NCBI RefSeq assembly: GCF_009938225.1
Contig: NZ_AP019658.1
Location: 558,001-622,000, forward strand
Direction of reading: 5' to 3'
DNA length: 64,000 nt
Origin: Vibrio ponticus
GTDB taxonomy: Bacteria > Pseudomonadota > Gammaproteobacteria > Enterobacterales > Vibrionaceae
A program made the position numbers and the translations under genes. How positions within the stretch are numbered: the first letter of the stretch is position 1; each line of letters begins with the position of its first letter. Below the pieces are notes generated by a model. It searched no databases. It was not told the DNA's origin and was given only the letters and a program-made list of their open reading frames with translations. Below are positions 1 to 64,000 of this stretch, one piece after another.

Positions 1-1379
1 GCGCCAACGGTCGCACTTAAGGCTGGGAAAGCAGAGCCAACAATGCCAGCGGCAAAGTTCGCCGTTGTTACCGGCATACTGGCGAGATCTGCACCATTAA
101 CGCCTGAATTGATGAAGATACGCACCATAGGGATAGTAAACAGCAGTACGAAACCAGCACCAATCAAAGTTTTACTTGATTCAGTAAATGCCGCGCCCAG
201 TGGTTTTAAGCTTTTCGCTTGCATTAATACCGCGACTAGAGCAACGAATACCAGGATACCACCAGGCAGGTAAAGCGGTTGAATTGCCGTGCTAATCCCT
301 GTTTCACCGAGGATATTAGTGAACGACACACTGACACTGGTTAACATGGTTTTAAATTCAGTGCTGACACGGCTTGCCACTAGAACAACCGCTAACAAAA
401 CGTAAGGCGCCCATGCCATCACTAAGCTCATTGGCTTACTTTGGTTATCTTTTAAATCAATTTTCAGTGAGCCTAACCATTCTGCTGGCCATCTATCTTC
501 AGATTCGAAATCCCATTTGGTTTTTGGTACTAAAAAGCCCTTTTTCGCTGCTGAAACGACAATAGCGAGACCAAATAGACCGCCAATCAGTGATGGAAAC
601 TCTGCGCCTAAAAATACGCCCGTTAACGCGTAAGGAACGGTAAATGCTATGCCAGCAAATAGCGCAAACGGCAGAATATCCAGACCTTCACGCCAGCTTT
701 TATTTTTACCGAAAAAGCGGGTCAGCATCATAGCCATGAGGACAGGGATTAAGGTACCAACAATCGCATGAATAATTGCCACGCTAGAGGTGATTTGCTG
801 TAGGTAGGCATTCCAAGTGGAGCCATTTTCAATCAGAGCATTACCAATACCGTGAGTATCCAGACCTTTATTCACCCCGACGATGATAGGTGTGCCGACC
901 GCGCCAAACGAAACTGGCGTGGACTGAATCATCATGCCCATTAAAACCGCTGCAAGCGCAGGGAAGCCAATCGCGACTAATAGTGGGGCGGCGATGGCTG
1001 CAGGAGTACCAAAGCCAGAAGCACCTTCGATAAATGAGCCAAAACACCAAGCGATGATGATGGCTTGGACACGGCGATCTTCTGAGATGTCGGTAAAGCC
1101 GTTACGAATAGTGGTGATCGCACCGGTGTGTTTAAGAGTGTTAAGTAAGAAGATAGCGCCAAACACAATCCACAGCACCGATACGGTAATACCGAGTCCT
1201 TGGAAAATCGAGGCAAACACACGGGTTGGTGACATATCCCAGAGGAGTATTGCAATGAATACGGTTAAAGCAAATGCAATCGGCATGGCTCTTTTCGCTG
1301 GCCAGTTAAGGCCAACCAATAGTATTGCCGCCACCACAATCGGTGAGAATGCGGCTAGGGCAAGTAGGGTTTCATTCAT
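1..1379 (-). CDS. lldP: L-lactate permease (LldP/LctP family), 3' end cut by window edge
   Basis: Inner-membrane carrier of the lactate permease family, which takes up L-lactate (and often D-lactate or glycolate) with protons. The open frame starts [14 protein letters not shown] and runs to the window edge, giving about 459 residues of a family usually near 550. It is hydrophobic throughout and shows the characteristic segments [20 protein letters not shown] and [22 protein letters not shown], which line the transport core. The start is supported by an AGAAAGGA ribosome binding site 8 bases upstream. A LysR gene is transcribed divergently across 160 bp and is the likely regulator. The lactate dehydrogenase gene (lldD) expected in many vibrios is not in the window. 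Confidence 0.93.
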
Positions 1380-1539
1380 AGGGAAATTCCTTTCTCGGGC
1401 AGAATAATCAAATGCTGACGAATGGTTTTTAGTTATATTTATTGTGATTTTGGTGTTAATTGGATGTGAATGTTACGCTTTATTTTTTGTTAATATAGGG
1501 AGATAATGAAAATTATTAGTTCCAAAAATGGTGTAATAA

Positions 1540-2439
1540 ATGCGAGCGGACGATTTAATTTTGTTTTCCCAAGTTTTCGAGCTGGGAAGTTTTAGCAAAG
1601 CAGCTGAGCAAAATAATCTTACAAATTCAGTAGTTAGCAAGAGAGTTGCGCGATTAGAAGAGCAAGCTGGCGTTCAATTACTTTACCGTACGACGCGCAA
1701 GCTCACACTTACGGAAGCAGGCCGCGCTTTGTTACAAGGTGCTAAAAATGTGAAGCAAGCCACGCAAGAAGCGGCTGACTCTGTCTCTGGATTTGGTGAG
1801 AAAGTAACCGGTCACATCAAAATGTCTGTGCCAACCATTTCTGGTGATCTTCTTTTGGCTGATGCGGTGGCGGAATTTTGCAACACTCACCCAGGTTTAA
1901 CCGTCGATATGTCGCTCGATAATCGCTTTGTTGACTTAGTTGATGGTGGCTATGATTTGGTGATCCGTACCGGTTATCTAGAAGACTCCAGTTTGATTGC
2001 ACGACATATGCTCGACTCACAATGGGTAGTGTGTGCGTCTCCCGCATATATCACTAAGTTTGGCCGCCCGGCTAAACCGCATGATTTGCTTAACCATAAC
2101 TGCCTGCAATACGCCTATCAAACAACTGGGGCGAGTGAGTGGGAGTTTAAAGACCTAAAGCGCAACCAAATCATCAGGGTTTCCGGTAATTTTTCCACCG
2201 ATAATGCCACTGCGCTACGCAAAGCGGCGATGGGGGGCCATGGTATCGCTTATGTACCGCGCTGCTTGGTTTACCATGATCTTAATAACGGTGAGCTGAT
2301 TGATCTATTTCCTGAGCAGGTCGGTAAGCGATTGGGGATTTATGCGGTGTATCCGTTTACACGTCAGCCGCCTAAAAAAGTAAAAATGTTGATTGAACAC
2401 ATCAAGAATCGTTATCTAGAAATCGCCCACTATTTCTAG
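1540..2439 (+). CDS. LysR-family transcriptional regulator, divergent from lldP
   Basis: A 299-residue LysR-type regulator. Residues about 3-62 form the winged helix-turn-helix (FSKAAEQNNLTNSVVSKRVARLEE), and residues about 90-295 form the periplasmic-binding-like effector domain (GHIKMSVPTISGD...). Length is normal for the family. It is divergent from lldP, and LysR proteins commonly control the adjacent divergent gene, so control of lactate uptake is the simplest inference. The effector cannot be told from sequence. The stop codon lies inside a strong stem-loop at 2424-2445. Confidence 0.9.
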   Translation: MRADDLILFSQVFELGSFSKAAEQNNLTNSVVSKRVARLEEQAGVQLLYRTTRKLTLTEAGRALLQGAKNVKQATQEAADSVSGFGEKVTGHIKMSVPTISGDLLLADAVAEFCNTHPGLTVDMSLDNRFVDLVDGGYDLVIRTGYLEDSSLIARHMLDSQWVVCASPAYITKFGRPAKPHDLLNHNCLQYAYQTTGASEWEFKDLKRNQIIRVSGNFSTDNATALRKAAMGGHGIAYVPRCLVYHDLNNGELIDLFPEQVGKRLGIYAVYPFTRQPPKKVKMLIEHIKNRYLEIAHYF

Positions 2440-2445
2440 TGGGCG
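2424..2445 (+). terminator. Stem-loop spanning the LysR stop codon
   Basis: CGCCCACTA, loop TTTC, TAGTGGGCG: a perfect 9-bp stem whose right arm begins with the TAG stop codon. There is no run of T after it, so it may be a 3'-end stabilising hairpin or a weak terminator rather than a classical intrinsic terminator. Confidence 0.4.
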
Positions 2446-2474
2446 TCTAATGGATGCTGACACTGCTAATCCTA

Positions 2475-2969
2475 TCAATTGATTACATAGCTGCGCGGTG
2501 TGTTGTATTGCGCGAACTTTAGATTGTCAAAGTAGTGTTGAGCTTTTTGTAGTAGCTCATATTCAAACATCCAACTGGCATTCCGCTGCGATGAACAAAA
2601 AGCGCCAATATGGTGCATTAAGTCATCACTCGCTTTGGTAATTAAGTGTTCTGTCGAACGGATTAAGTCCCCTTGTTCAATCGAGAGGAATTGAAGCAGA
2701 GCATGGGCTTGATTTAGGCAATCGAAAGCAGCTTGATATTGTCCCATTCTATTGAGTATTTGTGATTGCGAGACGGTAGCATCACGATAGCCAGTAATCA
2801 GGCAAACAAACTGACACGGTTTAGTTTGTGAACATTCCGCCGCATTTTGAATATGTGTTGGCATATGAGAGAGCACTTGGTCGTATAAATACTGAGCTTC
2901 AGGCCAATGGCCTTGCTCTAACAGTTGCTCTGCTTTTTGATAGTGACTCCAGCACTGATTGAGATCCAT
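2475..2969 (-). CDS. Small TPR-like protein of unknown function, Fur box upstream
   Basis: A 164-residue soluble protein with no signal peptide or membrane segment. Helical repeats resembling tetratricopeptide units are visible around residues 4-37 (YQKAEQLLEQGHWPEAQYLY) and 70-95 (ILNRMGQYQAAFDCLNQAHAL). It carries several cysteines, including a CSQTKPCQFVC cluster. I do not recognise the family. An AAGGAG site 9 bases upstream supports the start. The promoter region holds a good Fur-box match and a separate palindrome, so it is probably iron-regulated. It is convergent with the LysR gene. Confidence 0.75.
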   Translation of the reverse strand: MDLNQCWSHYQKAEQLLEQGHWPEAQYLYDQVLSHMPTHIQNAAECSQTKPCQFVCLITGYRDATVSQSQILNRMGQYQAAFDCLNQAHALLQFLSIEQGDLIRSTEHLITKASDDLMHHIGAFCSSQRNASWMFEYELLQKAQHYFDNLKFAQYNTPRSYVIN

Positions 2970-3022
2970 ATCAGTGAACTCCTTAAAAACGGTAATGCAT
3001 GCAATTTGAGATAACTGTCATC

Positions 3023-3064
3023 ATTTAAATGCAATTGAATATCAATTGCAAATAATTATCATTG
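3023..3064 (-). promoter_or_regulatory. Predicted promoter with Fur box and adjacent palindrome
   Basis: On the minus strand a -35 TTGCAA and a -10 TTAAAT are separated by 17 bases. The -35 is overlapped by ATTGCAAATAATTATCATT (plus strand 3046-3064), which matches the 19-bp Fur consensus at 15 of 18 defined positions. Between the -35 and -10 lies a palindrome at 3030-3050 with arms TGCAATTGA and TCAATTGCA around a 3-base centre. The arrangement suggests repression by Fur and possibly by a second dimeric regulator. It points at the TPR-like gene, although the divergent Lon-like gene starts 190 bp away. Confidence 0.6.
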
Positions 3065-3252
3065 TATTCTTATTGGTTAATGTTTGAGCTGTTAGGCGTG
3101 ATTCCAGCCTAAGTCACTAAAAGCTAAATAAAATTAAACTAAACTTGCTGTATCCACGTTGCTTAGTAGGCTGGATTTAGATTCTCAAAGTAGACCCAAT
3201 ATGATGGTTGAATAGGTGAGAAGGTTTAAGGCGCAGTATTGAGGGAATATAA

Positions 3253-5613
3253 ATGGCGATTGAAAAGCTATTGGCAAGTCAGCTGTACCATTCTACAGAG
3301 TTAGAGCAGCTGCCGAGCAAGTCGACAAAGGATTTACCGCCGATTGATGAGATAGTCGGTCAGGAACGCGCGCAAAAAGCGGTTGAATTCGCGATGTCTA
3401 TCAAAGAGAAGGGTTATAACATCTATGCCATTGGTCAAAATGGCTTAGGTAAGCGCACCATGATTTTACGTTACCTCAATAGACATAAAAATGATGTCGC
3501 TGAGCTTTATGACTGGTGTTATGTTTCGGATTTTTCAAACAACCGAACGCCTAAGGTACTTAAGCTACCTTGCGGAGTGGGTAAAAAGTTCAAACAAGAT
3601 ATTGAGAAGATGATTGCCAAGCTGGTGGTTGCGATGCCGCTTGCGTTTGATAACGAGCTCTATATTACCCGCGCAGAGAAATTAAAAGCGCAGTTGGCGC
3701 AAAAGCAAGCGGTAGAGCTTGAATCGATCAGTAAAGAAGCAAAAGAAAAAAGCATCAGTCTAACTGTTACCACTCAGGGTGATTATCAGTTTGTCGCGAT
3801 GGATGGGGAAGAGCTGCATACCGAAGAGAGCTTCGACCAATTATCTGATAAAGAGCAGGAGATCTTCAGTACCTCGATTGATGAGCTTGAAGTTAAGCTT
3901 CGTACAATGGTTAGAGAGCTGACTGAGTGGGAAGAAACATTCAGCGAAAAGATTAAAAAGCTCAATGATGATGTCACGCTGGACGTAATCGCACACTTTA
4001 TCAAACGTTTGAAAGAGGATTACTCTCAGTATCCTGAAATTAAAACCTACCTGTCTGAATTGAAGAAAGATATTGTTGAAAACGCAGATATTTTCTTAGA
4101 GCAGGGCAATGAGCAAGCAGAGATAGCGGCAGCGTCTTTAGACAAAAAGTTGCCTCGTCGCTACAAAGTGAACATTTTAGTCAATCGCTGTGGTTGCGAA
4201 TTCCCCGTGATTGTTGAAGAAAATCCAAACTATCACAGCCTGTTTGGTTACATTGAAACAGCGACCTATAAAGGTACGGTATTTACTGATTTCTCATTAA
4301 TCCGCGCCGGTAGTTTACATAAAGCCAATGGCGGTGTGCTGCTGATGGATGCTCAAAAGGTACTAGAGCAACCTTATGTGTGGGATGGTCTAAAACGAGC
4401 GTTGCGCTCACGACAGCTTAGTTTTACTTCGCTTGAAAAAGAGCTCACTTTAACAGGCGCGGTATCACTGGATCCTGAACCGATTCCATTAGACGTTAAG
4501 ATCATTTTGTTCGGCGACTATCGGACTTATCAGTTGTTGCAACATTACGATCCAGAGTTCAGCGAGTTGTTCCGTGTGACGGCTGATTTTGAAGACGAAA
4601 TGAAGCGTACCCCGGATTCAGAAAACCATTACGCGCGCTTTATCTCCAGCGTGGTGCATGACAATGGTATGTTGCATTGCGACCGTAAAGCGATTGCGCG
4701 CATTATCGAGCACAGCTCGCGTTTGGCTGGCGATCAAAACAAACTCTCATTACATTCGGCGAACATTGCTAACTTATTGCGAGAATCAAATTACGTGGCT
4801 AAGCAAGCCAATGCCAATATGATTCGTTCCAGCCACGTTGAAGAGGCGTTGGCGAATCAAGAGCTGCGCGTTAGCCGATTAAAAGATGCGGTGATGGAAG
4901 GCTTTATCAATGGAACCACTTTGATTCATACCGAAGGTACAGCAGTGGGGCAGGTGAATGCGCTATCAGTATTAAGTACGAGTGAGTATATGTTTGGTGC
5001 GCCAAACCGTATAACCGCGACGACTTGCTATGGTGATGGTGATGTGATTGATATTGAGCGAAGTGTCGACCTAGGAGGCAGTATCCACTCCAAAGGGGTC
5101 ATGATTCTCACTGCTTACTTATCTTCTGTCTTTGGCAAAACCGCCAAAGTGCCGTTGACCACAACTATTACTTTTGAACAATCCTATGGTGGTGTCGATG
5201 GTGATAGTGCCAGCATGGCTGAATTTTGTGCGGTGGTGTCGGCGTTTTCCAAACAACCAAATCGACAAGATATTGCTATAACCGGTTCGATGAACCAGTT
5301 TGGTGAGTCTCAGCCGATCGGTGGGGTTAACGAGAAAATAGAAGGCTTCTTTGATGTGTGTGGCATCAAGGGGCGCTCTAATCAACAAGGGGTGATCATT
5401 CCTCGTTCGAACATGCACAACTTAATGCTGCGCCCGGATGTGGTCAAGGCAGTGGAACGTGGGGAGTTCAATATTTGGGCGATTGACCATGTAACCGAAG
5501 CGATTGAAATATTTACCGGTAAACCTGCCGGCACGCCAAGTGATGAGGGCAGCTATCCGATTGATACTATCTACGGTATCGCCCAAGCCAAACTCAACGC
5601 ATTACGCAAGTAA
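3253..5613 (+). CDS. Lon-like AAA+ protease (LonB/YcbZ-type)
   Basis: A 786-residue predicted ATP-dependent serine protease of the Lon-like AAA_32 type, different from housekeeping Lon because it lacks the N-terminal Lon domain. A Walker A-like loop GQNGLGKR sits at residues 61-68. A long charged helical insertion follows at about 120-290. The C-terminal S16 peptidase domain has the catalytic pair Ser652 (in DGDSASMAEF) and Lys695 (in GGVNEKIEG), 43 residues apart as in E. coli Lon. The substrate is unknown. It is a single-gene unit that ends at a strong bidirectional terminator. Confidence 0.9.
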   Translation: MAIEKLLASQLYHSTELEQLPSKSTKDLPPIDEIVGQERAQKAVEFAMSIKEKGYNIYAIGQNGLGKRTMILRYLNRHKNDVAELYDWCYVSDFSNNRTPKVLKLPCGVGKKFKQDIEKMIAKLVVAMPLAFDNELYITRAEKLKAQLAQKQAVELESISKEAKEKSISLTVTTQGDYQFVAMDGEELHTEESFDQLSDKEQEIFSTSIDELEVKLRTMVRELTEWEETFSEKIKKLNDDVTLDVIAHFIKRLKEDYSQYPEIKTYLSELKKDIVENADIFLEQGNEQAEIAAASLDKKLPRRYKVNILVNRCGCEFPVIVEENPNYHSLFGYIETATYKGTVFTDFSLIRAGSLHKANGGVLLMDAQKVLEQPYVWDGLKRALRSRQLSFTSLEKELTLTGAVSLDPEPIPLDVKIILFGDYRTYQLLQHYDPEFSELFRVTADFEDEMKRTPDSENHYARFISSVVHDNGMLHCDRKAIARIIEHSSRLAGDQNKLSLHSANIANLLRESNYVAKQANANMIRSSHVEEALANQELRVSRLKDAVMEGFINGTTLIHTEGTAVGQVNALSVLSTSEYMFGAPNRITATTCYGDGDVIDIERSVDLGGSIHSKGVMILTAYLSSVFGKTAKVPLTTTITFEQSYGGVDGDSASMAEFCAVVSAFSKQPNRQDIAITGSMNQFGESQPIGGVNEKIEGFFDVCGIKGRSNQQGVIIPRSNMHNLMLRPDVVKAVERGEFNIWAIDHVTEAIEIFTGKPAGTPSDEGSYPIDTIYGIAQAKLNALRK

Positions 5614-5620
5614 TCGACAA

Positions 5621-5648
5621 ACAAGGCTCTGAAATTTCAGAGCCTTGT
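5621..5648. terminator. Bidirectional intrinsic terminator
   Basis: ACAAGGCTCTGAAA followed directly by TTTCAGAGCCTTGT, a 28-bp perfect palindrome between the convergent Lon-like gene and ldhA. It can serve both strands. Confidence 0.8.
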
Positions 5649-5662
5649 GCTTTATGCTCGGA

Positions 5663-6667
5663 TTAACTTTGGCGAGTAATCAGCTCGTTGCCACTGGCTT
5701 GATTGCTGCTAAAGGCTTGTACGTTACTCAGTGTGGTATGAGCGATGTTTGATAGGGCTTCGTTAGTTAAGAACGCTTGGTGACCCGTAAACAGCACATT
5801 GTGGCAAGCGGAGAGACGGCGGAAAACGTCATCGACAATGATGTCGTTGGACTTGTCTTGGAAAAACAGCTCTTTTTCGTTGTCATAAACATCCAATCCC
5901 AACGAGCCAATTCTGCCTCTTTTGAGTGCTTCGATAGCTGCCGCTGAATCCAGTAGTTCACCGCGGCTGGTATTGACGATCATTACACCATCTTTCATTT
6001 GGTCAAACGCTTGTTGATTGAGCAGGTGATGGTTTTCAGGCGTCATCGGACAATGGAGCGTTATGATATCACTGGATTTAAGCAGTGTTTCTTTGTCGCA
6101 GTAAGTAACCCCGAGCTCAACCGCAAGAGGATTCTCGTAAGGGTCAACGCACAGGATATTCATGCCTAAGCCCTTAAGAATTCGCATCGTTGCTAAGCCT
6201 ATTTTACCGCTGCCAAATACGCCGACCGTTTTACCGTGAAAATTAAAGCCAACTAACCCTTCTAGAGAGAAATTGGCATCGCGCGTTCTTTGATAAGCTT
6301 TGTGAAAACGTCGATTGAGGCACATCATCATCCCAACCGTGTGTTCTGCCACCGCTTCTGGAGAGTAGGCTGGCACGCGAACCACTTGTAAACCGAGGCG
6401 CTCGGCAGCGTCGAGATCGACTCTGTCAAACCCCGCGCAGCGCATTGCGATGAGTTTGACACCATGGCGCGCTAACTCTTCAAGTACCGGGGCGGAAAGG
6501 TCGTCGTTCACAAACGCACATACCACACTACAACCTTGCGCCATACGAGCAGTCTTCGTTGTCAGTCTAAAGTCATGGTAATGAAGTTTGAAGCCAAATG
6601 CCTGATTGACCTCTGCGAATGATTTTTCATCGTAAGATTTACTACTAAACAAGGCGATATTTGTCAT
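5663..6667 (-). CDS. ldhA: D-lactate dehydrogenase, fermentative (LdhA)
   Basis: A 334-residue NAD-dependent 2-hydroxyacid dehydrogenase that reduces pyruvate to D-lactate in the cytoplasm. The nucleotide-binding motif GVFGSGKIG is present, as are the catalytic Arg (VNTSRGELLD), Glu (in the LDVYDNEKELFF stretch) and His (LFTGHQAFLT). The run KSNDIIVDDVFRRLSACHNV is typical of LdhA rather than of glycerate or erythronate dehydrogenases, and the length matches the family (about 330). An AGAGG site precedes the ATG. With lldP nearby it supports a lactate theme. Confidence 0.95.
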   Translation of the reverse strand: MTNIALFSSKSYDEKSFAEVNQAFGFKLHYHDFRLTTKTARMAQGCSVVCAFVNDDLSAPVLEELARHGVKLIAMRCAGFDRVDLDAAERLGLQVVRVPAYSPEAVAEHTVGMMMCLNRRFHKAYQRTRDANFSLEGLVGFNFHGKTVGVFGSGKIGLATMRILKGLGMNILCVDPYENPLAVELGVTYCDKETLLKSSDIITLHCPMTPENHHLLNQQAFDQMKDGVMIVNTSRGELLDSAAAIEALKRGRIGSLGLDVYDNEKELFFQDKSNDIIVDDVFRRLSACHNVLFTGHQAFLTNEALSNIAHTTLSNVQAFSSNQASGNELITRQS

Positions 6668-6992
6668 AGATACCTCTGCTACACAGGAATCTCGATAAGG
6701 GAATGTAACAAGGACATTCCGAAACCAGAGTCGAACCCATTTTTCAATCTTAAGTCATGAGCAATAAAGTTCGTTAAGTTAGAAAATAATTCTTTGCCAC
6801 TAATTTGAGTGAGTTAATATCATTAATAGCGCTGTTTGCTAGCGAAATAAACCATAAATTTTGTGTTGGATTAGATGGAATCCCCACAACTGTAGCGAAT
6901 GGTCAGTGGGAAACTTGGCAAAATTTGAGTTTTCGATGCGATCGCCACTATGGTAGCATCCCAGCCTAAATCTATAAGCAGTAAGACAAACG
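6668..6992. other. Divergent intergenic region ldhA / Nudix
   Basis: 325 bp with no open frame of note. Near ldhA there is a short inverted repeat, GGAATG with CATTCC, at about 6699-6720. The rest is AT-rich and should hold both divergent promoters. I see no recognisable operator. Confidence 0.5.
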
Positions 6993-7511
6993 ATGCGACA
7001 CCTACAAACCACAATTCATCCTGAGATTGACCACCTAGACGATAAAACCGTATTTCAACGCAAAGCCGCTCGCGCGATTGTTGTCGACGGCGAAGATATT
7101 CTGTTGCTTTATACTGAGCGTTATCACGATTACACCATTCCTGGTGGTGGTATTGACGAGAATGAAGATGTGATTGCCGGGCTAGTACGTGAGCTGCAAG
7201 AAGAGACAGGCGCGCAGAACATTCACAGCATTAAACCATTTGGTATCTATGAAGAATTTCGTCCTTGGTACAAAGATGATGCTGATGTGATGCATATGAC
7301 CTCATATTGCTATACCTGTAAGATTGATCGTGAGCTTGGTGAAACCGCTTATGAAGATTATGAAATCAAAAATGGCATGAAACCGGTCTGGTTGAACATT
7401 CATGCAGCGATCGCTCATAATGAGAAAACCATGGCGGAAAGCCCGAAAAAAGGCATGAGTATTGAACGTGAAACTTTCTTGCTGCAGTTAGTGGCTAAAG
7501 AAATGCTGTAA
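6993..7511 (+). CDS. Nudix hydrolase
   Basis: A 172-residue Nudix hydrolase, of the family that cleaves nucleoside diphosphates linked to another group, using Mg2+. A complete Nudix box is present at about residues 51-73, GG-x5-E-x7-REL-x-EE-x-GA (ending RELQEETGA), so the metal-binding glutamates are intact. The preceding PGGG is typical. The substrate cannot be predicted. It is a single gene followed by an intrinsic terminator. Confidence 0.9.
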   Translation: MRHLQTTIHPEIDHLDDKTVFQRKAARAIVVDGEDILLLYTERYHDYTIPGGGIDENEDVIAGLVRELQEETGAQNIHSIKPFGIYEEFRPWYKDDADVMHMTSYCYTCKIDRELGETAYEDYEIKNGMKPVWLNIHAAIAHNEKTMAESPKKGMSIERETFLLQLVAKEML

Positions 7512-7540
7512 GCCAGTACAGACTTTATGAACATCAGTAG

Positions 7541-7566
7541 ACCCGCTTAATGCGGGTTTATTTTTA
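7541..7566 (+). terminator. Intrinsic terminator after the Nudix gene
   Basis: ACCCGC, loop TTAAT, GCGGGT, then TTATTTTT. Confidence 0.8.
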
Positions 7567-7702
7567 TGTACATGAATCGAGAGAGGTGGATGAAAAATAA
7601 CAAATTCTCACCGTTTGACTTATACCTGAAGGCAAAATACGGTATATACTTACCTCAAGTAATTGAAATATAAAAACAGTATAAAATGCTAAGGGAGTAG
7701 CC

Positions 7703-9520
7703 ATGGGGAAGTTTCAACGCCTAGTTATAGGAAGCGTATTCACGCTTGTTAGTACAACCGCGCTTTCAGCCGTGATCGAAAGTACCTCTTTAGTCGGTTT
7801 TGGCGAAGCCAAGTATCCAGACACTTTTACTCATTTTGACTATGTAAACCCTGATGCGCCAAAGTTTGGCAAGATCACCTATGGGGTTGTCGGTACGTAC
7901 GATAACTTCAACCGCTTTGCTTCTCGCGGTGTTGCGGCTCGTGGCTCTGGTGAGCTCTACGATACGCTGATGTTTAGCCCGAGTGATGAAATTGATGCAT
8001 TCTATCCTTTGATTGCACAGAAGGTTCGCTACTCAGACGATTTCACTTGGATGGAAATCGACATCAACCCCAAAGCGCGTTTCCATGATGGTCAGCCGAT
8101 TACCGCACACGACGTGGCGTTTAGCTTTGATAAGTTTATGACTGAAGGGGTACCTCAATACCGCGTTTACTACGAAGACATTAAGTCAGTAACGGCAAAA
8201 AGTGACTTGTTAGTGCGAGTTGAGATGGCGAAACCAAACCGTGAGAAGCTGTTCAGCTTTGCTCAATCAACCCGCGTGTTACCCAAGCATTTTTGGCAAG
8301 ATAAAAACTTCTCCGAGCCACTTTCCGAGCCACCAGTTGGCAGTTCTGCTTACAAAGTCAGTGACTACAAAGTAGGGCAAAGCGTGACTTATTCGCTCGT
8401 TGAAGATTACTGGGCTAAAGATTTGCCTGTGAATGTCGGTCGCTACAACTTTGAACAAACCCAATATGATTACTACCGCGATGATACGGTAATGCTTGAA
8501 GCGTTTAAGGCGGGCGAGTTTGATTTTCGCTTGGAAACGTCAGCCAAGTTTTGGGCTAACTCATATACAGGACAGAACTTCGATAAAGGTTTTATCGTTA
8601 AACAAGAGATCCCTCATCAGAAGCCGGAGTCTACCCAAGCGTTTGTATTTAACACCCAGCGTGAATTTTTCAAAGATCCAAAAGTGCGTGAAGCGATTAA
8701 CTACGCGATGGACTTTGAATGGATGAACGCCAACATGTTCTATGGTCAGTATTCTCGTACTCGTAGCTTCTTCCAAAATACAGATTATGAAGCAAGCGGT
8801 TTACCTTCTGAAGAAGAAGTGAAGATACTGACGCCGTTTAAACAGCAAATTCCACCGCGCGTATTTACTCAGGAGTATCAACCACCGGTTACTGATGGTT
8901 CAGGGCGCATTCGTTCTCAAATGCGTACCGCATTTAAGTTGCTTAAAGAAGCGGGTTGGGAGCTGCGCAACAAAGTGATGACTAATGTCGAAACCGGTCA
9001 ACCTTTGGCATTCGAGTTCTTGGTGTATAGTCCAACCACAGAGCGTATTGCGATCCCATTGCAAAAGAACCTCAAACGTATGGGGATCGATATGAAGATC
9101 CGTACGGTCGATACCACCCAATACATAAAACGCTTGCGTGACCGCGATTTTGATATGTTGTCGTCGCCATATTCGGCTAATCCGTACCCGAGTCCAAACT
9201 TGATGATCATTTGGAACTCGAACTACATGGATTCAACCTACAACACGGCGGGCGTCAACGACCCAGTTGTGGATGCGCTTACCGAAGAGATAGTCAAAAA
9301 CCAGCAACATCCAGATAAGTTATTGCCACTTGGTCGCGCGTTAGACCGAGTTCTACAGTGGAATTTCTACATTATTCCTCAGTGGCACATCAGTACGTAT
9401 CGCGTCGCGATGTGGGATAAATTTGAGCGTCCTGATGTGATGCCAAAATACGATTTAGGGATTGATACTTGGTGGATATCACAAGATAAAAGCCAACTTC
9501 TACCAGAAAAACGCCGTTAA
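7703..9520 (+). CDS. yejA: Periplasmic peptide-binding protein YejA
   Basis: A 605-residue extracellular solute-binding protein (family 5), the periplasmic receptor of the YejABEF importer for oligopeptides and, in E. coli, microcin C. It has a Sec signal peptide of about 23 residues with cleavage after ALSA. FGEAKYPDTFTHFDYVNPDAPKFG near the mature N-terminus is the hallmark of YejA among peptide-binding proteins. It is the first gene of the four-gene operon, and yejB follows after 10 bases. An AAGGGAG site is placed 8 bases before ATG. Confidence 0.93.
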   Translation: MGKFQRLVIGSVFTLVSTTALSAVIESTSLVGFGEAKYPDTFTHFDYVNPDAPKFGKITYGVVGTYDNFNRFASRGVAARGSGELYDTLMFSPSDEIDAFYPLIAQKVRYSDDFTWMEIDINPKARFHDGQPITAHDVAFSFDKFMTEGVPQYRVYYEDIKSVTAKSDLLVRVEMAKPNREKLFSFAQSTRVLPKHFWQDKNFSEPLSEPPVGSSAYKVSDYKVGQSVTYSLVEDYWAKDLPVNVGRYNFEQTQYDYYRDDTVMLEAFKAGEFDFRLETSAKFWANSYTGQNFDKGFIVKQEIPHQKPESTQAFVFNTQREFFKDPKVREAINYAMDFEWMNANMFYGQYSRTRSFFQNTDYEASGLPSEEEVKILTPFKQQIPPRVFTQEYQPPVTDGSGRIRSQMRTAFKLLKEAGWELRNKVMTNVETGQPLAFEFLVYSPTTERIAIPLQKNLKRMGIDMKIRTVDTTQYIKRLRDRDFDMLSSPYSANPYPSPNLMIIWNSNYMDSTYNTAGVNDPVVDALTEEIVKNQQHPDKLLPLGRALDRVLQWNFYIIPQWHISTYRVAMWDKFERPDVMPKYDLGIDTWWISQDKSQLLPEKRR

Positions 9521-9530
9521 AGAGGGATAA

Positions 9531-10619
9531 ATGGCTGCCTATATTTTTCGACGCTTGTTGTTGGTGATCCCTACGCTGTGGGCGATCATCACCATCAACT
9601 TCTTTATCATCCAAATCGCACCGGGTGGACCGGTGGAGCAGGCGATCGCACAGATTGAAGGTCAATCTTCAGGCATTATGGAGCGTTTTGCTGGTGGCGG
9701 TACGGAAGTTGAACTCGATATTTCTAATGAAGCGACAGCGACGGGTTATAAAGGCTCGCGTGGCCTTGACCCAGAAGTCGTTGAAGAGATCAAAAAGCAA
9801 TTTGGTTTTGATAAGCCGCTGCATGAACGCTATTTCGACATGTTGAAAAACTACGCCACGTTTAATTTTGGTGAGAGTTTGTTCAAAGGTGGCAATGTCA
9901 TCGATTTGATTGTCGAGCGTTTACCAGTGTCGATATCGCTAGGTTTGTGGAGTACGTTGATTATCTATCTGATATCTATTCCGCTTGGGATCATGAAGGC
10001 GATACACCACGGGTCGCGTTTTGATATCTGGTCGAGTGCGCTGGTGATTGTTGGCTATGCCATTCCCGGTTTCTTATTTGCGATTATCCTAATCATTATC
10101 TTTGCGAGTGGTAACTATTTCAGTTGGTTCCCGCTGCGAGGGTTGGTTTCAAGTAACTTTGACCAATTGAGTTGGTATCAGCAGATCATTGACTACTTTT
10201 GGCATTTAGCTCTACCTATTTTAGCCATGGTAATCGGTGGCTTTGCCACGCTGAGTATGTTAACCAAAAACTCGTTTCTCGACGAGATTAACAAGCAGTA
10301 TGTAGTGACTGCGCGTGCCAAAGGCTTAGATGAGCGTAGTATTTTGTATCGCCATGTGTTTCGTAACGCCATGTTGATCATCATCGCTGGTTTCCCGAGT
10401 GCGTTCATTAGTATCTTCTTTACCGGTTCGATGCTGATTGAGGTGATGTTCTCTCTTGAAGGGATTGGGTTACTTGGGTTTGAGTCGACGATTCAACGTG
10501 ATTACCCAGTGGTATTTAGCTCCTTGTATATTATGACGTTATTGGGGTTAATCCTCAGTATCATCTCCGATTTGACCTATACCTGGGTCGATCCTCGCAT
10601 TGATTTTGAGGCGCGCTAA
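9531..10619 (+). CDS. yejB: ABC transporter permease YejB
   Basis: A 362-residue inner-membrane permease of the binding-protein-dependent family. The N-terminus ([24 protein letters not shown]) gives the first membrane helix. A periplasmic segment of about 80 residues follows, then five more helices. The EAA-type loop that contacts the ATPase is seen in [22 protein letters not shown]. Its stop overlaps the start of yejE (TAATG), which implies translational coupling. Confidence 0.93.
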
Positions 10620-11659
10620 TGACTAAAAAGACTAAGATGCGCAATCCTCTTAATGAAGCGCGCTGGAATAGATTTAAAGCCAACAAGCGAGGTTTAATCT
10701 CGATGTGGGTGTTTGGTATTTTGTTTTTTTTAAGCCTTTTTGCTGAGTTTATTGCCAATGATAAGCCGCTATTAGTTCACTACGATCAGCAGTGGTATAT
10801 GCCGATCTTTAATCAATATGCGGAAACCGAATTTGGTGGTGAATTTGAAAGTGAAGCTGACTATACCGATCCATATGTAATTGAACTGATTGAAGAGAAC
10901 GGCAGTATTGTGTGGCCGTTAATTCGTTTTAGCTATGACACCATCAACTACAACGTGGTTGGCGCCGTGCCATCAGCACCGGATGGTGTAAACTGGCTGG
11001 GGACCGATGATAAAGGGCGCGATGTGCTGGCGCGAATCATTTATGGCTTTCGTATCTCGGTGATCTTTGGTTTTGTATTAACCATCATATCCAGCATTAT
11101 CGGTGTTGCCGTCGGTGCGACCCAAGGTTACTACGGCGGTTGGCTTGATCTGTTTGGTCAGCGTTTTATCGAAGTATGGTCGGGTATGCCGACACTATTC
11201 CTATTGATTATTTTATCCAGTTTCGTTGAGCCGAATTTTTGGTGGCTACTCGGGATCATGGTGCTGTTTAGTTGGATGAGTTTGGTCGGTATTGTACGCG
11301 CAGAGTTTTTGCGTTGTCGTAACTTCGATTATGTCCGTGCAGCTCAAGCGATGGGCGTTAACGATAGCCGTATTATGCTGCGCCATATGTTACCCAATGC
11401 GATGGTCGCGTCATTAACCATGATGCCGTTTATTCTTTCCGGCTCGGTGACAACTTTAACGTCATTGGATTTCCTCGGTTTTGGCTTACCTACGGGCTCG
11501 CCATCACTTGGTGAGTTATTGGCACAAGGCAAGGCGAACTTGCAAGCGCCATGGCTTGGTATTTCAGCATTTGTGGTGTTGTCACTGATGTTGACTTTGC
11601 TGGTCTTTATCGGTGAAGCCGTGCGTGATGCGTTTGACCCACACCAACAAGGTAGATAA
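10619..11659 (+). CDS. yejE: ABC transporter permease YejE
   Basis: A 346-residue second permease of the importer. It has a first helix at about residues 20-45, then an unusually long periplasmic loop before NWLGTDDKGRDVLARIIYG, the signature of DppC/OppC-type permeases. The EAA loop is VRAAQAMGVNDSRIMLRHMLPNA. It is coupled by overlap to yejB and lies 2 bases from yejF. Confidence 0.93.
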   Translation: MTKKTKMRNPLNEARWNRFKANKRGLISMWVFGILFFLSLFAEFIANDKPLLVHYDQQWYMPIFNQYAETEFGGEFESEADYTDPYVIELIEENGSIVWPLIRFSYDTINYNVVGAVPSAPDGVNWLGTDDKGRDVLARIIYGFRISVIFGFVLTIISSIIGVAVGATQGYYGGWLDLFGQRFIEVWSGMPTLFLLIILSSFVEPNFWWLLGIMVLFSWMSLVGIVRAEFLRCRNFDYVRAAQAMGVNDSRIMLRHMLPNAMVASLTMMPFILSGSVTTLTSLDFLGFGLPTGSPSLGELLAQGKANLQAPWLGISAFVVLSLMLTLLVFIGEAVRDAFDPHQQGR

Positions 11660-11661
11660 TC

Positions 11662-13248
11662 ATGAGTGAGAAAATATTATCGATTGATTCGCTATCGGTG
11701 GGTTTCGGTAGAGCGAATAAAGTTGAGCAAGTGACTTTTGATGTATCGCTTGATATCAAACGCGGTGAAACTTTGGCTTTGGTTGGTGAGAGTGGTTCTG
11801 GCAAGTCGGTTACTGCGAACTCAATTCTAAAGTTGTTACCTAAAGGTTCTTCGCATTACTTGAATGGGAAAATCCAATTCGACGGCATTGATATGTTGGC
11901 GTGTACTGAGCGCCAATTGCGCGGTATTCGTGGTGCACGTATCGGGATGATTTTCCAAGAGCCGATGGTGTCGCTCAATCCACTGCATAAAGTGGGCAAA
12001 CAACTGGTTGAAATTGTTGGTATTCACCGCGGTATTCGCCAGGGTAAAGCAGAAAAGCTAGCCATTGAATGGTTAGCTAAAGTGGGGATCCGCCAACCTG
12101 AAGCGAAGATTAACGCTTACCCTCATGAACTATCGGGTGGCGAAAGGCAGCGCGTAATGATCGCCATGGCACTCATCAATGAGCCGGAGCTGTTGATTGC
12201 CGATGAGCCGACGACAGCACTCGATGTATCAGTGCAAGCTCAGATATTGGATCTACTTAAATCTTTGCAGCAAGAGTTGGGTATGGCGATGCTGTTTATT
12301 ACTCACGATTTAAGCATTGTGCGCCGTATTGCGGACCGCGTCGCGGTGATGCGTGATGGACAACTACTCGAGGTTGGTGAGTGCCAGCAAGTCTTTACTC
12401 AGCCGAAACATCCATATACTCAGCAGCTTATTGATTCAGATCCGCGTGGTTTGCCAGTCGAAGTGGCTGACAATGCACCTTCACTACTTAGTGTCGAGCA
12501 ACTTAGAGTCTGGTTCCCAATTACCGGTGGTTTATTTAAGCGTGTGGTGTCCCATGTTAAAGCGGTCACCAATATGGGCTTTGAACTGAAGCGCGGTCAT
12601 TCAATCGGTTTGGTGGGTGAGAGTGGTTCAGGTAAATCCACTACCGGTATGGCAATCTTACGTTTGGTTGGCTCTGATGGCTCAATTAGTTATCAAGGGC
12701 AAGAACTGCAAGGGTTAGACCGTAAGGCGATGCTACCTTATCGCAGTAAGATGCAAGTGGTGTTTCAAGACCCATTTTCTGCGCTTAATCCGCGTATGTC
12801 TGTGGCGCAAGTCATTGGTGAGGGCTTGTATGTACACACAGAGATGAGTGAGCAGGAAATTGATGCTGCAATCGTGAAAGCGATGCAGGAAGTGGACTTA
12901 GATCCTGAAACACGTTTTCGTTATCCCAATGAGTTCTCTGGTGGGCAGCGCCAACGTATTGCGATTGCGCGCGCGCTGGTATTAAAGCCGGAGTTTATTC
13001 TGTTGGATGAGCCGACATCATCGCTTGACCGTACCGTTCAAGCGCAAATTTTAGAGTTGCTCAAGTCACTCCAAGCGAAGTATGGCTTAACTTATCTGTT
13101 TATCAGTCATGATCTACACGTGGTGAAGTCGTTGTGCCATTACACTATCGTGATGCGTAACGGTGAGATCGTTGAGCAGGGGGAAACTCAGTCGTTGTTT
13201 ACTCAGCCAAAACAGAGTTACACCCAAGAGCTGGTGGCACTGTCGTAG
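11662..13248 (+). CDS. yejF: Dual-domain ABC ATPase YejF
   Basis: A 528-residue ATPase with two nucleotide-binding domains in one chain. Each has a Walker A (GESGSGKS), an ABC signature (LSGGERQR and FSGGQRQR) and a Walker B (LLIADEPTTALD and ILLDEPTSSLD), so both sites look active. It powers peptide import through YejB/YejE. The stop codon is immediately next to the stop of the convergent EAL-domain gene, with no bases between, and no terminator is visible there. Confidence 0.94.
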   Translation: MSEKILSIDSLSVGFGRANKVEQVTFDVSLDIKRGETLALVGESGSGKSVTANSILKLLPKGSSHYLNGKIQFDGIDMLACTERQLRGIRGARIGMIFQEPMVSLNPLHKVGKQLVEIVGIHRGIRQGKAEKLAIEWLAKVGIRQPEAKINAYPHELSGGERQRVMIAMALINEPELLIADEPTTALDVSVQAQILDLLKSLQQELGMAMLFITHDLSIVRRIADRVAVMRDGQLLEVGECQQVFTQPKHPYTQQLIDSDPRGLPVEVADNAPSLLSVEQLRVWFPITGGLFKRVVSHVKAVTNMGFELKRGHSIGLVGESGSGKSTTGMAILRLVGSDGSISYQGQELQGLDRKAMLPYRSKMQVVFQDPFSALNPRMSVAQVIGEGLYVHTEMSEQEIDAAIVKAMQEVDLDPETRFRYPNEFSGGQRQRIAIARALVLKPEFILLDEPTSSLDRTVQAQILELLKSLQAKYGLTYLFISHDLHVVKSLCHYTIVMRNGEIVEQGETQSLFTQPKQSYTQELVALS

Positions 13249-15033
13249 TTACATTTGAGTAATATAGCTCGCGCTGGCGACACACAGCGGTTTGCTAAAC
13301 CAATAACCTTGAAGATAGTTCACGCCAATATCAGTGAATTGACGCTGCATATTGGCGTCTTCGATCCCTTCAATTACGATGTCTACTTGTTTAGAGTGGC
13401 ATAGTCGGGTGATGAACTTTAAATACTCGAGAGTTGCCGGGTTTTTCAGTGCCTTCCAAGCCATGGCTTTGTCGACTTTTATCTGTTTAAGCGGCAGATC
13501 AAAGAAACTGTTGAGTGAACTGTAGCCAGAACCAAAGTCATCCAGAGAGAGCCTAAACCCAAACTTATTGAGCTGATTGAGTTGAGACACTGCGCTCTTG
13601 TTACCATCAAGAATAACCGTTTCGGTTAACTCTAAGACAATTTGTTGCGGGTCGATTTGATATTGCTCGGCAAGCTGCTTAGCTTGTTCTGGGAACTTAC
13701 TATTGAGTAACTGTAATACTGAGACATTAATGTTCACTCGGATTTGCCGATTGTGGCGCTGTTGATATTGTTTGATAAACAAGCAAGCTTGATTAAACAC
13801 CAGATAACCTAAATCAACAATCAGGCCTTTTTTTTCCGCTACGGGAATGAATTCATCCGGGAATAGTTGCCCAAGCTCAGGATCTTTCCAACGCACTAGT
13901 GCCTCGAAGCTAGCAATCTTGCATTTTGTCGCATCAATGATGGGTTGAAAACGGACGGTAAGTTTGTTGTTTTTGATCGCTTGTGCCAACTCTCGTTCGA
14001 TGTAGAAATATCTATCGACATTTAGCAGCGTTTTATCGTGATAAATAGCGAGTTGGTTGTGATGTTTTTCTCGAGCAAACTGGCAAGTACGAGAGGCAAC
14101 TTTAATAATATCTTCACTGCTTAATGCGCAGTTAAAGTTAGGGTAAATACCGACACTAATATCATTACCCCATAGAGAACCGTTGGCTTCAATTGAGCAT
14201 TGGTAAGTCTCGAGGATTCGTTGTCCTAGTTGCTCAATTTCTGCAACCGAATAGTTACCAGAGACTAGGATGGCAAAATCATCGCTGCGTACCCGGTAAA
14301 TATCGACAAACTCATCCGGTAGTTCACTCAGTGATGAGAGTAGATGAGCCATTAAATCACGCAGTGTCTGTGGACCGTAAACCGACAGGTAAGTGCGGAT
14401 ATCTTCGAGATGAATGTAGATCAAAGAATGTTCGAGCTTTTTGCCTAAACAGAGGGTGTCGATGTCCATGGCTAATTTTTGTGCATTAGCTAATCCCGAA
14501 GCACTGTCAAGAAATGCCGCTTGATGGACATAAGTTTCCATAAGTTTTGATTCGGAGATATCGCGATGACAACCAATTAAGAAACGTTCGCCATTGACCG
14601 TTTTGGTGATCGCTGTGCCTTCAATCCAGATAAACTGACCATCTCTGTTGCGCACGCGAAACTCTGAAGTGACAAGGCTATCTTCAGCGTTCATATGTAC
14701 AACAATTTTTTGCTGTAGCTGAGTTCGATCGAATGGATGAATCTTGGCTAACCACTGCTCGATATCGATGTGACCGGTGTCTAGACCGAATTGGTGGTAA
14801 AAAGTCGGGTTATAGAAAAAGACTTGATCGTCGCGATTCATATAAAACAATCCATCACTCAATACATCAAAGACATACTTAAAATGATCATTCATAACTG
14901 AATCAAGCTGTTTACCCGATAAAGGATAACTCGTTTCTATTCGACGCACCGCGCTCCCCACAACGGTCTCATTGATACTGAGCTTGTTATTATGTTGGGT
15001 GTGAAGACTGCGTATGTTGTGTGTCATTTTCAA
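13249..15033 (-). CDS. PAS - degenerate GGDEF - EAL cyclic-di-GMP phosphodiesterase
   Basis: A 594-residue signalling protein with no membrane segments. There is a PAS sensor with PAC region at about residues 45-165 (VFDVLSDGLFYMNRDDQVFFYNP, then GCHRDISESK). A GGDEF-like domain follows at about 175-330 whose active motif has decayed to SDDFA, so no cyclase activity is expected. The EAL domain at about 340-590 has FEALVRW, NINVSVLQL, ELTETVI, DDFGSGYSS, IKVDK and EGIED intact, so c-di-GMP hydrolysis is likely. It is a single gene, convergent with and touching yejF. Confidence 0.9.
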   Translation of the reverse strand: MKMTHNIRSLHTQHNNKLSINETVVGSAVRRIETSYPLSGKQLDSVMNDHFKYVFDVLSDGLFYMNRDDQVFFYNPTFYHQFGLDTGHIDIEQWLAKIHPFDRTQLQQKIVVHMNAEDSLVTSEFRVRNRDGQFIWIEGTAITKTVNGERFLIGCHRDISESKLMETYVHQAAFLDSASGLANAQKLAMDIDTLCLGKKLEHSLIYIHLEDIRTYLSVYGPQTLRDLMAHLLSSLSELPDEFVDIYRVRSDDFAILVSGNYSVAEIEQLGQRILETYQCSIEANGSLWGNDISVGIYPNFNCALSSEDIIKVASRTCQFAREKHHNQLAIYHDKTLLNVDRYFYIERELAQAIKNNKLTVRFQPIIDATKCKIASFEALVRWKDPELGQLFPDEFIPVAEKKGLIVDLGYLVFNQACLFIKQYQQRHNRQIRVNINVSVLQLLNSKFPEQAKQLAEQYQIDPQQIVLELTETVILDGNKSAVSQLNQLNKFGFRLSLDDFGSGYSSLNSFFDLPLKQIKVDKAMAWKALKNPATLEYLKFITRLCHSKQVDIVIEGIEDANMQRQFTDIGVNYLQGYWFSKPLCVASASYITQM

Positions 15034-15264
15034 AACCTAATCCATTCTCTCATTTGCTATCAAGAGACTGGTTACTACTAATCCTTTAGGGTAGGTGTTT
15101 TACATGAATATTAACTAAGGCGCTATCATTGATTACTCCAATGAGATACTAATTGAACAATATTGGTTTAATTGCTGGAACAATGAGCGAGTTAGGTAGA
15201 TGAAATAGCTTGAGACTATTGTAAATACAAGGCAGACTCGACGTTTTCCTTAAGAGATTAGAAG

Positions 15265-15768
15265 ATGTCAGACTACAACCAACATGAAGAGTGGGAAGAG
15301 CAGGGCGAAGAGATTGAGATTGAAGCGATTGGTATTGATGTTTCCTCTCAGCCTATTGAACTGTACAAAGTTTTTAAAATTGCCAACTTAGTCGGTGGTG
15401 GTGGTGAAGCCAAACATCTAATTTCTGAAGGTTATGTTGCAGTAAATGGCGAGCTAGAAACTCGTAAGCGTCGTAAGATGTACGATGGTGATTTCTTCGA
15501 GTTTAACCAAGAATACTACGTAGTAGTTTGCGATGCGCCAGTCACTGAGCCTGAAATCGAAGCAGAAAAACCTGAACCGAAAGCAGCTAAACCGGCAAAG
15601 CAAAAGTCAGCAGAGAAAAAGGGCAAGCCGGCTAAAACAGCGAACAAGCAATCAAAGCCAGCAAAATCGAACAAAGCGGGCAAGGGCGTAAAATCCGCGA
15701 AAGCGCCAGCAGACAACAAGCCAAAGAAAAAGAATGAAAACGGTCGTGGTAGCATCGATTTCTTCTAA
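15265..15768 (+). CDS. S4-domain RNA-binding protein with Lys/Ala-rich tail
   Basis: A 167-residue protein. The N-terminal 25 residues are acidic (EEWEEQGEEIEIE). An S4 RNA-binding fold of the YbcJ type follows at about residues 27-90 (YKVFKIANLVGGGGEAKHLISEGYVAVNGELETRKRRKM). The last 70 residues are a low-complexity basic tail of AKPAK-type repeats ending GRGSIDFF. YbcJ itself is only about 70 residues, so the tail is an extension. Binding to structured RNA or ribosomes is likely. An intrinsic terminator follows. Confidence 0.85.
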   Translation: MSDYNQHEEWEEQGEEIEIEAIGIDVSSQPIELYKVFKIANLVGGGGEAKHLISEGYVAVNGELETRKRRKMYDGDFFEFNQEYYVVVCDAPVTEPEIEAEKPEPKAAKPAKQKSAEKKGKPAKTANKQSKPAKSNKAGKGVKSAKAPADNKPKKKNENGRGSIDFF

Positions 15769-15798
15769 TTCGGCGTTAGTCAATTCAAGTATTCAGAG

Positions 15799-15826
15799 AG
15801 GCACCAGCATATGGTGCCTTTTTTTG
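15799..15826 (+). terminator. Intrinsic terminator after the S4 gene
   Basis: AGGCACCA, loop GCATA, TGGTGCCT, then a run of seven T. Confidence 0.85.
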
Positions 15827-15829
15827 TCT

Positions 15830-16111
15830 AGCATCCTTATTGGGACAGACAAGCATCCTTATTGGAACAGACACGAATAGCCGCTAGTGAATCAGTTCGT
15901 TTGAACGCTATCGCGAGTTTCCTCGCGATTCCGTAAGCTTGCGCTTTAGCGCTAGCGTTCCCGCATCTGGAGCATCGCGTTCGCCCTTATAGGGACAGAC
16001 GTGATTACCCAGTAGTGAGTCAGTACGTTTGATCGCTATCGCGAGTTCCCTCGCGATTCCGTGAGCTTGCGCGTTAGCGCGAGTGTTCCCGCATCCGGAG
16101 CATCGCGTTCC
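15830..16111. repeat. Tandem 22-bp repeat followed by two 128-bp REP-like units
   Basis: AGCATCCTTATTGG(G/A)ACAGACA occurs twice in tandem (15830-15851 and 15852-15873). Two units with a 128-bp period follow (15867-15994 and 15995-16111). Each contains GACAGAC, TAGTGA(A/G)TCAGT and two palindromic blocks: CGCGAG..CTCGCG, and GCTTGCGC..GCGCGAGC or a variant of it. Each then has GTTCCCGCATC and GGAGCATCGCGTTC. The same unit recurs at 18.85, 19.26, 20.44 and 20.51 kb. It resembles REP/BIME elements; I cannot name the family. No gene is present. Confidence 0.85.
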
Positions 16112-16205
16112 CATTTTTCGATAAGCAACTCAGCAATCTGGGACACTTTTTATCTTCCATAATTAGTAATACTAGCGCCATCTGTATTTGTGGAATGAAT
16201 AGCTA

Positions 16206-17087
16206 GTGAACAAACCAATTAACCTTCGTACAATCGTATGGCTTAGTCCTACCAAAATTGCACTCACTTGGCTTATGGTACTGGCTGAAAATCTATTAAT
16301 GATTTTATTACCCCTGTTTATCGGCTTTGCGATTGATGGCGTGCTGAGTAATAGCCTAAAGCCTTTGCTATATTTTGCTCTGATTATGTTTGCATTAGTG
16401 GTCGTTGCGGTTGTGCGTCGATTTTATGATACGCGAGTTTATGGTGGCATCAGAGTTAGGCTTGCCAAACGAGTAGAGCGTAACTTACGTAATGCTCCTG
16501 TGTCGGTTAAAGATGCGCGTTTAACTATGTCTCGTGAGCTGGTGGATTTCCTAGAAGATGATCTACCTAACTTGTTTACCTCGATTGTTCAGTTAGTTGC
16601 CGCGGTAATTATATTGGCAACTTTCCATATTAAACTGGCGTTGTGTGTCCTGAGCGCGGGTTTGGTGATGCTAGTCATTTATCTGTTTTTTCACCGGACA
16701 TTTACGTCACTTAATGGCGCGCTAAATGACCAGTTGGAGCAGCAAGTACATGTGCTTAGTGGGCAGCCTTTCCCTGCAATTGCTTTGCACTTTGAACGTC
16801 TCAAGCGTTGCGAAATCAAATTGTCCGATACGGAAGCCCTAGTCTATGGGCTGATCTTTTTGGTTCTGTTTGCTGCCATTCTGACCAATTTGTGGATGGT
16901 CGGAAGCTTAATTGACCCAACGGTTGGGCAAGTTTTCTCCATTGTGACCTATTCCCTTGAGTTCGTTGAATCCGCAGTGATGTTGCCGCTGACTCTACAG
17001 ACATTGGCAAGGTTGACGGAAATTAGCCAGAGGCTTAACCAACAAGGTGTTCAAATGGATGTCAAAGAGAGTGTGCATGAAGCATAG
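16206..17087 (+). CDS. ABC transporter six-TM domain protein lacking an ATPase domain
   Basis: A 293-residue membrane protein that resembles only the transmembrane half of an exporter-type ABC protein. It has helices near residues 15-40, 50-70, 125-145, 150-165 and 215-235, with a coupling region RLAKRVERNLRNAPVSVKDARL. There is no Walker A, signature or Walker B, and no ATPase gene lies nearby. The frame ends naturally, so this is not an obvious truncation. The start codon is GTG or an internal ATG; the GTG at 16206 gives MNKPINLRT. The next gene is an AraC-GyrI regulator in the same direction, suggesting a drug-response pair. Confidence 0.75.
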   Translation: MNKPINLRTIVWLSPTKIALTWLMVLAENLLMILLPLFIGFAIDGVLSNSLKPLLYFALIMFALVVVAVVRRFYDTRVYGGIRVRLAKRVERNLRNAPVSVKDARLTMSRELVDFLEDDLPNLFTSIVQLVAAVIILATFHIKLALCVLSAGLVMLVIYLFFHRTFTSLNGALNDQLEQQVHVLSGQPFPAIALHFERLKRCEIKLSDTEALVYGLIFLVLFAAILTNLWMVGSLIDPTVGQVFSIVTYSLEFVESAVMLPLTLQTLARLTEISQRLNQQGVQMDVKESVHEA

Positions 17088-17230
17088 ATTCAGATAAGTG
17101 GGGAGTGGTTATTTAGTGGTCAATGTTCTCAGCATCAATTCTAAGCATGACGAAGTTTTCTTTTCAGCTCGTTGATTTTATGTATTTAACAAGTGATAGT
17201 AGCTCTATTCATTCGTTGAGAGTGGCTCGT

Positions 17231-18133
17231 ATGCCGGAACCTAAAAGTAGCGCATTTAATTTAGTGCCTGAATTGGCGCTAATCGAGCAATTGCCGCCTA
17301 ATCTACAAAAACGCTTTAAGAAGGCGTTAAATACGATGCACAAAGAGCTGGCAGAGCAAAGTACGTGGCAAAAAGTGGCAGAGCAGAGTTCAATCTCGCG
17401 CTATCATTTCCACCGCCAGTTCAGTGATTTGTTTAATGAAACGCCGGGTCGCTACTTGAGTCGTGTTCGTCTGCAGATTGCACTGAACTTACTACTTAAC
17501 GATGTACCTTGGAGTGTAATGGATATTGCTCACTATTGCGGGTTTTCATCCTCTCAGGCATTGGGTAAAGCTCTAAAACGCGAGCTGGGTGTGACTGCCA
17601 AGCAAGCACGCAAAATGGGTTATGAGTCTACACCCAATGAAACGGCTGCTCTTATTGCTAAGGTCGCTCATCCTGGGCGAGTACAAATATTGGAAGCAGA
17701 ACTGGCTCAGTCAATGCCAATCGAGTTAAATTCTTACCCACTGCGGGGTGTAAAGAAGGTAGTGGTTGATGATCCTGATTGGGATACTGTGATTGAGATT
17801 TATGGCACTAAAACAAAGCGTATGCTTAGTGCAACACCGGTGGCACAACTTGATAAGTGCTGGCAACAGATCGAGACACTAATAGGCTATTGGCAGACAG
17901 ACAGCTCTCTCTATGATCTTATTATCCCCGCCGGGCGATATCTGTGTGCTGAGGTATACCTTAATTCTGATGCTGCCTACATTGCTGCAATAGAAGCTTT
18001 GTTCTCAGCCGCTGAGAAGCAGCAGCTTACGGTAGATAATGATGGATTTCTTATAGAATTGGTGCGTGATTTTGAAATGGAGCCTAATGGTGGTTTAACG
18101 TTGTCGATTCAACTCCCCGTGTGTGATTTGTAA
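17231..18133 (+). CDS. AraC-family regulator with GyrI-like effector domain
   Basis: About 300 residues from the chosen ATG (MPEPKSSAFNLVPEL). In-frame ATGs up to 108 bases earlier would add a non-conserved-looking N-terminus, so the start is uncertain. Two AraC helix-turn-helix units lie at about residues 45-140 (VAEQSSISRYHFHRQFSDLF and IAHYCGFSSSQALGKALKREL). A GyrI/Rob-like effector-binding domain follows. This architecture is typical of regulators that respond to small hydrophobic or cationic compounds. It is encoded just after the ATPase-less ABC membrane protein. Confidence 0.82.
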   Translation: MPEPKSSAFNLVPELALIEQLPPNLQKRFKKALNTMHKELAEQSTWQKVAEQSSISRYHFHRQFSDLFNETPGRYLSRVRLQIALNLLLNDVPWSVMDIAHYCGFSSSQALGKALKRELGVTAKQARKMGYESTPNETAALIAKVAHPGRVQILEAELAQSMPIELNSYPLRGVKKVVVDDPDWDTVIEIYGTKTKRMLSATPVAQLDKCWQQIETLIGYWQTDSSLYDLIIPAGRYLCAEVYLNSDAAYIAAIEALFSAAEKQQLTVDNDGFLIELVRDFEMEPNGGLTLSIQLPVCDL

Positions 18134-18331
18134 AACAACTATCATTGAATGTCGCACTTATTATCTGAAATCGGCAGTAAGCAAAATTACACCGTGTTAA
18201 TTATTTTAGGGGCGTGCGAGATTACTTTTCAGAGTGGGTTAAGGCTAAGACTCTTAACTTATGTTCAGAGTCACACTGTGTCTTTTTAGGAAGGTGAGCT
18301 CATTCGAGTGGTGGGTAATGTAAGAGGGATT

Positions 18332-18805
18332 ATGAGCAAAATTTATTTCATCTGCGGCTTTATTGGATCAGGGAAAACGACTTACTCGAAAGCGTTGGCA
18401 GACAAACAAGGTGCATTTCGTTTTTCTATTGATGAATGGATGATACCTTTGTTTGGTGAACATATGGAGCGTGACGTTTTCGAAAGCCGTTTAGCGACAC
18501 TGCAAGATTTATTTAAAGAATCTGCATCGCAACTGTTATCGCTTGGGGTGCCGGTTATTTTTGATTTTGGTTTCTGGCGTAAAGCAGATCGTGATGCCGT
18601 TGTCGCTTGGGCGTCGCAATTGGGTATCGACAGTGAAGTGCATTATTTAGATGTTTCATTTAATACCTGTAAGCAAAGGGCGTTTACTCGCAATGCAGAT
18701 CGAAATGGCAAGTCCTATGAAATGACCCCTGAAATGTTAGAGCTATTTTGGTCTTGGTTTGAAACTCCTGACTCAACTGAGCACGTTGTGTTGATTCAGC
18801 AATAA
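18332..18805 (+). CDS. P-loop kinase-like ATPase (AAA_33 type)
   Basis: A 157-residue cytoplasmic P-loop protein. The Walker A is GFIGSGKTT at about residues 7-15. SIDEWMIPLFGEH and VIFDFGFWRKADRD match the zeta-toxin/polynucleotide-kinase-like AAA_33 group, members of which phosphorylate small molecules or nucleic acids. The start is placed at the ATG preceded by AGAGGG; an upstream in-frame GTG would add eight residues. No partner gene is evident, and the substrate is unknown. Confidence 0.8.
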   Translation: MSKIYFICGFIGSGKTTYSKALADKQGAFRFSIDEWMIPLFGEHMERDVFESRLATLQDLFKESASQLLSLGVPVIFDFGFWRKADRDAVVAWASQLGIDSEVHYLDVSFNTCKQRAFTRNADRNGKSYEMTPEMLELFWSWFETPDSTEHVVLIQQ

Positions 18806-18849
18806 ATGTCGGGAGTATTCACGTCTCCCGAAGTATCGCATTCTCCTTT

Positions 18850-18957
18850 AAAGCGACAGACACGATTACCCGCTAGTGAATGAGTTCGTTTGATCACCAT
18901 CGCGAGCCCCTCGCGATTCCGTAAGCTTGCGCTTTGGCGCGAGCGTTCCCGCATCTC
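18850..18957. repeat. REP-like repeat unit (copy 3)
   Basis: Same unit as at 15867-16111: GCGACAGACACGATTACCC, TAGTGAATGAGT, the CGCGAGCCCCTCGCG hairpin, the GCTTGCGC..GCGCGAGC hairpin and GTTCCCGCATC. It leads straight into long repeat copy A. Confidence 0.8.
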
Positions 18958-18974
18958 AATTCCACATTATTGTC

Positions 18975-19310
18975 TCTCGAAGCCCTGCTTGGTAGGGCGT
19001 TCCAAATTCTCAAGACTTACACATATTGTATGTCCCGCTTAAGACTTTGGCGTATTTCTCTACATTTGTACAAGCGGTCCAATTACTCTTTGCCTTGCCA
19101 AAGAGTAATCAGAAAGGCGTTTGATTTGCTGTTGTTGTCCGGACGGTTTTAGGTGTTCCCGACACCGAAAACCTAAAAAATCGTCCTGATTTTTTCCTAG
19201 GGAGTCGGTTCGTTCTAGTTGAAGCGCTAAGTTTTGGATTTATTGATTAGTTTTGTTGATCGCCATCGCGATTCCGTAAGCTTGCGCTTTAGCGCGAGCG
19301 TTCCCGCATC
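18975..19310. repeat. Long direct repeat copy A, upstream of the toxin-antitoxin pair
   Basis: 336 bp, matching copy B at 20151-20486 with six mismatches and no gaps on my reading. It starts TCTCGAAGCCCTGCTTGG and ends with a half REP-like unit, GTTCCCGCATC. It holds strong hairpins: TTACTCTTTG..CAAAGAGTAA at 19084-19109, and a longer imperfect stem-loop built around GGTTTTAGGTGT..ACACCGAAAACC at about 19140-19185. Small open frames across it are not conserved between copies and are judged spurious. Confidence 0.88.
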
Positions 19311-19329
19311 TCGATTCCATATTATTGTC

Positions 19330-19459
19330 TCTCGAAGCCCTGCATGGCAGGGCGTTCCAAATTCTCAAGACTTACACATATTGTATGTCCCGCTTAAGAC
19401 TTTGGCGTATTTCTCAACATTTGTGCAAGTGGTCCAATTATTCTTTGCCTTGAGTAATC
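19330..19459. repeat. Truncated repeat copy A' abutting the toxin promoter
   Basis: Corresponds to the first 130 bases or so of copy A with several substitutions. A 5-base deletion removes the left part of the CAAAGAGTAA hairpin arm. It ends at GAGTAATC, 20 bases before the toxin start, so its last bases supply the predicted -35 element. Confidence 0.8.
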
Positions 19460-19488
19460 CATTGGCTTACTATTGAAGTATGCATACA
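19445..19488 (+). promoter_or_regulatory. Predicted toxin-antitoxin promoter and operator
   Basis: -35 TTGCCT (19445-19450) and -10 TACTAT (19468-19473) with exactly 17 bases between. The expected transcription start falls at the ATG of the toxin (19480). A perfect palindrome GTATGCATAC (19479-19488) covers the start codon and is a plausible operator for the XRE antitoxin. Confidence 0.5.
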
Positions 19489-19812
19489 ATCGTCGAGTTG
19501 CCTGAATACAAGAAACGAGTCGAGAAACTCCTTTCAGATGGCGAGAACAAACAAATCATCAGTTATCTTGCTGAGCATCCGAAAGCAGGTGTGTTAATGC
19601 AAGGAACTGGTGGTGTTCGTAAGCTTCGATGGGCGCGAGAGAGTGGTGGAAAAAGTAGTGGTGTGCGAGTTATTTACTACTATCACAATGAAGACATACC
19701 ACTGTTTCTGCTGTCACTCTTTGGCAAAAATGAAAAAGCCAACTTATCAAAAGCAGAATGTAATGTGCTGAGCAAGCTAACCAAAATACTTGCAGACAGT
19801 TATAGGAGGTAA
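19480..19812 (+). CDS. RelE/HigB2-like toxin
   Basis: A 110-residue basic protein of the RelE superfamily, close in pattern to V. cholerae HigB2. It has GVLMQGTGGVRKLRWARES, a basic stretch, then RVIYYYHNEDIPLFLLSLFGKNEKANLS. Family members are ribosome-dependent mRNA interferases; the arginine and lysine residues of the core are present. It is encoded before its antitoxin, with a 2-base gap. No Shine-Dalgarno is visible before this ATG, and an in-frame stop lies just upstream, so the start is fixed. The pair sits between near-identical direct repeats. Confidence 0.88.
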   Translation: MHTIVELPEYKKRVEKLLSDGENKQIISYLAEHPKAGVLMQGTGGVRKLRWARESGGKSSGVRVIYYYHNEDIPLFLLSLFGKNEKANLSKAECNVLSKLTKILADSYRR

Positions 19813-19814
19813 TT

Positions 19815-20099
19815 ATGACTGACGCATTTAAAAGCATCCAACAGGGGTTAATGGAAGCGATTGAGTTTGCAGAAGGTCAAACTCAATCAGCTACCGTTCA
19901 TAAGTTCGATTCTGTTGATGTTAAAGCTCTTCGGAATAATGTGGGAATGACTCAAGCAGAATTTGCCGCAACATTTGGTATTAGCCTCGGCACATTACGT
20001 CATTGGGAGCGTGGTGACAGAACCCCAAGAGGACCAGCACTCGTGTTGCTCAATGTTCTTGCTAAAGATCCGCAAGCAGTTATCCGAGCTCTGACATAA
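19815..20099 (+). CDS. XRE-family antitoxin (HigA2/NadS-like)
   Basis: A 94-residue antitoxin. The helix-turn-helix is at about residues 35-85 (LRNNVGMTQAEFAATFGISLGTLRHWERGDRTPRGPA), and the N-terminal 30 residues are the likely toxin-neutralising arm. A very strong AGGAGGT site lies 6 bases before ATG, in clear contrast to the toxin, so the antitoxin should be translated in excess. It probably autoregulates the operon through the palindrome over the toxin start. Confidence 0.88.
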   Translation: MTDAFKSIQQGLMEAIEFAEGQTQSATVHKFDSVDVKALRNNVGMTQAEFAATFGISLGTLRHWERGDRTPRGPALVLLNVLAKDPQAVIRALT

Positions 20100-20150
20100 T
20101 AAGCCTTACGATTTTTAGGCTTGCTCGTATCCCGATTCCATCTTTTCATT

Positions 20151-20486
20151 TCTCGAAGCCCTGCTTGGTAGGGCGTTCTAAATTCTCAAGACTTACACAT
20201 ATTGTATGTCCCGCTTAAGACTTTGGCGTATTTCTCTACATTTGTACAAGCGGTCCAATTACTCTTTGCCTTGCCAAAGAGTAATCAGAAAGGCGTCTGA
20301 TTTGCTGTTGTTGTCCGGACGGTTTTAGGTGTTCCCGACACCGAAAACCTAAAAAATCGTCCTGATTTTTTCCTAGGGAGTCGGTTCGTTCTAGTTGAAG
20401 CGCTAAGTTTTGGATTTGTTGATTAGTTTTGTTGATCGCCATCGCGATTCCGTGAGCTTGCGCTTTGGCGCGAGCGTCCCCGCATC
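20151..20486. repeat. Long direct repeat copy B, downstream of the toxin-antitoxin pair
   Basis: Same orientation and almost the same sequence as copy A (offset 1176 bp). The hairpins are identical, and it ends with a half REP-like unit. Recombination between A and B would delete a 1176-bp circle carrying copy A' and the toxin-antitoxin pair. Confidence 0.88.
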
Positions 20487-20511
20487 CAGAAGCACCGCGT
20501 ACGCCCTTAGA

Positions 20512-20616
20512 GGGACAGACGTAATTAGATACTAGTGAATCAGTCCATTTGTTCACCATCGCGAGCCCCCTCGCGATTCCGTGAGCTCGTGCTTTAGCGC
20601 GAGCGTTCCCGCATCT
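20512..20616. repeat. REP-like repeat unit (copy 6)
   Basis: AGGGACAGACGTAATTAG, TAGTGAATCAGT, CGCGAGCCCCCTCGCG, GTGAGCTCGTGC..GCGCGAGC, GTTCCCGCATC. It is followed by TTTCTCGAAGCTCATGCAAAAAGCATGAGCGTTCC, which repeats the start motif of the long repeat with a different hairpin. Confidence 0.78.
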
Positions 20617-20747
20617 CGATTCCATATTCTCGTTTCTCGAAGCTCATGCAAAAAGCATGAGCGTTCCACCAATTCTCTTTAACACCTCTCAATCTTTGTT
20701 TACGAATGTAAAAAACGTAAATGCGAGATGACTTCAATTTAAATCTA

Positions 20748-20766
20748 AATGATAATGCATTGCATT
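20748..20766 (+). promoter_or_regulatory. Fur box upstream of vctP
   Basis: AATGATAATGCATTGCATT matches the 19-bp Fur consensus at 14 of 18 defined positions and ends 20 bases before the vctP start codon. It fits iron-repressed expression of the siderophore uptake operon. Confidence 0.75.
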
Positions 20767-20785
20767 AGTAATTATGGAGTTGGGT

Positions 20786-21691
20786 ATGAAAGCATCAGTT
20801 TTAGCGTTGATGACAGGCTTAGTTGCACTATCTGCAAATGCAGAGATGATTGAAATTGAGCATCAAAAGGGAACGACAAAGGTAGAAACGAATCCTGAGC
20901 GAGTGGTTGTAATTGGTGTTGGTGCACTGGATGCAGCAGTCACTTTAGGTGTTGAGCCTGTGGCTATTTCAACGGTAAGCATCTTTCCTGATTACCTAGC
21001 GCAATACCGTGATTACAAGTTTGTTTCGGCAGGTAGCCTGTCTGAGCCAAACTTTGAAACGATTTATATGCAAAAACCTGATTTGATCATTGTCGGTTCG
21101 CGTGCTGCGAAGCAGTTTGATGAACTGTCAAAAATTGCACCAACGATTGTTTTTGCCGCTGATGCAGAAGAAGGTTACTGGAAGAGTACCCAACAGCAAT
21201 GGCGTAACCTTGGTCAGGTATTTGAGAAGCAAGAATTTGTTGAGCAGAAGATCGCTCAGCTTGATAAAGAATTTAAAGCAATTAGTGACTACAACCAAAC
21301 GAATAAAGTTGATGCACTAACAGTAATGAGCTCTGGCGGCAATATCACCGCATTTGGCGCTGATTCACGTTTTTCAGCGATTTACCAAGATTTTGGATTC
21401 CAACAAACCGCGCGAAACGTTAAAGCAAAAACTCACGGTGACTTGGTGTCTTACGAGTTTATTCGTGAAACTAACCCTTCAACGCTACTGATTGTTGATA
21501 AAGATCAGTTGACCAACAAGGGTAACAGCACAGTTAAACGCGATTTTGAAAATGATCTAGTAAAAGCGACTAAAGCGTACCAAAACAAGCAAATGGCTTA
21601 TCTAGACATTAGCGCTTGGTACTTGGCTATCTCGGGCATTCAAGCGACCGAACAGATGATTAACGATGTTAAATCATCAATGGCGCAATAA
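20786..21691 (+). CDS. vctP: Siderophore-binding periplasmic protein (VctP type)
   Basis: A 301-residue periplasmic receptor of a ferric-siderophore ABC importer (FatB/CeuE/VctP group). The signal peptide is MKASVLALMTGLVALSANA, cleaved before EMIEIEHQKG. NPERVVVIGVGALDAAVTLGVEP and PDLIIVGSRAAKQFDELSKIAPT are typical. The start is set at the ATG with GGAG six bases upstream rather than the ATG 12 bases earlier. Gene order receptor-permease-permease-ATPase matches V. cholerae vctPDGC, which imports vibriobactin and enterobactin. A Fur box precedes it. Confidence 0.85.
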   Translation: MKASVLALMTGLVALSANAEMIEIEHQKGTTKVETNPERVVVIGVGALDAAVTLGVEPVAISTVSIFPDYLAQYRDYKFVSAGSLSEPNFETIYMQKPDLIIVGSRAAKQFDELSKIAPTIVFAADAEEGYWKSTQQQWRNLGQVFEKQEFVEQKIAQLDKEFKAISDYNQTNKVDALTVMSSGGNITAFGADSRFSAIYQDFGFQQTARNVKAKTHGDLVSYEFIRETNPSTLLIVDKDQLTNKGNSTVKRDFENDLVKATKAYQNKQMAYLDISAWYLAISGIQATEQMINDVKSSMAQ

Positions 21692-21711
21692 AATTAAAAT
21701 TTGAAGTGTTT

Positions 21712-21742
21712 GCCCAAGCAATGCAAGTTGTTTGGGCTTTTT
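21712..21742 (+). terminator. Intercistronic stem-loop between vctP and vctD
   Basis: GCCCAAGCAA..TTGTTTGGGC followed by TTTTTG. As a partial terminator it would make vctP message more abundant than the membrane and ATPase genes, as is common for binding-protein operons. Confidence 0.7.
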
Positions 21743-21759
21743 GACGTTAGAGGCATGTT

Positions 21760-22695
21760 TTGAAGAAGTTACTCCCAATACTGTTTTTACTCAGTATCGG
21801 TTCTCTGTTTGTTGGCGTGAGCGATTTAAGCCCTATGGCACTGCTCGCAGGGGATGCGAATAGTTGGCATCTATTGTTTACCAGTCGTATTCCACGTCTC
21901 GTTGCGGTGATTCTTGCCGGCGCAGGTTTGAGTATTGCTGGTCTTATCATGCAGCAAATCAGCCAAAACCGTTTTGCTGCGCCTTCTACGTCAGGCACTA
22001 TCGAGTGTGCCATGCTGGGTTATATTTTGAGCTTGGTGCTGTTTGGTTCTCAGCAAATCTGGCTAATCTTTTTAATTTCTATTCTTGGCACTTTGCTGTT
22101 TGTTCAGTTTATCAATCGAATTCAATTCAAGAACGCTATTTTTGTCCCGCTGATCGGCATCATTTTTGGTAACGTGGTTGACTCACTGGCAACCTTCATT
22201 GCTTATAAATACGATGCACTACAGAACCTTTCTGGTTGGACAGTGGCGAACTTTGCTAACCTGCTGCAAGGTGATTATGAGCTGCTTTATATTGCGATTC
22301 CGATTGCGATTTTCAGTTATTTATATGCCACGCGTATCTCGGCAGTGGGCTTAGGCAAGGACTTTGCGACTAACTTGGGTTTGAACTATCAACAAGTGAT
22401 TGTTATCGGCGTTATGCTGGTGTCGATTATGGCGGCGAGCGTAGTGATGATTGTGGGTCAGCTGCCTTTCCTTGGTCTAATCGTGCCAAACCTAGTGAGC
22501 AAGTTCTATGGGGATAACTTACGTCGTAATATCCCTTTGACCGCCGTTCTGGGTGCCTTGATAGTGCTTTGTTGCGACTTGGCTGGACGCTTAATTATTT
22601 TCCCTTATGAGATCCCAATTTCCATGATCATCAGTATTTTAGGTGGCAGTGTGTTCGTGTTCTTTATTCTGCGAGGTCAAAAAAATGCAGGATAG
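21760..22695 (+). CDS. vctD: Ferric-siderophore permease (VctD type), TTG start
   Basis: A 311-residue FecCD-family permease with about nine hydrophobic segments. TSRIPRLVAVILAGAGLSIAGLIMQQISQNRFAAPSTSGT is the conserved N-terminal signature. The start is TTG with AGAGG seven bases upstream. An ATG five bases earlier is out of frame and opens only the two-codon frame ATG-TTT-TGA. It overlaps vctG by 11 bases. Confidence 0.85.
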   Translation: MKKLLPILFLLSIGSLFVGVSDLSPMALLAGDANSWHLLFTSRIPRLVAVILAGAGLSIAGLIMQQISQNRFAAPSTSGTIECAMLGYILSLVLFGSQQIWLIFLISILGTLLFVQFINRIQFKNAIFVPLIGIIFGNVVDSLATFIAYKYDALQNLSGWTVANFANLLQGDYELLYIAIPIAIFSYLYATRISAVGLGKDFATNLGLNYQQVIVIGVMLVSIMAASVVMIVGQLPFLGLIVPNLVSKFYGDNLRRNIPLTAVLGALIVLCCDLAGRLIIFPYEIPISMIISILGGSVFVFFILRGQKNAG

Positions 22696-23635
22696 AACCA
22701 AACTCCTGATCCTAGGTGCGATTGCTGTCGTGTTTGCTGCGCTGTTTATCGGTCTAGGGTTAAATGCTGACAACTACCAATATTTTTTATCGCGCCGCGT
22801 GCCTAAGGTGCTAGCGATGATCTTAGCGGGTGTTGCGATTGGTCAGTCTGCGTTAGCATTCCAAACCATCACTAACAACCGCATTTTAACACCGAGCATC
22901 ATGGGCTTTGATGCGCTGTACATGTTTACCCAAGTTTTGGTTGTGGCGGTGTTTGGCGGCTTAAGTAGTTATGTAATGAATGACTATTTGAACTTCTCAT
23001 TGTCAGTTACGGTAATGCTTGGCTTCTCAATGTTGCTGTTTACATTCTACTTTAAGAGCAATAAACAGAACTTGATGGTATTGCTGCTACTTGGCGTCAT
23101 CTTAGGTCAACTGTTTGGCAGTATTTCCTCATTTTTGACCATGCTAATGGATCCAAATGATTTTGCTGCGTTGCAAGAGAGCATGTTTGCAAGTTTCAAC
23201 AACATTAAAGTTGAACTGGTCTATATGTGTGCACCGCTGCTTCTCATCATCAGCGCATTGCTATTTAGACTAAACCGCGTACTGGATGTTTTCTGGCTCG
23301 ACAAAGATAACGCGACCAGCTTAGGTATCGACGTTAAGCGTGTCACCATGCAGGTGCTCGTGCTTTCTGCGTGTTTGATTGCTATTTCTACCGCATTGAT
23401 TGGTCCAATTATGTTCTTTGGTCTGCTGGTAACTAACTTGGCGCGTGAAATGCTGCGCAGCTATCAACATCGCGTATTACTGCTTGGTGTATCGTTGCTA
23501 TCAGTTGCTTCGTTACTGGCAGGGCAGTGGATTGTAGAGAATCTGTTTGGTTTCTCCACCACACTTAGTGTTGTAATTAACTTTATCGGCGGCATCTACT
23601 TCTTATCAATGCTGCTTAGAAACAAAATCGTTTAG
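22685..23635 (+). CDS. vctG: Ferric-siderophore permease (VctG type)
   Basis: A 316-residue second FecCD-family permease. SRRVPKVLAMILAGVAIGQSALAFQTITNNRILTPSIMGFDALY is the family signature. The start chosen is the ATG inside the end of vctD (MQDRTKLLIL). An earlier in-frame ATG would add 14 residues of out-of-frame vctD sequence and lacks support. It is seven bases from the ATPase gene. Confidence 0.85.
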   Translation: MQDRTKLLILGAIAVVFAALFIGLGLNADNYQYFLSRRVPKVLAMILAGVAIGQSALAFQTITNNRILTPSIMGFDALYMFTQVLVVAVFGGLSSYVMNDYLNFSLSVTVMLGFSMLLFTFYFKSNKQNLMVLLLLGVILGQLFGSISSFLTMLMDPNDFAALQESMFASFNNIKVELVYMCAPLLLIISALLFRLNRVLDVFWLDKDNATSLGIDVKRVTMQVLVLSACLIAISTALIGPIMFFGLLVTNLAREMLRSYQHRVLLLGVSLLSVASLLAGQWIVENLFGFSTTLSVVINFIGGIYFLSMLLRNKIV

Positions 23636-23642
23636 GTTCACT

Positions 23643-24398
23643 ATGATTAAATTAGAAAAACTAACCAAACTTTTCGGTCAAAATGCAGTAGTTAAAAAAG
23701 CTAGTGCAGAGTTTGAGAAAGGCAAAGTTACCTCGATCATTGGACCTAATGGTGCTGGTAAAAGTACGTTGCTTTCCATGGCGAGCCGCTTAGTGAGTAA
23801 AGATGAAGGACAAGTCTTTATTGATTGCAAAGAGATTGCTGATTGGGACACCAAAGAGTTGGCGAAACGCCTTGCTGTGCTGCGTCAAGCGAACTCGATT
23901 ACGATGCGCTTTACCGTGCGTGAGATGATCGCTTTTGGTCGTTTTCCTTACAGCCAAGGTAAACTTACCTCGGAAGATCAGACAATCATCAACCAAGCGA
24001 TTGAGTACCTAGATTTGGTTGCCATTCAACATAAGTATCTGGATGAATTGAGTGGCGGTCAGCGTCAACTTGCCTTTATTGCCATGGTAATTGCGCAAGA
24101 CACAGACTACGTGTTTTTAGATGAACCACTTAACAACCTTGATATTAAACACTCACTGCAAATCATGCGTAATGTGGGTCGACTGGCTCGTGAGATGAAC
24201 AAAGCGGTGGTGGTGGTGATCCATGATATCAACTTTGCTGCTTGTTACTCAGATAAGATTATCGCGCTTAAGAAAGGGCAGGTCGTTGCTCAGGGTGATG
24301 TCGAAGCCGTTATCCAAGCTGATGTGCTTGAGAGCATCTACGAGACGCCATTTAACATCATTGAGATGGATGGCAAACGTATGTGTACCTACTACTAG
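23643..24398 (+). CDS. vctC: Ferric-siderophore ABC ATPase (VctC type)
   Basis: A 251-residue ATPase. It has Walker A GPNGAGKST, signature LSGGQRQLAFIAM, Walker B YVFLDEPLNNLD and the switch histidine in VVVIHDINFA, so all catalytic elements are present. It ends the operon, followed by an intrinsic terminator shared with the convergent cueR gene. Confidence 0.88.
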   Translation: MIKLEKLTKLFGQNAVVKKASAEFEKGKVTSIIGPNGAGKSTLLSMASRLVSKDEGQVFIDCKEIADWDTKELAKRLAVLRQANSITMRFTVREMIAFGRFPYSQGKLTSEDQTIINQAIEYLDLVAIQHKYLDELSGGQRQLAFIAMVIAQDTDYVFLDEPLNNLDIKHSLQIMRNVGRLAREMNKAVVVVIHDINFAACYSDKIIALKKGQVVAQGDVEAVIQADVLESIYETPFNIIEMDGKRMCTYY

Positions 24399-24419
24399 CG
24401 GTTGGTTATTCGCCTACAG

Positions 24420-24446
24420 AAAGCCTTTCCAGTGGAAAGGCTTTTG
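24420..24446. terminator. Intrinsic terminator after vctC
   Basis: AAAGCCTTTCC, loop AGT, GGAAAGGCTTT then TGT. The A-rich left flank lets it also serve cueR from the other side. Confidence 0.8.
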
Positions 24447-24458
24447 TACGAAAGGGGG

Positions 24459-24845
24459 TTACTTTGTCAGATCTTCAATGATCGGACAGCAACTACTTGA
24501 ATTCCCTGGGCAGGCAGCAATCCACTGTTGCAATTGATGTTCTATCTCTTTGAGTTGACGGATTTTGAGTTCAACTTCTTGCAGTTTTTCTTGTGCTTTG
24601 GCTTTTACTTCACTGCTCTTACGTTCAGGGTTTCTCGCGAGTTGAACAAACTCTTTGCATTCTATCAAAGAGAATCCTGCATTTTTTGCACGCGAAACGA
24701 GGTTGAGTTCTTGCAGGTGCTGCGCTGAATATTCTCGGTAACCCGATTCACTACGGTGGGGTGGGGTGATGATTCCTTTGTCTTCATATAGACGAATAGA
24801 CTTACTTGACAGCCCCGTTAGCGTGGCTACTTCACCAATGTTCAT
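24459..24845 (-). CDS. cueR: Copper-responsive MerR-family regulator CueR
   Basis: A 128-residue MerR-family regulator. The winged helix is at residues 1-70 (MNIGEVATLTGLSSKSIRLYEDKG). A dimerisation helix follows, and then the metal-binding loop ACPGNSSSCCPI, which has the two CueR cysteines that bind Cu(I), plus an extra neighbouring Cys. The end PIIEDL is also as in CueR. It normally activates copA and cueO, and neither is nearby, so it acts on distant targets. Confidence 0.88.
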   Translation of the reverse strand: MNIGEVATLTGLSSKSIRLYEDKGIITPPHRSESGYREYSAQHLQELNLVSRAKNAGFSLIECKEFVQLARNPERKSSEVKAKAQEKLQEVELKIRQLKEIEHQLQQWIAACPGNSSSCCPIIEDLTK

Positions 24846-25311
24846 TAGCTCAATCTCGATGTAAACTTGCCTATATTCTAACTTCTAGAGCCCATTTTGC
24901 CTATGCAGAAGAGTCTGTGCCAGACAAGCCAGTGTGTATGGACTAAAATTTTTTTAGAATCTAGCACGAAAAAGCCGGATTTTTGCAACAAATTAGGATA
25001 TATAACGCCACAGATTTTGAAGTTTCAGTTAGCAAAATTGCTACAAGCTAGGTTTCATAAGGGATTTGGCGATAGCAACCATAGAATGTAAAACTAGCAA
25101 ACTAATCTTCATTATCTTGATAGAGCTACCATTTTGATTAAATTCCGTCCGCGAAAAAAATCGAATATTGCTTTAGATCAACAAACAAACGTTTCTATTG
25201 GTCTAAAAATTAAAACAAAGTTGAAAGATTCAAAAAAAATTTGAATAATTAAACTCAATACACAATGGAGCGAAAGCTTCGATAATAAGTATGAAACAGG
25301 ATACGTACCAC
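24846..25311. other. Intergenic region cueR / ackA
   Basis: 466 bp, AT-rich. I see one short inverted repeat, ATTCAAA..TTTGAAT at 25228-25246, 66 bp before ackA, and no MerR-type spacer promoter that I could assign with confidence. A 64-codon frame on the plus strand lacks a ribosome site or recognisable content. Confidence 0.5.
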
Positions 25312-26505
25312 ATGTCTAATTCGTTTGTATTGGTGATTAACTCAGGCAGTTCTTCACTAAAATTTGCAGTAATCGATTCGCAAACTGGCGACGCGATTGT
25401 TAGCGGTTTAGGTGAGTGCTTTGGATTACCGGAAGCCGTCATTAGTTGGAAATACAATGGTGAGAAAACCGAAGAGGCGATCACTGCTGCCGACAATCAT
25501 CACCAACATGCGATTAACCGCATTGTGGACCTAATTGAATCTCTTGGATTCACAAAAGATTTGGTTGCTGTGGGTCACCGTATCGTTCACGGCGGCGAGA
25601 AGTTTACTTCTACCGTTCGTATCGACGAGAAAGTACTGGCGGAAATCGAAAGCCTTTCAGACCTGGCTCCGCTCCACAACCCTGCAGGCGCGAAAGGTAT
25701 TCAAGCAGCTATGGTAGCTTTCCCAAGCTTGCCACAGTTTGCTGTTTTCGACACAGCATTCCACCAAACTATGCCTAAGAAAGCGTTCACTGGCGCTATC
25801 TCTAACGAGCTTTACACTGATTACGGTATTCGCCGTTACGGTTTCCACGGCACTAGCCACTACTACGTTAGCCGTGAAGCTGCGAAGTTGGTTGGCAAAC
25901 CAGTGGAAGAAGCAAGCTTTATCTCTGTTCACCTAGGTAACGGTGCATCTGTATGTGCAATCGAAAACGGTGAGTCAGTAGATACTTCAATGGGCTTTAC
26001 TCCGCTATCTGGTCTAATGATGGGCACACGTTGTGGTGACCTTGACCCTGGTATCATCGAGTTCCTACTGAAGAAAGGCTGGAGCCAAGAGCAAGTATTT
26101 GAAGCACTGAACAAGAAATCAGGCTTCCTAGGTGTGTCTGGTCTAACTTCAGATGCACGTGGTGTACTAGAAGCGATGGAAAATGGTCACGAAGGTGCGA
26201 AACTAGCATTTGAAGTGTTCACTTACCGCGTAGCGAAATACATCGGTTCTTACCTAATCCCACTAAGCAAGCTTGACGCTGTGATCTTTACTGGTGGTAT
26301 CGGTGAGAACTCTCTACCAATTCGTCGCGAAATCTTGAGCAATCTTAAGCTTCTAGGTTTCGTTGAAGATGAAAAGGGCAACGAAGACGCTCGCTTTGGT
26401 AACGCAGGTGTAATTGCAAAATCTGACATGCTAAATGCCATTGCTGTAGTTATTCCGACTAACGAAGAGTTCGTTATCGCTCAGCAGTCAGTAGAACTGC
26501 TATAA
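25312..26505 (+). CDS. ackA: Acetate kinase
   Basis: A 397-residue acetate kinase that converts acetyl phosphate and ADP to acetate and ATP. Family marks are LVINSGSSSLKFAVID at the N-terminus, VGHRIVHGGEKF, RYGFHGTSHYYVS with the catalytic His, HLGNGASVCAI and FTGGIGENS. The chosen ATG has AGGA ten bases upstream; an ATG 21 bases earlier is possible. No pta gene is adjacent, so this is likely the second, chromosome II type copy found in vibrios. Its frequent CTA/GGT/CGT codons suggest strong expression. Confidence 0.95.
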   Translation: MSNSFVLVINSGSSSLKFAVIDSQTGDAIVSGLGECFGLPEAVISWKYNGEKTEEAITAADNHHQHAINRIVDLIESLGFTKDLVAVGHRIVHGGEKFTSTVRIDEKVLAEIESLSDLAPLHNPAGAKGIQAAMVAFPSLPQFAVFDTAFHQTMPKKAFTGAISNELYTDYGIRRYGFHGTSHYYVSREAAKLVGKPVEEASFISVHLGNGASVCAIENGESVDTSMGFTPLSGLMMGTRCGDLDPGIIEFLLKKGWSQEQVFEALNKKSGFLGVSGLTSDARGVLEAMENGHEGAKLAFEVFTYRVAKYIGSYLIPLSKLDAVIFTGGIGENSLPIRREILSNLKLLGFVEDEKGNEDARFGNAGVIAKSDMLNAIAVVIPTNEEFVIAQQSVELL

Positions 26506-26534
26506 AAATCTACTCATTTTTGGGAAATAAGTCG

Positions 26535-26568
26535 AAGCCCTTTCCGCATGGAAAGGGCTTTTCTTTTT
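26535..26568 (+). terminator. Intrinsic terminator after ackA
   Basis: AAGCCCTTTCC, loop GCAT, GGAAAGGGCTT then TTCTTTTT. Confidence 0.88.
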
Positions 26569-26634
26569 GCAGGTGAAATTTTAGAGAGTAAAACTGGCAC
26601 AAAAAGAAAATGTAACTTTTCTGTCTGTAAGTGG

Positions 26635-26663
26635 TTTACTTTGTAAATTATTGGCTCTATATT
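26635..26663 (+). promoter_or_regulatory. Predicted sigma-70 promoter of the brnQ leader
   Basis: -35 TTTACT and -10 TATATT separated by 17 bases. Transcription would start near 26670, 30 bases before the leader-peptide ATG. Confidence 0.6.
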
Positions 26664-26699
26664 GGTCCCGTAGACGTAACATATCACTAGGACATATCC

Positions 26700-26810
26700 A
26701 TGCCTTTACTATTAGCACACCACACTGCCGCTTTTCGCCGAGCAACGCGTTGTGCTTTGTCACGTCTAACATCAACTGTTTCAGTCGTCATTCTAGTCAT
26801 TATTAACTAG
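26700..26810 (+). CDS. Predicted brnQ leader peptide (36 aa)
   Basis: A 36-codon frame starting MPLLLAHH and ending SVVILVIIN, with AGGA seven bases before ATG. It is rich in Leu early and has Val-Val-Ile-Leu-Val-Ile-Ile at the end, just like leader peptides that sense charged tRNA for branched-chain amino acids (ilv operon type). The stop codon runs straight into the first strand of a set of alternative hairpins. It lies 135 bases before brnQ, the branched-chain amino acid carrier, so the regulated gene and the sensed amino acids agree. Confidence 0.7.
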   Translation: MPLLLAHHTAAFRRATRCALSRLTSTVSVVILVIIN

Positions 26811-26894
26811 GCTGGCGGCAATTTCCCGTCAGCCAGGCTGACGGAGAGATTCCACATCGTTAATACCCTTATTTTCCCCCCAGCCAGCTGACGG
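26810..26894 (+). promoter_or_regulatory. Candidate attenuator upstream of brnQ
   Basis: Strand 1 GGCTGGCGG (26810-26818) pairs with strand 2 CCGTCAGCC (26826-26834). Strand 2 pairs equally with strand 3 GCTGACGG (26837-26844), giving a perfect 8-bp stem with loop CAG. A second copy of strand 3 (GCTGACGG, 26887-26894) and CAGCC at 26881-26885 provide further pairings. These are mutually exclusive structures as in amino acid attenuators. There is no clear T run after the last hairpin, so the output could be termination by another route or control of brnQ translation. Confidence 0.6.
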
Positions 26895-26944
26895 TCCATT
26901 ACAAAAAAGATTAGAGTAATGTCTAATCGTACGAGGACTGTACA

Positions 26945-28270
26945 TTGAAAAATCAAAGTTCGTTAGCGATAGGTTTGATGACATTTGCCATGTTTCTTGG
27001 CGCGGGGAACATCATTTTTCCACCTTTCTTAGGTTTAGAAGCTGGCACACAGTATTTGCCCGCTATGGCAGGGTTTCTGATCACTGCGGTGGGATTACCC
27101 GCGCTTACCTTAATTGTTTTTGGTCGTTTGAGCGATAGTGCTCAACTGACCCAAGCGTTACCTAAACCGATTGCGACAGGCTTCTGGGTGCTGCTGTTTA
27201 CTGCGGTGGGTCCTGCTTTTGCGATGCCACGAGCGGTAACCGTTGCCTACGAAATGGGTATTAAGCCATTTGTTTCTGGTGATTATCTGGCGCTGTTCTC
27301 ATTCATCTTTGTTGCCCTGACATTGGTATTGGCACTACAGCGTGGCAAGTTGGTTGACTATATCGGCAAATTTATGACACCAATGTTGGTATTGATGCTG
27401 GCGGCGCTGGCTCTAGCGGCGTTAGTGATGCCTTTAGGCGAGTTGAGTACGCCGACGATGGATTATCAGCAACAAGCATTAACCAGTGGCTTAATTCAAG
27501 GCTATATGACCATGGATGCGATCGCTGCGGTTGGTTTTGGTTGGGTGATCATCAAAGCGATCACTGACAAAGGTCATGTGACTTCAAAATCGATTTTTAA
27601 AGTGACGTTAAAAGTAACCTTGGTTTACGCACTATTGATGTCAGGTTGCTACCTTGCGATGGCTTACGTTGGTGCTACGTCGGCAAGCATTGCAGAGGGT
27701 GTGACTAATGGTGGTGAGCTTCTAACTCGTTACGCAGCAGAAGTATTTGGTACGTTTGGTTTAGTTTTACTTTCGGGCATCATCATCATGGCGTGTCTAA
27801 CCACGACGGTAGGTCTGACTAACGCTTGCGCTGAGTACTATCAGCAAACCTTTAACTCACCGTTCTCACTAACGGCAGTGATTGTTGTCGTGCTTACTGG
27901 CGTGATTGCTAACTTTGGTTTGAACCAGATCCTTGCGGTGAGTTTGCCTGCAATTCTAATTTTGTGCCCAGTTGCTATCGCGCTGGTTTTGACGGCACTT
28001 GTCATCCCGACGGATCGAGCGAATTGGTTTGCGTATGTTGCGGTAGTGGCAATCAGTTTGCTGTTGGGTTCTATTGATGCGTTAAGCATTCTTGAGATGC
28101 TGCCTGACTCCTTGGCATCACTATTAAACCAATACTTACCGCTGTTTAGTGCGCATGCGAGTTGGTTTATGCCTGTTGTTGCGTTAATCGCCGTATCAAA
28201 GTGGAAACTGTCGCGCCAAATCGAAACGCAAACTGCAGAGCTAGATATCGCAGTTAAGACCAATCGTTAA
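26945..28270 (+). CDS. brnQ: Branched-chain amino acid carrier BrnQ, TTG start
   Basis: A 441-residue sodium-coupled carrier of the LivCS family for Leu, Ile and Val, with about 12 membrane helices. The signature is GLMTFAMFLGAGNIIFPPFLGLEAG at the N-terminus, with GPAFAMPRAVTVAYE and the GYMTMDAIAAVGFG region. The start is TTG (MKNQSS) with GAGG eight bases upstream; no better ATG is near. It is preceded by a leader peptide and alternative hairpins. Confidence 0.93.
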   Translation: MKNQSSLAIGLMTFAMFLGAGNIIFPPFLGLEAGTQYLPAMAGFLITAVGLPALTLIVFGRLSDSAQLTQALPKPIATGFWVLLFTAVGPAFAMPRAVTVAYEMGIKPFVSGDYLALFSFIFVALTLVLALQRGKLVDYIGKFMTPMLVLMLAALALAALVMPLGELSTPTMDYQQQALTSGLIQGYMTMDAIAAVGFGWVIIKAITDKGHVTSKSIFKVTLKVTLVYALLMSGCYLAMAYVGATSASIAEGVTNGGELLTRYAAEVFGTFGLVLLSGIIIMACLTTTVGLTNACAEYYQQTFNSPFSLTAVIVVVLTGVIANFGLNQILAVSLPAILILCPVAIALVLTALVIPTDRANWFAYVAVVAISLLLGSIDALSILEMLPDSLASLLNQYLPLFSAHASWFMPVVALIAVSKWKLSRQIETQTAELDIAVKTNR

Positions 28271-28293
28271 GCGTGTAAACGGATAAGAACTAG

Positions 28294-28325
28294 AGACTTC
28301 CCTGAGGCGCTTGAGGGAAGTCTCA
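28294..28325. terminator. Terminator between brnQ and the GGDEF gene
   Basis: AGACTTCCCT, ten-base loop, AGGGAAGTCT, then CATT. It lies between convergent genes. Confidence 0.65.
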
Positions 28326-28329
28326 TTAA

Positions 28330-29433
28330 TTAAGCGACAGTAATCTGCTGAGCGAAAATGATGCGATCTTTTCCGCCGCTTTTGGCTTGATATAGCGCGC
28401 TATCAGCTGCTTGAATGAGCTCGATATAACTAATATCTTGCAATATCGGAGAGTATGCAGCCCCCACACTTAGGGTTAGAGAGTGCACGTTTTGGCTATT
28501 TGAGTTAGTGATCTTGAGCTCACGCACTGCAACTAAGATCTCCTCAGCGATCATTTTTAATTGCGCTTCTGTTAAGCCTACAAATGCGAAGATGAATTCT
28601 TCTCCGCCATAGCGAGCGAGAATGAAATCCTGTGTCTTTACAATGGTCTTCAATCGATTGGCGATAGCGACCAAACATTGATCGCCTTCCAAATGACCAT
28701 ATTTATCATTAATTGACTTGAAATTATCGATATCCAGCATGAGTATCGATAAAGAAGAGTAGTTATTTTTAGAGCTGGCTGCAGTATCGTCTAAATATCG
28801 TTGTAGTGCTCTTCGATTGGCAATCATTGTTAGAGGATCAATAAAAACAAGTTGCTCAAGTTTTGATGTTAAATATTCTAGTTCTTTGTTTTTTAATTCA
28901 AGTTCTTTATTTGCAATAATTAACTGATCTTGATACTTTCTTCGTACAATATTTTGCGAAATGATAAAACCAAGCATCTTGAGAATATTAACTTGCGAGG
29001 GTTTTAATGGCGTTGCAGTGATTAAGTTGTCACACGCTATCCAACCAATGGCTTCATTGCCATCCCAAAGGGTGACATAGCCGTTCCAACCGATACCCAC
29101 ATTCGCAAAATTGTGTAATAAAGAGGTGTGTTGCTGAAAGCCGATAAAGGTACGGTTACGAATCATCTCAGAAGCAAATACATGTTCATCAATGGTGGAA
29201 GTAAACCAGCGCTCATCCACGACATTGCCTTCAGTATCAGTGCCATAGGTGCCTTGAACTTGGTTGTCTCCCGTGATTAGAAAGATCGCTAACCTATCAA
29301 TAGTTAGATTAACTATCGCATGTTCGACCGCAATTCTATACATCTCGTCATTGGATTCTGCGCGCCCTAATAGATAGGAAATATCATGCAAGATGTCTAT
29401 TTCTTTATTATATCGAGTTTGACGTGTACTCAT
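28330..29433 (-). CDS. GAF-GGDEF diguanylate cyclase
   Basis: A 367-residue cytoplasmic protein. A GAF sensor domain lies at about residues 10-165, then a coiled coil (NKELELKNKELEYLTSKLEQL) and a GGDEF domain at about 195-360. The active motif GGEEF is intact and FIDPLTMIANRRAL is normal, so it should make c-di-GMP. The inhibitory RxxD site just upstream of the active motif reads KTQD, so product inhibition through that site is not expected. It is a single gene convergent with brnQ. Confidence 0.92.
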   Translation of the reverse strand: MSTRQTRYNKEIDILHDISYLLGRAESNDEMYRIAVEHAIVNLTIDRLAIFLITGDNQVQGTYGTDTEGNVVDERWFTSTIDEHVFASEMIRNRTFIGFQQHTSLLHNFANVGIGWNGYVTLWDGNEAIGWIACDNLITATPLKPSQVNILKMLGFIISQNIVRRKYQDQLIIANKELELKNKELEYLTSKLEQLVFIDPLTMIANRRALQRYLDDTAASSKNNYSSLSILMLDIDNFKSINDKYGHLEGDQCLVAIANRLKTIVKTQDFILARYGGEEFIFAFVGLTEAQLKMIAEEILVAVRELKITNSNSQNVHSLTLSVGAAYSPILQDISYIELIQAADSALYQAKSGGKDRIIFAQQITVA

Positions 29434-30073
29434 GAAAACTGACCTAGTAATTTATTATTATTTTATAAAGTTTAAAACATAAGAATATGTAGGGTTAACC
29501 TCACATTCAGATAGATAAAATAATATTAAATTGCCGCTAATTCGTGATCTATTACGCAAAAGTGTGGGGTGGTTCAACATTATGTTGTCGAAGAATTAAG
29601 ACTTTTGATCAATAGCGAAAAGTAACTTTGTGAAAATTGTCATGATATCGATTACATTATGATTTATAAAAATATTCATAGTAATCGCTAGAGCGCATAG
29701 GTAGCTGCATTAATATCACAAATTGCTATTAAATCGATTATTAATATTAATGGTGGTAGTCATTTTATTGTAAGCAAGTGTTTTAGAATCCTATCGGATA
29801 TGCGCAAATCTGTTTATTTAGATTGTTGCTTTGATAGCTACCGCTCCACATTCTTACTTGTTAGCAGGTACATGTAATTTACTTACTCACGACATAGGGG
29901 ATCTTAACGGATTAGTGATTCATTTAAGTTAGAGTTCAAACTAAAATCACCTACTTTTATGCGAGTAATATCACATTAATGCCCCTTATTTGAGCAAAAA
30001 TTTGATTTTTGCCTCCCTTTGGTGCGCATAATAATAAGGGATTTTGATTAGAGCTCTAAGGAAAGTTTCTAAC
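29434..30073. promoter_or_regulatory. Long upstream region of the ectoine operon
   Basis: 640 bp, AT-rich, without a credible gene. Two elements stand out near ectA. AGTGATTCATTTAA at 29914-29927 resembles the arms of the inverted repeat before ask. A perfect palindrome GCAAAAATTTGATTTTTGC lies at 29994-30012, 62 bases before the ectA start. The latter could be an operator for a MarR-type repressor such as CosR, or a 5'-leader hairpin. The rest presumably holds osmotic and quorum inputs that I cannot pinpoint. Confidence 0.5.
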
Positions 30074-30607
30074 ATGATTACAGTAGAACCTTGGTTGGAT
30101 TCGCCGGATACGAAAACCAAACTAAGTAAACAATTGATATTTCGTGAACCTAATGTCACCGATGGAGATAGTATTTTTAGTTTGATAGCGGCTTGTCCGC
30201 CTTTAGACACCAATTCTTCATACTGCAACTTCTTACAAGCTACTCATTTCAGCAATACCTGTATTTTGGTTGAGCAAGACAACCGTGTTGGCGGTTTCAT
30301 CTCTGCTTACCGCAAGCCAGATCAGCAAGATGTGCTTTTTGTCTGGCAAGTAGCTGTCTCTCCAGATTTTCGAGGCAAAGGTCTCGCATCCCGCATGTTA
30401 AACGCTCTGCTAGCCAGAGACGGTTTAGAGAATATTAAAGCGATAGAAACCACTATTACTAAGTCAAACAAGGCTTCTTGGGCGTTATTTGAAAAGTTCG
30501 ATGCCAGCCAAGGCGGACAAGGAGATGTGACGATCTTCTTAGACGAACAAGCCCACTTTAAAGGTAAGCACGACACTGAATACCTCTATCGCATTCCCAC
30601 CAAATAA
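30074..30607 (+). CDS. ectA: L-2,4-diaminobutyrate acetyltransferase EctA
   Basis: A 177-residue GNAT acetyltransferase that acetylates L-2,4-diaminobutyrate, the second committed step to ectoine. The acetyl-CoA loop is VSPDFRGKGLASRML, and the N-terminal IFREPNVTDGDSIFSLIAACPPLDTNSSYCN is EctA-specific. The start (MITVEPWL) has AAGGA 11 bases upstream; an in-frame ATG 30 bases earlier is less likely. It is first in ectABC-ask. Confidence 0.95.
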   Translation: MITVEPWLDSPDTKTKLSKQLIFREPNVTDGDSIFSLIAACPPLDTNSSYCNFLQATHFSNTCILVEQDNRVGGFISAYRKPDQQDVLFVWQVAVSPDFRGKGLASRMLNALLARDGLENIKAIETTITKSNKASWALFEKFDASQGGQGDVTIFLDEQAHFKGKHDTEYLYRIPTK

Positions 30608-30641
30608 CTTCAATTTTAACTAGGAAAGATACGGTCTTATT

Positions 30642-31910
30642 ATGGACATTTTTAACAAGCAAGAATCTAAGGTTCGTTCGTACTCGAACAGTTTTCCCGT
30701 GGTTTTCACCAAAGCACAAGGTAGTTGGTTAGAGACGGAAAACGGCGAGCGTTACTTGGATTTTCTTGCCGGAGCAGGTTCTTTAAATTACGGTCACAAC
30801 AATCCAGAGCTAAAACAAGCGCTAGTTGAATATATTTTGGCGGATGGCATTACTCATGGCTTGGATATGCACTCTGAGGCGAAAGCTAATTTCCTACAAG
30901 TGCTGAAAAACGTCATTCTTGAGCCAAGAAACCTAGATTACAAAGTGCAGTTTACTGGACCGACTGGTACGAACGCAGTAGAGGCAGCACTAAAGCTGGC
31001 TAAAAAAGCCAAAGGGCGCAGTAGCGTAGTCGCCTTTACTAACGGTTTCCACGGCTGTACGGCAGGTGCGCTTGCCGCCACTGGTAATCAGCACCACCGT
31101 CAAGGCGCGCCACAAGGTAGCTTGTCAGGTATTACGCGGATTCCTTTTGAAGGATATGCAGGTGTGGATGGGTTAGCGTTGTTTGAAACCATGCTTAACG
31201 ATAATTCAGCGGGCATGGATAAGCCAGCGGCAGTACTTTTGGAAACGGTGCAAGGCGAGGGGGGGCTTAATGTCGCTTCTAATGCATGGCTTCAACGTCT
31301 AAGCAAGATCTGTAAGGCTAACGATATCTTGCTGATTGTCGATGATATTCAAGCGGGGTGCGGTCGCACAGGTACCTTCTTTAGCTTTGAACCAGCGGGT
31401 ATTCAACCTGATATTGTGACCTTGTCAAAATCAATCGGTGGCTATGGTTTACCGATGGCAGTTGTGCTGCTTAAACCTGAGTTAGATATTTGGAAACCGG
31501 GTGAACACAACGGTACTTTTCGTGGCAACAACCACGCCTTCGTAACAGCCGCAAAAGCGTTAGAGCTATATTGGTCAGATAACGCGTTAGAAAAGCACAT
31601 TGCGCGCAGTTCACAACAGGTTACTGAGGTGATTGAAAAGCAACTTAAGCGCTTCCCTGAACTGTTTGTACAACAGAAAGGGCGCGGAATGATGATTGGC
31701 ATTGAATGTCAAAATGGCGCTCTTGCTGGCGATATTGCCAAAGCGTGTTTTGCTAACGGTATGATCATCGAAACCGCAGGTCCTAACGATGAAGTGGTGA
31801 AATTTTTCTGCCCGCTAACCATCACTGAGTCTGAACTTGGACAAGGTCTCGCGATTTTCGAGCAAGCCGTTGAGTCCATCGCGCAGAAACACTTCAAAAA
31901 AGCATCTTAA
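30642..31910 (+). CDS. ectB: Diaminobutyrate-2-oxoglutarate aminotransferase EctB
   Basis: A 422-residue class III PLP-dependent aminotransferase that makes L-2,4-diaminobutyrate from aspartate semialdehyde. The start IFNKQESKVRSYSNSFPVVF is typical of EctB. VDDIQAGCGRTGTFFSFE is present, and the PLP lysine lies in LSKSIGGYGLPMAV. It is 34 bases after ectA and 15 bases before ectC. Confidence 0.97.
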   Translation: MDIFNKQESKVRSYSNSFPVVFTKAQGSWLETENGERYLDFLAGAGSLNYGHNNPELKQALVEYILADGITHGLDMHSEAKANFLQVLKNVILEPRNLDYKVQFTGPTGTNAVEAALKLAKKAKGRSSVVAFTNGFHGCTAGALAATGNQHHRQGAPQGSLSGITRIPFEGYAGVDGLALFETMLNDNSAGMDKPAAVLLETVQGEGGLNVASNAWLQRLSKICKANDILLIVDDIQAGCGRTGTFFSFEPAGIQPDIVTLSKSIGGYGLPMAVVLLKPELDIWKPGEHNGTFRGNNHAFVTAAKALELYWSDNALEKHIARSSQQVTEVIEKQLKRFPELFVQQKGRGMMIGIECQNGALAGDIAKACFANGMIIETAGPNDEVVKFFCPLTITESELGQGLAIFEQAVESIAQKHFKKAS

Positions 31911-31925
31911 AAATAGGAAATAATC

Positions 31926-32312
31926 ATGATTGTTAGAACGCTAGAGGAATGCCGTAATAGCGAACGTCGCGTAGCATCAGAAACGTGGGAAAGTGTTCGT
32001 ATGCTGCTTAAAGATGACAAGATGGGTTTTTCGTTCCATATCACGACTATCTTTGAGAATACTGAAACCCATATTCACTATCAAAACCACTTGGAGTCGG
32101 TTTACTGCATGAGTGGGGAAGGCGAAATTGAAGTGGTGGGCGGTGAGACTTACCCGATTAAACCAGGTACGCTCTATATTCTGGATAAGCATGACGAGCA
32201 CTATCTCCGTGCTTACAAAGATACCCCTATGGTGATGGCATGCGTGTTTAATCCACCAATCACAGGCGCAGAGACTCACGACGAAAACGGTGTATACCCT
32301 CTGATTGATTAA
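31926..32312 (+). CDS. ectC: Ectoine synthase EctC
   Basis: A 128-residue cupin enzyme that cyclises N-gamma-acetyl-diaminobutyrate to ectoine. [23 protein letters not shown] and [21 protein letters not shown] match the family at full length. No ectD hydroxylase follows, so the end product should be ectoine rather than hydroxyectoine. Confidence 0.97.
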
Positions 32313-32338
32313 TGAATCAAAAGCTAACTTTGTCTGAA

Positions 32339-32371
32339 ACGGTGAGGCGATTAAGCCTCACTGTTTTTATC
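32339..32371 (+). terminator. Partial terminator between ectC and ask
   Basis: ACGGTGAGGC, loop GATTAA, GCCTCACTGT (one G-U pair) followed by TTTTTAT. It probably reduces read-through into ask. Confidence 0.75.
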
Positions 32372-32395
32372 CCAATTTTGTTTTTAACTCAGGCG

Positions 32396-32443
32396 TTGAA
32401 TCACTTAATCAATTTGCTTAACCAGTTTAATTAAGTGATTCAA
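32396..32443. promoter_or_regulatory. Perfect 14-bp inverted repeat before ask
   Basis: TTGAATCACTTAAT and ATTAAGTGATTCAA, separated by 20 bases, ending 27 bases before the ask ATG. AGTGATTCATTTAA upstream of ectA is related to the arm. It could be an operator for a regulator of both promoters or a stem-loop on the message. Confidence 0.55.
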
Positions 32444-32469
32444 TTTAATAATTCGACTAAGGACAGTCC

Positions 32470-33888
32470 ATGACTTATACCGTAGAAAAAATCGGCGGTA
32501 CATCTATGTCTGCTTTTGACGCAGTGCTAGACAATATTATTCTTCGCCCTAAAGACCCGTATAACCGAGTGTTCGTGGTATCAGCTTACGGTGGTATGAC
32601 CGATGTACTGCTGGAGAACAAGAAAAACGGTAAACCTGGCGTGTATCAACTGATTGCCAAACGCGATGACACTTGGGGGGAAGCGCTCGCCCAAGTAGAA
32701 CGACAGATGTTATTAGTTAATGAGAACATCTTTGCTGATCCAATGAGTCGTATGCGCGCGGATAAATACATTCGCTCTCGCATTGCTGAAGCCAAAAATT
32801 GTATCAGCAATATTCTCGATACTTGTCGCTATGGTCAATTTTCTTTGCGTCATTATCTGCCACAGATTCGCGAGTTTTTGTCGTCGATTGGCGAAGTCCA
32901 TAGTGCGTATAACAGTGCACTCAAGTTAAAGACGTTAGGGATCAACGCTACGTTTGTTGACCTGTCAGGTTGGGATTGCCAAAAACCGCTGACACTGGAT
33001 GAAACCATCGCCGAAGCGTTTGAAAAAATAGATGTAACTAAAGAGCTACCGATAGTGACGGGTTATGCTTATACCAAAGATGGTTTGATGAAGACCTATG
33101 ATAGAGGTTACAGCGAAATGACCTTTAGCCGTATCGCGTCGATCACCAATGCGGATCTCGCCATCATCCACAAAGAATATCATCTAAGTTCAGCCGACCC
33201 GCGTATTGTAGGAACCGACCAAGTGCTGCCGATTGGCAAAACTAATTTTGATGTGGCGGATCAACTTGCGAGTTTGGGTATGGAAGCGATTCACCCCAAT
33301 GCGGCGGCAGGCTTACGTCAAAGCGGGATTCAACTGCAAATCAAAAATACGTTTGAGCCAGAGCATCCAGGCACATTGATTTCATCGGACTACAGTCCAG
33401 AAACCGACAAGATTGAAATCATTGCTGGTAAAGAGAAGGTTTTCGCTCTGCACTTATTTGATCAAACCATGGTGGGGCAGGTGGATAACGTCAGTTATGA
33501 TTTAATGCAGATCATTGCAGAGACCCGCGTAAACCTGATCGGTAAAGAGATGAACGCTAACTCGATTACTTATTACTTAGGTGGTCATGAAGATGCATTG
33601 AATAAGGTGCTTTATCGTGCTGAGAAGCGTTATCCTAATGCGTCAATCAAGGGGCGCATGGTTGCGCTAATTTCGGTGATTGGCTCGCAGATTGATACTA
33701 ACAAAACTTTAACTAAGGGTGTGCTTTCTCTTATGGAGAACGATGTGACGCCAATTGCGGTTCACTCATCAATGCGCAATGTGAACGTCCAATTTGTCGT
33801 GGCAGACAATGAGTACCAACAGACAATTTGTGCGCTGCATAAGGTATTTTGCCTACCGAAAAAAGAGCAGCAAGCGTTAATGGCATAA
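32470..33888 (+). CDS. ask: Ectoine-specific aspartokinase (Ask_Ect)
   Basis: A 472-residue aspartate kinase supplying aspartyl phosphate for ectoine synthesis. The N-terminal VEKIGGTSMSAFDAV contains the kinase loop. The position after ectABC and the C-terminal ACT-like region identify the feedback-relaxed ectoine paralogue rather than LysC, ThrA or MetL. A separate promoter is possible because a terminator and an inverted repeat precede it. AAGGACAG lies before the ATG. Confidence 0.92.
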   Translation: MTYTVEKIGGTSMSAFDAVLDNIILRPKDPYNRVFVVSAYGGMTDVLLENKKNGKPGVYQLIAKRDDTWGEALAQVERQMLLVNENIFADPMSRMRADKYIRSRIAEAKNCISNILDTCRYGQFSLRHYLPQIREFLSSIGEVHSAYNSALKLKTLGINATFVDLSGWDCQKPLTLDETIAEAFEKIDVTKELPIVTGYAYTKDGLMKTYDRGYSEMTFSRIASITNADLAIIHKEYHLSSADPRIVGTDQVLPIGKTNFDVADQLASLGMEAIHPNAAAGLRQSGIQLQIKNTFEPEHPGTLISSDYSPETDKIEIIAGKEKVFALHLFDQTMVGQVDNVSYDLMQIIAETRVNLIGKEMNANSITYYLGGHEDALNKVLYRAEKRYPNASIKGRMVALISVIGSQIDTNKTLTKGVLSLMENDVTPIAVHSSMRNVNVQFVVADNEYQQTICALHKVFCLPKKEQQALMA

Positions 33889-33921
33889 ATATCCATTAAT
33901 CTCTGACGAAGTTGCGTGATT

Positions 33922-33950
33922 CAAAGAGTTGGCTTGCCCAGCTCTTTGTT
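33922..33950 (+). terminator. Terminator after ask
   Basis: CAAAGAGTTGG, loop CTTG, CCCAGCTCTTTG then TTGTCTTT. Confidence 0.7.
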
Positions 33951-34147
33951 GTCTTTGATAGCTGAAAAATTGCGCATTAGCAGGGATGTTTGGAATACGA
34001 AATACAGTTAAGGACGATGAAGTAATAAAGTTGTTATTGACGTTAATTATCCACAAATATTATTAACTAAACCAAAACGATTGATGCTTAATATATCACC
34101 GTTTTATGCGTGCTTAATGAATTTATAGTCTGATATATACTATTTTG

Positions 34148-34176
34148 TTGACTTTTTATTCTGTAGTTTGCGATAT
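34148..34176 (+). promoter_or_regulatory. Possible promoter of the YfcC-type gene
   Basis: -35 TTGACT and a weak -10 CGATAT separated by 17 bases, within a 310-bp region after ask that otherwise holds only the ask terminator and AT-rich sequence. Confidence 0.4.
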
Positions 34177-34198
34177 TTCACGCATCTGAAAACTAAGC

Positions 34199-35743
34199 GT
34201 GAAAAAGGTTATGTCTCACACTCATGCACAGCCAGCGGACTCGGCTGTAACGAAGAAATCTTGGCAGATGCCAGATACCCTAATTTTAATCTTCTTTGTT
34301 GGTATCTTTGCTGCGATTCTTACTTACTTAATCCCTGCGGGCTCTTTTGATAGCCAACAGGTGACATACATGGTCGATGGTGCTGAAAAGACACGTACAG
34401 TTATTGACCCTAACTCTTTTGCTTATGCGACTGATGAAGCTGGTGAACTGGTTTACAACACGGTAAGCCTATTTGCTTCAGGCGGTGGCATTGGTCTAAT
34501 GAACTTCCCATTTGAAGGTCTAACTTCAGGCTCGAAATGGGGCAGTGCAATCGGCGTAATCATGTTTATGCTGGTGATCGGTGGTGCATTTGGTGTGGTA
34601 ATGCGCACCGGTACTATCGACAACGGTATCCTACGTCTGATTGATAAAACCAAAGGTAATGAATCACTATTTATCCCTGTACTTTTCCTACTGTTCTCAC
34701 TTGGTGGTGCAGTATTTGGTATGGGTGAAGAAGCGGTGGCGTTTGCAATTATTATTGCACCGCTAATGGTTCGCCTTGGCTATGATGGTATCACTACTGT
34801 TATGGTTACCTACATTGCAACTCAAATTGGTTTTGCAACGTCTTGGATGAACCCATTCTCTGTAGCGATTGCACAAGGCATCGCGGGTATTCCAGTTCTT
34901 TCTGGTATGACCGTACGTATGGGTCTATGGGCTGGCTTTACGCTTATCGGTATCGCTTTCACTATGGCATACGCAGCGCGCATCAAAGCAAATCCAGAGC
35001 TATCATACAGCCGTCGTACTGACGCGTACTTCCACCAACAAGAAGCATCGGTTGCTGAGTCTCGTTGGAACATTGGCGATACGCTAGTACTTCTAACCGT
35101 AGTAGCTTCGACTGCATGGGTGGTATGGGGCGTAGTAATGCACGCTTGGTACATTCCAGAGATCGCATCGCAATTCTTCACTATGGGCTTTGTGGTCGCG
35201 ATTATTGGTACGATTTTCCGCTTGAACGGTATGACACTAAACGAAGCAGCGGCAGCGTTTAAAGAAGGTGCCAGCATCATGCTAGCACCAGCACTACTAG
35301 TGGGTTGTGCGAAAGGTGTACTACTGCTGCTAGGTGGCGGTTCTTCAGAAGAGCCAAGTGTACTGAACTCAATCCTAAACGGTGCAGGTAGTATGTTAAG
35401 CGGTTTGCCAGCAGTGGCATCGGCATGGCTAATGTACGTGTTCCAGTCAGTGTTCAACTTCTTTGTAACCTCAGGTTCTGGTCAAGCAGCACTAACAATG
35501 CCACTACTATCGCCGCTGTCTGATATCGCAGGCGTGACTCGTCAAGTAGCGGTATTGGCATTCCAACTGGGTGACGGTTTCACTAACGTAATCGTACCAA
35601 CTTCAGCGCCTCTAATGGCAACACTTGGTGTATGTCGTATCGATTGGGGTGACTGGGCGAAATTCTGCTGGCGCTTTATGCTACTATTGTTCGCAATTTC
35701 GAGCGTAGTGGTAGTAGTTGCTCAGCTAATGGGCTTCTCATAA
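34199..35743 (+). CDS. YfcC-family basic amino acid / C4-dicarboxylate carrier
   Basis: A 514-residue inner-membrane carrier of the DcuC/YfcC family (PF03606). The first helix follows KKSWQMPDTLILIFFVGI, and core motifs are GAFGVVMRTGTIDNGI, FGMGEEAVAFAIIIAPLMVRLGYD and FVTSGSGQAALTMPLLSPLSDIAG. The substrate could be an amino acid or an N-acyl amino acid; the family includes putative arginine/ornithine antiporters. The start could be this GTG or the ATG 12 bases later; neither has an ideal ribosome site. A deacylase gene follows, and codon use suggests strong expression. Confidence 0.85.
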   Translation: MKKVMSHTHAQPADSAVTKKSWQMPDTLILIFFVGIFAAILTYLIPAGSFDSQQVTYMVDGAEKTRTVIDPNSFAYATDEAGELVYNTVSLFASGGGIGLMNFPFEGLTSGSKWGSAIGVIMFMLVIGGAFGVVMRTGTIDNGILRLIDKTKGNESLFIPVLFLLFSLGGAVFGMGEEAVAFAIIIAPLMVRLGYDGITTVMVTYIATQIGFATSWMNPFSVAIAQGIAGIPVLSGMTVRMGLWAGFTLIGIAFTMAYAARIKANPELSYSRRTDAYFHQQEASVAESRWNIGDTLVLLTVVASTAWVVWGVVMHAWYIPEIASQFFTMGFVVAIIGTIFRLNGMTLNEAAAAFKEGASIMLAPALLVGCAKGVLLLLGGGSSEEPSVLNSILNGAGSMLSGLPAVASAWLMYVFQSVFNFFVTSGSGQAALTMPLLSPLSDIAGVTRQVAVLAFQLGDGFTNVIVPTSAPLMATLGVCRIDWGDWAKFCWRFMLLLFAISSVVVVVAQLMGFS

Positions 35744-35774
35744 TAAACTCAAGCGAGTTTGATGCTTAGATTCG

Positions 35775-35806
35775 ATGGCGAGATATTTATCTCGCCATTT
35801 TTTATT
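35775..35806 (+). terminator. Intrinsic terminator after the YfcC-type gene
   Basis: ATGGCGAGAT, loop ATTT, ATCTCGCCAT, then TTTTTATT. Confidence 0.85.
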
Positions 35807-35854
35807 GTCTGCCTCAGTTGATAGGCAAACAAAGATTTTGGAGAGACCATTTTA

Positions 35855-36850
35855 ATGGCGACACAATACTTAGACGATGTGATTCAAGGTCACCGCGTTA
35901 TTCACTCTTTAGATGTGGTAGATTTGGCTGCAGGTGAGCACAAGTTCATGTTCCGTATTGCCACGGATGCACTTTCTCAATGGCAACATTTGCCAGTAAT
36001 GGTATTCAAGGGCGAAAAGCCGGGCAAAAAAATCATGATCACTGCGGGTGTTCATGGTGATGAATACAATGGCGTATTAGCCGCGCAGAAGACGGCGCGC
36101 GAATTAGTTGGTAAAGAACTCGCGGGTACGGTGACGATTGTGCCGATGATCAACCTGACGGGTATGCTAAACCATAGACGTGATTTCTTCTCGGCAGATC
36201 CAGATGCGTCTCCTTGTAACTTAAACCGCTTCTTCCCAGGTGATGCAAACGGTAATGAGGCAAATCGTTTTATCCATGCATTGTGGCACAACTTGCTAAA
36301 ATCGAATGCGGACTTGGCGATTGATCTGCATACCCAAACCAGTGGTACAGTATACCCACTGTATGTGTTTGCGGATTTCCGTTTAGAGCAGGCAATTGAG
36401 ATGGCGCGTTTGATTAATCCAGACGCTATCTTAAATGATCCAGGCGATGCCGGTGTACTTGAGACAGTATGGAACACCAGTGGCATTCCAAGCATTACGA
36501 TTGAAGTGGGTATGGGTCGCTACACTGAATTGGATCTGATTGAGCGTACCGTGAATGGTATCTTTAACGTGCTTAAACGTCATGAGTTGCTTCAAGGTGA
36601 AGTGGAAGCGGTTGTTCCATGCCTAGAGGGACAGGATATCACGAGTATTCGTGCGGACATCGGTGGTTTTGTTATCCCGCAAGTTGCGATGATGGATAAA
36701 GTAGAGCAAGACCAATTGGTTGCGATTCAATACGATAACTTTGGTGATGAGCTGAAGCGTTACTGCGCACCAAGTGCAGGCACGGTTCTGAGCCACAATA
36801 TTGAGTCAATTCGCGCTCCGGGTTCTTTGGTCGTACGCTTGATCCACTAA
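35855..36850 (+). CDS. AstE/AspA-family N-acyl amino acid deacylase
   Basis: A 331-residue zinc-dependent hydrolase of the succinylglutamate desuccinylase/aspartoacylase family. The zinc ligands are in AGVHGDEYNG (His, Glu) and AIDLHTQTSG (His), and the catalytic Glu is in TIEVGMG. The C-terminal 90 residues form the extra beta domain. Members remove acetyl or succinyl groups from amino acids. Next to the ectoine genes, an alternative reading is a DoeB-like N-acetyl-diaminobutyrate deacetylase, but no doeA is present. It is probably functionally linked to the upstream carrier. Confidence 0.85.
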   Translation: MATQYLDDVIQGHRVIHSLDVVDLAAGEHKFMFRIATDALSQWQHLPVMVFKGEKPGKKIMITAGVHGDEYNGVLAAQKTARELVGKELAGTVTIVPMINLTGMLNHRRDFFSADPDASPCNLNRFFPGDANGNEANRFIHALWHNLLKSNADLAIDLHTQTSGTVYPLYVFADFRLEQAIEMARLINPDAILNDPGDAGVLETVWNTSGIPSITIEVGMGRYTELDLIERTVNGIFNVLKRHELLQGEVEAVVPCLEGQDITSIRADIGGFVIPQVAMMDKVEQDQLVAIQYDNFGDELKRYCAPSAGTVLSHNIESIRAPGSLVVRLIH

Positions 36851-36884
36851 AATCTCGCTTCTCAGAGCTCGACTTTAAATTCTC

Positions 36885-36911
36885 AAAGGTCTAAGCCATG
36901 CTTAGACCTTT
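36885..36911. terminator. Bidirectional terminator
   Basis: AAAGGTCTAAG, loop CCATG, CTTAGACCTTT between the convergent deacylase and stomatin genes. Confidence 0.75.
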
Positions 36912-36914
36912 GCT

Positions 36915-37697
36915 CTATTCGTCTTCGTTTGATTTAACGTTCTCAGCGGTCTTTGCCAATGTTGATAAGGTTTCAACTAAGTTCATCGGCATTGGAAAAA
37001 CAATGGTTGAGGTTTTTTCATTGGCGATTTCCGTCAGTGTCTGCATATAGCGAAGTTGGAGCGCATTGGGTGCTTCGTTAAGCATTTCGGCGGCTTCTTT
37101 CAGTTTGCTCGATGCTTCTAACTCACCCGTTGCGTGGATCACTTTCGCGCGGCGGTTTCGTTCGGCTTCCGCTTGTCTTGCCAGAGCTCTCACCATACTA
37201 TCGTTAAGATCAACATGCTTTACTTCAACAGTGGCAATCTTGATCCCCCAATCATCGGTTTGTTGATCTAAGATCGCTTGCAAATCTTTGTTGAGTCGCT
37301 CTCGCTCAGAAAGCAGTTCGTCAAGTTCGTGTTGTCCCAATACCGAGCGTAAAGTCGTTTGCGCCAATTGGCTGGTGGCATCGCTATAGCTTTCAATGTT
37401 GTTGATTGCCATTTGTGGGTCGACGACGCGGAAGTAGACCACCGCGTTGACTCTGACTGAGACATTGTCTCGGGTAATTAAGTCTTGGGTTGGCACATCC
37501 AGTACCACGGTACGCAGATCGACACGAACCATTTGTTGAATAAAAGGGATCAAAATAATAAGCCCCGGTCCTTTGACTTCCTGGAATCGTCCAAGAAAGA
37601 ACACGACGCCACGTTCATACTCACGTAAAACTTTGAATACTTGCGTCGCCAATGCGAGTAACAGTACAAGTACAACCGCTGTGGTATAGAGCATCAT
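36915..37697 (-). CDS. Stomatin-like SPFH protein (slipin)
   Basis: A 260-residue membrane-anchored SPFH/stomatin protein. One N-terminal helix ([22 protein letters not shown]) is followed by [28 protein letters not shown], the hallmark of slipins, and then a helical C-terminal region rich in Ala, Glu and Arg. It is encoded directly downstream of its NfeD partner (9 bases), an association conserved in bacteria and archaea where the protease cleaves the stomatin tail. Confidence 0.93.
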
Positions 37698-37706
37698 AAG
37701 CGCCTC

Positions 37707-39074
37707 CTAATTTTTAGCGTGTTGTTTTTTCACGGTTAAGGTTAACCCTTCAATTTGAGTCACTTCGACTTTATCGCCAGTTTGTAAGGGCTCTTCTCCC
37801 TTGTAGAGCGCGCTCCAAAGTGCGCCATTAAGTTGCACGCGCCCCTTACCGTCGATGAATGAATCGGTCACGATGGCGAGTTGACCAGCCATGGTTTCAA
37901 CGCCCGTTGTGACGCCTTTTTTGCGTATCCTTAGCAGCAAGGCGATAGTTAAGAGAATGATAACCGCAGAAACGGCAGCGACGCCAAAAATCAGTGGTAG
38001 GGCGACTTGAAAGCCGGGGATGTCACTATCCATAAGAAAGATCGAGCCTAAAACAAATGCCACGATTCCACCAAGCCCGAGAATGCCAAAACTTGGGCTG
38101 AACCCTTCTGCAACCATTAAAGCTATCCCAAGCAGCAACAAACCAAGTCCTGCATAGTTTACAGGCATCATTTGCAGTGCGTACATCGCCAGTAGCAAAC
38201 AGATCCCGCCCAATACGCCGGGCAAACCAATTCCTGGGTTGTAGAATTCTAGCAAAAGCCCATAAATACCAATCAGCATTAGGATATACGCAACGTTTGG
38301 ATTGGTGATGACAGCCAGTAGTTCAGCGCGCCAGTCGGGTTGCCGAAGCTCGAAGCTGGGATTATCAAAATTTAGAGTAAGTTCTAAGCTATTAACCGTG
38401 ACAGTGCGACCATTGGCAAGGTTAACCAGTTCTTTGGGTGAGGCGGCAATGTAATCAATTACGTTAAGCGCTAATGCTTCTTCGGCATCTAAACTCGCCG
38501 CTTCAGTCACAGACTTTTCTGCCCATTCCGCGTTACGACCATGTAGCTTTGCTAATCCTTTGATGTAAGCTTTAGCATCATTAATAACTTTTTTCTCCAT
38601 GGCAGTTTTGGTTGGTACCTTGTCTTGGTTTTCACTTGGAGAAGCGGAGTCTGCCGTATCATCGTTGGAGGCGTCATCACTTGGTTTAGCGGGACTTGCG
38701 CCCCCGATCTGTACAGGTGTTGATGCGCCTAAATTAGTTGCTTTTGCCATTGAGGCAACATGACTAGCCAGTAGAATGTAAGTCCCAGCGCTTGCCGCCC
38801 GAGCACCAGAGGGGCCAACCCAGGTTGCAACCGGAACACTGGAGGTTGTGATGGCGCGAATAATGTCACGCATCGCGCTGTCTAAACCGCCAGGCGTATC
38901 CATTTTTAAAATCACTAGGCTAACGCCAGAGGTTTGAGCCAGTTCGATTTCTCGACTGATGTAGTCGCTTGTCGCGGGTCCGATTGCCCCCTTCACTGGG
39001 ACAACCCAAACGGTTTGTGCGTAAGCTGCGCACGATAGCAGTAAGGTTAGGAAGAATGTGCAAAATTTTTTCAT
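37707..39074 (-). CDS. NfeD1b-type membrane serine protease
   Basis: A 455-residue protein with a signal peptide (KKFCTFFLTLLLSCAAYAQ). A ClpP-fold protease domain at about residues 20-225 includes MDTPGGLDSAMRDII and the nucleophile region SGARAASAGTYILLASH. A low-complexity acidic insert lies at about 128-160. Several membrane helices and a C-terminal OB-fold (residues about 395-450) follow. GGAGG lies five bases before this ATG; an upstream ATG nine codons earlier is less likely. The protease is thought to act on the adjacent stomatin. Confidence 0.92.
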   Translation of the reverse strand: MKKFCTFFLTLLLSCAAYAQTVWVVPVKGAIGPATSDYISREIELAQTSGVSLVILKMDTPGGLDSAMRDIIRAITTSSVPVATWVGPSGARAASAGTYILLASHVASMAKATNLGASTPVQIGGASPAKPSDDASNDDTADSASPSENQDKVPTKTAMEKKVINDAKAYIKGLAKLHGRNAEWAEKSVTEAASLDAEEALALNVIDYIAASPKELVNLANGRTVTVNSLELTLNFDNPSFELRQPDWRAELLAVITNPNVAYILMLIGIYGLLLEFYNPGIGLPGVLGGICLLLAMYALQMMPVNYAGLGLLLLGIALMVAEGFSPSFGILGLGGIVAFVLGSIFLMDSDIPGFQVALPLIFGVAAVSAVIILLTIALLLRIRKKGVTTGVETMAGQLAIVTDSFIDGKGRVQLNGALWSALYKGEEPLQTGDKVEVTQIEGLTLTVKKQHAKN

Positions 39075-39422
39075 ACAACCTCCAGAAGTAAGGCACTCCA
39101 TAGCAAAAGCTATTTAAGGCTAGGGCGTACCATCGACCACCACTGATGTTGTTCTTGATTGTTGTTTTAATTATAGCTACGTATCATTCGCAGATAAGGT
39201 TTACATCAACAACGGTGTAATAAGGAAAAGCATTAAAGTAGCTGTCGTTCAGCGGAAAAGGAGTATGATGGGCGCCAGTTGGCTTGCTTAGCCCTTTCCA
39301 CGTTAGATCATAGGTATGTTAGATACACAGATATGTTCTGTTACTAAACAAACTCAGTATCTAGTTTATGGATATTAGGGTTAACGCTATGCTTGTTATG
39401 GGTTTTATTGATTGGATTGTTC
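39075..39422. other. Upstream region between the NfeD gene and the small ORF
   Basis: About 350 bp with no long frame. A second, 19-codon frame (39389-39448, MLVMGFIDW...) overlaps the small ORF that follows. No clear terminator or operator was seen. Confidence 0.4.
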
Positions 39423-39542
39423 ATGTTTATTGTTACGCGCCTGATTAAATTAGCTTTGATTTCTGCTGTGTTTTTGACCATTTTTGACCTTGTTGAACAC
39501 GGTCATATCACTTGGGTGTCACGCCTGCTAGGCATTCATTAA
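39423..39542 (+). CDS. Possible 39-aa small membrane protein
   Basis: A 39-codon frame, MFIVTRLIKLALISAVFLTI... ending SRLLGIH. It has one strongly hydrophobic helix of about 18 residues after two basic residues, then a short polar tail with three His. A weak GGA lies about six bases upstream. The family is not recognised. It sits alone in a 600-bp gap. A 19-codon frame overlaps its start in another frame and could be a leader. Translation is unproven. Confidence 0.4.
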   Translation: MFIVTRLIKLALISAVFLTIFDLVEHGHITWVSRLLGIH

Positions 39543-39680
39543 TTTCTTCTATCTTCGCGCTTGAAAGTAACCAATTTTTGATTGTTTAACTTTTGAGCGC
39601 ACACAATTCTTATTTTCCCCTCGCGTCTTGCTTAAAGTGACGTTACTGTATTTGATTAACATTTAGTTAACGGATGATGT

Positions 39681-40199
39681 ATGAGGTTAAGTCCCCCCAA
39701 AGTCGAACTAGAGCAGTCGTTTTTGCAGTTTTACTTTGATTATGTCGCGCATGATCCAGTCAATGGAGAGTATTACTCTGAGTGTTTGCATGACTTCATT
39801 GGTTATGTCACTCGATTAAAGCAAGAGTCTCTCGGGATCAATTTGCGATCAGGTTATGTACCTTGCAGCCATTTTTGGTTGGTGAATCGCTGTGATGAGG
39901 TGATAGGGGTTATCCGTATTCGGCACAACATCGACAGCGCTTTTCTCGCGCATGAGGCAGGGCACGTGGGTTATGACATTTGTCCATCGAAACGTGGACA
40001 GGGGTATGGACAAAAGATGTTGTCGTTAGCGTTAAGCGAGGTCGCCAAGTTAGGGATTAATAAGGCACTGGTCACGGCAAATAAACAAAACCAAGCTTCA
40101 CGCAGAGTCATTGAGGTCAATGGTGGTCAGTTTGAAGGTTATGTGCAGAGTGAAATCTTTGATGAGTGCATAGCTCGCTATTGGATTGAAGTCACATAA
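39681..40199 (+). CDS. GNAT-family N-acetyltransferase
   Basis: A 172-residue acetyltransferase. The acetyl-CoA loop is SKRGQGYGQKMLSLALSEV, with VGYDICPS before it and NKQNQASRRVIEVNGGQFEG after, the pattern seen in tagged putative acetyltransferases that modify small molecules. The substrate is unknown. It is first of a run of small same-strand genes. Confidence 0.88.
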   Translation: MRLSPPKVELEQSFLQFYFDYVAHDPVNGEYYSECLHDFIGYVTRLKQESLGINLRSGYVPCSHFWLVNRCDEVIGVIRIRHNIDSAFLAHEAGHVGYDICPSKRGQGYGQKMLSLALSEVAKLGINKALVTANKQNQASRRVIEVNGGQFEGYVQSEIFDECIARYWIEVT

Positions 40200-40230
40200 T
40201 TCATTTAATTGAGACTATACGGAGGTAGTC

Positions 40231-40605
40231 ATGCATATTAAACCGGTTCATAACGCGAGCTGCCACTGCGGTGCTGTCGAGCTTAAGTTAACGATGCCAA
40301 ATGGCTTAGAAGATCCAAGACGGTGTTCCTGCTCAATGTGTCGTAAACGAGGAGCCATCGCTGCATCTGTCTTATTAGACAATCTCGAAGTCGTAAAAGG
40401 CGAGGAGAATCTCACTCTATACCAGTTCAATACGATGACTGCAAAGCACTACTTTTGTAAAACTTGCGGTATCTATACCCATCACCAACGTCGGTCTAAC
40501 CCGCATCAGTTTGCGATTAATGTTGCCTGTTTAGAGGGTATCAATGCTTATGAGCTTGAACCGGTAAAAATATTCGATGGTATTCACCATCCATCAGATA
40601 AATAA
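40231..40605 (+). CDS. Gfa-like zinc-binding protein
   Basis: A 124-residue protein of the glutathione-dependent formaldehyde-activating (Gfa/CENP-V) family. Zinc cysteines are in SCHCGAVEL, CSCSMCRKRG and FCKTCGIYTHH. Many members are not formaldehyde enzymes, so the activity is unassigned. A GGAGG site lies seven bases before ATG. The next gene begins 19 bases after its stop. Confidence 0.9.
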   Translation: MHIKPVHNASCHCGAVELKLTMPNGLEDPRRCSCSMCRKRGAIAASVLLDNLEVVKGEENLTLYQFNTMTAKHYFCKTCGIYTHHQRRSNPHQFAINVACLEGINAYELEPVKIFDGIHHPSDK

Positions 40606-40624
40606 ATATCAGCTAGGATTGATA

Positions 40625-41074
40625 ATGAACTTAGTCATAGGATGTGACTCGTTACTTATTGAGCAATCGCATGCGATACGTCAGGAAGTGTTTGTCATCG
40701 AGCAAGGTATGCCACTCGAGCTTGATCGTGATGGAAAGGATTCTGTTTCTCAACATGCGATTCTCTATTTGGATTGTCAGCCAGTTGGTTGCGCACGCTT
40801 AACCATTTCACAGCACAGGGCAGTATTATCCCGAGTTGCGGTTCTTGATGCTTACCGAGGAGCGAAATTGGCAGATATGTTGGTCAATGCGCTGTTGCGT
40901 TATGCTCGGCGTCAGCGAGTGCATTATGTTAGCGTGGATGCCCATCAATACCTCGAAGATCATTATAAAAAGCTGGGTTTTACCTTTGCCAAACATGGCG
41001 AGGTTGTGGGCAAACACCAGTTAATTGAGTTAGCTATAAGCTTGGAAACACCTGTTAACGTTATGACGGCTTAG
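40625..41074 (+). CDS. GNAT-family acetyltransferase (ElaA-like)
   Basis: 149 residues from the ATG with AGGA seven bases upstream; a longer frame overlapping the previous gene is rejected. IRQEVFVIEQGMPLELDRDGKDSVSQH at the N-terminus and RVAVLDAYRGAKLADMLVNALL are typical of the ElaA/YjcF group. KLGFTFAKHGEVVGK near the end also fits. The substrate is unknown. Confidence 0.88.
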   Translation: MNLVIGCDSLLIEQSHAIRQEVFVIEQGMPLELDRDGKDSVSQHAILYLDCQPVGCARLTISQHRAVLSRVAVLDAYRGAKLADMLVNALLRYARRQRVHYVSVDAHQYLEDHYKKLGFTFAKHGEVVGKHQLIELAISLETPVNVMTA

Positions 41075-41103
41075 CTCTGCGTTAAACTGAGTAAGGATCA
41101 GCG

Positions 41104-41625
41104 ATGAGAGTGTTTTATGCGTTAACGTTTACCCCTTCATCACGGCAAGCAATTACGCATTTGCAGCAAAAGTTAGCCGCGGTGGCTAAACGTAATCAAA
41201 TGGTGGATTGCGATAATTTCCATATTACCCTAGAGTTCGTCGGCGAAATATCTCAGGATGATCTTGAACGCTATGCTAACGTGATAGAACAACTTCATGT
41301 AGAAAACAGATATGTCGAGGTGACAAGTATCGGGGCGTTTGGGCGTGGAAAAGAGAAACTGATTTGGCTGGCGGTTAGTCAGGAAACGTGGTTAATGGAA
41401 TTACAGCAACAATTAGCGATACAGTTAGCCAAACTTGGATTTGAACCAGAAACTCGCGGTTATATCCCTCATATTACCCTTGCTCGTCATACGCAATTAG
41501 ATGGTCATCTTGAGCCGTTAACCATGGTGCCTCAGCAACTACAATTAGACACTGTTGCGCTAATGGAAAGTCGCCGCGATGGGAAGAAGTTGAGATATAT
41601 TCCTCTTAAGAAACTGAATTTATAG
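41104..41625 (+). CDS. thpR: RNA 2',3'-cyclic phosphodiesterase ThpR
   Basis: A 173-residue 2H-phosphoesterase (LigT family). The two catalytic HxTx motifs are FHITLEFVG at about residue 40 and PHITLARH at about residue 122, with normal spacing. It hydrolyses RNA 2',3'-cyclic phosphate ends. It follows the ElaA-like gene by 29 bases and is probably cotranscribed with it. Confidence 0.9.
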   Translation: MRVFYALTFTPSSRQAITHLQQKLAAVAKRNQMVDCDNFHITLEFVGEISQDDLERYANVIEQLHVENRYVEVTSIGAFGRGKEKLIWLAVSQETWLMELQQQLAIQLAKLGFEPETRGYIPHITLARHTQLDGHLEPLTMVPQQLQLDTVALMESRRDGKKLRYIPLKKLNL

Positions 41626-41743
41626 ATTTTTGTGCTTTAGACCTAATTTCAACAGTGATAAAGCGTGACTTAACCTAGAGTTGCTTAAAAAGCTCGGTGT
41701 TATAGTCGCGCAGTACTCAATATCACGACATGGAAAGGTTTGA

Positions 41744-42751
41744 ATGATAAAGCAACGTTGCACTTTCTTAACCTCATTGACATTGGTTTTATCAGCCAAT
41801 GCTGCCGCTTACGACCTCAGCGAAGAATATTTTGAAGCAGATGAACTTGCCATATTAAAAGAAGCGGAAACGTCAAATGATCCTGGCGTATTGCTATTAG
41901 CTGCTGATTTGCTAATTGAAGATGCAATGTATCAAGAAAACGTCGAACGCGGCTTTCAGTATATGACGAGACTAGCGCAAGCAGGTGAAGAGAAAGCAAT
42001 GATTGCTCTAGCTGACCAACACTATGGCAATGAAGAGTACAAACAAGCACTTGCTTGGTACCACAAAGCAGAAAAGAGTAACGACCCTTATGTGCTTTAC
42101 AGCTTAGGCGTAATGTATTTTGACGGTGAAGGAACTAAGGTTGACTACCAAAAAGCCAATCAATATTACTTAGCCGCAGCAAAAGGTGGTGATGCTGATG
42201 CCATGTACCAACTGGCTTTTTCATACAATGATGGCAAAGGTGTCAGCCAAGACTTTACCCAAGCAGCACATTGGTTTGAGCAAGCTGCTAACAAGGGGGA
42301 TGTAAGTGCGATGTATAACTTAGGCATCGCTTATCTCAATGGTGAGGGGGTTGTGCAGAACTGCACTAAAGCGATGCAGCTATTTAGCCATGCGATTAAG
42401 CAAGATGAACATGCACTTTCTTATGCCAAAATGGGCGATATTTACTCTTACGCTGAGTTTAAACAGCTTTGCGGTTTTAATACCACTGACTATAAAAAGG
42501 CGTTGGACTACTACACTGCTGGAGCGATGCAGGGCAATGCTTATAGCCAGTATTCGGTGGGTTACGCCTATCGAAATGGGCAAGGCGCTTGGAGTGATTT
42601 CGTTAAAGCCCTTGCATGGTTTGAAGTGGCGCAAGAATATGGTGAACCGGACGCGATAAAAGGCATTACTGACGTTAAACGGTATATGTCCAAAGAAGAT
42701 ATTGGCGCAGCTCAGCAACTTAAAAGCGCATTGCTGGATCAAATCTGGTAG
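41744..42751 (+). CDS. Secreted Sel1-repeat protein
   Basis: A 335-residue protein with a signal peptide (cleavage near ANAAA) followed by about six Sel1-like repeats of 36 residues, such as ALAWYHKAEKSNDPYVLYSLGVMYFDGEGT and QAAHWFEQAANKGDVSAMYNLGIAYLNGEGV. Such solenoids are protein-interaction scaffolds, here in the periplasm. A GGAAAGG site precedes the ATG. The partner is unknown. Confidence 0.9.
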   Translation: MIKQRCTFLTSLTLVLSANAAAYDLSEEYFEADELAILKEAETSNDPGVLLLAADLLIEDAMYQENVERGFQYMTRLAQAGEEKAMIALADQHYGNEEYKQALAWYHKAEKSNDPYVLYSLGVMYFDGEGTKVDYQKANQYYLAAAKGGDADAMYQLAFSYNDGKGVSQDFTQAAHWFEQAANKGDVSAMYNLGIAYLNGEGVVQNCTKAMQLFSHAIKQDEHALSYAKMGDIYSYAEFKQLCGFNTTDYKKALDYYTAGAMQGNAYSQYSVGYAYRNGQGAWSDFVKALAWFEVAQEYGEPDAIKGITDVKRYMSKEDIGAAQQLKSALLDQIW

Positions 42752-42763
42752 GCGATCTTTTAT

Positions 42764-42789
42764 CAAGAGCTTGCGAAAACAAGCTCTTG
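42764..42789. terminator. Bidirectional terminator
   Basis: CAAGAGCTTG, loop CGAAAA, CAAGCTCTTG between the convergent Sel1 and LysE genes. Confidence 0.65.
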
Positions 42790-42795
42790 GTGTTC

Positions 42796-43398
42796 TCAAT
42801 TGTTTATCGGTAGGTATATGTGTTCATAACCAATTGAAAAAGCAACGTACACTAACAGCAGCGCCATGAGTTTGTTGAAGGTAGTGAGTATCGAACTAGA
42901 TTGCAGTTTTCTACCCAGTATTGAGCCTAAAGCGGCATAGCTTGTTGGTGCGCCTGTTGCCAACAGTGCTAACACCACTGACCAAAAGAGAATATTCCAA
43001 CCATCAATATTTGCACTAGGGAACTGAACGGTTGAAATCGGTAAAGTAGCCACCACACCTTTAGGATTAAGTAATTGCAATCCTAAGCCATCCCAATACG
43101 TGAGTTTGCTTAGTTGTGATTTATTGCCTATCTCAACCGTACTGCAACCCACTTTGTACGCAATATACAGAATATAGCTACATCCCAGAGCAGCGAAGTA
43201 GGGTAAAAAGCTTGGTTGAACGTATTCTTCCCCCAAATAACCAAAGCACAAAAACAGTAGCAGCATCGCACTACCCACCCCAAAAAAGTAACCAAATGAG
43301 TGTTTGAATAGTCCGCTAAGACCGCTGTGCAAGCCGAGAAAATTGACAGGTCCAGGGCTATACATAATCGCTAATGCGTAAATAAAAATCTCGGTCAT
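42796..43398 (-). CDS. LysE/RhtB-family amino acid exporter
   Basis: A 200-residue membrane protein with six hydrophobic segments. The N-terminal signature MYSPGPVNFLGLHSGLSGLFKHSFGYFFGVGSA corresponds to the family GP-rich motif. LNPKGVVATLPISTVQF is also conserved. Substrates in the family are amino acids or homoserine lactones. The AraC gene 108 bases upstream on the same strand is the probable regulator. Confidence 0.88.
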   Translation of the reverse strand: MTEIFIYALAIMYSPGPVNFLGLHSGLSGLFKHSFGYFFGVGSAMLLLFLCFGYLGEEYVQPSFLPYFAALGCSYILYIAYKVGCSTVEIGNKSQLSKLTYWDGLGLQLLNPKGVVATLPISTVQFPSANIDGWNILFWSVVLALLATGAPTSYAALGSILGRKLQSSSILTTFNKLMALLLVYVAFSIGYEHIYLPINN

Positions 43399-43506
43399 TT
43401 TATAATCCGTTTTTTGAAGTCCTTTATCTTTGAATTAAAGGCGCAAGAAATTAGCCCAGAAGGAAACCTCTAGACAAGATGGGGCGGTCGGGATGTTTAC
43501 AAAGCT

Positions 43507-44346
43507 CTAATTGGCGCTATTCGGGCGGCGTTGCAGCTGGTATTGCTTTGGCGTCATGCCATATACCCGTTTAAAACGTCGATTAAGATGGCTAATATCC
43601 GCAAACCCTGCAAGTTGAGCACTTTGGGTTGTTGACCAGCCGTGGTCTAGATAGCGACGCGCAAGATTGATACGACAGTTCAGTACGTATTGGTGGGGAG
43701 TGATGCCAAATTGACTACGGAAAAGGCGGATAAAGTGATATTTAGAGATGCTTGCTGCATGAGCGATATCATCAATCGAGATATCAACGGCTAGGTTGGC
43801 GTGGATGAATTCTTTCGCTCGATGTAATAGCGTATCGATTCGCGTTGTGTTTATCGCGTGCTCGTTTTTCTCACTATGCTTTGCCAAGCTTTGAGCCAGC
43901 TGGTAAACGCCATGTTCATACTCAATCTGCGAGAAGTTTTTGTGTTCAATCAAGTGTGACAGCTCAATGATTTGCTGACGTAATACAGAATCGTCGATTA
44001 AACGGTTCTGGACTCTAACATCATTAAGGTTTTTGATGCCCATAGAGTGAAAAGCGGGGGCAAATTCGTCTGGATGAACATAGAGCATTACATACTCTAG
44101 GTTTTGCTTAGCGCCTGAGTGACCATCATGAATGTCATCGGGGTTAAATACCATAACACCACCTTGGGGACTCTTATAGTAAGCATCGTGGCAGAAGAAA
44201 TCTTGTCGTCCTTGGAGTGTGACGCCGAGAGAAAACTCTTCGTGAGCATGCTTACTGTAAGTAAAGTCACTCATCACAGCTTGCAGTTTGGCGACATTAT
44301 CGAACTTTGGGTTCGCAATGTATTGAAAGTAGTTGTCTTTATCCAC
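43507..44346 (-). CDS. AraC-family regulator of the adjacent exporter
   Basis: A 279-residue regulator. A cupin-type AraC effector domain lies at about residues 20-150 (HAHEEFSLGVTLQGRQDFFCHDAYYKSPQGGVMVFNPDDIHDGHSG). Two helix-turn-helix units at about 175-270 follow (IDDIAHAASISKYHFIRLFRSQFGITPHQYV). This arrangement next to a LysE exporter is frequent and suggests amino-acid-induced export. Confidence 0.9.
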   Translation of the reverse strand: MDKDNYFQYIANPKFDNVAKLQAVMSDFTYSKHAHEEFSLGVTLQGRQDFFCHDAYYKSPQGGVMVFNPDDIHDGHSGAKQNLEYVMLYVHPDEFAPAFHSMGIKNLNDVRVQNRLIDDSVLRQQIIELSHLIEHKNFSQIEYEHGVYQLAQSLAKHSEKNEHAINTTRIDTLLHRAKEFIHANLAVDISIDDIAHAASISKYHFIRLFRSQFGITPHQYVLNCRINLARRYLDHGWSTTQSAQLAGFADISHLNRRFKRVYGMTPKQYQLQRRPNSAN

Positions 44347-44431
44347 TACACGTCCTTGTTGCAGTCATTTCTATTTATCCTACAGCACTATAGTTGAAGC
44401 CCTGAGCAAAAACTTGAACAATATTGCTAAC

Positions 44432-45811
44432 CTAACAGTGACGATGGATAAGCTCAGCCAATCGCTGCAAATCATCTTTGGCTTGTCCTTCAAGCTCATG
44501 ACCGATGTTAATCCTAATACAGTCATCATAAAGGTTGAGAGTTGAGAAGAGGTAACCAACGCGACAATCTAATTGCATTTGATGCGCTTCTTTCTCTAAT
44601 AAATGTGTATTTAACTGAGGAATTTGAAGCCAAAGTACCAAACCACCTTGAGGGTCGCTGATAGTAGCATTGCTTGGTAAGTGTTGCGCCAAGTACTCCA
44701 TGTAGTCATGACGAATCTTGAGTAGCTCACTGCGCTTCTTTTTTACGTGTTTAGCGTAATGACCACTTTCAATAAAGTCGGAGAGGGCTAATTGCATTGG
44801 CGTAGGGACACCGTAGCTACCCACAGAAAAGTGATTGAGAAACTCGGTTTGATAGCGCCCAGGTAAACACCACCCCACGCGGTAGCTTGGCGATAGACTC
44901 TTTGAAAATGAGCCACACCAGAGAATATAACCTTGGCGATCATATTGCTGCGCAGGGATGGGTTGATCTAAATAACCGAGCTCAATATAGACATCATCTT
45001 CAATAATAGGCGTCTGATAATGGTTCGCTAGCCACGCGAGTTGCTGTTTCTGTTCGGAGGACATGGTTATGCCATGTGGATTGGTGAATGATGTACAAAA
45101 TACCCCAGTTGCGATCGTTTTATCTTTGAGATGTTGTTCAAGTTGGACTAAATCGATGCCCTGATCTGTTGAAGGGATTTCAATCACTTTACGTTTCATA
45201 TAGCCAAGCAATTGGATGATACCATTAAAGCAAGGGGAGCTTATCGCGACGGCATCACCTTCAACACTACAGCACTCTATTGCTGCCTTAATCGCGGAAA
45301 GGCAGCCAGAGGTGATAACCATATCATCAGGATTAAACAAAATGCCCAGTTTTCTAAAGTGGTTGGCAAGGCTATTTCTAAGGGGGGCTTCGCCATTAAT
45401 ACTCGGGTAGAGATTGAGTCGATTACCCATCCGAAGAGATGCGCGCTTAAAGCTGCGTTGTAGCTCTTGAGCATCGGCAGGGTGGATCGAGGTACTGGCG
45501 ACCCCCAGTGGTCCATTAAAGGGATTACGACTCGGAGGGTGTAATGTCGCCGTAGATACCTGGCTTTGAAACTTTGCCCATTTTGGTGTTGCTCTAGGAT
45601 TTGACAGAGTAGAAACAAAGTAGCCAGATTTTGGGCGGGCATGAATCCAACCTTGTGAATCGAGCTCTTGATAGCAACTAATCGCGGTTGAGAGACTGAC
45701 ATTATGCTGCTGTGCGAACTGTCGCAATGAAGGTAGCTTCACGCCAGCCGCGATTTTCCCTTGTTTGATGGTGGCAATTATATTATCTGCCAACTCCCTG
45801 TACTTACTCAT
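44432..45811 (-). CDS. MocR-type GntR/aminotransferase regulator
   Basis: A 459-residue protein with an N-terminal GntR winged helix (residues about 5-70, LPSLRQFAQQHNVSLSTAISCYQELDSQGWIHARPKSGYF) fused to a class I aminotransferase fold. The PLP lysine is in GSFSKSLSPSYRVGW. Such MocR proteins use PLP as a sensor. It is divergent from an EamA transporter across 108 bp and is the likely regulator of that gene. Confidence 0.92.
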   Translation of the reverse strand: MSKYRELADNIIATIKQGKIAAGVKLPSLRQFAQQHNVSLSTAISCYQELDSQGWIHARPKSGYFVSTLSNPRATPKWAKFQSQVSTATLHPPSRNPFNGPLGVASTSIHPADAQELQRSFKRASLRMGNRLNLYPSINGEAPLRNSLANHFRKLGILFNPDDMVITSGCLSAIKAAIECCSVEGDAVAISSPCFNGIIQLLGYMKRKVIEIPSTDQGIDLVQLEQHLKDKTIATGVFCTSFTNPHGITMSSEQKQQLAWLANHYQTPIIEDDVYIELGYLDQPIPAQQYDRQGYILWCGSFSKSLSPSYRVGWCLPGRYQTEFLNHFSVGSYGVPTPMQLALSDFIESGHYAKHVKKKRSELLKIRHDYMEYLAQHLPSNATISDPQGGLVLWLQIPQLNTHLLEKEAHQMQLDCRVGYLFSTLNLYDDCIRINIGHELEGQAKDDLQRLAELIHRHC

Positions 45812-45919
45812 ATCCCTATCTGTACTCCTTATTTGTTAGAAAATTGTATCTGTAATGGTTTCTCTCCTCAAGGGATACTGAAGACGGACAAAAAACTCAT
45901 GCAGAAAAAGGAGAGGGAG

Positions 45920-46828
45920 ATGCAGAGCAGGGATCTATTTTTAGCGATAGTAGTCATGGTGATATGGGGGGTTAACTTTACGATGATTAAGCTGGGAGTG
46001 AGTGATGTCAATCCACTCATTGCCACAGCAGCAAGGTTTGCTCTAGCGGCAACTCCATTGGTGTTATTTATCTCAAAGCCAGACACTCACTGGCTCTATG
46101 TGGTGAGTTATGGAGTGGTATTTGGGGTTGGTGTTTGGGGTATGGCATCGTGGTCAATCGTTGCTGGTTTATCATCGGGTATGTCCTCGGTACTTTTGAC
46201 GACAAATGTGATTTTTGGGATGCTAGTTGGAGTACTGGTCTTTAAAGAGTCTTTAACGCGAAGAAAGCTCATAGGTGGCGTTTTGGCGACAATAGCAGTT
46301 GGGCTATCTATCGTCACTACCAACGGAAATGTTACCTTGCTTGGGGTGTTGTTAATCATGATTTCAGCCCTAAGTTGGGTTGCCATGAGTATTATTATTA
46401 AGGTCTCGAAAACGCAAGAGCCCTTTGCTTTTAGTGTTTGGGGAATGTTGGTTGCACCGATACCATTAATTGCACTAGCCGTCAGTCTTTATAGTACCGA
46501 TGTGATTTTTCAAGCGTGGCATAATTGGAGTTGGAGTACCAGTGCAGCAGTGATTTTTCAAGCCTATCCGACCTCGTTATTTGGTTATTGGGTATGGAAT
46601 AAAATGCTACTTAAGTATCCGTTAAGTGTTATTTCACCGCTTCATTTACTCGTTCCATTAGCAGCACTGATAAGTGGATATGTGGTTTATGATGAGAGTT
46701 TAAGCGCATCACAGTTGGTTTCATGCGCACTTTATCTCATTGGTATAAGCCTTATCGTCGTTGCTCCCAAGCCGTCGTCGCAACAGACGAAAAAACAAGG
46801 GATATCTGAAGCCGTCAAACAGGCTTAG
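45920..46828 (+). CDS. EamA-family (DMT) transporter
   Basis: A 302-residue transporter with ten helices in two EamA repeats (LFLAIVVMVIWGVNFTMIKLGVSDVNPLIATAARF and LLIMISALSWVAMSIIIKVS). The ATG used has GGAGAGGGAG just upstream. A longer in-frame start 53 codons earlier would overlap the divergent MocR gene and is rejected. It is an exporter of amino acids or metabolites by family; the substrate is unknown. Confidence 0.88.
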   Translation: MQSRDLFLAIVVMVIWGVNFTMIKLGVSDVNPLIATAARFALAATPLVLFISKPDTHWLYVVSYGVVFGVGVWGMASWSIVAGLSSGMSSVLLTTNVIFGMLVGVLVFKESLTRRKLIGGVLATIAVGLSIVTTNGNVTLLGVLLIMISALSWVAMSIIIKVSKTQEPFAFSVWGMLVAPIPLIALAVSLYSTDVIFQAWHNWSWSTSAAVIFQAYPTSLFGYWVWNKMLLKYPLSVISPLHLLVPLAALISGYVVYDESLSASQLVSCALYLIGISLIVVAPKPSSQQTKKQGISEAVKQA

Positions 46829-46852
46829 GGGAGACAATCTGTCTAAGTGATA

Positions 46853-46957
46853 TTAACCAAGAATCCAGCGGATCAGTAGGCTAAAAAGGGCTAGCCCTAA
46901 CACCGAGGCTAGCCAAATCCCCACAAACCAACTGAGTTGAACTTTGCGATTTTTCAT
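46853..46957 (-). CDS. DUF2474 small subunit of the cyanide-insensitive oxidase (CydX-like)
   Basis: A 34-residue single-helix membrane peptide, MKNRKVQLSWFVGIWLAS... ending LLIRWILG. Its ATG overlaps the cioB stop codon (TAATG), which means translational coupling. Position, size, the basic start and the WFVGIWLAS core match the DUF2474 proteins found after cioAB, counterparts of CydX that stabilise bd oxidases. It is too short for routine gene calling and is easily missed. Confidence 0.85.
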   Translation of the reverse strand: MKNRKVQLSWFVGIWLASVLGLALFSLLIRWILG

Positions 46958-47955
46958 TAGTGATATCCTTCACCATGCTTGAGCTTGCCGCGAAATACCC
47001 AATAGGAGTAGGCGGTGTAGGCAATGATAAGTGGGAGCAAAAATACCGCACCGGCAAGCAAGAATTTAAGGCTACTGTCAGGCGCAGCCGCTTGCTGATA
47101 GGTGAGTGCGAATGGAATGAGATACGGGAACGTACTGACGCCAAAACCAACCGCTGCAAGTACAAATATGCTCATGCTATACAGGTAGGCAGCGACGGCT
47201 CTATGATCGATCAAGCTGGCAAACAGACGCCACACACATAAAGCAACAAGCGCTGGGATAACAAAATAGAGCAGTGAGGTTGGAAAACTGAACCAGCGTT
47301 CGGCAATCAACGGATTGGTCAGTGGCAGCCAGATACTCACGACGACCACGCAGCCAATCAATGCCAGCGCCCAACGCTTGGCGATGGTGTAATAACGACT
47401 GACCAAGTCAGATGGCATTTTAATAATTAACCAACAAGCACCAAGCAAAATATAGGCACACATAGTGGCAAGGGCACAAAATAGACTAAAAGGTGTGAGC
47501 CAATCAAACCAGCCGCCAGCATAAGCACGTCCTTCAATAGCGATTCCTTGTAGTAATGTGCCTAACATGATGCCTTGCATCAGAGTTGCCAGCAGCGACC
47601 CAAGGAAGAAAGCACTGTCCCAGAGAAACTTGCCGCGCTCGGTACGAAAGCGATACTCAAACGAGACACCACGTAAGATCAACCCCAACAACATGAGGAT
47701 CAGCGGTGCATACAGTGCGGGCATCACCACCGCGTAGGCAAGCGGAAAAACAGCAAACAGTCCTCCGCCTCCTAACACTAGCCAAGTTTCATTGCCGTCC
47801 CAGACTGGGGCGATACTGTTCATCATCAAATCGCGCTCGTTGTCACTGTGAGCACTGGGGAAAAGCACGCCAATTCCTAAATCGAAGCCATCGAGTACTA
47901 CATAGATGAGCACCGCAAGTCCAATTAAGGCATACCAAATTAAAGCGTAATCCAT
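46957..47955 (-). CDS. cioB: Cyanide-insensitive bd-type oxidase subunit II (CioB)
   Basis: A 332-residue membrane subunit II of a bd-type quinol oxidase. DYALIWYALIGLAVLIYVVLDGFDLGIGVLFP at the N-terminus and WDGNETWLVLGGGGLFAVFPLAYA are subunit II signatures. It has about eight helices. It lies 12 bases after cioA and overlaps the DUF2474 gene by one base. Confidence 0.95.
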   Translation of the reverse strand: MDYALIWYALIGLAVLIYVVLDGFDLGIGVLFPSAHSDNERDLMMNSIAPVWDGNETWLVLGGGGLFAVFPLAYAVVMPALYAPLILMLLGLILRGVSFEYRFRTERGKFLWDSAFFLGSLLATLMQGIMLGTLLQGIAIEGRAYAGGWFDWLTPFSLFCALATMCAYILLGACWLIIKMPSDLVSRYYTIAKRWALALIGCVVVVSIWLPLTNPLIAERWFSFPTSLLYFVIPALVALCVWRLFASLIDHRAVAAYLYSMSIFVLAAVGFGVSTFPYLIPFALTYQQAAAPDSSLKFLLAGAVFLLPLIIAYTAYSYWVFRGKLKHGEGYH

Positions 47956-47967
47956 TGCTGCCTCCGG

Positions 47968-49356
47968 TTAAGTAAGGTGATTTGATTGAGATACAGGGGG
48001 CACTGGGGTGCCATCTGGAAGTCGACTTTCCAATGCTTCTTCATAACGGGTTGGCGACTTTCTCATTAATCGCAATAGGTAGAAGAAACCTGCGCCAAAC
48101 ACAATAAAATACACGACGACAAAAGCGGTCAAAGATACGCTGATAGCTGCTGCATCAATTGGCGAAGCGGATTGGGCAGTCGTGAGTAATCCATACACAG
48201 TGTAAGGCTGACGACCGACTTCAGTAGTAATCCATCCGGCAAGCACGGCAACAAAGCCTGCAGGACCAAACAGCACACATAAGCGATGGAACCAATGGGC
48301 GTGATAGAGGGACTTTCGCTTACGAAGGATTAAGCTCGTCAAGCCCAGAGCTAACATGCCAAAACCGATAGCGACCATGACGCGGAAACTCCAGAATACA
48401 ATCCCAACCGGTGGATGTTGATCATCTGGAAACGCATCGAGCCCTTTGACCTCACCATCGAGAGAGTGGGTGAGGATTAAGCTGCCTAGTTTTGGTATTT
48501 CGATTTTATAGTCAACGGTTTTAGTCTCGTCATTAGGAATGCCAAACAGGATCAAGGGTGCGCCTTTGTGGCTTTCGTAATGACCTTCCATTGCTGCGAC
48601 TTTGGCGGGTTGGTGCTCAAGGGTATTGAGACCATGCATATCACCAGCGACAATTTGGATTGGTGTCACAATTGCTGCCATCCACATCGCCATCGAAAAC
48701 ATGGTGCGCGCTAAAGGGTTTTGCGGCGATTTTAATAAGTGATAAGCGCCAACAGCGGCTACGACGAACGCCGTCGTCAGGTAAGCGGCTAACAACATAT
48801 GCACTAATCGGTATGGGAAAGAGGGATTGAACACCACTGCCCACCAATCCAGTGGGATGAATTGTCCAGCCTCGTTGTAGCCAAACCCTGCTGGCGTTTG
48901 CATCCAGCTGTTGACTGATAAAATCCAGAATGCGGAAAGAAACGTCCCGAATGCGACAATACAGGTTGCAGCAAAATGAAGTTTTTTGCCGACGCGATCC
49001 ATACCAAACAGCATGACCCCAAGAAAACCAGCTTCTAAAAAGAAGGCGGTGAATACCTCATAACCCATCAAAGGACCGAGCACTGGACCTGTCTTGTCGG
49101 CAAAAACGCTCCAATTGGTGCCGAATTGATAACTGAGCACAATGCCACTGACCACGCCCATACCAAAGCTAATCGCAAAGATCTTCAGCCAGTACTTGTA
49201 GAGCTGTAGATACTTGGCGTCATTCGTTTTGAGCCAAAGTCCTTCAAGCACCGCCAGAAAGCTTGCAAGTCCAATAGTAAAGGCGGGAAAAATGATGTGA
49301 AAGGAAACAGTGAAAGCAAACTGAAACCGAGCTAAGTCGAGTGCAAGGGTGTCCAT
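47968..49356 (-). CDS. cioA: Cyanide-insensitive bd-type oxidase subunit I (CioA)
   Basis: A 462-residue heme-bearing subunit I. Conserved heme ligands are the His in FHIIFPAFTIG, the His in YRLVHMLLAAYL and the Met in FWSFRVMVAIGFG. The quinol region GDMHGLNTLEHQPAKVAAMEG and GWITTEVGRQPY are intact. The short Q-loop and the DUF2474 partner place it in the CIO branch. GGAGG lies just before this ATG (MDTLALDLARFQ), so the 19-codon longer frame is rejected. The operon cioA-cioB-DUF2474 is divergent from nqrB. Confidence 0.94.
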   Translation of the reverse strand: MDTLALDLARFQFAFTVSFHIIFPAFTIGLASFLAVLEGLWLKTNDAKYLQLYKYWLKIFAISFGMGVVSGIVLSYQFGTNWSVFADKTGPVLGPLMGYEVFTAFFLEAGFLGVMLFGMDRVGKKLHFAATCIVAFGTFLSAFWILSVNSWMQTPAGFGYNEAGQFIPLDWWAVVFNPSFPYRLVHMLLAAYLTTAFVVAAVGAYHLLKSPQNPLARTMFSMAMWMAAIVTPIQIVAGDMHGLNTLEHQPAKVAAMEGHYESHKGAPLILFGIPNDETKTVDYKIEIPKLGSLILTHSLDGEVKGLDAFPDDQHPPVGIVFWSFRVMVAIGFGMLALGLTSLILRKRKSLYHAHWFHRLCVLFGPAGFVAVLAGWITTEVGRQPYTVYGLLTTAQSASPIDAAAISVSLTAFVVVYFIVFGAGFFYLLRLMRKSPTRYEEALESRLPDGTPVPPVSQSNHLT

Positions 49357-49515
49357 AAGTTCCTCCAGCGCTGAATGAGTCATTACATACGAGTTAAAGG
49401 GGGAAATGTTCAAAAATGTTTCAGAGTGTTAGTGCCCTTTTCGCGCTTAGCGCTCGTATGCAGTTGAGTATTAGAAGAGAAGCTAATCAGCGAAGAAAAC
49501 CAAAAGGAGAGTCCT

Positions 49516-50757
49516 ATGAGTTTCCGAGATAGACTCGAAGCGATCGCACCGATATTCGAACCGGGAGGGAAGTACGAAAAGTTCTATCCCTTGTACGAAG
49601 CGGCAGCGACCATCTTTTATACGCCAGGGACCGTAAATCGCGGTCGCACTCATGTTCGCGACAGTATCGATTTGAAACGCATAATGATTATGGTGTGGTT
49701 TGCCACGTTTCCTGCAATGTTCTGGGGTATGTACAACATTGGTAACCAATCCGTTGGTGCACTGCTTGCGACCTATAGTGGGGCGGAACTGCAACAAGTG
49801 ATCGACGCGAGTTGGCGCGTGTCGTTCGTATTTGGTAGCGAGCAAGCCTTACAAACCAGTAGTTGGATAGGAAAAATGCTGCTTGGCGCTTGTTACTTTG
49901 TGCCTATTTACGCCACCGTCTTTGTTGTCGGTGGATTCTGGGAAGTGCTGTTTGCCATCGTTCGTAAGCATGAGGTTAACGAAGGGTTCTTTGTCAGCTC
50001 AGTCCTGTTTGCTTTGATTCTGCCTCCAACACTACCGCTGTGGCAGGCGGCTTTGGGTATCACGTTTGGTATTGTGGTTGCCAAAGAGATATTCGGTGGC
50101 ACAGGACGCAACTTTCTTAACCCCGCATTGGCTGGTCGAGCCTTTCTTTATTTCGCTTACCCAGCCAATATGTCGGGAGGTTTAGTTTGGGTTGCTGCCG
50201 ACGGTTATTCAGGAGCGACACCGCTTAGTCAGTGGTATGAGAGTGGGCTATCGGGCTTAGTCAACAATACGACAGGGCAGGCATTAGCGTGGAGCGACGC
50301 ATTTCTTGGTAATTTACCCGGTTCAATGGGTGAAGGTTCCACACTATTTATCATGCTAACCGGTTTAATACTCATCGGAATGCGAATTGCCTCTTGGCGA
50401 ATTGTTGCAGGGGTAATTGTCGGCTTAGCGGCGACTTCAACGCTGCTTAACTTAGTCGGCTCTGATACTAACCCTATGTTCTCGATGCCGTTCTATTGGC
50501 ACTTTGTGCTGGGTGGTGTGGCATTCGGGACCTTCTTTATGGCAACGGACCCCGTCTCTGCCGCGTTTACGAACAAAGGCAAATGGGCTTACGGTATATT
50601 AATTGGTGTGATGACGATTGGTATTCGAGTGCTCAATCCAGCCTATCCAGAAGGAATCATGTTGGCTATCTTGTTTGCAAACCTATTTGCGCCGCTGTTT
50701 GATTTTATGGTCAAAGAGGGCAACGCCAAACGTCGGAAGAAGCGTTTTGCGAGTTAA
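49516..50757 (+). CDS. Stand-alone NqrB paralogue (Na+-NADH:quinone reductase subunit B)
   Basis: A 413-residue membrane protein matching NqrB along its whole length: [89 protein letters not shown]. The covalent-FMN threonine motif SGAT is present (Thr235). No nqrA, C, D, E or F lies nearby, whereas the normal genes are a six-gene operon. It starts with GGAGAG before ATG. It is divergent from cioAB and overlaps a DUF2256 gene. It may supply an alternative subunit or work with other flavoproteins. Confidence 0.9.
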
Positions 50758-50890
50758 GAACAAACGGGATTTACCCAGTAAATTATGCAGCGTATGCGGC
50801 AGACCGTTTGCTTGGCGTAAAAAATGGCAAGCTTGCTGGGAGGAGGTGAAATACTGCTCCCAGCGCTGTCGTCGGTCTCGAGTTAAATAG
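50747..50890 (+). CDS. DUF2256 zinc-binding peptide, TTG start
   Basis: A 47-residue peptide: [14 protein letters not shown] at the start, then [18 protein letters not shown] and [12 protein letters not shown]. The Cys pattern (CxxC, a lone Cys, CxxxC) and KKW/CW core are DUF2256. The TTG start has GGAAG nine bases upstream and overlaps the nqrB end by 11 bases, so the two are translationally coupled. The function is unknown; in other bacteria it often lies beside photolyase/cryptochrome genes, which are absent here. Confidence 0.8.
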
Positions 50891-50964
50891 CGCTTTTAAA
50901 CAGAGTTGCGGCGCAGAGCGTTTGGGTGGGACATCCTTTCAAATAGTGATTACTTAAGAGAGTT

Positions 50965-51669
50965 TTACCAAAGAATCGTACTGCCATCGTAGGCGAGAAA
51001 ACTGCCGGAATCGTCCTTTGTCGTGTTAGTGATTAAATCGATCAGCTTCTCGGCGACAAACTCAGCGCTGAAAAGCTTGCCTTGAGGTACATTGGTTTGA
51101 AAGGGCTCAGAGAGTGGGGTGTCTGTTGTTCCGGGGTGGAGTGCCAGTACACACGCTTTCGGCAGGGTTCTACTCCATTCGACACTGATGCCTTTGATTA
51201 CCATATTTAGGGCAGCCTTGGAGCTACGATAACTGTACCATCCTCCTAATTTATTGTCCGAAATACTACCGACACGGGCAGAGATGACAGCCAGTTTTGG
51301 CGACATGCTGGGCTTGAGGTTGGCGCCAAAGTGTTTCGCGAGCAGCAGCGTGGGAAGGGTATTGGTTGCTAAGCTTGTCATGAACCAATCGGGCTCGATG
51401 GATTTTAAGTTTTTTTCAGGCTGGTGGTTAGAGTCGTGTAGGATGCCGACGCAGTTAATTATCCAATCTAGACTGCCAATGGTTGCGCTTAATGACAAAA
51501 GCTGTGATTCATTAGTGACATCGAGTTGATGCCAATCAAGATCGGGAGCTTGCCAGTCAGGATGATGATTATGGTAGGTGGCAACGATCTGATTGTCTGT
51601 GTGTTGCGCCAGTCTTTTCACTATTGCCAGCCCAATGCCACCGCTGCCGCCTAATATTAGTATTTTCAT
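50965..51669 (-). CDS. Short-chain dehydrogenase (C-factor-like SDR)
   Basis: A 234-residue SDR. The cofactor motif GGSGGIG is at residues 7-13, NCVG is at about 92, and the catalytic Ser region is VISARVGS with YSYRSSK for Tyr and Lys. Length and HPGTTDTPLS fit the CsgA/C-factor group. The substrate is unknown. It is convergent with the DUF2256 gene. Confidence 0.9.
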   Translation of the reverse strand: MKILILGGSGGIGLAIVKRLAQHTDNQIVATYHNHHPDWQAPDLDWHQLDVTNESQLLSLSATIGSLDWIINCVGILHDSNHQPEKNLKSIEPDWFMTSLATNTLPTLLLAKHFGANLKPSMSPKLAVISARVGSISDNKLGGWYSYRSSKAALNMVIKGISVEWSRTLPKACVLALHPGTTDTPLSEPFQTNVPQGKLFSAEFVAEKLIDLITNTTKDDSGSFLAYDGSTILW

Positions 51670-51734
51670 TGGTCACCTCGCTACATCCCATAGACTCATA
51701 TAAGCAATTTACGAAGTAATACTGTAATTAGCTC

Positions 51735-51765
51735 AAACAAAAAGAGCCCAATGGGATTGAGCTCT
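51735..51765 (-). terminator. Terminator after the glutamylputrescine-oxidase-like gene
   Basis: On the minus strand AGAGCTCAAT, loop CCC, ATTGGGCTCT (one G-U pair) then TTTTTGTTT. Confidence 0.8.
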
Positions 51766-51793
51766 CTGTATTAGGTCTTTTGTGACAAGAGGC

Positions 51794-53086
51794 TTATTTG
51801 TCTAGTTTTTCACCTAGGACATCTTCAAGGCGTGCTTTCCAAATTGCCAGTGCCAGTGCAGGTGTGCGCAGTACTTGAGGGGTTGGAATCCATTTATGTT
51901 TGATCTTCGAGAAAACATCAAAGCGCTCTGCGTTGCCCGCCATTGCTTCAGCAACCACTTTACCTGCAATGTTGGTTAGACCCACACCGTGACCAGTGTA
52001 GCCATGCGCGACGTAAACATCGTTTCCTAGGTGGTCAATTTGTGGCATGTATTCGCGGGTTACGGTGAACAGACCACCCCAGTGGTATTCCATTCTAACG
52101 TCATCAAGCTGTGGGAATACTTTCACCATGCGTTGGCGTAGGCGTTCCATTGAATCTTTGTATTCAAGGTTAAATGGGTGGTTAACGCCACCAAACAAGA
52201 TGCGTCCATCAGGTGTTGGGCGCATGTAGTCGAGACTGTTTTTAATGTCAGAGATAGCCATCATGTTAGTGATAGGTTGGCGGTCGCCAAGCTGCTCAGT
52301 CACGGCAATGTAGGATGCGACAGGTAGCACGACACTTTGTGCTTTGCGGTTTAAACCATCAAGGTATGCATTACAAGCAAGTAGGATAAATTTCGATTTA
52401 ACACGACCTTTCGGTGTAACTACCGTGTGTGGCTTACCTTTTTGCAGTTTAACTGCTGGGGTGTGCTCGAATACTTGCGCGCCAAGGTCAATCGCTGCTT
52501 TCGCCAAGCCTAGCGTGTAGTTTAGAGGGTGCATATGTGCACTGTTGGTATCGTGCAAGCCGCCCAAGTAGCGCTCAGTATTGGCAACTTGGTTGATTTT
52601 CTCTTTATCCCACCATGACGCGCTAGGGTAGTTATAGTGACCTTGCTTTAGCTCATGCCATGATTTCAGCTCTTTTTCGTGTGCTTTGGTTAGCGCAACT
52701 TCGATATAACCTTGTTGGAAATCACAGTCGATATTGAACTCTTTTACGCGATCACGCGCTATGTCGATAGCCTCAACAGACAAGTCCCAAAGCTCTTTGC
52801 CCCATTTGTTTCCGTAGGTTTCATCAACCTCACGTAGACCTAGGCAATAACCCACCAAACATTGACCGCCGTTACGACCAGAACCACCCCATGCAAGGCG
52901 CTTTGATTCTAGAACAGCGACAGTGTAGCCACGTTGACGAAGTTCAATCGCAGCGTTAAGACCTGTCATACCACCGCCAATAATACACACGTCAACATCG
53001 ATATCTTGTGTTAACTCTGGTTGTAGGGGCAGTGGATTAATCGTTGCTTGGTAGTAGCTATCGATATATTCGTTTTGAACCGACAT
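51794..53086 (-). CDS. Gamma-glutamylputrescine oxidase-like FAD oxidoreductase
   Basis: A 430-residue FAD-dependent oxidase of the DAO superfamily, resembling E. coli PuuB along its length. The FAD motif is VCIIGGGMTGLNAAIEL at about residue 33, followed by WGGSGRNGGQCLVGYC. The C-terminus has YVAHGYTGHGVGLTNIAGKVVAEAM. PuuB oxidises gamma-glutamylputrescine in putrescine breakdown. Other puu genes are absent, but a PotD-type polyamine-binding protein is divergent from it, supporting a polyamine substrate. The alternative is a related amine oxidase. Confidence 0.85.
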   Translation of the reverse strand: MSVQNEYIDSYYQATINPLPLQPELTQDIDVDVCIIGGGMTGLNAAIELRQRGYTVAVLESKRLAWGGSGRNGGQCLVGYCLGLREVDETYGNKWGKELWDLSVEAIDIARDRVKEFNIDCDFQQGYIEVALTKAHEKELKSWHELKQGHYNYPSASWWDKEKINQVANTERYLGGLHDTNSAHMHPLNYTLGLAKAAIDLGAQVFEHTPAVKLQKGKPHTVVTPKGRVKSKFILLACNAYLDGLNRKAQSVVLPVASYIAVTEQLGDRQPITNMMAISDIKNSLDYMRPTPDGRILFGGVNHPFNLEYKDSMERLRQRMVKVFPQLDDVRMEYHWGGLFTVTREYMPQIDHLGNDVYVAHGYTGHGVGLTNIAGKVVAEAMAGNAERFDVFSKIKHKWIPTPQVLRTPALALAIWKARLEDVLGEKLDK

Positions 53087-53319
53087 TTAATAAATTCCGT
53101 AGGGTAATAGGATAATAGTTCACAAAACCAGTAAAAAACTGATGAAAAAAATATTTTCTCATGTTTCCATATGCGCGGCAAGTGACTGATTGTTCTGTAA
53201 AAACAGCAATTGTTCGTTTGTTAGCAGTGGTGAGTTAATTAAGTTAATTCATCTTTAAGAAATTATTTTCATAGAGTTTTGTATAAAAATGAAAAAAGCA
53301 ACAGTTTATTACTGGTTTA

Positions 53320-54330
53320 ATGATCGCTTCTTGCAGTGTTTCTGCGTTCAGTGTGACCGCGGGTGAGCGCATGCTGAACGTATACAACTGGGCTGAATAT
53401 CTGCCAGTGGACGTAATTAAAGCGTTTGAAAAAGAGTATGACGTGACCGTCAACTACTCGACTTTCGAAAACAATGAAGCCATGTACACCAAGTTAAAGC
53501 TACTCGATAGCAAAGGGTACGATGTAGCATTTGCCTCAACTTATATCATCGCAAAGATGGGTCGAGAGGGAATGTTGGCGGATATCGATAAAGCTCAGCT
53601 TTCTCACCTTAAAGATGTGACTCCAAGTCTACTCAATCAATCATTTGATCCGAACAACCAATACTCAGTCCCATACGTTTGGGGTGTGACGGGTATTGCC
53701 TATAATGGCGACTACTACCAAGCAAGTGACGTACAAAGCTGGAGCGACCTGTGGAACGACGAGTTCCGTCAGCAAGTGATGCTTTTAGATGATGTACGTG
53801 ATGTATTTGGTATGGCGCTAAAATCTTTGGGCTACAGCATCAACTCCACTAACGAAAATGAAATCAAACAGGCATACCAACGCTTGCGCGAACTAAAACC
53901 AAACGTAGTGGTGTATAACTCTGATGCGCCTCAAGTTCCTTTTGTGACAGGTGAAGTCACCGCGGGTATGCAGTGGAATGGTAATGCCTATTTAGGGCGT
54001 GAAGAACTGCCAGAACTGGGTTTCGTCTACCCACAAGAGGGGGCGATTTTATGGATGGACAACTTTGTGATTCCGAAAGGTTCTGCGCACAAAGAACTTG
54101 CCCACCAGTTCATCAACTTTATCCTGCGCCCAGAAAACCAAGCTGAAATCGTTAAAACGTTAGGCTATCAAGCGCCAAGCAAAGCGGCAAAACAACATCT
54201 ACCAGTGGAAATGCAAAATGATCCGCTGATCTTCCCTGATGACGCTTTGATCTCGAATGGTGAATTTACTAATGATATCGGCACATTTGCCGAGGTTTAT
54301 CAGAAGTACTGGCAAAAACTTAAGAGCTAG
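53320..54330 (+). CDS. PotD/PotF-type polyamine-binding protein, start disrupted by an extra A
   Basis: A periplasmic substrate-binding protein (PotD/SpuD family): MLNVYNWAEYLPVDVIKAFEKEYDVTVNYSTFENNEAMYTKL and QVPFVTGEVTAGMQWNGNAY are typical. The open frame from this ATG begins MIASCSVSAFSVTAGE, which is only part of a signal peptide. Upstream, ATGAAAAAAGCAACAG (53289) would give MKKQQFITGLMIASC if it had five A after ATG instead of six. So the natural start seems to be one base out of frame. No permease or ATPase genes are adjacent. Confidence 0.8.
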   Translation: MIASCSVSAFSVTAGERMLNVYNWAEYLPVDVIKAFEKEYDVTVNYSTFENNEAMYTKLKLLDSKGYDVAFASTYIIAKMGREGMLADIDKAQLSHLKDVTPSLLNQSFDPNNQYSVPYVWGVTGIAYNGDYYQASDVQSWSDLWNDEFRQQVMLLDDVRDVFGMALKSLGYSINSTNENEIKQAYQRLRELKPNVVVYNSDAPQVPFVTGEVTAGMQWNGNAYLGREELPELGFVYPQEGAILWMDNFVIPKGSAHKELAHQFINFILRPENQAEIVKTLGYQAPSKAAKQHLPVEMQNDPLIFPDDALISNGEFTNDIGTFAEVYQKYWQKLKS

Positions 54331-54358
54331 TTAGTTACTTAAGAGTGAATCATTACTG

Positions 54359-54386
54359 AAGCCTCGCATTGTCGGGGCTTTTTTGT
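54359..54386 (+). terminator. Intrinsic terminator after the PotD-type gene
   Basis: AAGCCTCG, loop CATTGT, CGGGGCTT (one G-U pair) then TTTTTTG. Confidence 0.8.
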
Positions 54387-54414
54387 TGGTGTTATATCTT
54401 TTTAACGCTAAATC

Positions 54415-55026
54415 TCAAGGTTTAGTCGCGAGCAAAATGCCGAAGGCAAACAGACCGAGACCGCATGCTTGATTTAATCGCTTCTTGGTTTTTTGTAATA
54501 GTGCGCCAAGAAATTCGGAAGTAAATAAGGTAGCGACAAAACAAAACCATACCGCGTGCATCAAGATCATATAAACGCCGTAAATGAGTGCATTGCTTAA
54601 GCTGCCACCATCAAGTGCGAATACTTGGCTAAAAATACTCAAGAAAAACAGCATGGTTTTAGGGTTGAGTAGATTGCAAAGCAGCCCTTGAGCAAAATAT
54701 TGCTTGCTGCTTAGCTCGGCATTAAATTCACTTGGCGCTGCGTCTTCGCTACTTGCATTGAAGAATCCTTTTACACCAAGGTAAATCAAGTAAGCAGAAC
54801 CACAGTAACGAATTAGCTCAAATAGCCATACATTTTGTGAAATTAAGTAACTGATTCCTAGCACGCTGTAAGCGATATGAACGCTAATAGCTGCGCTAAT
54901 TCCAAGCGCTGTCACGATGCCTGCCTTGCGCCCTTGATTCAAACTGTTTTTTAGTACGAGAACAAAGTCAGCTCCTGGACTTATGACGATTAATAGACCT
55001 AATAAGGCAAGAGTCATGGCTTCCAT
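54415..55026 (-). CDS. LysE-family transporter
   Basis: A 203-residue six-helix exporter. LLIVISPGADFVLVLKNSLNQGRKAGIVTALGISAA is the family N-terminal signature and LLNPKTMLFFLSIFSQVF the mid-protein one. It is divergent from a LysR gene across 108 bp, the usual regulator arrangement for this family. The substrate is probably an amino acid. Confidence 0.9.
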   Translation of the reverse strand: MEAMTLALLGLLIVISPGADFVLVLKNSLNQGRKAGIVTALGISAAISVHIAYSVLGISYLISQNVWLFELIRYCGSAYLIYLGVKGFFNASSEDAAPSEFNAELSSKQYFAQGLLCNLLNPKTMLFFLSIFSQVFALDGGSLSNALIYGVYMILMHAVWFCFVATLFTSEFLGALLQKTKKRLNQACGLGLFAFGILLATKP

Positions 55027-55134
55027 TTTAAATCCTCAAGTAATTGGTATTGGTTAGATGGGCTGTATGCTAATCTGAAACTGAAATTTTAATAATCGAA
55101 ACGATTTCTGAAAAAATGTGAGGAAAATTCACGG

Positions 55135-56013
55135 ATGAGGCATTTGAAAGCGTTCCATGTATTTCATGTGGCGGCTAATTCAAGCAGCTATACAGAGGCA
55201 GCGGATAAACTGAATCTTACCCATGGCGCTGTAAGCAAACAGATCAAGACATTAGAGGAATACCTTTCTCAGTCTCTATTTTTTAAGAGTGGTCGTAATG
55301 TTTTGTTAACAAAGCAAGGTGAAACGTTAGCGCGTTATACTTCTGCCGCGTTTATGGAATTGGAGCGTGGCGTTGAGACGCTGACAAAAACACAGCAATA
55401 CCTTGAAGTGTCATGTGAGCCGACTCTAACCATGCGCTGGTTAATGTCTCGAATTACGGAGTTCAATGAACTGCATGAGACTGATGTGAGACTTTCTACA
55501 TCCGGTGGACCGGTGACCTTGGGCTCGACAACTGGGCTATCGCTCGCGATCCGCCGTGATGATTTCGAGATTGACCCGAATTACGTAAAAATTCCTTTGG
55601 TAGAAGAGTGGGTAGGGTTGGTGTGCTCTCCTGACTATTGGCAGCAAGTTAATGGGAGTTTACAGCAAGCTAAGTTGTTACACAGTCAAACCCGACCGGA
55701 TGCATGGCGAGATTGGATGCGCATAAGCGGTCAGTCTTTATTTCAAGGTAACCAAAGTCAAACTTTTGGGCATTTCTATTTTTGTTTGCAGGCGGCAGTT
55801 GATGGCTTGGGTATGGCGATAGGCTCTTATCCATTAATTGTTGATGATCTTAAACGTGGAAACTTAGTCGCGCCGTTTGGCTTCGTGCTATCAGGGCACA
55901 ATTACGTACTAATCAGCCAAGATAAACTGGTTGATGAACTCGAAATTGCTTTTTTGACATGGCTGGGTGCTAATATGCATCAATGCATACCAAAGCCGGA
56001 AGGTAAAGATTAG
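55135..56013 (+). CDS. LysR-family regulator (GcvA-like)
   Basis: A 292-residue LysR regulator. The helix-turn-helix is at about residues 3-62 (AFHVFHVAANSSSYTEAADKLNLTHGAVSKQIKTLEEYL), and VSCEPTLTMRWLMSRITEFNELH leads into the effector domain. The pattern is close to GcvA-type regulators. It likely controls the divergent LysE exporter; control of the downstream amidase is also possible. Confidence 0.9.
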   Translation: MRHLKAFHVFHVAANSSSYTEAADKLNLTHGAVSKQIKTLEEYLSQSLFFKSGRNVLLTKQGETLARYTSAAFMELERGVETLTKTQQYLEVSCEPTLTMRWLMSRITEFNELHETDVRLSTSGGPVTLGSTTGLSLAIRRDDFEIDPNYVKIPLVEEWVGLVCSPDYWQQVNGSLQQAKLLHSQTRPDAWRDWMRISGQSLFQGNQSQTFGHFYFCLQAAVDGLGMAIGSYPLIVDDLKRGNLVAPFGFVLSGHNYVLISQDKLVDELEIAFLTWLGANMHQCIPKPEGKD

Positions 56014-56228
56014 CCGCATTCATCAAAGCTAATGTTTATCAGTACGTCTTTCCGACGCTCGAGAAAAGTAATTGCTTAAATCTTAAGTTGGCGTATTGGG
56101 TATATAAGTTGGCGTTATTGGTCGAGTTTCATCAATACAAATTGCGTAAATTGTCTTCATCGAATCGTAAGGCGAAGAGCAAGGTTGTGAAGTGAATCAA
56201 CCTAACTTCTTCAAAGTAGGTGAAATTT

Positions 56229-57788
56229 ATGCAAATCAATAATCTAAAACGTCGCGAGTTTTTTAAGGTGCTGGGTGCAGGGGCGGCGACTGCAGCAGCG
56301 GTATCCTTGCCAGTTGGCGCGACGAGTTCTCATGCCGCACCAATTGATTTTAGAACGCCAGAACAACCTTTAGATGGTACGGCGATGGCGGAACTGGTGC
56401 GTAGTAAAAAAGTAACGCCTAAAGAGCTGGTTCAAGAAGCAATTTATAAAATTAATAAGACCAATCAGCAAGTCAATGCTGTGGTGTCAGAATGCTTTGA
56501 TCTCGCGCTAGAGCGCGCCGATTCAATCAATCCTAACTCGCCATTTGCAGGTGTCCCGTTATTAGCCAAAGATTGTGTCGATGTTGAAGGATTGGATTGC
56601 ACTTTAGGCTCATTGCTTAACAAAGGTCGTCGTCCTGAAGAGACATCATGGTTTATCCGCGCCGCGCATAACGCGGGGTTAAACACCATTGGCATGAGCA
56701 ACATTCCTGAGATGATGACCTTGGGCTGCACACAAAATCCACTCTATGGTGCGACGCGTAACCCTTGGGATCTTGCTAAAGGCGTGCACTCTTCAACCGG
56801 TGGTGGAGCGGCGGCGATCGCCGCAGGCTATACACCAATTATCCACTCGACTGATGGTGGTGGTTCATCGCGCATGCCCGCTTCCGCTACAGGCATTTTT
56901 GGCTACAAACCTAGCCGTGATCAACTGATCACTGGCTTAAGCAACGGCTCGACGCAAGAAGACTTTACTCACCAGTCTTTTATGTCTCGTACTGTACGAG
57001 ATACGGCTTTAGCGATATCAGTGACTGAAAATCATATTAAAGATGGTTTTGATACCCCTTTTGCGCGCACGGCAATAGGCATGGTGCATCGCCCGTTAAA
57101 TCGCCAAATTCGCGTCGGTGTGACTATGCGTGACATTCATGGACGCTTGCCAGATACGCCAACGCAACTCGCGATTAAATCGACGGTTGAGCTATTGGAG
57201 CAATTGGGGCATATCGTGGTTGAGGTCGATCAACCCGTAAATAACGCTGAACAATTTATGTTTAGTTATATGGGTGTATTTGGTAACAAAATGGCGCAGT
57301 TCGCTAGTCAGTTTGACGCTTTAGGTAAGCCGTTAGAATCAATGCCTGAGTTGGTTAGTGATAATGTCACTTATCTTGCCCGCACCATGCAGCTACGCGT
57401 GGAGAAAAATCCAAACTTGTACCAGCAATCACAGCAGGAGTGTCATCAGTTTGCGCTTAAACACAATCATGAGTTTTTCAAAAACATCGATGTGTGGCTA
57501 ACACCATGTACTCATCATGTACCAAAAGATATTAGTTATTTTGATCAAAAACAGCACTCAGGTGAAGAGATTTGGTTGCGTTCAGAAAGGTTGATGTCTT
57601 ACACGCCAATAGAAAATGTGGCAGGCAATCCTGTTATGTCAGTGCCGTTATATTGGAGCAAAGATAATATGCCTGTGGGCAGCCATTTTTCTGCGGCGCG
57701 AGGCAATGATCGATTGTTGTTTGAGTTAGCCTACCAACTAGAGGCAGCTCGACCTTGGTCGGATAAAAAAGCGCCAATCTACCTCTAA
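56229..57788 (+). CDS. Tat-exported amidase-signature hydrolase
   Basis: 519 residues with a twin-arginine signal (KRREFFKVLGAGAATAAAVSLP) and an amidase-signature domain. The catalytic Lys is in VPLLAKDCVD. The Ser-rich loop is SSTGGGAAAIAAG, and the nucleophile region is STDGGGSSRMPASATGIFGYKPS. The substrate amide is unknown; the Tat signal puts it in the periplasm. An ATG with TAGGTG upstream is preferred over the GTG nine bases earlier. It is followed by a DUF2860 outer-membrane protein and an AraC regulator on the same strand. Confidence 0.9.
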   Translation: MQINNLKRREFFKVLGAGAATAAAVSLPVGATSSHAAPIDFRTPEQPLDGTAMAELVRSKKVTPKELVQEAIYKINKTNQQVNAVVSECFDLALERADSINPNSPFAGVPLLAKDCVDVEGLDCTLGSLLNKGRRPEETSWFIRAAHNAGLNTIGMSNIPEMMTLGCTQNPLYGATRNPWDLAKGVHSSTGGGAAAIAAGYTPIIHSTDGGGSSRMPASATGIFGYKPSRDQLITGLSNGSTQEDFTHQSFMSRTVRDTALAISVTENHIKDGFDTPFARTAIGMVHRPLNRQIRVGVTMRDIHGRLPDTPTQLAIKSTVELLEQLGHIVVEVDQPVNNAEQFMFSYMGVFGNKMAQFASQFDALGKPLESMPELVSDNVTYLARTMQLRVEKNPNLYQQSQQECHQFALKHNHEFFKNIDVWLTPCTHHVPKDISYFDQKQHSGEEIWLRSERLMSYTPIENVAGNPVMSVPLYWSKDNMPVGSHFSAARGNDRLLFELAYQLEAARPWSDKKAPIYL

Positions 57789-57902
57789 CTAAAACATCTT
57801 AAACATAAAGCGCTCTAATCACCAACAACAATGTGTGGAAATAACGCTATGCCGCTTGGGCGCTAGCGTGGTTTCTTTACGTCCTAAATTTAAGGTTAAT
57901 TA

Positions 57903-58901
57903 ATGAAAGCAGCATGTTTTAACTTGGTTTTGCTCTCTTTGTTCACTTGTTCCGCAAACGCGGCTTTAGCGCCAGAGCAAGGCTTGAGCGGCAATATTAC
58001 TGTTTTATCTGGGGTTACTTCGAATTCAAGTAACCTTAATGTGAAACAAGATAACCAGCAAACAGCAGCGGATCTCGCATCAAAAGGCAGTGATGAAGCA
58101 AGTATCACTGCTGGGCTTCTTGGTTCTTTGCAATACACTTTTGGTGATTCCCTCGATAAGCAGCTCTTTATGGGGACCTCCCGTGAAGATATCGTGACTG
58201 GTTCGCTGGCGTTTGAATTGGGTTATCGCCAACAACTAGCGGGTGGCACCATAGTTGATATTGCAGTGCTGCCAACGCTAATCTCTGGTGAAGTTTGGGA
58301 TGATCCGTATGCAGTCGAGCAATCAAGAAACAAAACCGATTTGTCGGGCAACGTCTATCGTTTGCAGTTAACCAGCATCGTGGGTTCGAACTTTGATATT
58401 GATATGGCGGCGGGGGAATCAGATGTTGATGAGGAACGCACTGGAACTAAAGGTCTCGATCTAACGCAGCAGCAGCGAGATCTATTAACACGCGAGCGCA
58501 AATATTATTATTTTAAAACCGCCTATCGCCATGTAATACCGCAACAACAAGCGATGTTGATACCATCTCTTAACGTTTTTGCATCAGACTCTGAAGGGGA
58601 TGCGCTTTCTTTCATGAGTTATGGAGGAGAAGTGAGCTATGCACGCAGAATTAACCAGCATGGTTTTGTACTAACAGCGAGCGCGGCATGGCGAGACTAT
58701 GATGCAGAAAACCCTATTTTTGCACAGACACGTCAAGATAAAGATTTTGGGTTATTCCTCGCTTATGAATATGCCAATATCTGGGGCTACAAAGACTGGT
58801 CGTTGGTATCATTTGTTGGTGCACAAACTACACGCTCAAATATCGATTATTATCAGTCAGAACAATACATCATGTCCGTGGGTTTAGATTACAAGTTTTA
58901 A
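57903..58901 (+). CDS. DUF2860 outer-membrane protein
   Basis: A 332-residue protein with a signal peptide (cleavage near SANA) and alternating hydrophobic/aromatic strands to a C-terminal aromatic end (VGLDYKF), as for an outer-membrane barrel. GLSGNITVLSGVTSNSSNLNV at the mature N-terminus and ERKYYYFKTAYRHVIP are typical of the DUF2860 family common in vibrios. The function is not established. It follows the amidase by 114 bases. Confidence 0.88.
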   Translation: MKAACFNLVLLSLFTCSANAALAPEQGLSGNITVLSGVTSNSSNLNVKQDNQQTAADLASKGSDEASITAGLLGSLQYTFGDSLDKQLFMGTSREDIVTGSLAFELGYRQQLAGGTIVDIAVLPTLISGEVWDDPYAVEQSRNKTDLSGNVYRLQLTSIVGSNFDIDMAAGESDVDEERTGTKGLDLTQQQRDLLTRERKYYYFKTAYRHVIPQQQAMLIPSLNVFASDSEGDALSFMSYGGEVSYARRINQHGFVLTASAAWRDYDAENPIFAQTRQDKDFGLFLAYEYANIWGYKDWSLVSFVGAQTTRSNIDYYQSEQYIMSVGLDYKF

Positions 58902-58996
58902 ACTTGGTGCGCGTAGCAACTTAGATCTTAACGCAATGCGCTTTGAGGTCGACTTGGTTACACTATCATCAAAACCTCAAGCTTTGATGAACAGTA

Positions 58997-60019
58997 ATGA
59001 AGACCACGGAGTTTAGCATTCAATTACCGATATTTTGGTTTAAAACCTTTGATGCGGCGCTTAAGCGAAAGTTTGGCGAAAGTCGCAAGTTTTGGGGCGA
59101 TGATGAGCAGTACCAAGCATTATGTTTAGCTAACTCAGTGTCCGCATATCAACTTGAGCACGCGGTGGCGCAAGTTTACCAATGTCATGGCGAAGAGCTA
59201 ATCGAGTGTTTTAGTCTAACCGCCGAGCATTTTGATGAAATTGAGCTGGGAGCGCCAGTACTGGCGATGTTAACGGCTCCAACACTGACTCGTTTTTGTG
59301 AGCTACTTTGTCGTTACTCTATTCATATCCATCCACTTTTAAAATTGATATGTCGAGAAACAGAGCAAGGGGAGTTGGAGCTATGGACAGTCACACACGA
59401 GTTTGTGGACGAAATAACCTTAGTCAGTCATCTCAGTTTAGGGTTGTATTTGAGTGTGATCCTCAAGTTGATCCGCAGTTACTGTAAAAATGCGAATTTG
59501 CGTCTACCCATTCATATTAATCGCATCACCATTGATAAAGATGTGACGCCGCAGTTCGAGCGTATTTTTAACGTTGAAGTACGTACGGGTTATCCTGCTC
59601 GCTACTTCTTATTCAGTAAAGCATTAGTCGATAAGACTCATCGCCAGTTTGATCCTAATTTGCATGAGCAATTACAACTATTAGCTGAAAAACAAACCGA
59701 AAGCGTGGCGCAAAGCAGCTTCTTGTATAAAGTAAATAAGGTTTTGCAAAGTAAAGAAGTGAATATGATTAGCTTGGAAAGTGTCGCCGCTGAGCTAAAC
59801 ATGAGCCCACGCACCTTAAACCGACGTTTACAGCAAGAAGGGGTGAGTTTTCGCCGTCTGTATGACAAATATCGCCTAGAGCAGAGCTTAAAAATGCTCA
59901 ATCAAGATAATCTTAGTGTCACTTACATTGCTCACGAACTAGGTTTTTCAGATTCCAGTGCTTTCAGTCGCGCTTTTAAACGTTGGACAGGCGAATCTCC
60001 CAAGCAGAAAGTAAGTTAA
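58997..60019 (+). CDS. AraC-family regulator (OruR/arabinose-binding-like N-domain)
   Basis: A 340-residue regulator. The N-terminal 200 residues look like the all-helical effector domain of the OruR/AraC_binding_2 group. The C-terminal double helix-turn-helix is at about residues 245-335 (SLESVAAELNMSPRTLNRRLQQEGVSFRRLYDKYRLEQSLKML and IAHELGFSDSSAFSRAFKRWTGESP). It probably controls the amidase/DUF2860 pair upstream. Confidence 0.88.
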   Translation: MKTTEFSIQLPIFWFKTFDAALKRKFGESRKFWGDDEQYQALCLANSVSAYQLEHAVAQVYQCHGEELIECFSLTAEHFDEIELGAPVLAMLTAPTLTRFCELLCRYSIHIHPLLKLICRETEQGELELWTVTHEFVDEITLVSHLSLGLYLSVILKLIRSYCKNANLRLPIHINRITIDKDVTPQFERIFNVEVRTGYPARYFLFSKALVDKTHRQFDPNLHEQLQLLAEKQTESVAQSSFLYKVNKVLQSKEVNMISLESVAAELNMSPRTLNRRLQQEGVSFRRLYDKYRLEQSLKMLNQDNLSVTYIAHELGFSDSSAFSRAFKRWTGESPKQKVS

Positions 60020-60052
60020 TGGTTAAGCGTCAGTTAACCGGAAAAGCAGAAA

Positions 60053-60721
60053 ATGATGAAACCTATAAGCCTTGTTCGCCAACAATTTGATTCGTTGGGA
60101 TACCCAAATCATCCTGTGACTACCAGCCAAATTCGCCGCGTCTCAGCGCAAGTATTTCGACAACTCGAGAGCAAAGATATCGAGTCTGTTTTAGAACAAT
60201 GTGAAATTTTACTGGCAACTCAAGACTGGGCTTGTGGTGTTGTTGCTTATGACTGGGCGTTTCGGGTTCGTAAGCAATATACAGAGGCGACGTTTGAGGT
60301 GTTTGAGCGTTGGTTGTTTACCTATATTAAAGGCTGGGGAGATTGCGACGATTTTTGCACGCACGCCTTTGGTGAATTATTGGCGCAGAATAACGCGTTA
60401 TTTCCGCGAGTACTTCAGTGGGTAGAACATCCTAATTTTGCCGTACAAAGATCGGCAGCAGTGATACTGATCTACCCGATAAACAAAGGTCGAGACAGCG
60501 GCTTAAAGCCATTATTGGTCGCTGATAAGTTGATGGGAAGCGATCATCATTTAGTTCAAAAAGGCTATGGGTGGATGTTAAAAGTACTCAGCCGGCATCA
60601 ACCCCAAATGGTGATTGACTACCTGCGTCTTAAACATAAGCAGATGCCAAGAACTGCTTTTCGCTATGCTATCGAAAAGCTAGATAAGACGACTAAAAGC
60701 CAATTAATGTCTTTGAACTGA
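60053..60721 (+). CDS. AlkD-like HEAT-repeat DNA alkylation repair protein
   Basis: A 222-residue all-helical protein of the DNA alkylation repair (AlkD) family. The segments FEVFERWLFTYIKGWGDCDDFCTHAFGELLAQN, HPNFAVQRSAAVILIYPINKGR and LVQKGYGWMLKVLSRHQPQMVIDYL are as in the family. AlkD flips or excises alkylated bases without a classic active site pocket; whether this member is a glycosylase is not known. It starts 34 bases after the AraC gene. Either of two adjacent ATG codons could be used. Confidence 0.85.
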   Translation: MMKPISLVRQQFDSLGYPNHPVTTSQIRRVSAQVFRQLESKDIESVLEQCEILLATQDWACGVVAYDWAFRVRKQYTEATFEVFERWLFTYIKGWGDCDDFCTHAFGELLAQNNALFPRVLQWVEHPNFAVQRSAAVILIYPINKGRDSGLKPLLVADKLMGSDHHLVQKGYGWMLKVLSRHQPQMVIDYLRLKHKQMPRTAFRYAIEKLDKTTKSQLMSLN

Positions 60722-60724
60722 TGT

Positions 60725-60987
60725 TTATACCCAAGTGGCTTCAAGATGCAGGATTCAGAGCGTTGCCATTGATTCGAGTTCAAGGAAAACAACCCTGCTC
60801 TTTCCAAGTTGTTTGACGCAGCAATCGGGTCAATGACACGCTCCCAAAGGGCGAGTTGACTTGGTTTGTATACTTTGTTGTCGATTTTTGATTTAGACCC
60901 ACTAGACCTTTAAATCGCCGCCGCGTCTACAAACCAAGTCATTCTCGCTGAACCTAGCATCTCGAGGTTACTTGGGGATAAGTATAA
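60725..60987. mobile_element. MITE-like palindromic element, about 265 bp
   Basis: The left end TTATACCCAAGTGGCTTC, followed by AAGATGC, is matched in inverted form at the right end by GCATCTCGAGGTTACTTGGG then GATAAGTATA, an imperfect terminal inverted repeat of about 25-30 bp. Inside, GACTTGGTTTGTA (60858-60870) and TACAAACCAAGTC (60928-60940) are a perfect 13-bp inverted pair. No coding capacity. I have seen similar ends scattered in Vibrio genomes, but the family name is not known to me. Confidence 0.65.
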
Positions 60988-61318
60988 AAATGGAACTAAG
61001 TTCTATTATTGAGGTTTATTTGTGATTTTTTGCCCAATTTTATCGTGGTTAATAAGGTTGTTTGTATTTAAAAATGTTCATTAAATTAATTGGTTAGGTA
61101 AGAATTTTTCATATTTTGAAATCTAAGTGTATCAAAATGTGACATTGAGCCATGGAATGACTTTTAGTTCCTTTATTGCCTCGAGTTATAAGTGCGTGGG
61201 CAGTATATTCATCGGTAAATAGGTTGATAGTTCGGTTTTAATCCTATTTGGCTGTGGTCTTAAGTGAGTTAATGCTGCATTTGACCGCTCTGTCGTAATA
61301 CCGTTGATGAGTATCGCA
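60988..61318. other. Upstream region of the M66 protease gene
   Basis: About 330 bp, AT-rich, no gene. It presumably holds the protease promoter. No clear operator was seen. Confidence 0.4.
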
Positions 61319-64000
61319 ATGATCAAAAAAGCCCTTTTAGCCAGTGCCATTGGTGCGCTGCTTCCTGCTCAGAGTGTGATGGCAGGAGAAGATATTCGCA
61401 TCACGATGATGCAAGAGATGGCAAAAAAAATTGAAGCCCGTGTTAATCAGGTCAATCAGTTGGCGCAAAATCCTGACAATTGGGAAGAACGTAATGGTCG
61501 ACGTTTCTTGCGTTTTGGCGAATACCTATATCCAATGACGCCGGATAACAAACCATTATTTATGCCGTTTGTTCTAGGTTCATCGTACGAAGAAAATGTG
61601 GCTTATGCAGACCGTTCTGCGGAAGCAATGTTTGACTTTGTTAAAGCTCCTTGGCGTTTAACCAATGAGCAGGATGGCGTGTATGTTTATCATGATCAGT
61701 TTGGACAGAACTACTTAGAGTGGATCGAGAACGACAAACTATGTAGCGTGCGTTACCTTGCAGGCAGTGGAGTCAGCACGACTAACCAAGATTGTAAACC
61801 TTTTGACGAAAAGCAAACCGATGCGATTGGTTTCATTGATGATCTTGAGGTAACCAACCATCTAGCAGGCACTTTTGCTGCGCAAATTCGTTTTGTACAA
61901 AACCAAACTTCAGAGCCATATGGAAACGCAGAAAAATCTCAGCAAAAATTAGTCACACATCGTGAAGCTTTGTTAGTGGTTACGCCTGAGAAAGAAAGTC
62001 TCGATGAGAAAAGTATCCTTGTCTACATCTACAAAGATGGTCAGCTGTTAGAAAAACGTGTTCTAAATAACCCTTCTCAGCTACTAAGTGCTGACCGTAC
62101 AGTAGAAGATGAACGACCTGACATTCTGTACTCGAAGCGCTCTTACTCTACGGTACTGCCTTGGAACTATGTTGAAAAAGGTTTGAGCCTGCGCTTTGAA
62201 ACTTATGATATGCGTGAAGGTGAACTAGCAGCAGACAGCATCGAGTTTGGTGCGCCAATGCATGTAGAGATGCCTATGGTACGCATTGGTATGCTCACTG
62301 AGCCACCTGCGGCTAAGCCTTTAGAAACGCGTATGGCAAACCACGGTTCAGAGTTGTTCCAACGTTTCCCACTTGCGACCATGACTATCAGCCCATACTT
62401 ACCGGTTAAGTTAGATAAAGTGGTTACCGCGTACGGTGAGGTGGAAGAGGAATACAGTCAGTTTGATAAACCTGATGTGTACTCAGGTGATATGCGCGAG
62501 AACATCACCAAATCGTTGATTCAGACAGGTATCAACAACGCAAACTTTGGTGTGCCAAGCACCGCGGGTACTCACCAATGGCAGCCTGCTAATTTTCCAA
62601 CGGTGGTGATCGGTCACTCAATCGGTCGTTACCTTAACAAGAAAGGCGAGGTTGTCGATGTCACCCACGGTCTATCTGGTGGTAACGGCATGGCGCTGTT
62701 AGTCGACTCTACGGGTAACGAAGTGACTCATGAAGTTGGTCACGCATTTAGTCTATGGCACTGGCCTGGTGGTCCGGATGTGTACTACCACAGCACGACA
62801 AGTGGCTGGGGTTATGATGCCTACCGTGGACGTATGTCCGATAACATCGTTTGGTATAACCGCGGTTATGATGATCGTAACTTTAAAGGGCTTGTTGGCT
62901 ATCAAAAAGACCCAATGGCGGGTGGTGACTTTGACTCAAGTGCGAGCAGCTATCCACTGTTTACTGGCTATACATCAAAAGTGACCCAAGACTATCTGAC
63001 AGGGCATGACCTACTGGATATGTCTACCGAGTCAGGCTTTACTCATTGGGATGAAAATACCCAAACGATGGTTGAGGTTGAACAAACCACTAAGCTTAAG
63101 CCGCGTGTGTCTGGTGTCGATGTCATGACCATGGTGGGCTACTACGATCCGATCAAACAAAATTTAAGCTACATTTATCCACCTATGTATGGTGCATCAG
63201 GTAATGTATTTGATTTACCACAGCCACAAGTGGGTCAATGTTGGGCTGAAGTGAGTTACGCAGGTGGTAAGCTTGAAAAAGTGGCGCTGGATGGTCGTCG
63301 TTTAGATGGCAACATGAGTAACAAATTCCACATTAACTTAGAGCGTGCTGCTAACCCTGAAAGTATGACGATTTTCTGTCCAGAGCGTCTACTGGAAGAT
63401 GTGGTTCGTGATGCAATTTTGGCGGATGTCGATCAAGAGCGATTCTTCGATTGGGGTGAAAACAACCGAAATGGTAACCCTGGCGATGTGTTCCATTACC
63501 ATCGCAATGGTCGAATTGAGCTGTTTGAATTGCAAAACCACCATTACTGGTATTTCCCTGACAGCGGTCAATCGAATGGTGAATGGAAGTTCATCGGTTA
63601 CTTTGATGATCTAGTGGACCAATATGTCGAGGAGCAACAGCCAAGCTATGGCGACTTTGGTAAGGTTGAACTAACTACTCGCCAATTTGACATGAGTGAT
63701 GAATATCCGCAGCGTGCAGTAAGCTTTGGTAAAGATTATGACGGTTATGCGCAAGGTGTTGAAGATACCTTAACGTTTGCTCAGATTAGTCAACTGCATA
63801 ATATTGATTACGCAAGCGTAGCGGAATTTGATCGTGCAGTGCTAGCGCAAGTACAGTATCAATTATTTGGTCAAAACGCTTCCGTACTCTCTGCGACGCA
63901 AATGGAATCAGGCTTCGTTGGTGCACTATTTGCTCAAAGCAACCCTGAGACTGGTACTCGTGACTACTTTATGATGAAACGAGTTAACGCAGGGGCAATG
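61319..64000 (+). CDS. Secreted M66 zinc metalloprotease (TagA/StcE-like), 3' end cut by window edge
   Basis: The frame is open for 894 codons to the window end. The signal peptide is MIKKALLASAIGALLPAQSVMA. The zinc site HEVGHAFSLWH has His471, Glu472, His475 and His481, followed by WPGG. This HExxHxxxxxH...GG pattern is that of peptidase family M66, which includes E. coli StcE and V. cholerae TagA, enzymes that cut mucin-type glycoproteins. Known members are type II secreted. The C-terminal part is missing, so extra domains cannot be judged. Confidence 0.88.
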   Translation, partial: MIKKALLASAIGALLPAQSVMAGEDIRITMMQEMAKKIEARVNQVNQLAQNPDNWEERNGRRFLRFGEYLYPMTPDNKPLFMPFVLGSSYEENVAYADRSAEAMFDFVKAPWRLTNEQDGVYVYHDQFGQNYLEWIENDKLCSVRYLAGSGVSTTNQDCKPFDEKQTDAIGFIDDLEVTNHLAGTFAAQIRFVQNQTSEPYGNAEKSQQKLVTHREALLVVTPEKESLDEKSILVYIYKDGQLLEKRVLNNPSQLLSADRTVEDERPDILYSKRSYSTVLPWNYVEKGLSLRFETYDMREGELAADSIEFGAPMHVEMPMVRIGMLTEPPAAKPLETRMANHGSELFQRFPLATMTISPYLPVKLDKVVTAYGEVEEEYSQFDKPDVYSGDMRENITKSLIQTGINNANFGVPSTAGTHQWQPANFPTVVIGHSIGRYLNKKGEVVDVTHGLSGGNGMALLVDSTGNEVTHEVGHAFSLWHWPGGPDVYYHSTTSGWGYDAYRGRMSDNIVWYNRGYDDRNFKGLVGYQKDPMAGGDFDSSASSYPLFTGYTSKVTQDYLTGHDLLDMSTESGFTHWDENTQTMVEVEQTTKLKPRVSGVDVMTMVGYYDPIKQNLSYIYPPMYGASGNVFDLPQPQVGQCWAEVSYAGGKLEKVALDGRRLDGNMSNKFHINLERAANPESMTIFCPERLLEDVVRDAILADVDQERFFDWGENNRNGNPGDVFHYHRNGRIELFELQNHHYWYFPDSGQSNGEWKFIGYFDDLVDQYVEEQQPSYGDFGKVELTTRQFDMSDEYPQRAVSFGKDYDGYAQGVEDTLTFAQISQLHNIDYASVAEFDRAVLAQVQYQLFGQNASVLSATQMESGFVGALFAQSNPETGTRDYFMMKRVNAGAM

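Follow-up and report, generated by a model that had tools for sequence, protein, structure and literature searches.

A conserved leader with branched-chain amino acid codons in front of brnQ in Vibrio ponticus and related genera, probably a translational attenuator

In its textbook form, attenuation by amino acids ends in a transcription terminator in front of biosynthetic genes, and the known ilv and leu attenuators follow a strand plan of alternative pairings of the P:A, A:B and B:C type. In translational attenuators of the ermC and cat type, the position of the ribosome on the leader decides whether the Shine-Dalgarno (SD) sequence of the next gene is hidden. In the available parts of the cited literature, the ermC leader is mentioned (PMC2965389), and attenuation is treated for biosynthesis and BrnQ as a transporter (review PMC6123439). 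For the LEU element before leuA of Actinobacteria, the accessible text of PMC1262725 describes a run of leucine codons that itself pairs with the SD, and its authors cite evidence that mutations of these codons are without influence on regulation. A leader attenuator of brnQ was not found in the titles and abstract openings of the open-licence papers searched, a scope outside which a 2004 comparative study of proteobacterial attenuators falls, and a term search gave no occurrence of 'brnQ' in the main text of PMC2965389, PMC10272879, PMC2659441 and PMC3766115.

The window, i.e. the whole stretch of 64,000 nt of V. ponticus DNA that was analysed, contains a short leader ORF upstream of brnQ, for which an earlier note made from the sequence alone had proposed an attenuator plan (Table 1). 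The leader is real, conserved and family-wide. The 36-codon frame with its own ribosome site and the ending VVILVIIN was borne out, the stop codon TAG (26808-26810) lies inside strand A, which leads a series of GC-rich strands capable of alternative pairing, and the distance from this stop codon to the TTG start of brnQ, put at 135 bases before, is 134 nt. The claim that a transporter and not a biosynthetic operon is the target of control agrees with the product of the downstream gene, which matched the carrier models TIGR00796 (E 1.5e-104) and PF05525 (E 8.5e-115) above their cut-offs; its match to the narrower NF011962 BrnQ model was below the cut-off of that model (253 vs 790 bits). The coordinates of the element should better be extended as far as the brnQ ribosome binding site (RBS). 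The promoter-like site was no better than chance (1 found vs 0.9 expected). Further along the window, a GGDEF diguanylate cyclase gene (28330-29433, minus strand; TIGR00254) is convergent with brnQ, and ectA, ectB and an ectoine synthase gene are consecutive at 30044-32312 (TIGR02406, TIGR02407, NF009806).

Table 1. Features of the brnQ leader and its surroundings in the window.
Feature	Position	Strand	Description
Promoter-like site	26635-26663	+	TTTACT / 17 nt / TATATT; weak
Candidate SD of the leader ORF	26689-26692	+	AGGA, by eye; 7 nt upstream of the leader ATG
Leader ORF	26700-26810	+	36 aa, MPLLLAHHTAAFRRATRCALSRLTSTVSVVILVIIN; C-terminal end VVILVIIN, then stop
Strand P	26784-26797	+	Control codons GTC GTC ATT CTA GT; pairs with A (helices in folds, P:A cognate-specific in 39/40)
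Strand A	26806-26819	+	Includes the stop of the leader ORF; pairs with P or B
Strand B	26826-26834	+	CCGTCAGCC; pairs with A, C or D2
Strand C	26836-26851	+	GGCTGACGGAGAGATT; pairs with B or D1
Strand D1	26881-26885	+	CAGCC; pairs with C
Strand D2	26888-26897	+	CTGACGGTCC; pairs with B or the brnQ SD region
Hairpin between D2 and SD	26909-26928	+	GATTAGA/TCTAATC; window fold
brnQ RBS	26934-26947	+	SD AGGA (26934-26937) and TTG start codon
brnQ	26945-28270	+	Branched-chain amino acid carrier; TIGR00796 and PF05525

The RNA from 26670 to 26960 folds better than 200 of 200 dinucleotide shuffles (z -4.49). By folding, strands A (here 26810-26818), B (26826-26834), C (here 26836-26844) and D (26881-26897) are able to pair alternatively, and mutually exclusive pairings of the type 1:2, 2:3 and 3:4 around the leader stop codon are present according to both folding and the pairing comparison described below. 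In the window, D2 can pair with the SD region through ACGGUCC (26891-26897) and GGACUGU (26935-26941). Counterparts of the hairpin located between these two elements were found in the folds of several relatives and were absent in others, e.g. L019 and L021; the inverted repeat concerned, GATTAGAGTAATGTCTAATC, may act as a hairpin or as a site for a protein. Rfam families including Leu_leader gave no match at gathering score in the window and in seven relative loci.

At least 71 loci of brnQ relatives were obtained in a scan of species genomes (best 80 matches). A short frame with an end rich in Ile, Leu and Val, followed by a similar set of strands, is located upstream of most brnQ relatives in the seven genera Vibrio, Aliivibrio, Photobacterium, Moritella, Psychromonas, Enterovibrio and Shewanella; it is absent at the relatives of lower identity L065-L071 (37-40%) and at the third brnQ of the window genome (L074, 41%). 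Of a total of 133 loci gathered (duplicates included), 120 came through the leader filter; removal of three spurious ORFs (L067, L102, L103) from the counts left 117, and the leader ORF of L044 was chosen by hand. The kept loci comprise 78 of class A (ending in ...ILVII), 20 of class B (VSVVVV and variants) and 19 of class C (ILLLSLKLI and variants), corresponding to 53, 20 and 15 among the 88 unique leaders. Thirteen of the 133 loci were without a leader by the filter (L057, L065, L066, L068-L071, L074, L097, L098, L100, L101 and L112); among these, L057 does show a leader, and the DNA upstream of L101 is class C-like by eye.

The leader is more than a chance arrangement: frame and strands recur near brnQ in seven genera, and 56 of 329 genomes of the window's family (4 of 13 genera) each contain the class A core pattern exactly once, compared with one match for the reversed pattern used as control in the same search. 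Thirty of the 56 sites were retrieved; each is adjacent to a brnQ homologue, and in 29 the brnQ start is 116-185 nt downstream, the alignment being incomplete in the other one (L112). Close brnQ orthologues are rare within the window's genus: among the matches listed from 227 genomes searched, seven had an identity of at least 50%, each from a different genome, the window's genome included. This genome carries one class A leader and one class C leader. The latter belongs to its second brnQ (L073; G000:C2:400199-401476, minus strand), which is preceded by the leucine-rich leader MSATAQSQFALKRPSGVAAAILLLSLKLIQG and the same strand series; judged from their codons, the two transporters of this genome seem to be sensed differently. 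Two brnQ matches in tandem were observed at 31 of the 133 loci, e.g. L021, L029, L030 and L038; at L030, the match at 1083-2378 has a class B leader and the one at 3001-4230 a class A leader.

The earlier note had made its proposal depend in part on the conservation of both the small frame and the pairing in relatives, and both were found to be conserved. With regard to the frame, clustered codons of the putative regulating amino acids are present in the short leader ORF, and of the 210 pairs formed by 21 class A leaders of 36 aa, 195 had pS > 0.05, with pN lower than pS in 174 of them (mean pN 0.261, mean pS 0.329). There is a moderate coding constraint on the class A leader, in that the last Ile, Leu and Val codons are nearly constant, with Ile at -3 in 53/53, Ile at -2 in 51/53 and Val at -4 in 51/53 leaders, and the N-terminal half is subject to drift. 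Since strand P, which contains the control codons, pairs with A, some of the codon constraint may come from base pairing of the RNA. The near invariance of the class A C-terminus before the last residue would also fit a sensor of free branched-chain amino acids by nascent-chain arrest, or an action of the free peptide, instead of codon-dependent stalling. This is highly improbable, as the residues differ between the classes while the Ile, Leu and Val codons stay, and the P:A pairing of the codon region explains the conservation as well.

With regard to the pairing, the duplex energy of each pair of strands in its own sequence was compared with that of partners exchanged between sequences. Forty representatives were hand-picked from the 88 unique leaders without consideration of phylogeny, and the p-values of this swap test are too small because the sequences are related. 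The proposed pairings were stronger between cognate partners, with mean differences between cognate and swapped duplexes of -6.4 kcal/mol for P:A (lower in 39/40), -2.9 kcal/mol for A:B (38/40), -3.3 kcal/mol for B:C (36/40), -3.8 kcal/mol for C:D1 (38/40) and -2.8 kcal/mol for D:RBS (38/40); the pairing of B-loop-C with D was cognate-specific in 40/40 representatives. The control pairings showed no gain (A:R +0.7, B:R +0.8, C:R +0.5, (B-loop-C):R +0.5, P:R +0.35 and A:D +0.1 kcal/mol). When partners were exchanged within classes, specificity was kept for P:A (30/35), B:C (33/40), C:D1 (36/40), (B-loop-C):D (31/38) and D:RBS (32/35), and that of A:B was gone (+0.08, 20/35), since strand B is almost invariant. 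In class B alone, the specificity of B:C was nil (-0.1) and that of D:RBS small (-0.8).

The figures for B:D2, D1:RBS and A:D1 were taken from a separate swap set of 39 sequences, in which the A segment was too short in class C, so that P:A and A:B were unspecific there; a longer A was used in the set of 40 sequences. In this separate set, B:D2 alone was weakly specific (-0.88, 33/39). Two candidate pairings were rejected: A:D1, which is part of the minimum free energy fold of the window when A is free, was as unspecific in the swap tests as A:D, and a pairing of the pyrimidine tract and D1 with the brnQ start codon, i.e. class C logic applied to class A, was attractive by eye but D1:RBS was unspecific (-0.28).

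Inspected by eye, anti-SD and SD vary in step between the groups: group 1 of class A has GGUCC:GGACU, the second group ACCUGC:GCAGGU and class C AUUCCU:AGGAAU. The best leader:RBS duplex of a single sequence was not stronger than in dinucleotide shuffles (rank 10/200 or better in 2/53 class A, 0/20 class B and 1/15 class C leaders), so the argument for sequestration is drawn from the comparison between sequences alone. By eye, a stretch of about 16 positions of D in the class C loci L073, L081 and L090 is complementary to the loop of the B:C hairpin and the sequence on either side of it, and an apparent paired change, A to G and U to C, was noticed between L073 and L081.

An intrinsic terminator in the window leader was rejected on the basis of a terminator search, which found no terminator-like site there, in line with the remark of the earlier note that the last hairpin lacks a T tract; the two nearby matches represent a single site read in both orientations at 26534-26561, immediately downstream of the acetate kinase gene. 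A lenient scan of the 88 unique leaders, taken as a raw count, gave a match in 19 and none in 69. Thirteen of the 19 matches are the B:C hairpin with a T-rich, interrupted tail, e.g. TGCTTTAT or TTCTTAAT, mostly in Aliivibrio; four are located late in the leaders L038-L041, and those of L079 and L036 have short stems. The sole long T run is that of L036, where it comes after a stem of 5 bp within strand A. A continuous T run was absent from all 13 B:C tails, and none is conserved among the 88 leaders. In the window genome, the ilvG leader (L135) MNLNARLHSLIALIIVVIIGSRGV is followed by a GC-rich hairpin and a T run read by eye, and the leuA leader (L138) MTNHFSILLSLLLIVNQSRG by a GC-rich hairpin and a T run which the scan identified as a terminator; the ilvG terminator was missed because the loops of the scan were limited to at most 8. 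These two leaders with T-tract terminators are a built-in contrast to the brnQ leaders. An attenuator of the ilv/leu type that works by intrinsic termination of transcription, with the B:C hairpin perhaps serving as a weak terminator in some lineages, would account for the control-codon leader, for the P:A, A:B and B:C strands and for the 13 hairpins with T-rich tails, but it is very unlikely in view of the 69 leaders and the window leader without a match, the interruption of all 13 tails, and the leuA and ilvG terminators that are detectable by scan or by eye in the same genome.

Across the compared sequences, the leader frames are conserved, the pairings are conserved and cognate-specific, and an intrinsic terminator with an unbroken T run is not among the conserved features. 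The best-supported reading is an attenuator that resembles amino-acid leader-peptide attenuators in its build, but lacks the terminator of transcription attenuators and would have a translational output. The leader is probably a ribosome-mediated leader-peptide attenuator which acts on the translation start of brnQ by sequestration of the RBS. The ribosome reading the Ile-, Leu- and Val-rich leader would set which strands pair. A ribosome at the stop codon would cover A, B:C would form, and the free D would cover the brnQ SD, switching brnQ off. Upon a stall at uncharged Ile, Leu or Val codons, the ribosome would cover P, A:B would form, and the freed C would pair with D1, leaving the brnQ start exposed and brnQ on. 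We infer stalling, an output at the level of translation and the direction of the switch. The suggestion of the earlier note that the output may differ from classical termination fits the missing conserved continuous T tract and the presence of an element that covaries and is able to mask the SD of brnQ.

Rho-dependent termination or mRNA decay might instead be the main output, with the pyrimidine stretch between C and D or the untranslated brnQ mRNA as target and the leader ribosome as gate. A pyrimidine-rich stretch before D1 is visible by eye in many loci, and the available part of PMC12121999 describes for toiL-topAI a translational repression by a uORF which causes Rho termination. Part of the stretch pairs with C in class A folds, however, and the D:RBS complementarity would be left unexplained, so that this output is considered quite unlikely.

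The direction of the proposed translational switch was analysed by comparing the cost of opening the RBS (window -14 to +4) between a state with B:C forced, corresponding to a ribosome at the stop codon, and a state with A:B and C:D1 forced, corresponding to a stall. The B:C state costs 4.35 kcal/mol more in class B (19/20) and 5.45 kcal/mol more in class C (15/15), and no difference was observed in class A (+0.10 kcal/mol, above 0 in 25/53). These figures were obtained with trimmed helices and with every sequence kept (53 A, 20 B, 15 C); untrimmed, 10/53 class A and 3/20 class B sequences were lost because the B:C helix reaches into the covered part, and in some class A sequences A:B and C:D1 could not be combined without trimming since the helices share bases. 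In class B, four further RBS windows give the same result, each in 17 to 19 of the 20 sequences, and in class C three of the four do so (15/15 each). The start-codon window from -3 to +12 disagrees in class C (-0.33, 4/15) and is the only window in which class A leans the expected way (+0.59, 40/53). Equilibrium folding, given as replete minus starved, agrees in class C (+0.89, 13/15), is reversed in sign in class A (-1.79, 6/52 above 0) and weakly so in class B (-0.61, 7/21 above 0); L018 was counted as class B in equilibrium folding and as class A in the later counts. Equilibrium folding and forced states disagree for classes A and B, and the former permits a long helix of B:D2 and C:D1.

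Under the forced states of the folding model, a switch that is on upon starvation is clear in classes B and C. In class C, C:D1 and anti-SD:SD cross and exclude each other because the anti-SD is located 5' of D1, while in class A the anti-SD is 3' of D1 and both can coexist. Because C:D1 does not itself displace D2 from the SD, the direction in class A rests on analogy and physiology, and induction on starvation is a best guess for this class, taken from physiology and the sister classes.

The long helix, which is possible when A is covered, lies at the core of an inverted switch in class A. Smooth translation of the leader, or P:A, would free B, and B:D2 with C:D1 would pull D2 off the SD, so that brnQ would be switched on by an ample supply of branched-chain amino acids and off by starvation, in reciprocal fashion to classes B and C. 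Covering A opens the class A RBS by more than 1 kcal/mol in 31/52 equilibrium folds. The long helix opens the RBS in all three classes, with opening costs of 3.7, 4.2 and 3.1 kcal/mol in classes A, B and C, respectively; within class A, this is the state of lowest cost, compared with 6.7 kcal/mol for B:C. Relative to the B:C state, the mean energy of the long helix is +0.05 in class A, +1.65 in class B and +0.73 kcal/mol in class C (53, 16 and 15 sequences), i.e. equal in class A, where it is the more stable state in 27/53. Moreover, the motif CTGACGG, complementary to B, is kept in D2 of 36/53 class A leaders; 15 of the 17 others have CTGC(C)GGAA, complementary to TTCCG..CAG, which is present in B of all 15, a match that is not covariation because TTCCG..CAG of B also occurs in group 1. 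The cognate specificity of (B-loop-C):D in all representatives points the same way. Several points speak against an inversion. The B:C hairpin is strong and cognate-specific, and as it emerges first during transcription it could hold the leader in the off state, while the specificity of B:D2 alone is weak. Classes B and C can form the long helix too, and closing an importer on starvation would be physiologically odd. An inverted class A switch is hence rather unlikely but has to be taken seriously as a rival, and a still slightly more doubtful extension of it is that paired brnQ transporters in Vibrionaceae share one leader build with opposite logic, class A being on when amino acids are plentiful and classes B and C on starvation. 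If this were true, bulk and scavenging uptake would be controlled reciprocally by one RNA architecture with a shifted anti-SD, and neither leader would involve a terminator.

Sequestration of the brnQ RBS, the reading preferred here, would concern a family of leaders located upstream of an importer gene, in which a terminator is not conserved and one strand changes in step with the RBS of the importer. If confirmed, it would be a translational attenuator which senses amino-acid codons and has natural variants of codon specificity (Ile/Val/Leu, Val and Leu), and perhaps of sign. Strand swaps between these natural class variants would then allow a test of the rules by which the position of the ribosome is turned into an on or off state.

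Compared with the ilvGMEDA and leuABCD attenuators, the brnQ leader has in common the peptide rich in Ile, Leu and Val, the stop codon in the second strand and the alternative P:A, A:B and B:C pairings; it differs by the control of a transporter, by the missing conserved T-tract terminator and by the extra D strand that can pair with the SD. To the ermC and cat leaders it is similar in that the leader ribosome, by its position, would determine whether the SD of the following gene is masked, but amino-acid control codons take the place of the antibiotic-bound ribosome, and there are more alternating strands. As far as the accessible text of PMC1262725 goes, the LEU element likewise has a leucine-rich leader ORF and a proposed pairing with the downstream SD, and it differs in the biosynthetic gene, the phylum and the codon run as partner of the SD. 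The ilvB-II motif of Corynebacterium, as presented in the available part of PMC10272879, shares a uORF rich in branched-chain codons and alternative structures, but has a terminator stem followed by uridines and precedes a biosynthetic operon. In toiL-topAI (PMC12121999, available part), the translation of the next gene is also under uORF-dependent control, whereas ribosome-targeting antibiotics are sensed and the control is linked to Rho termination.
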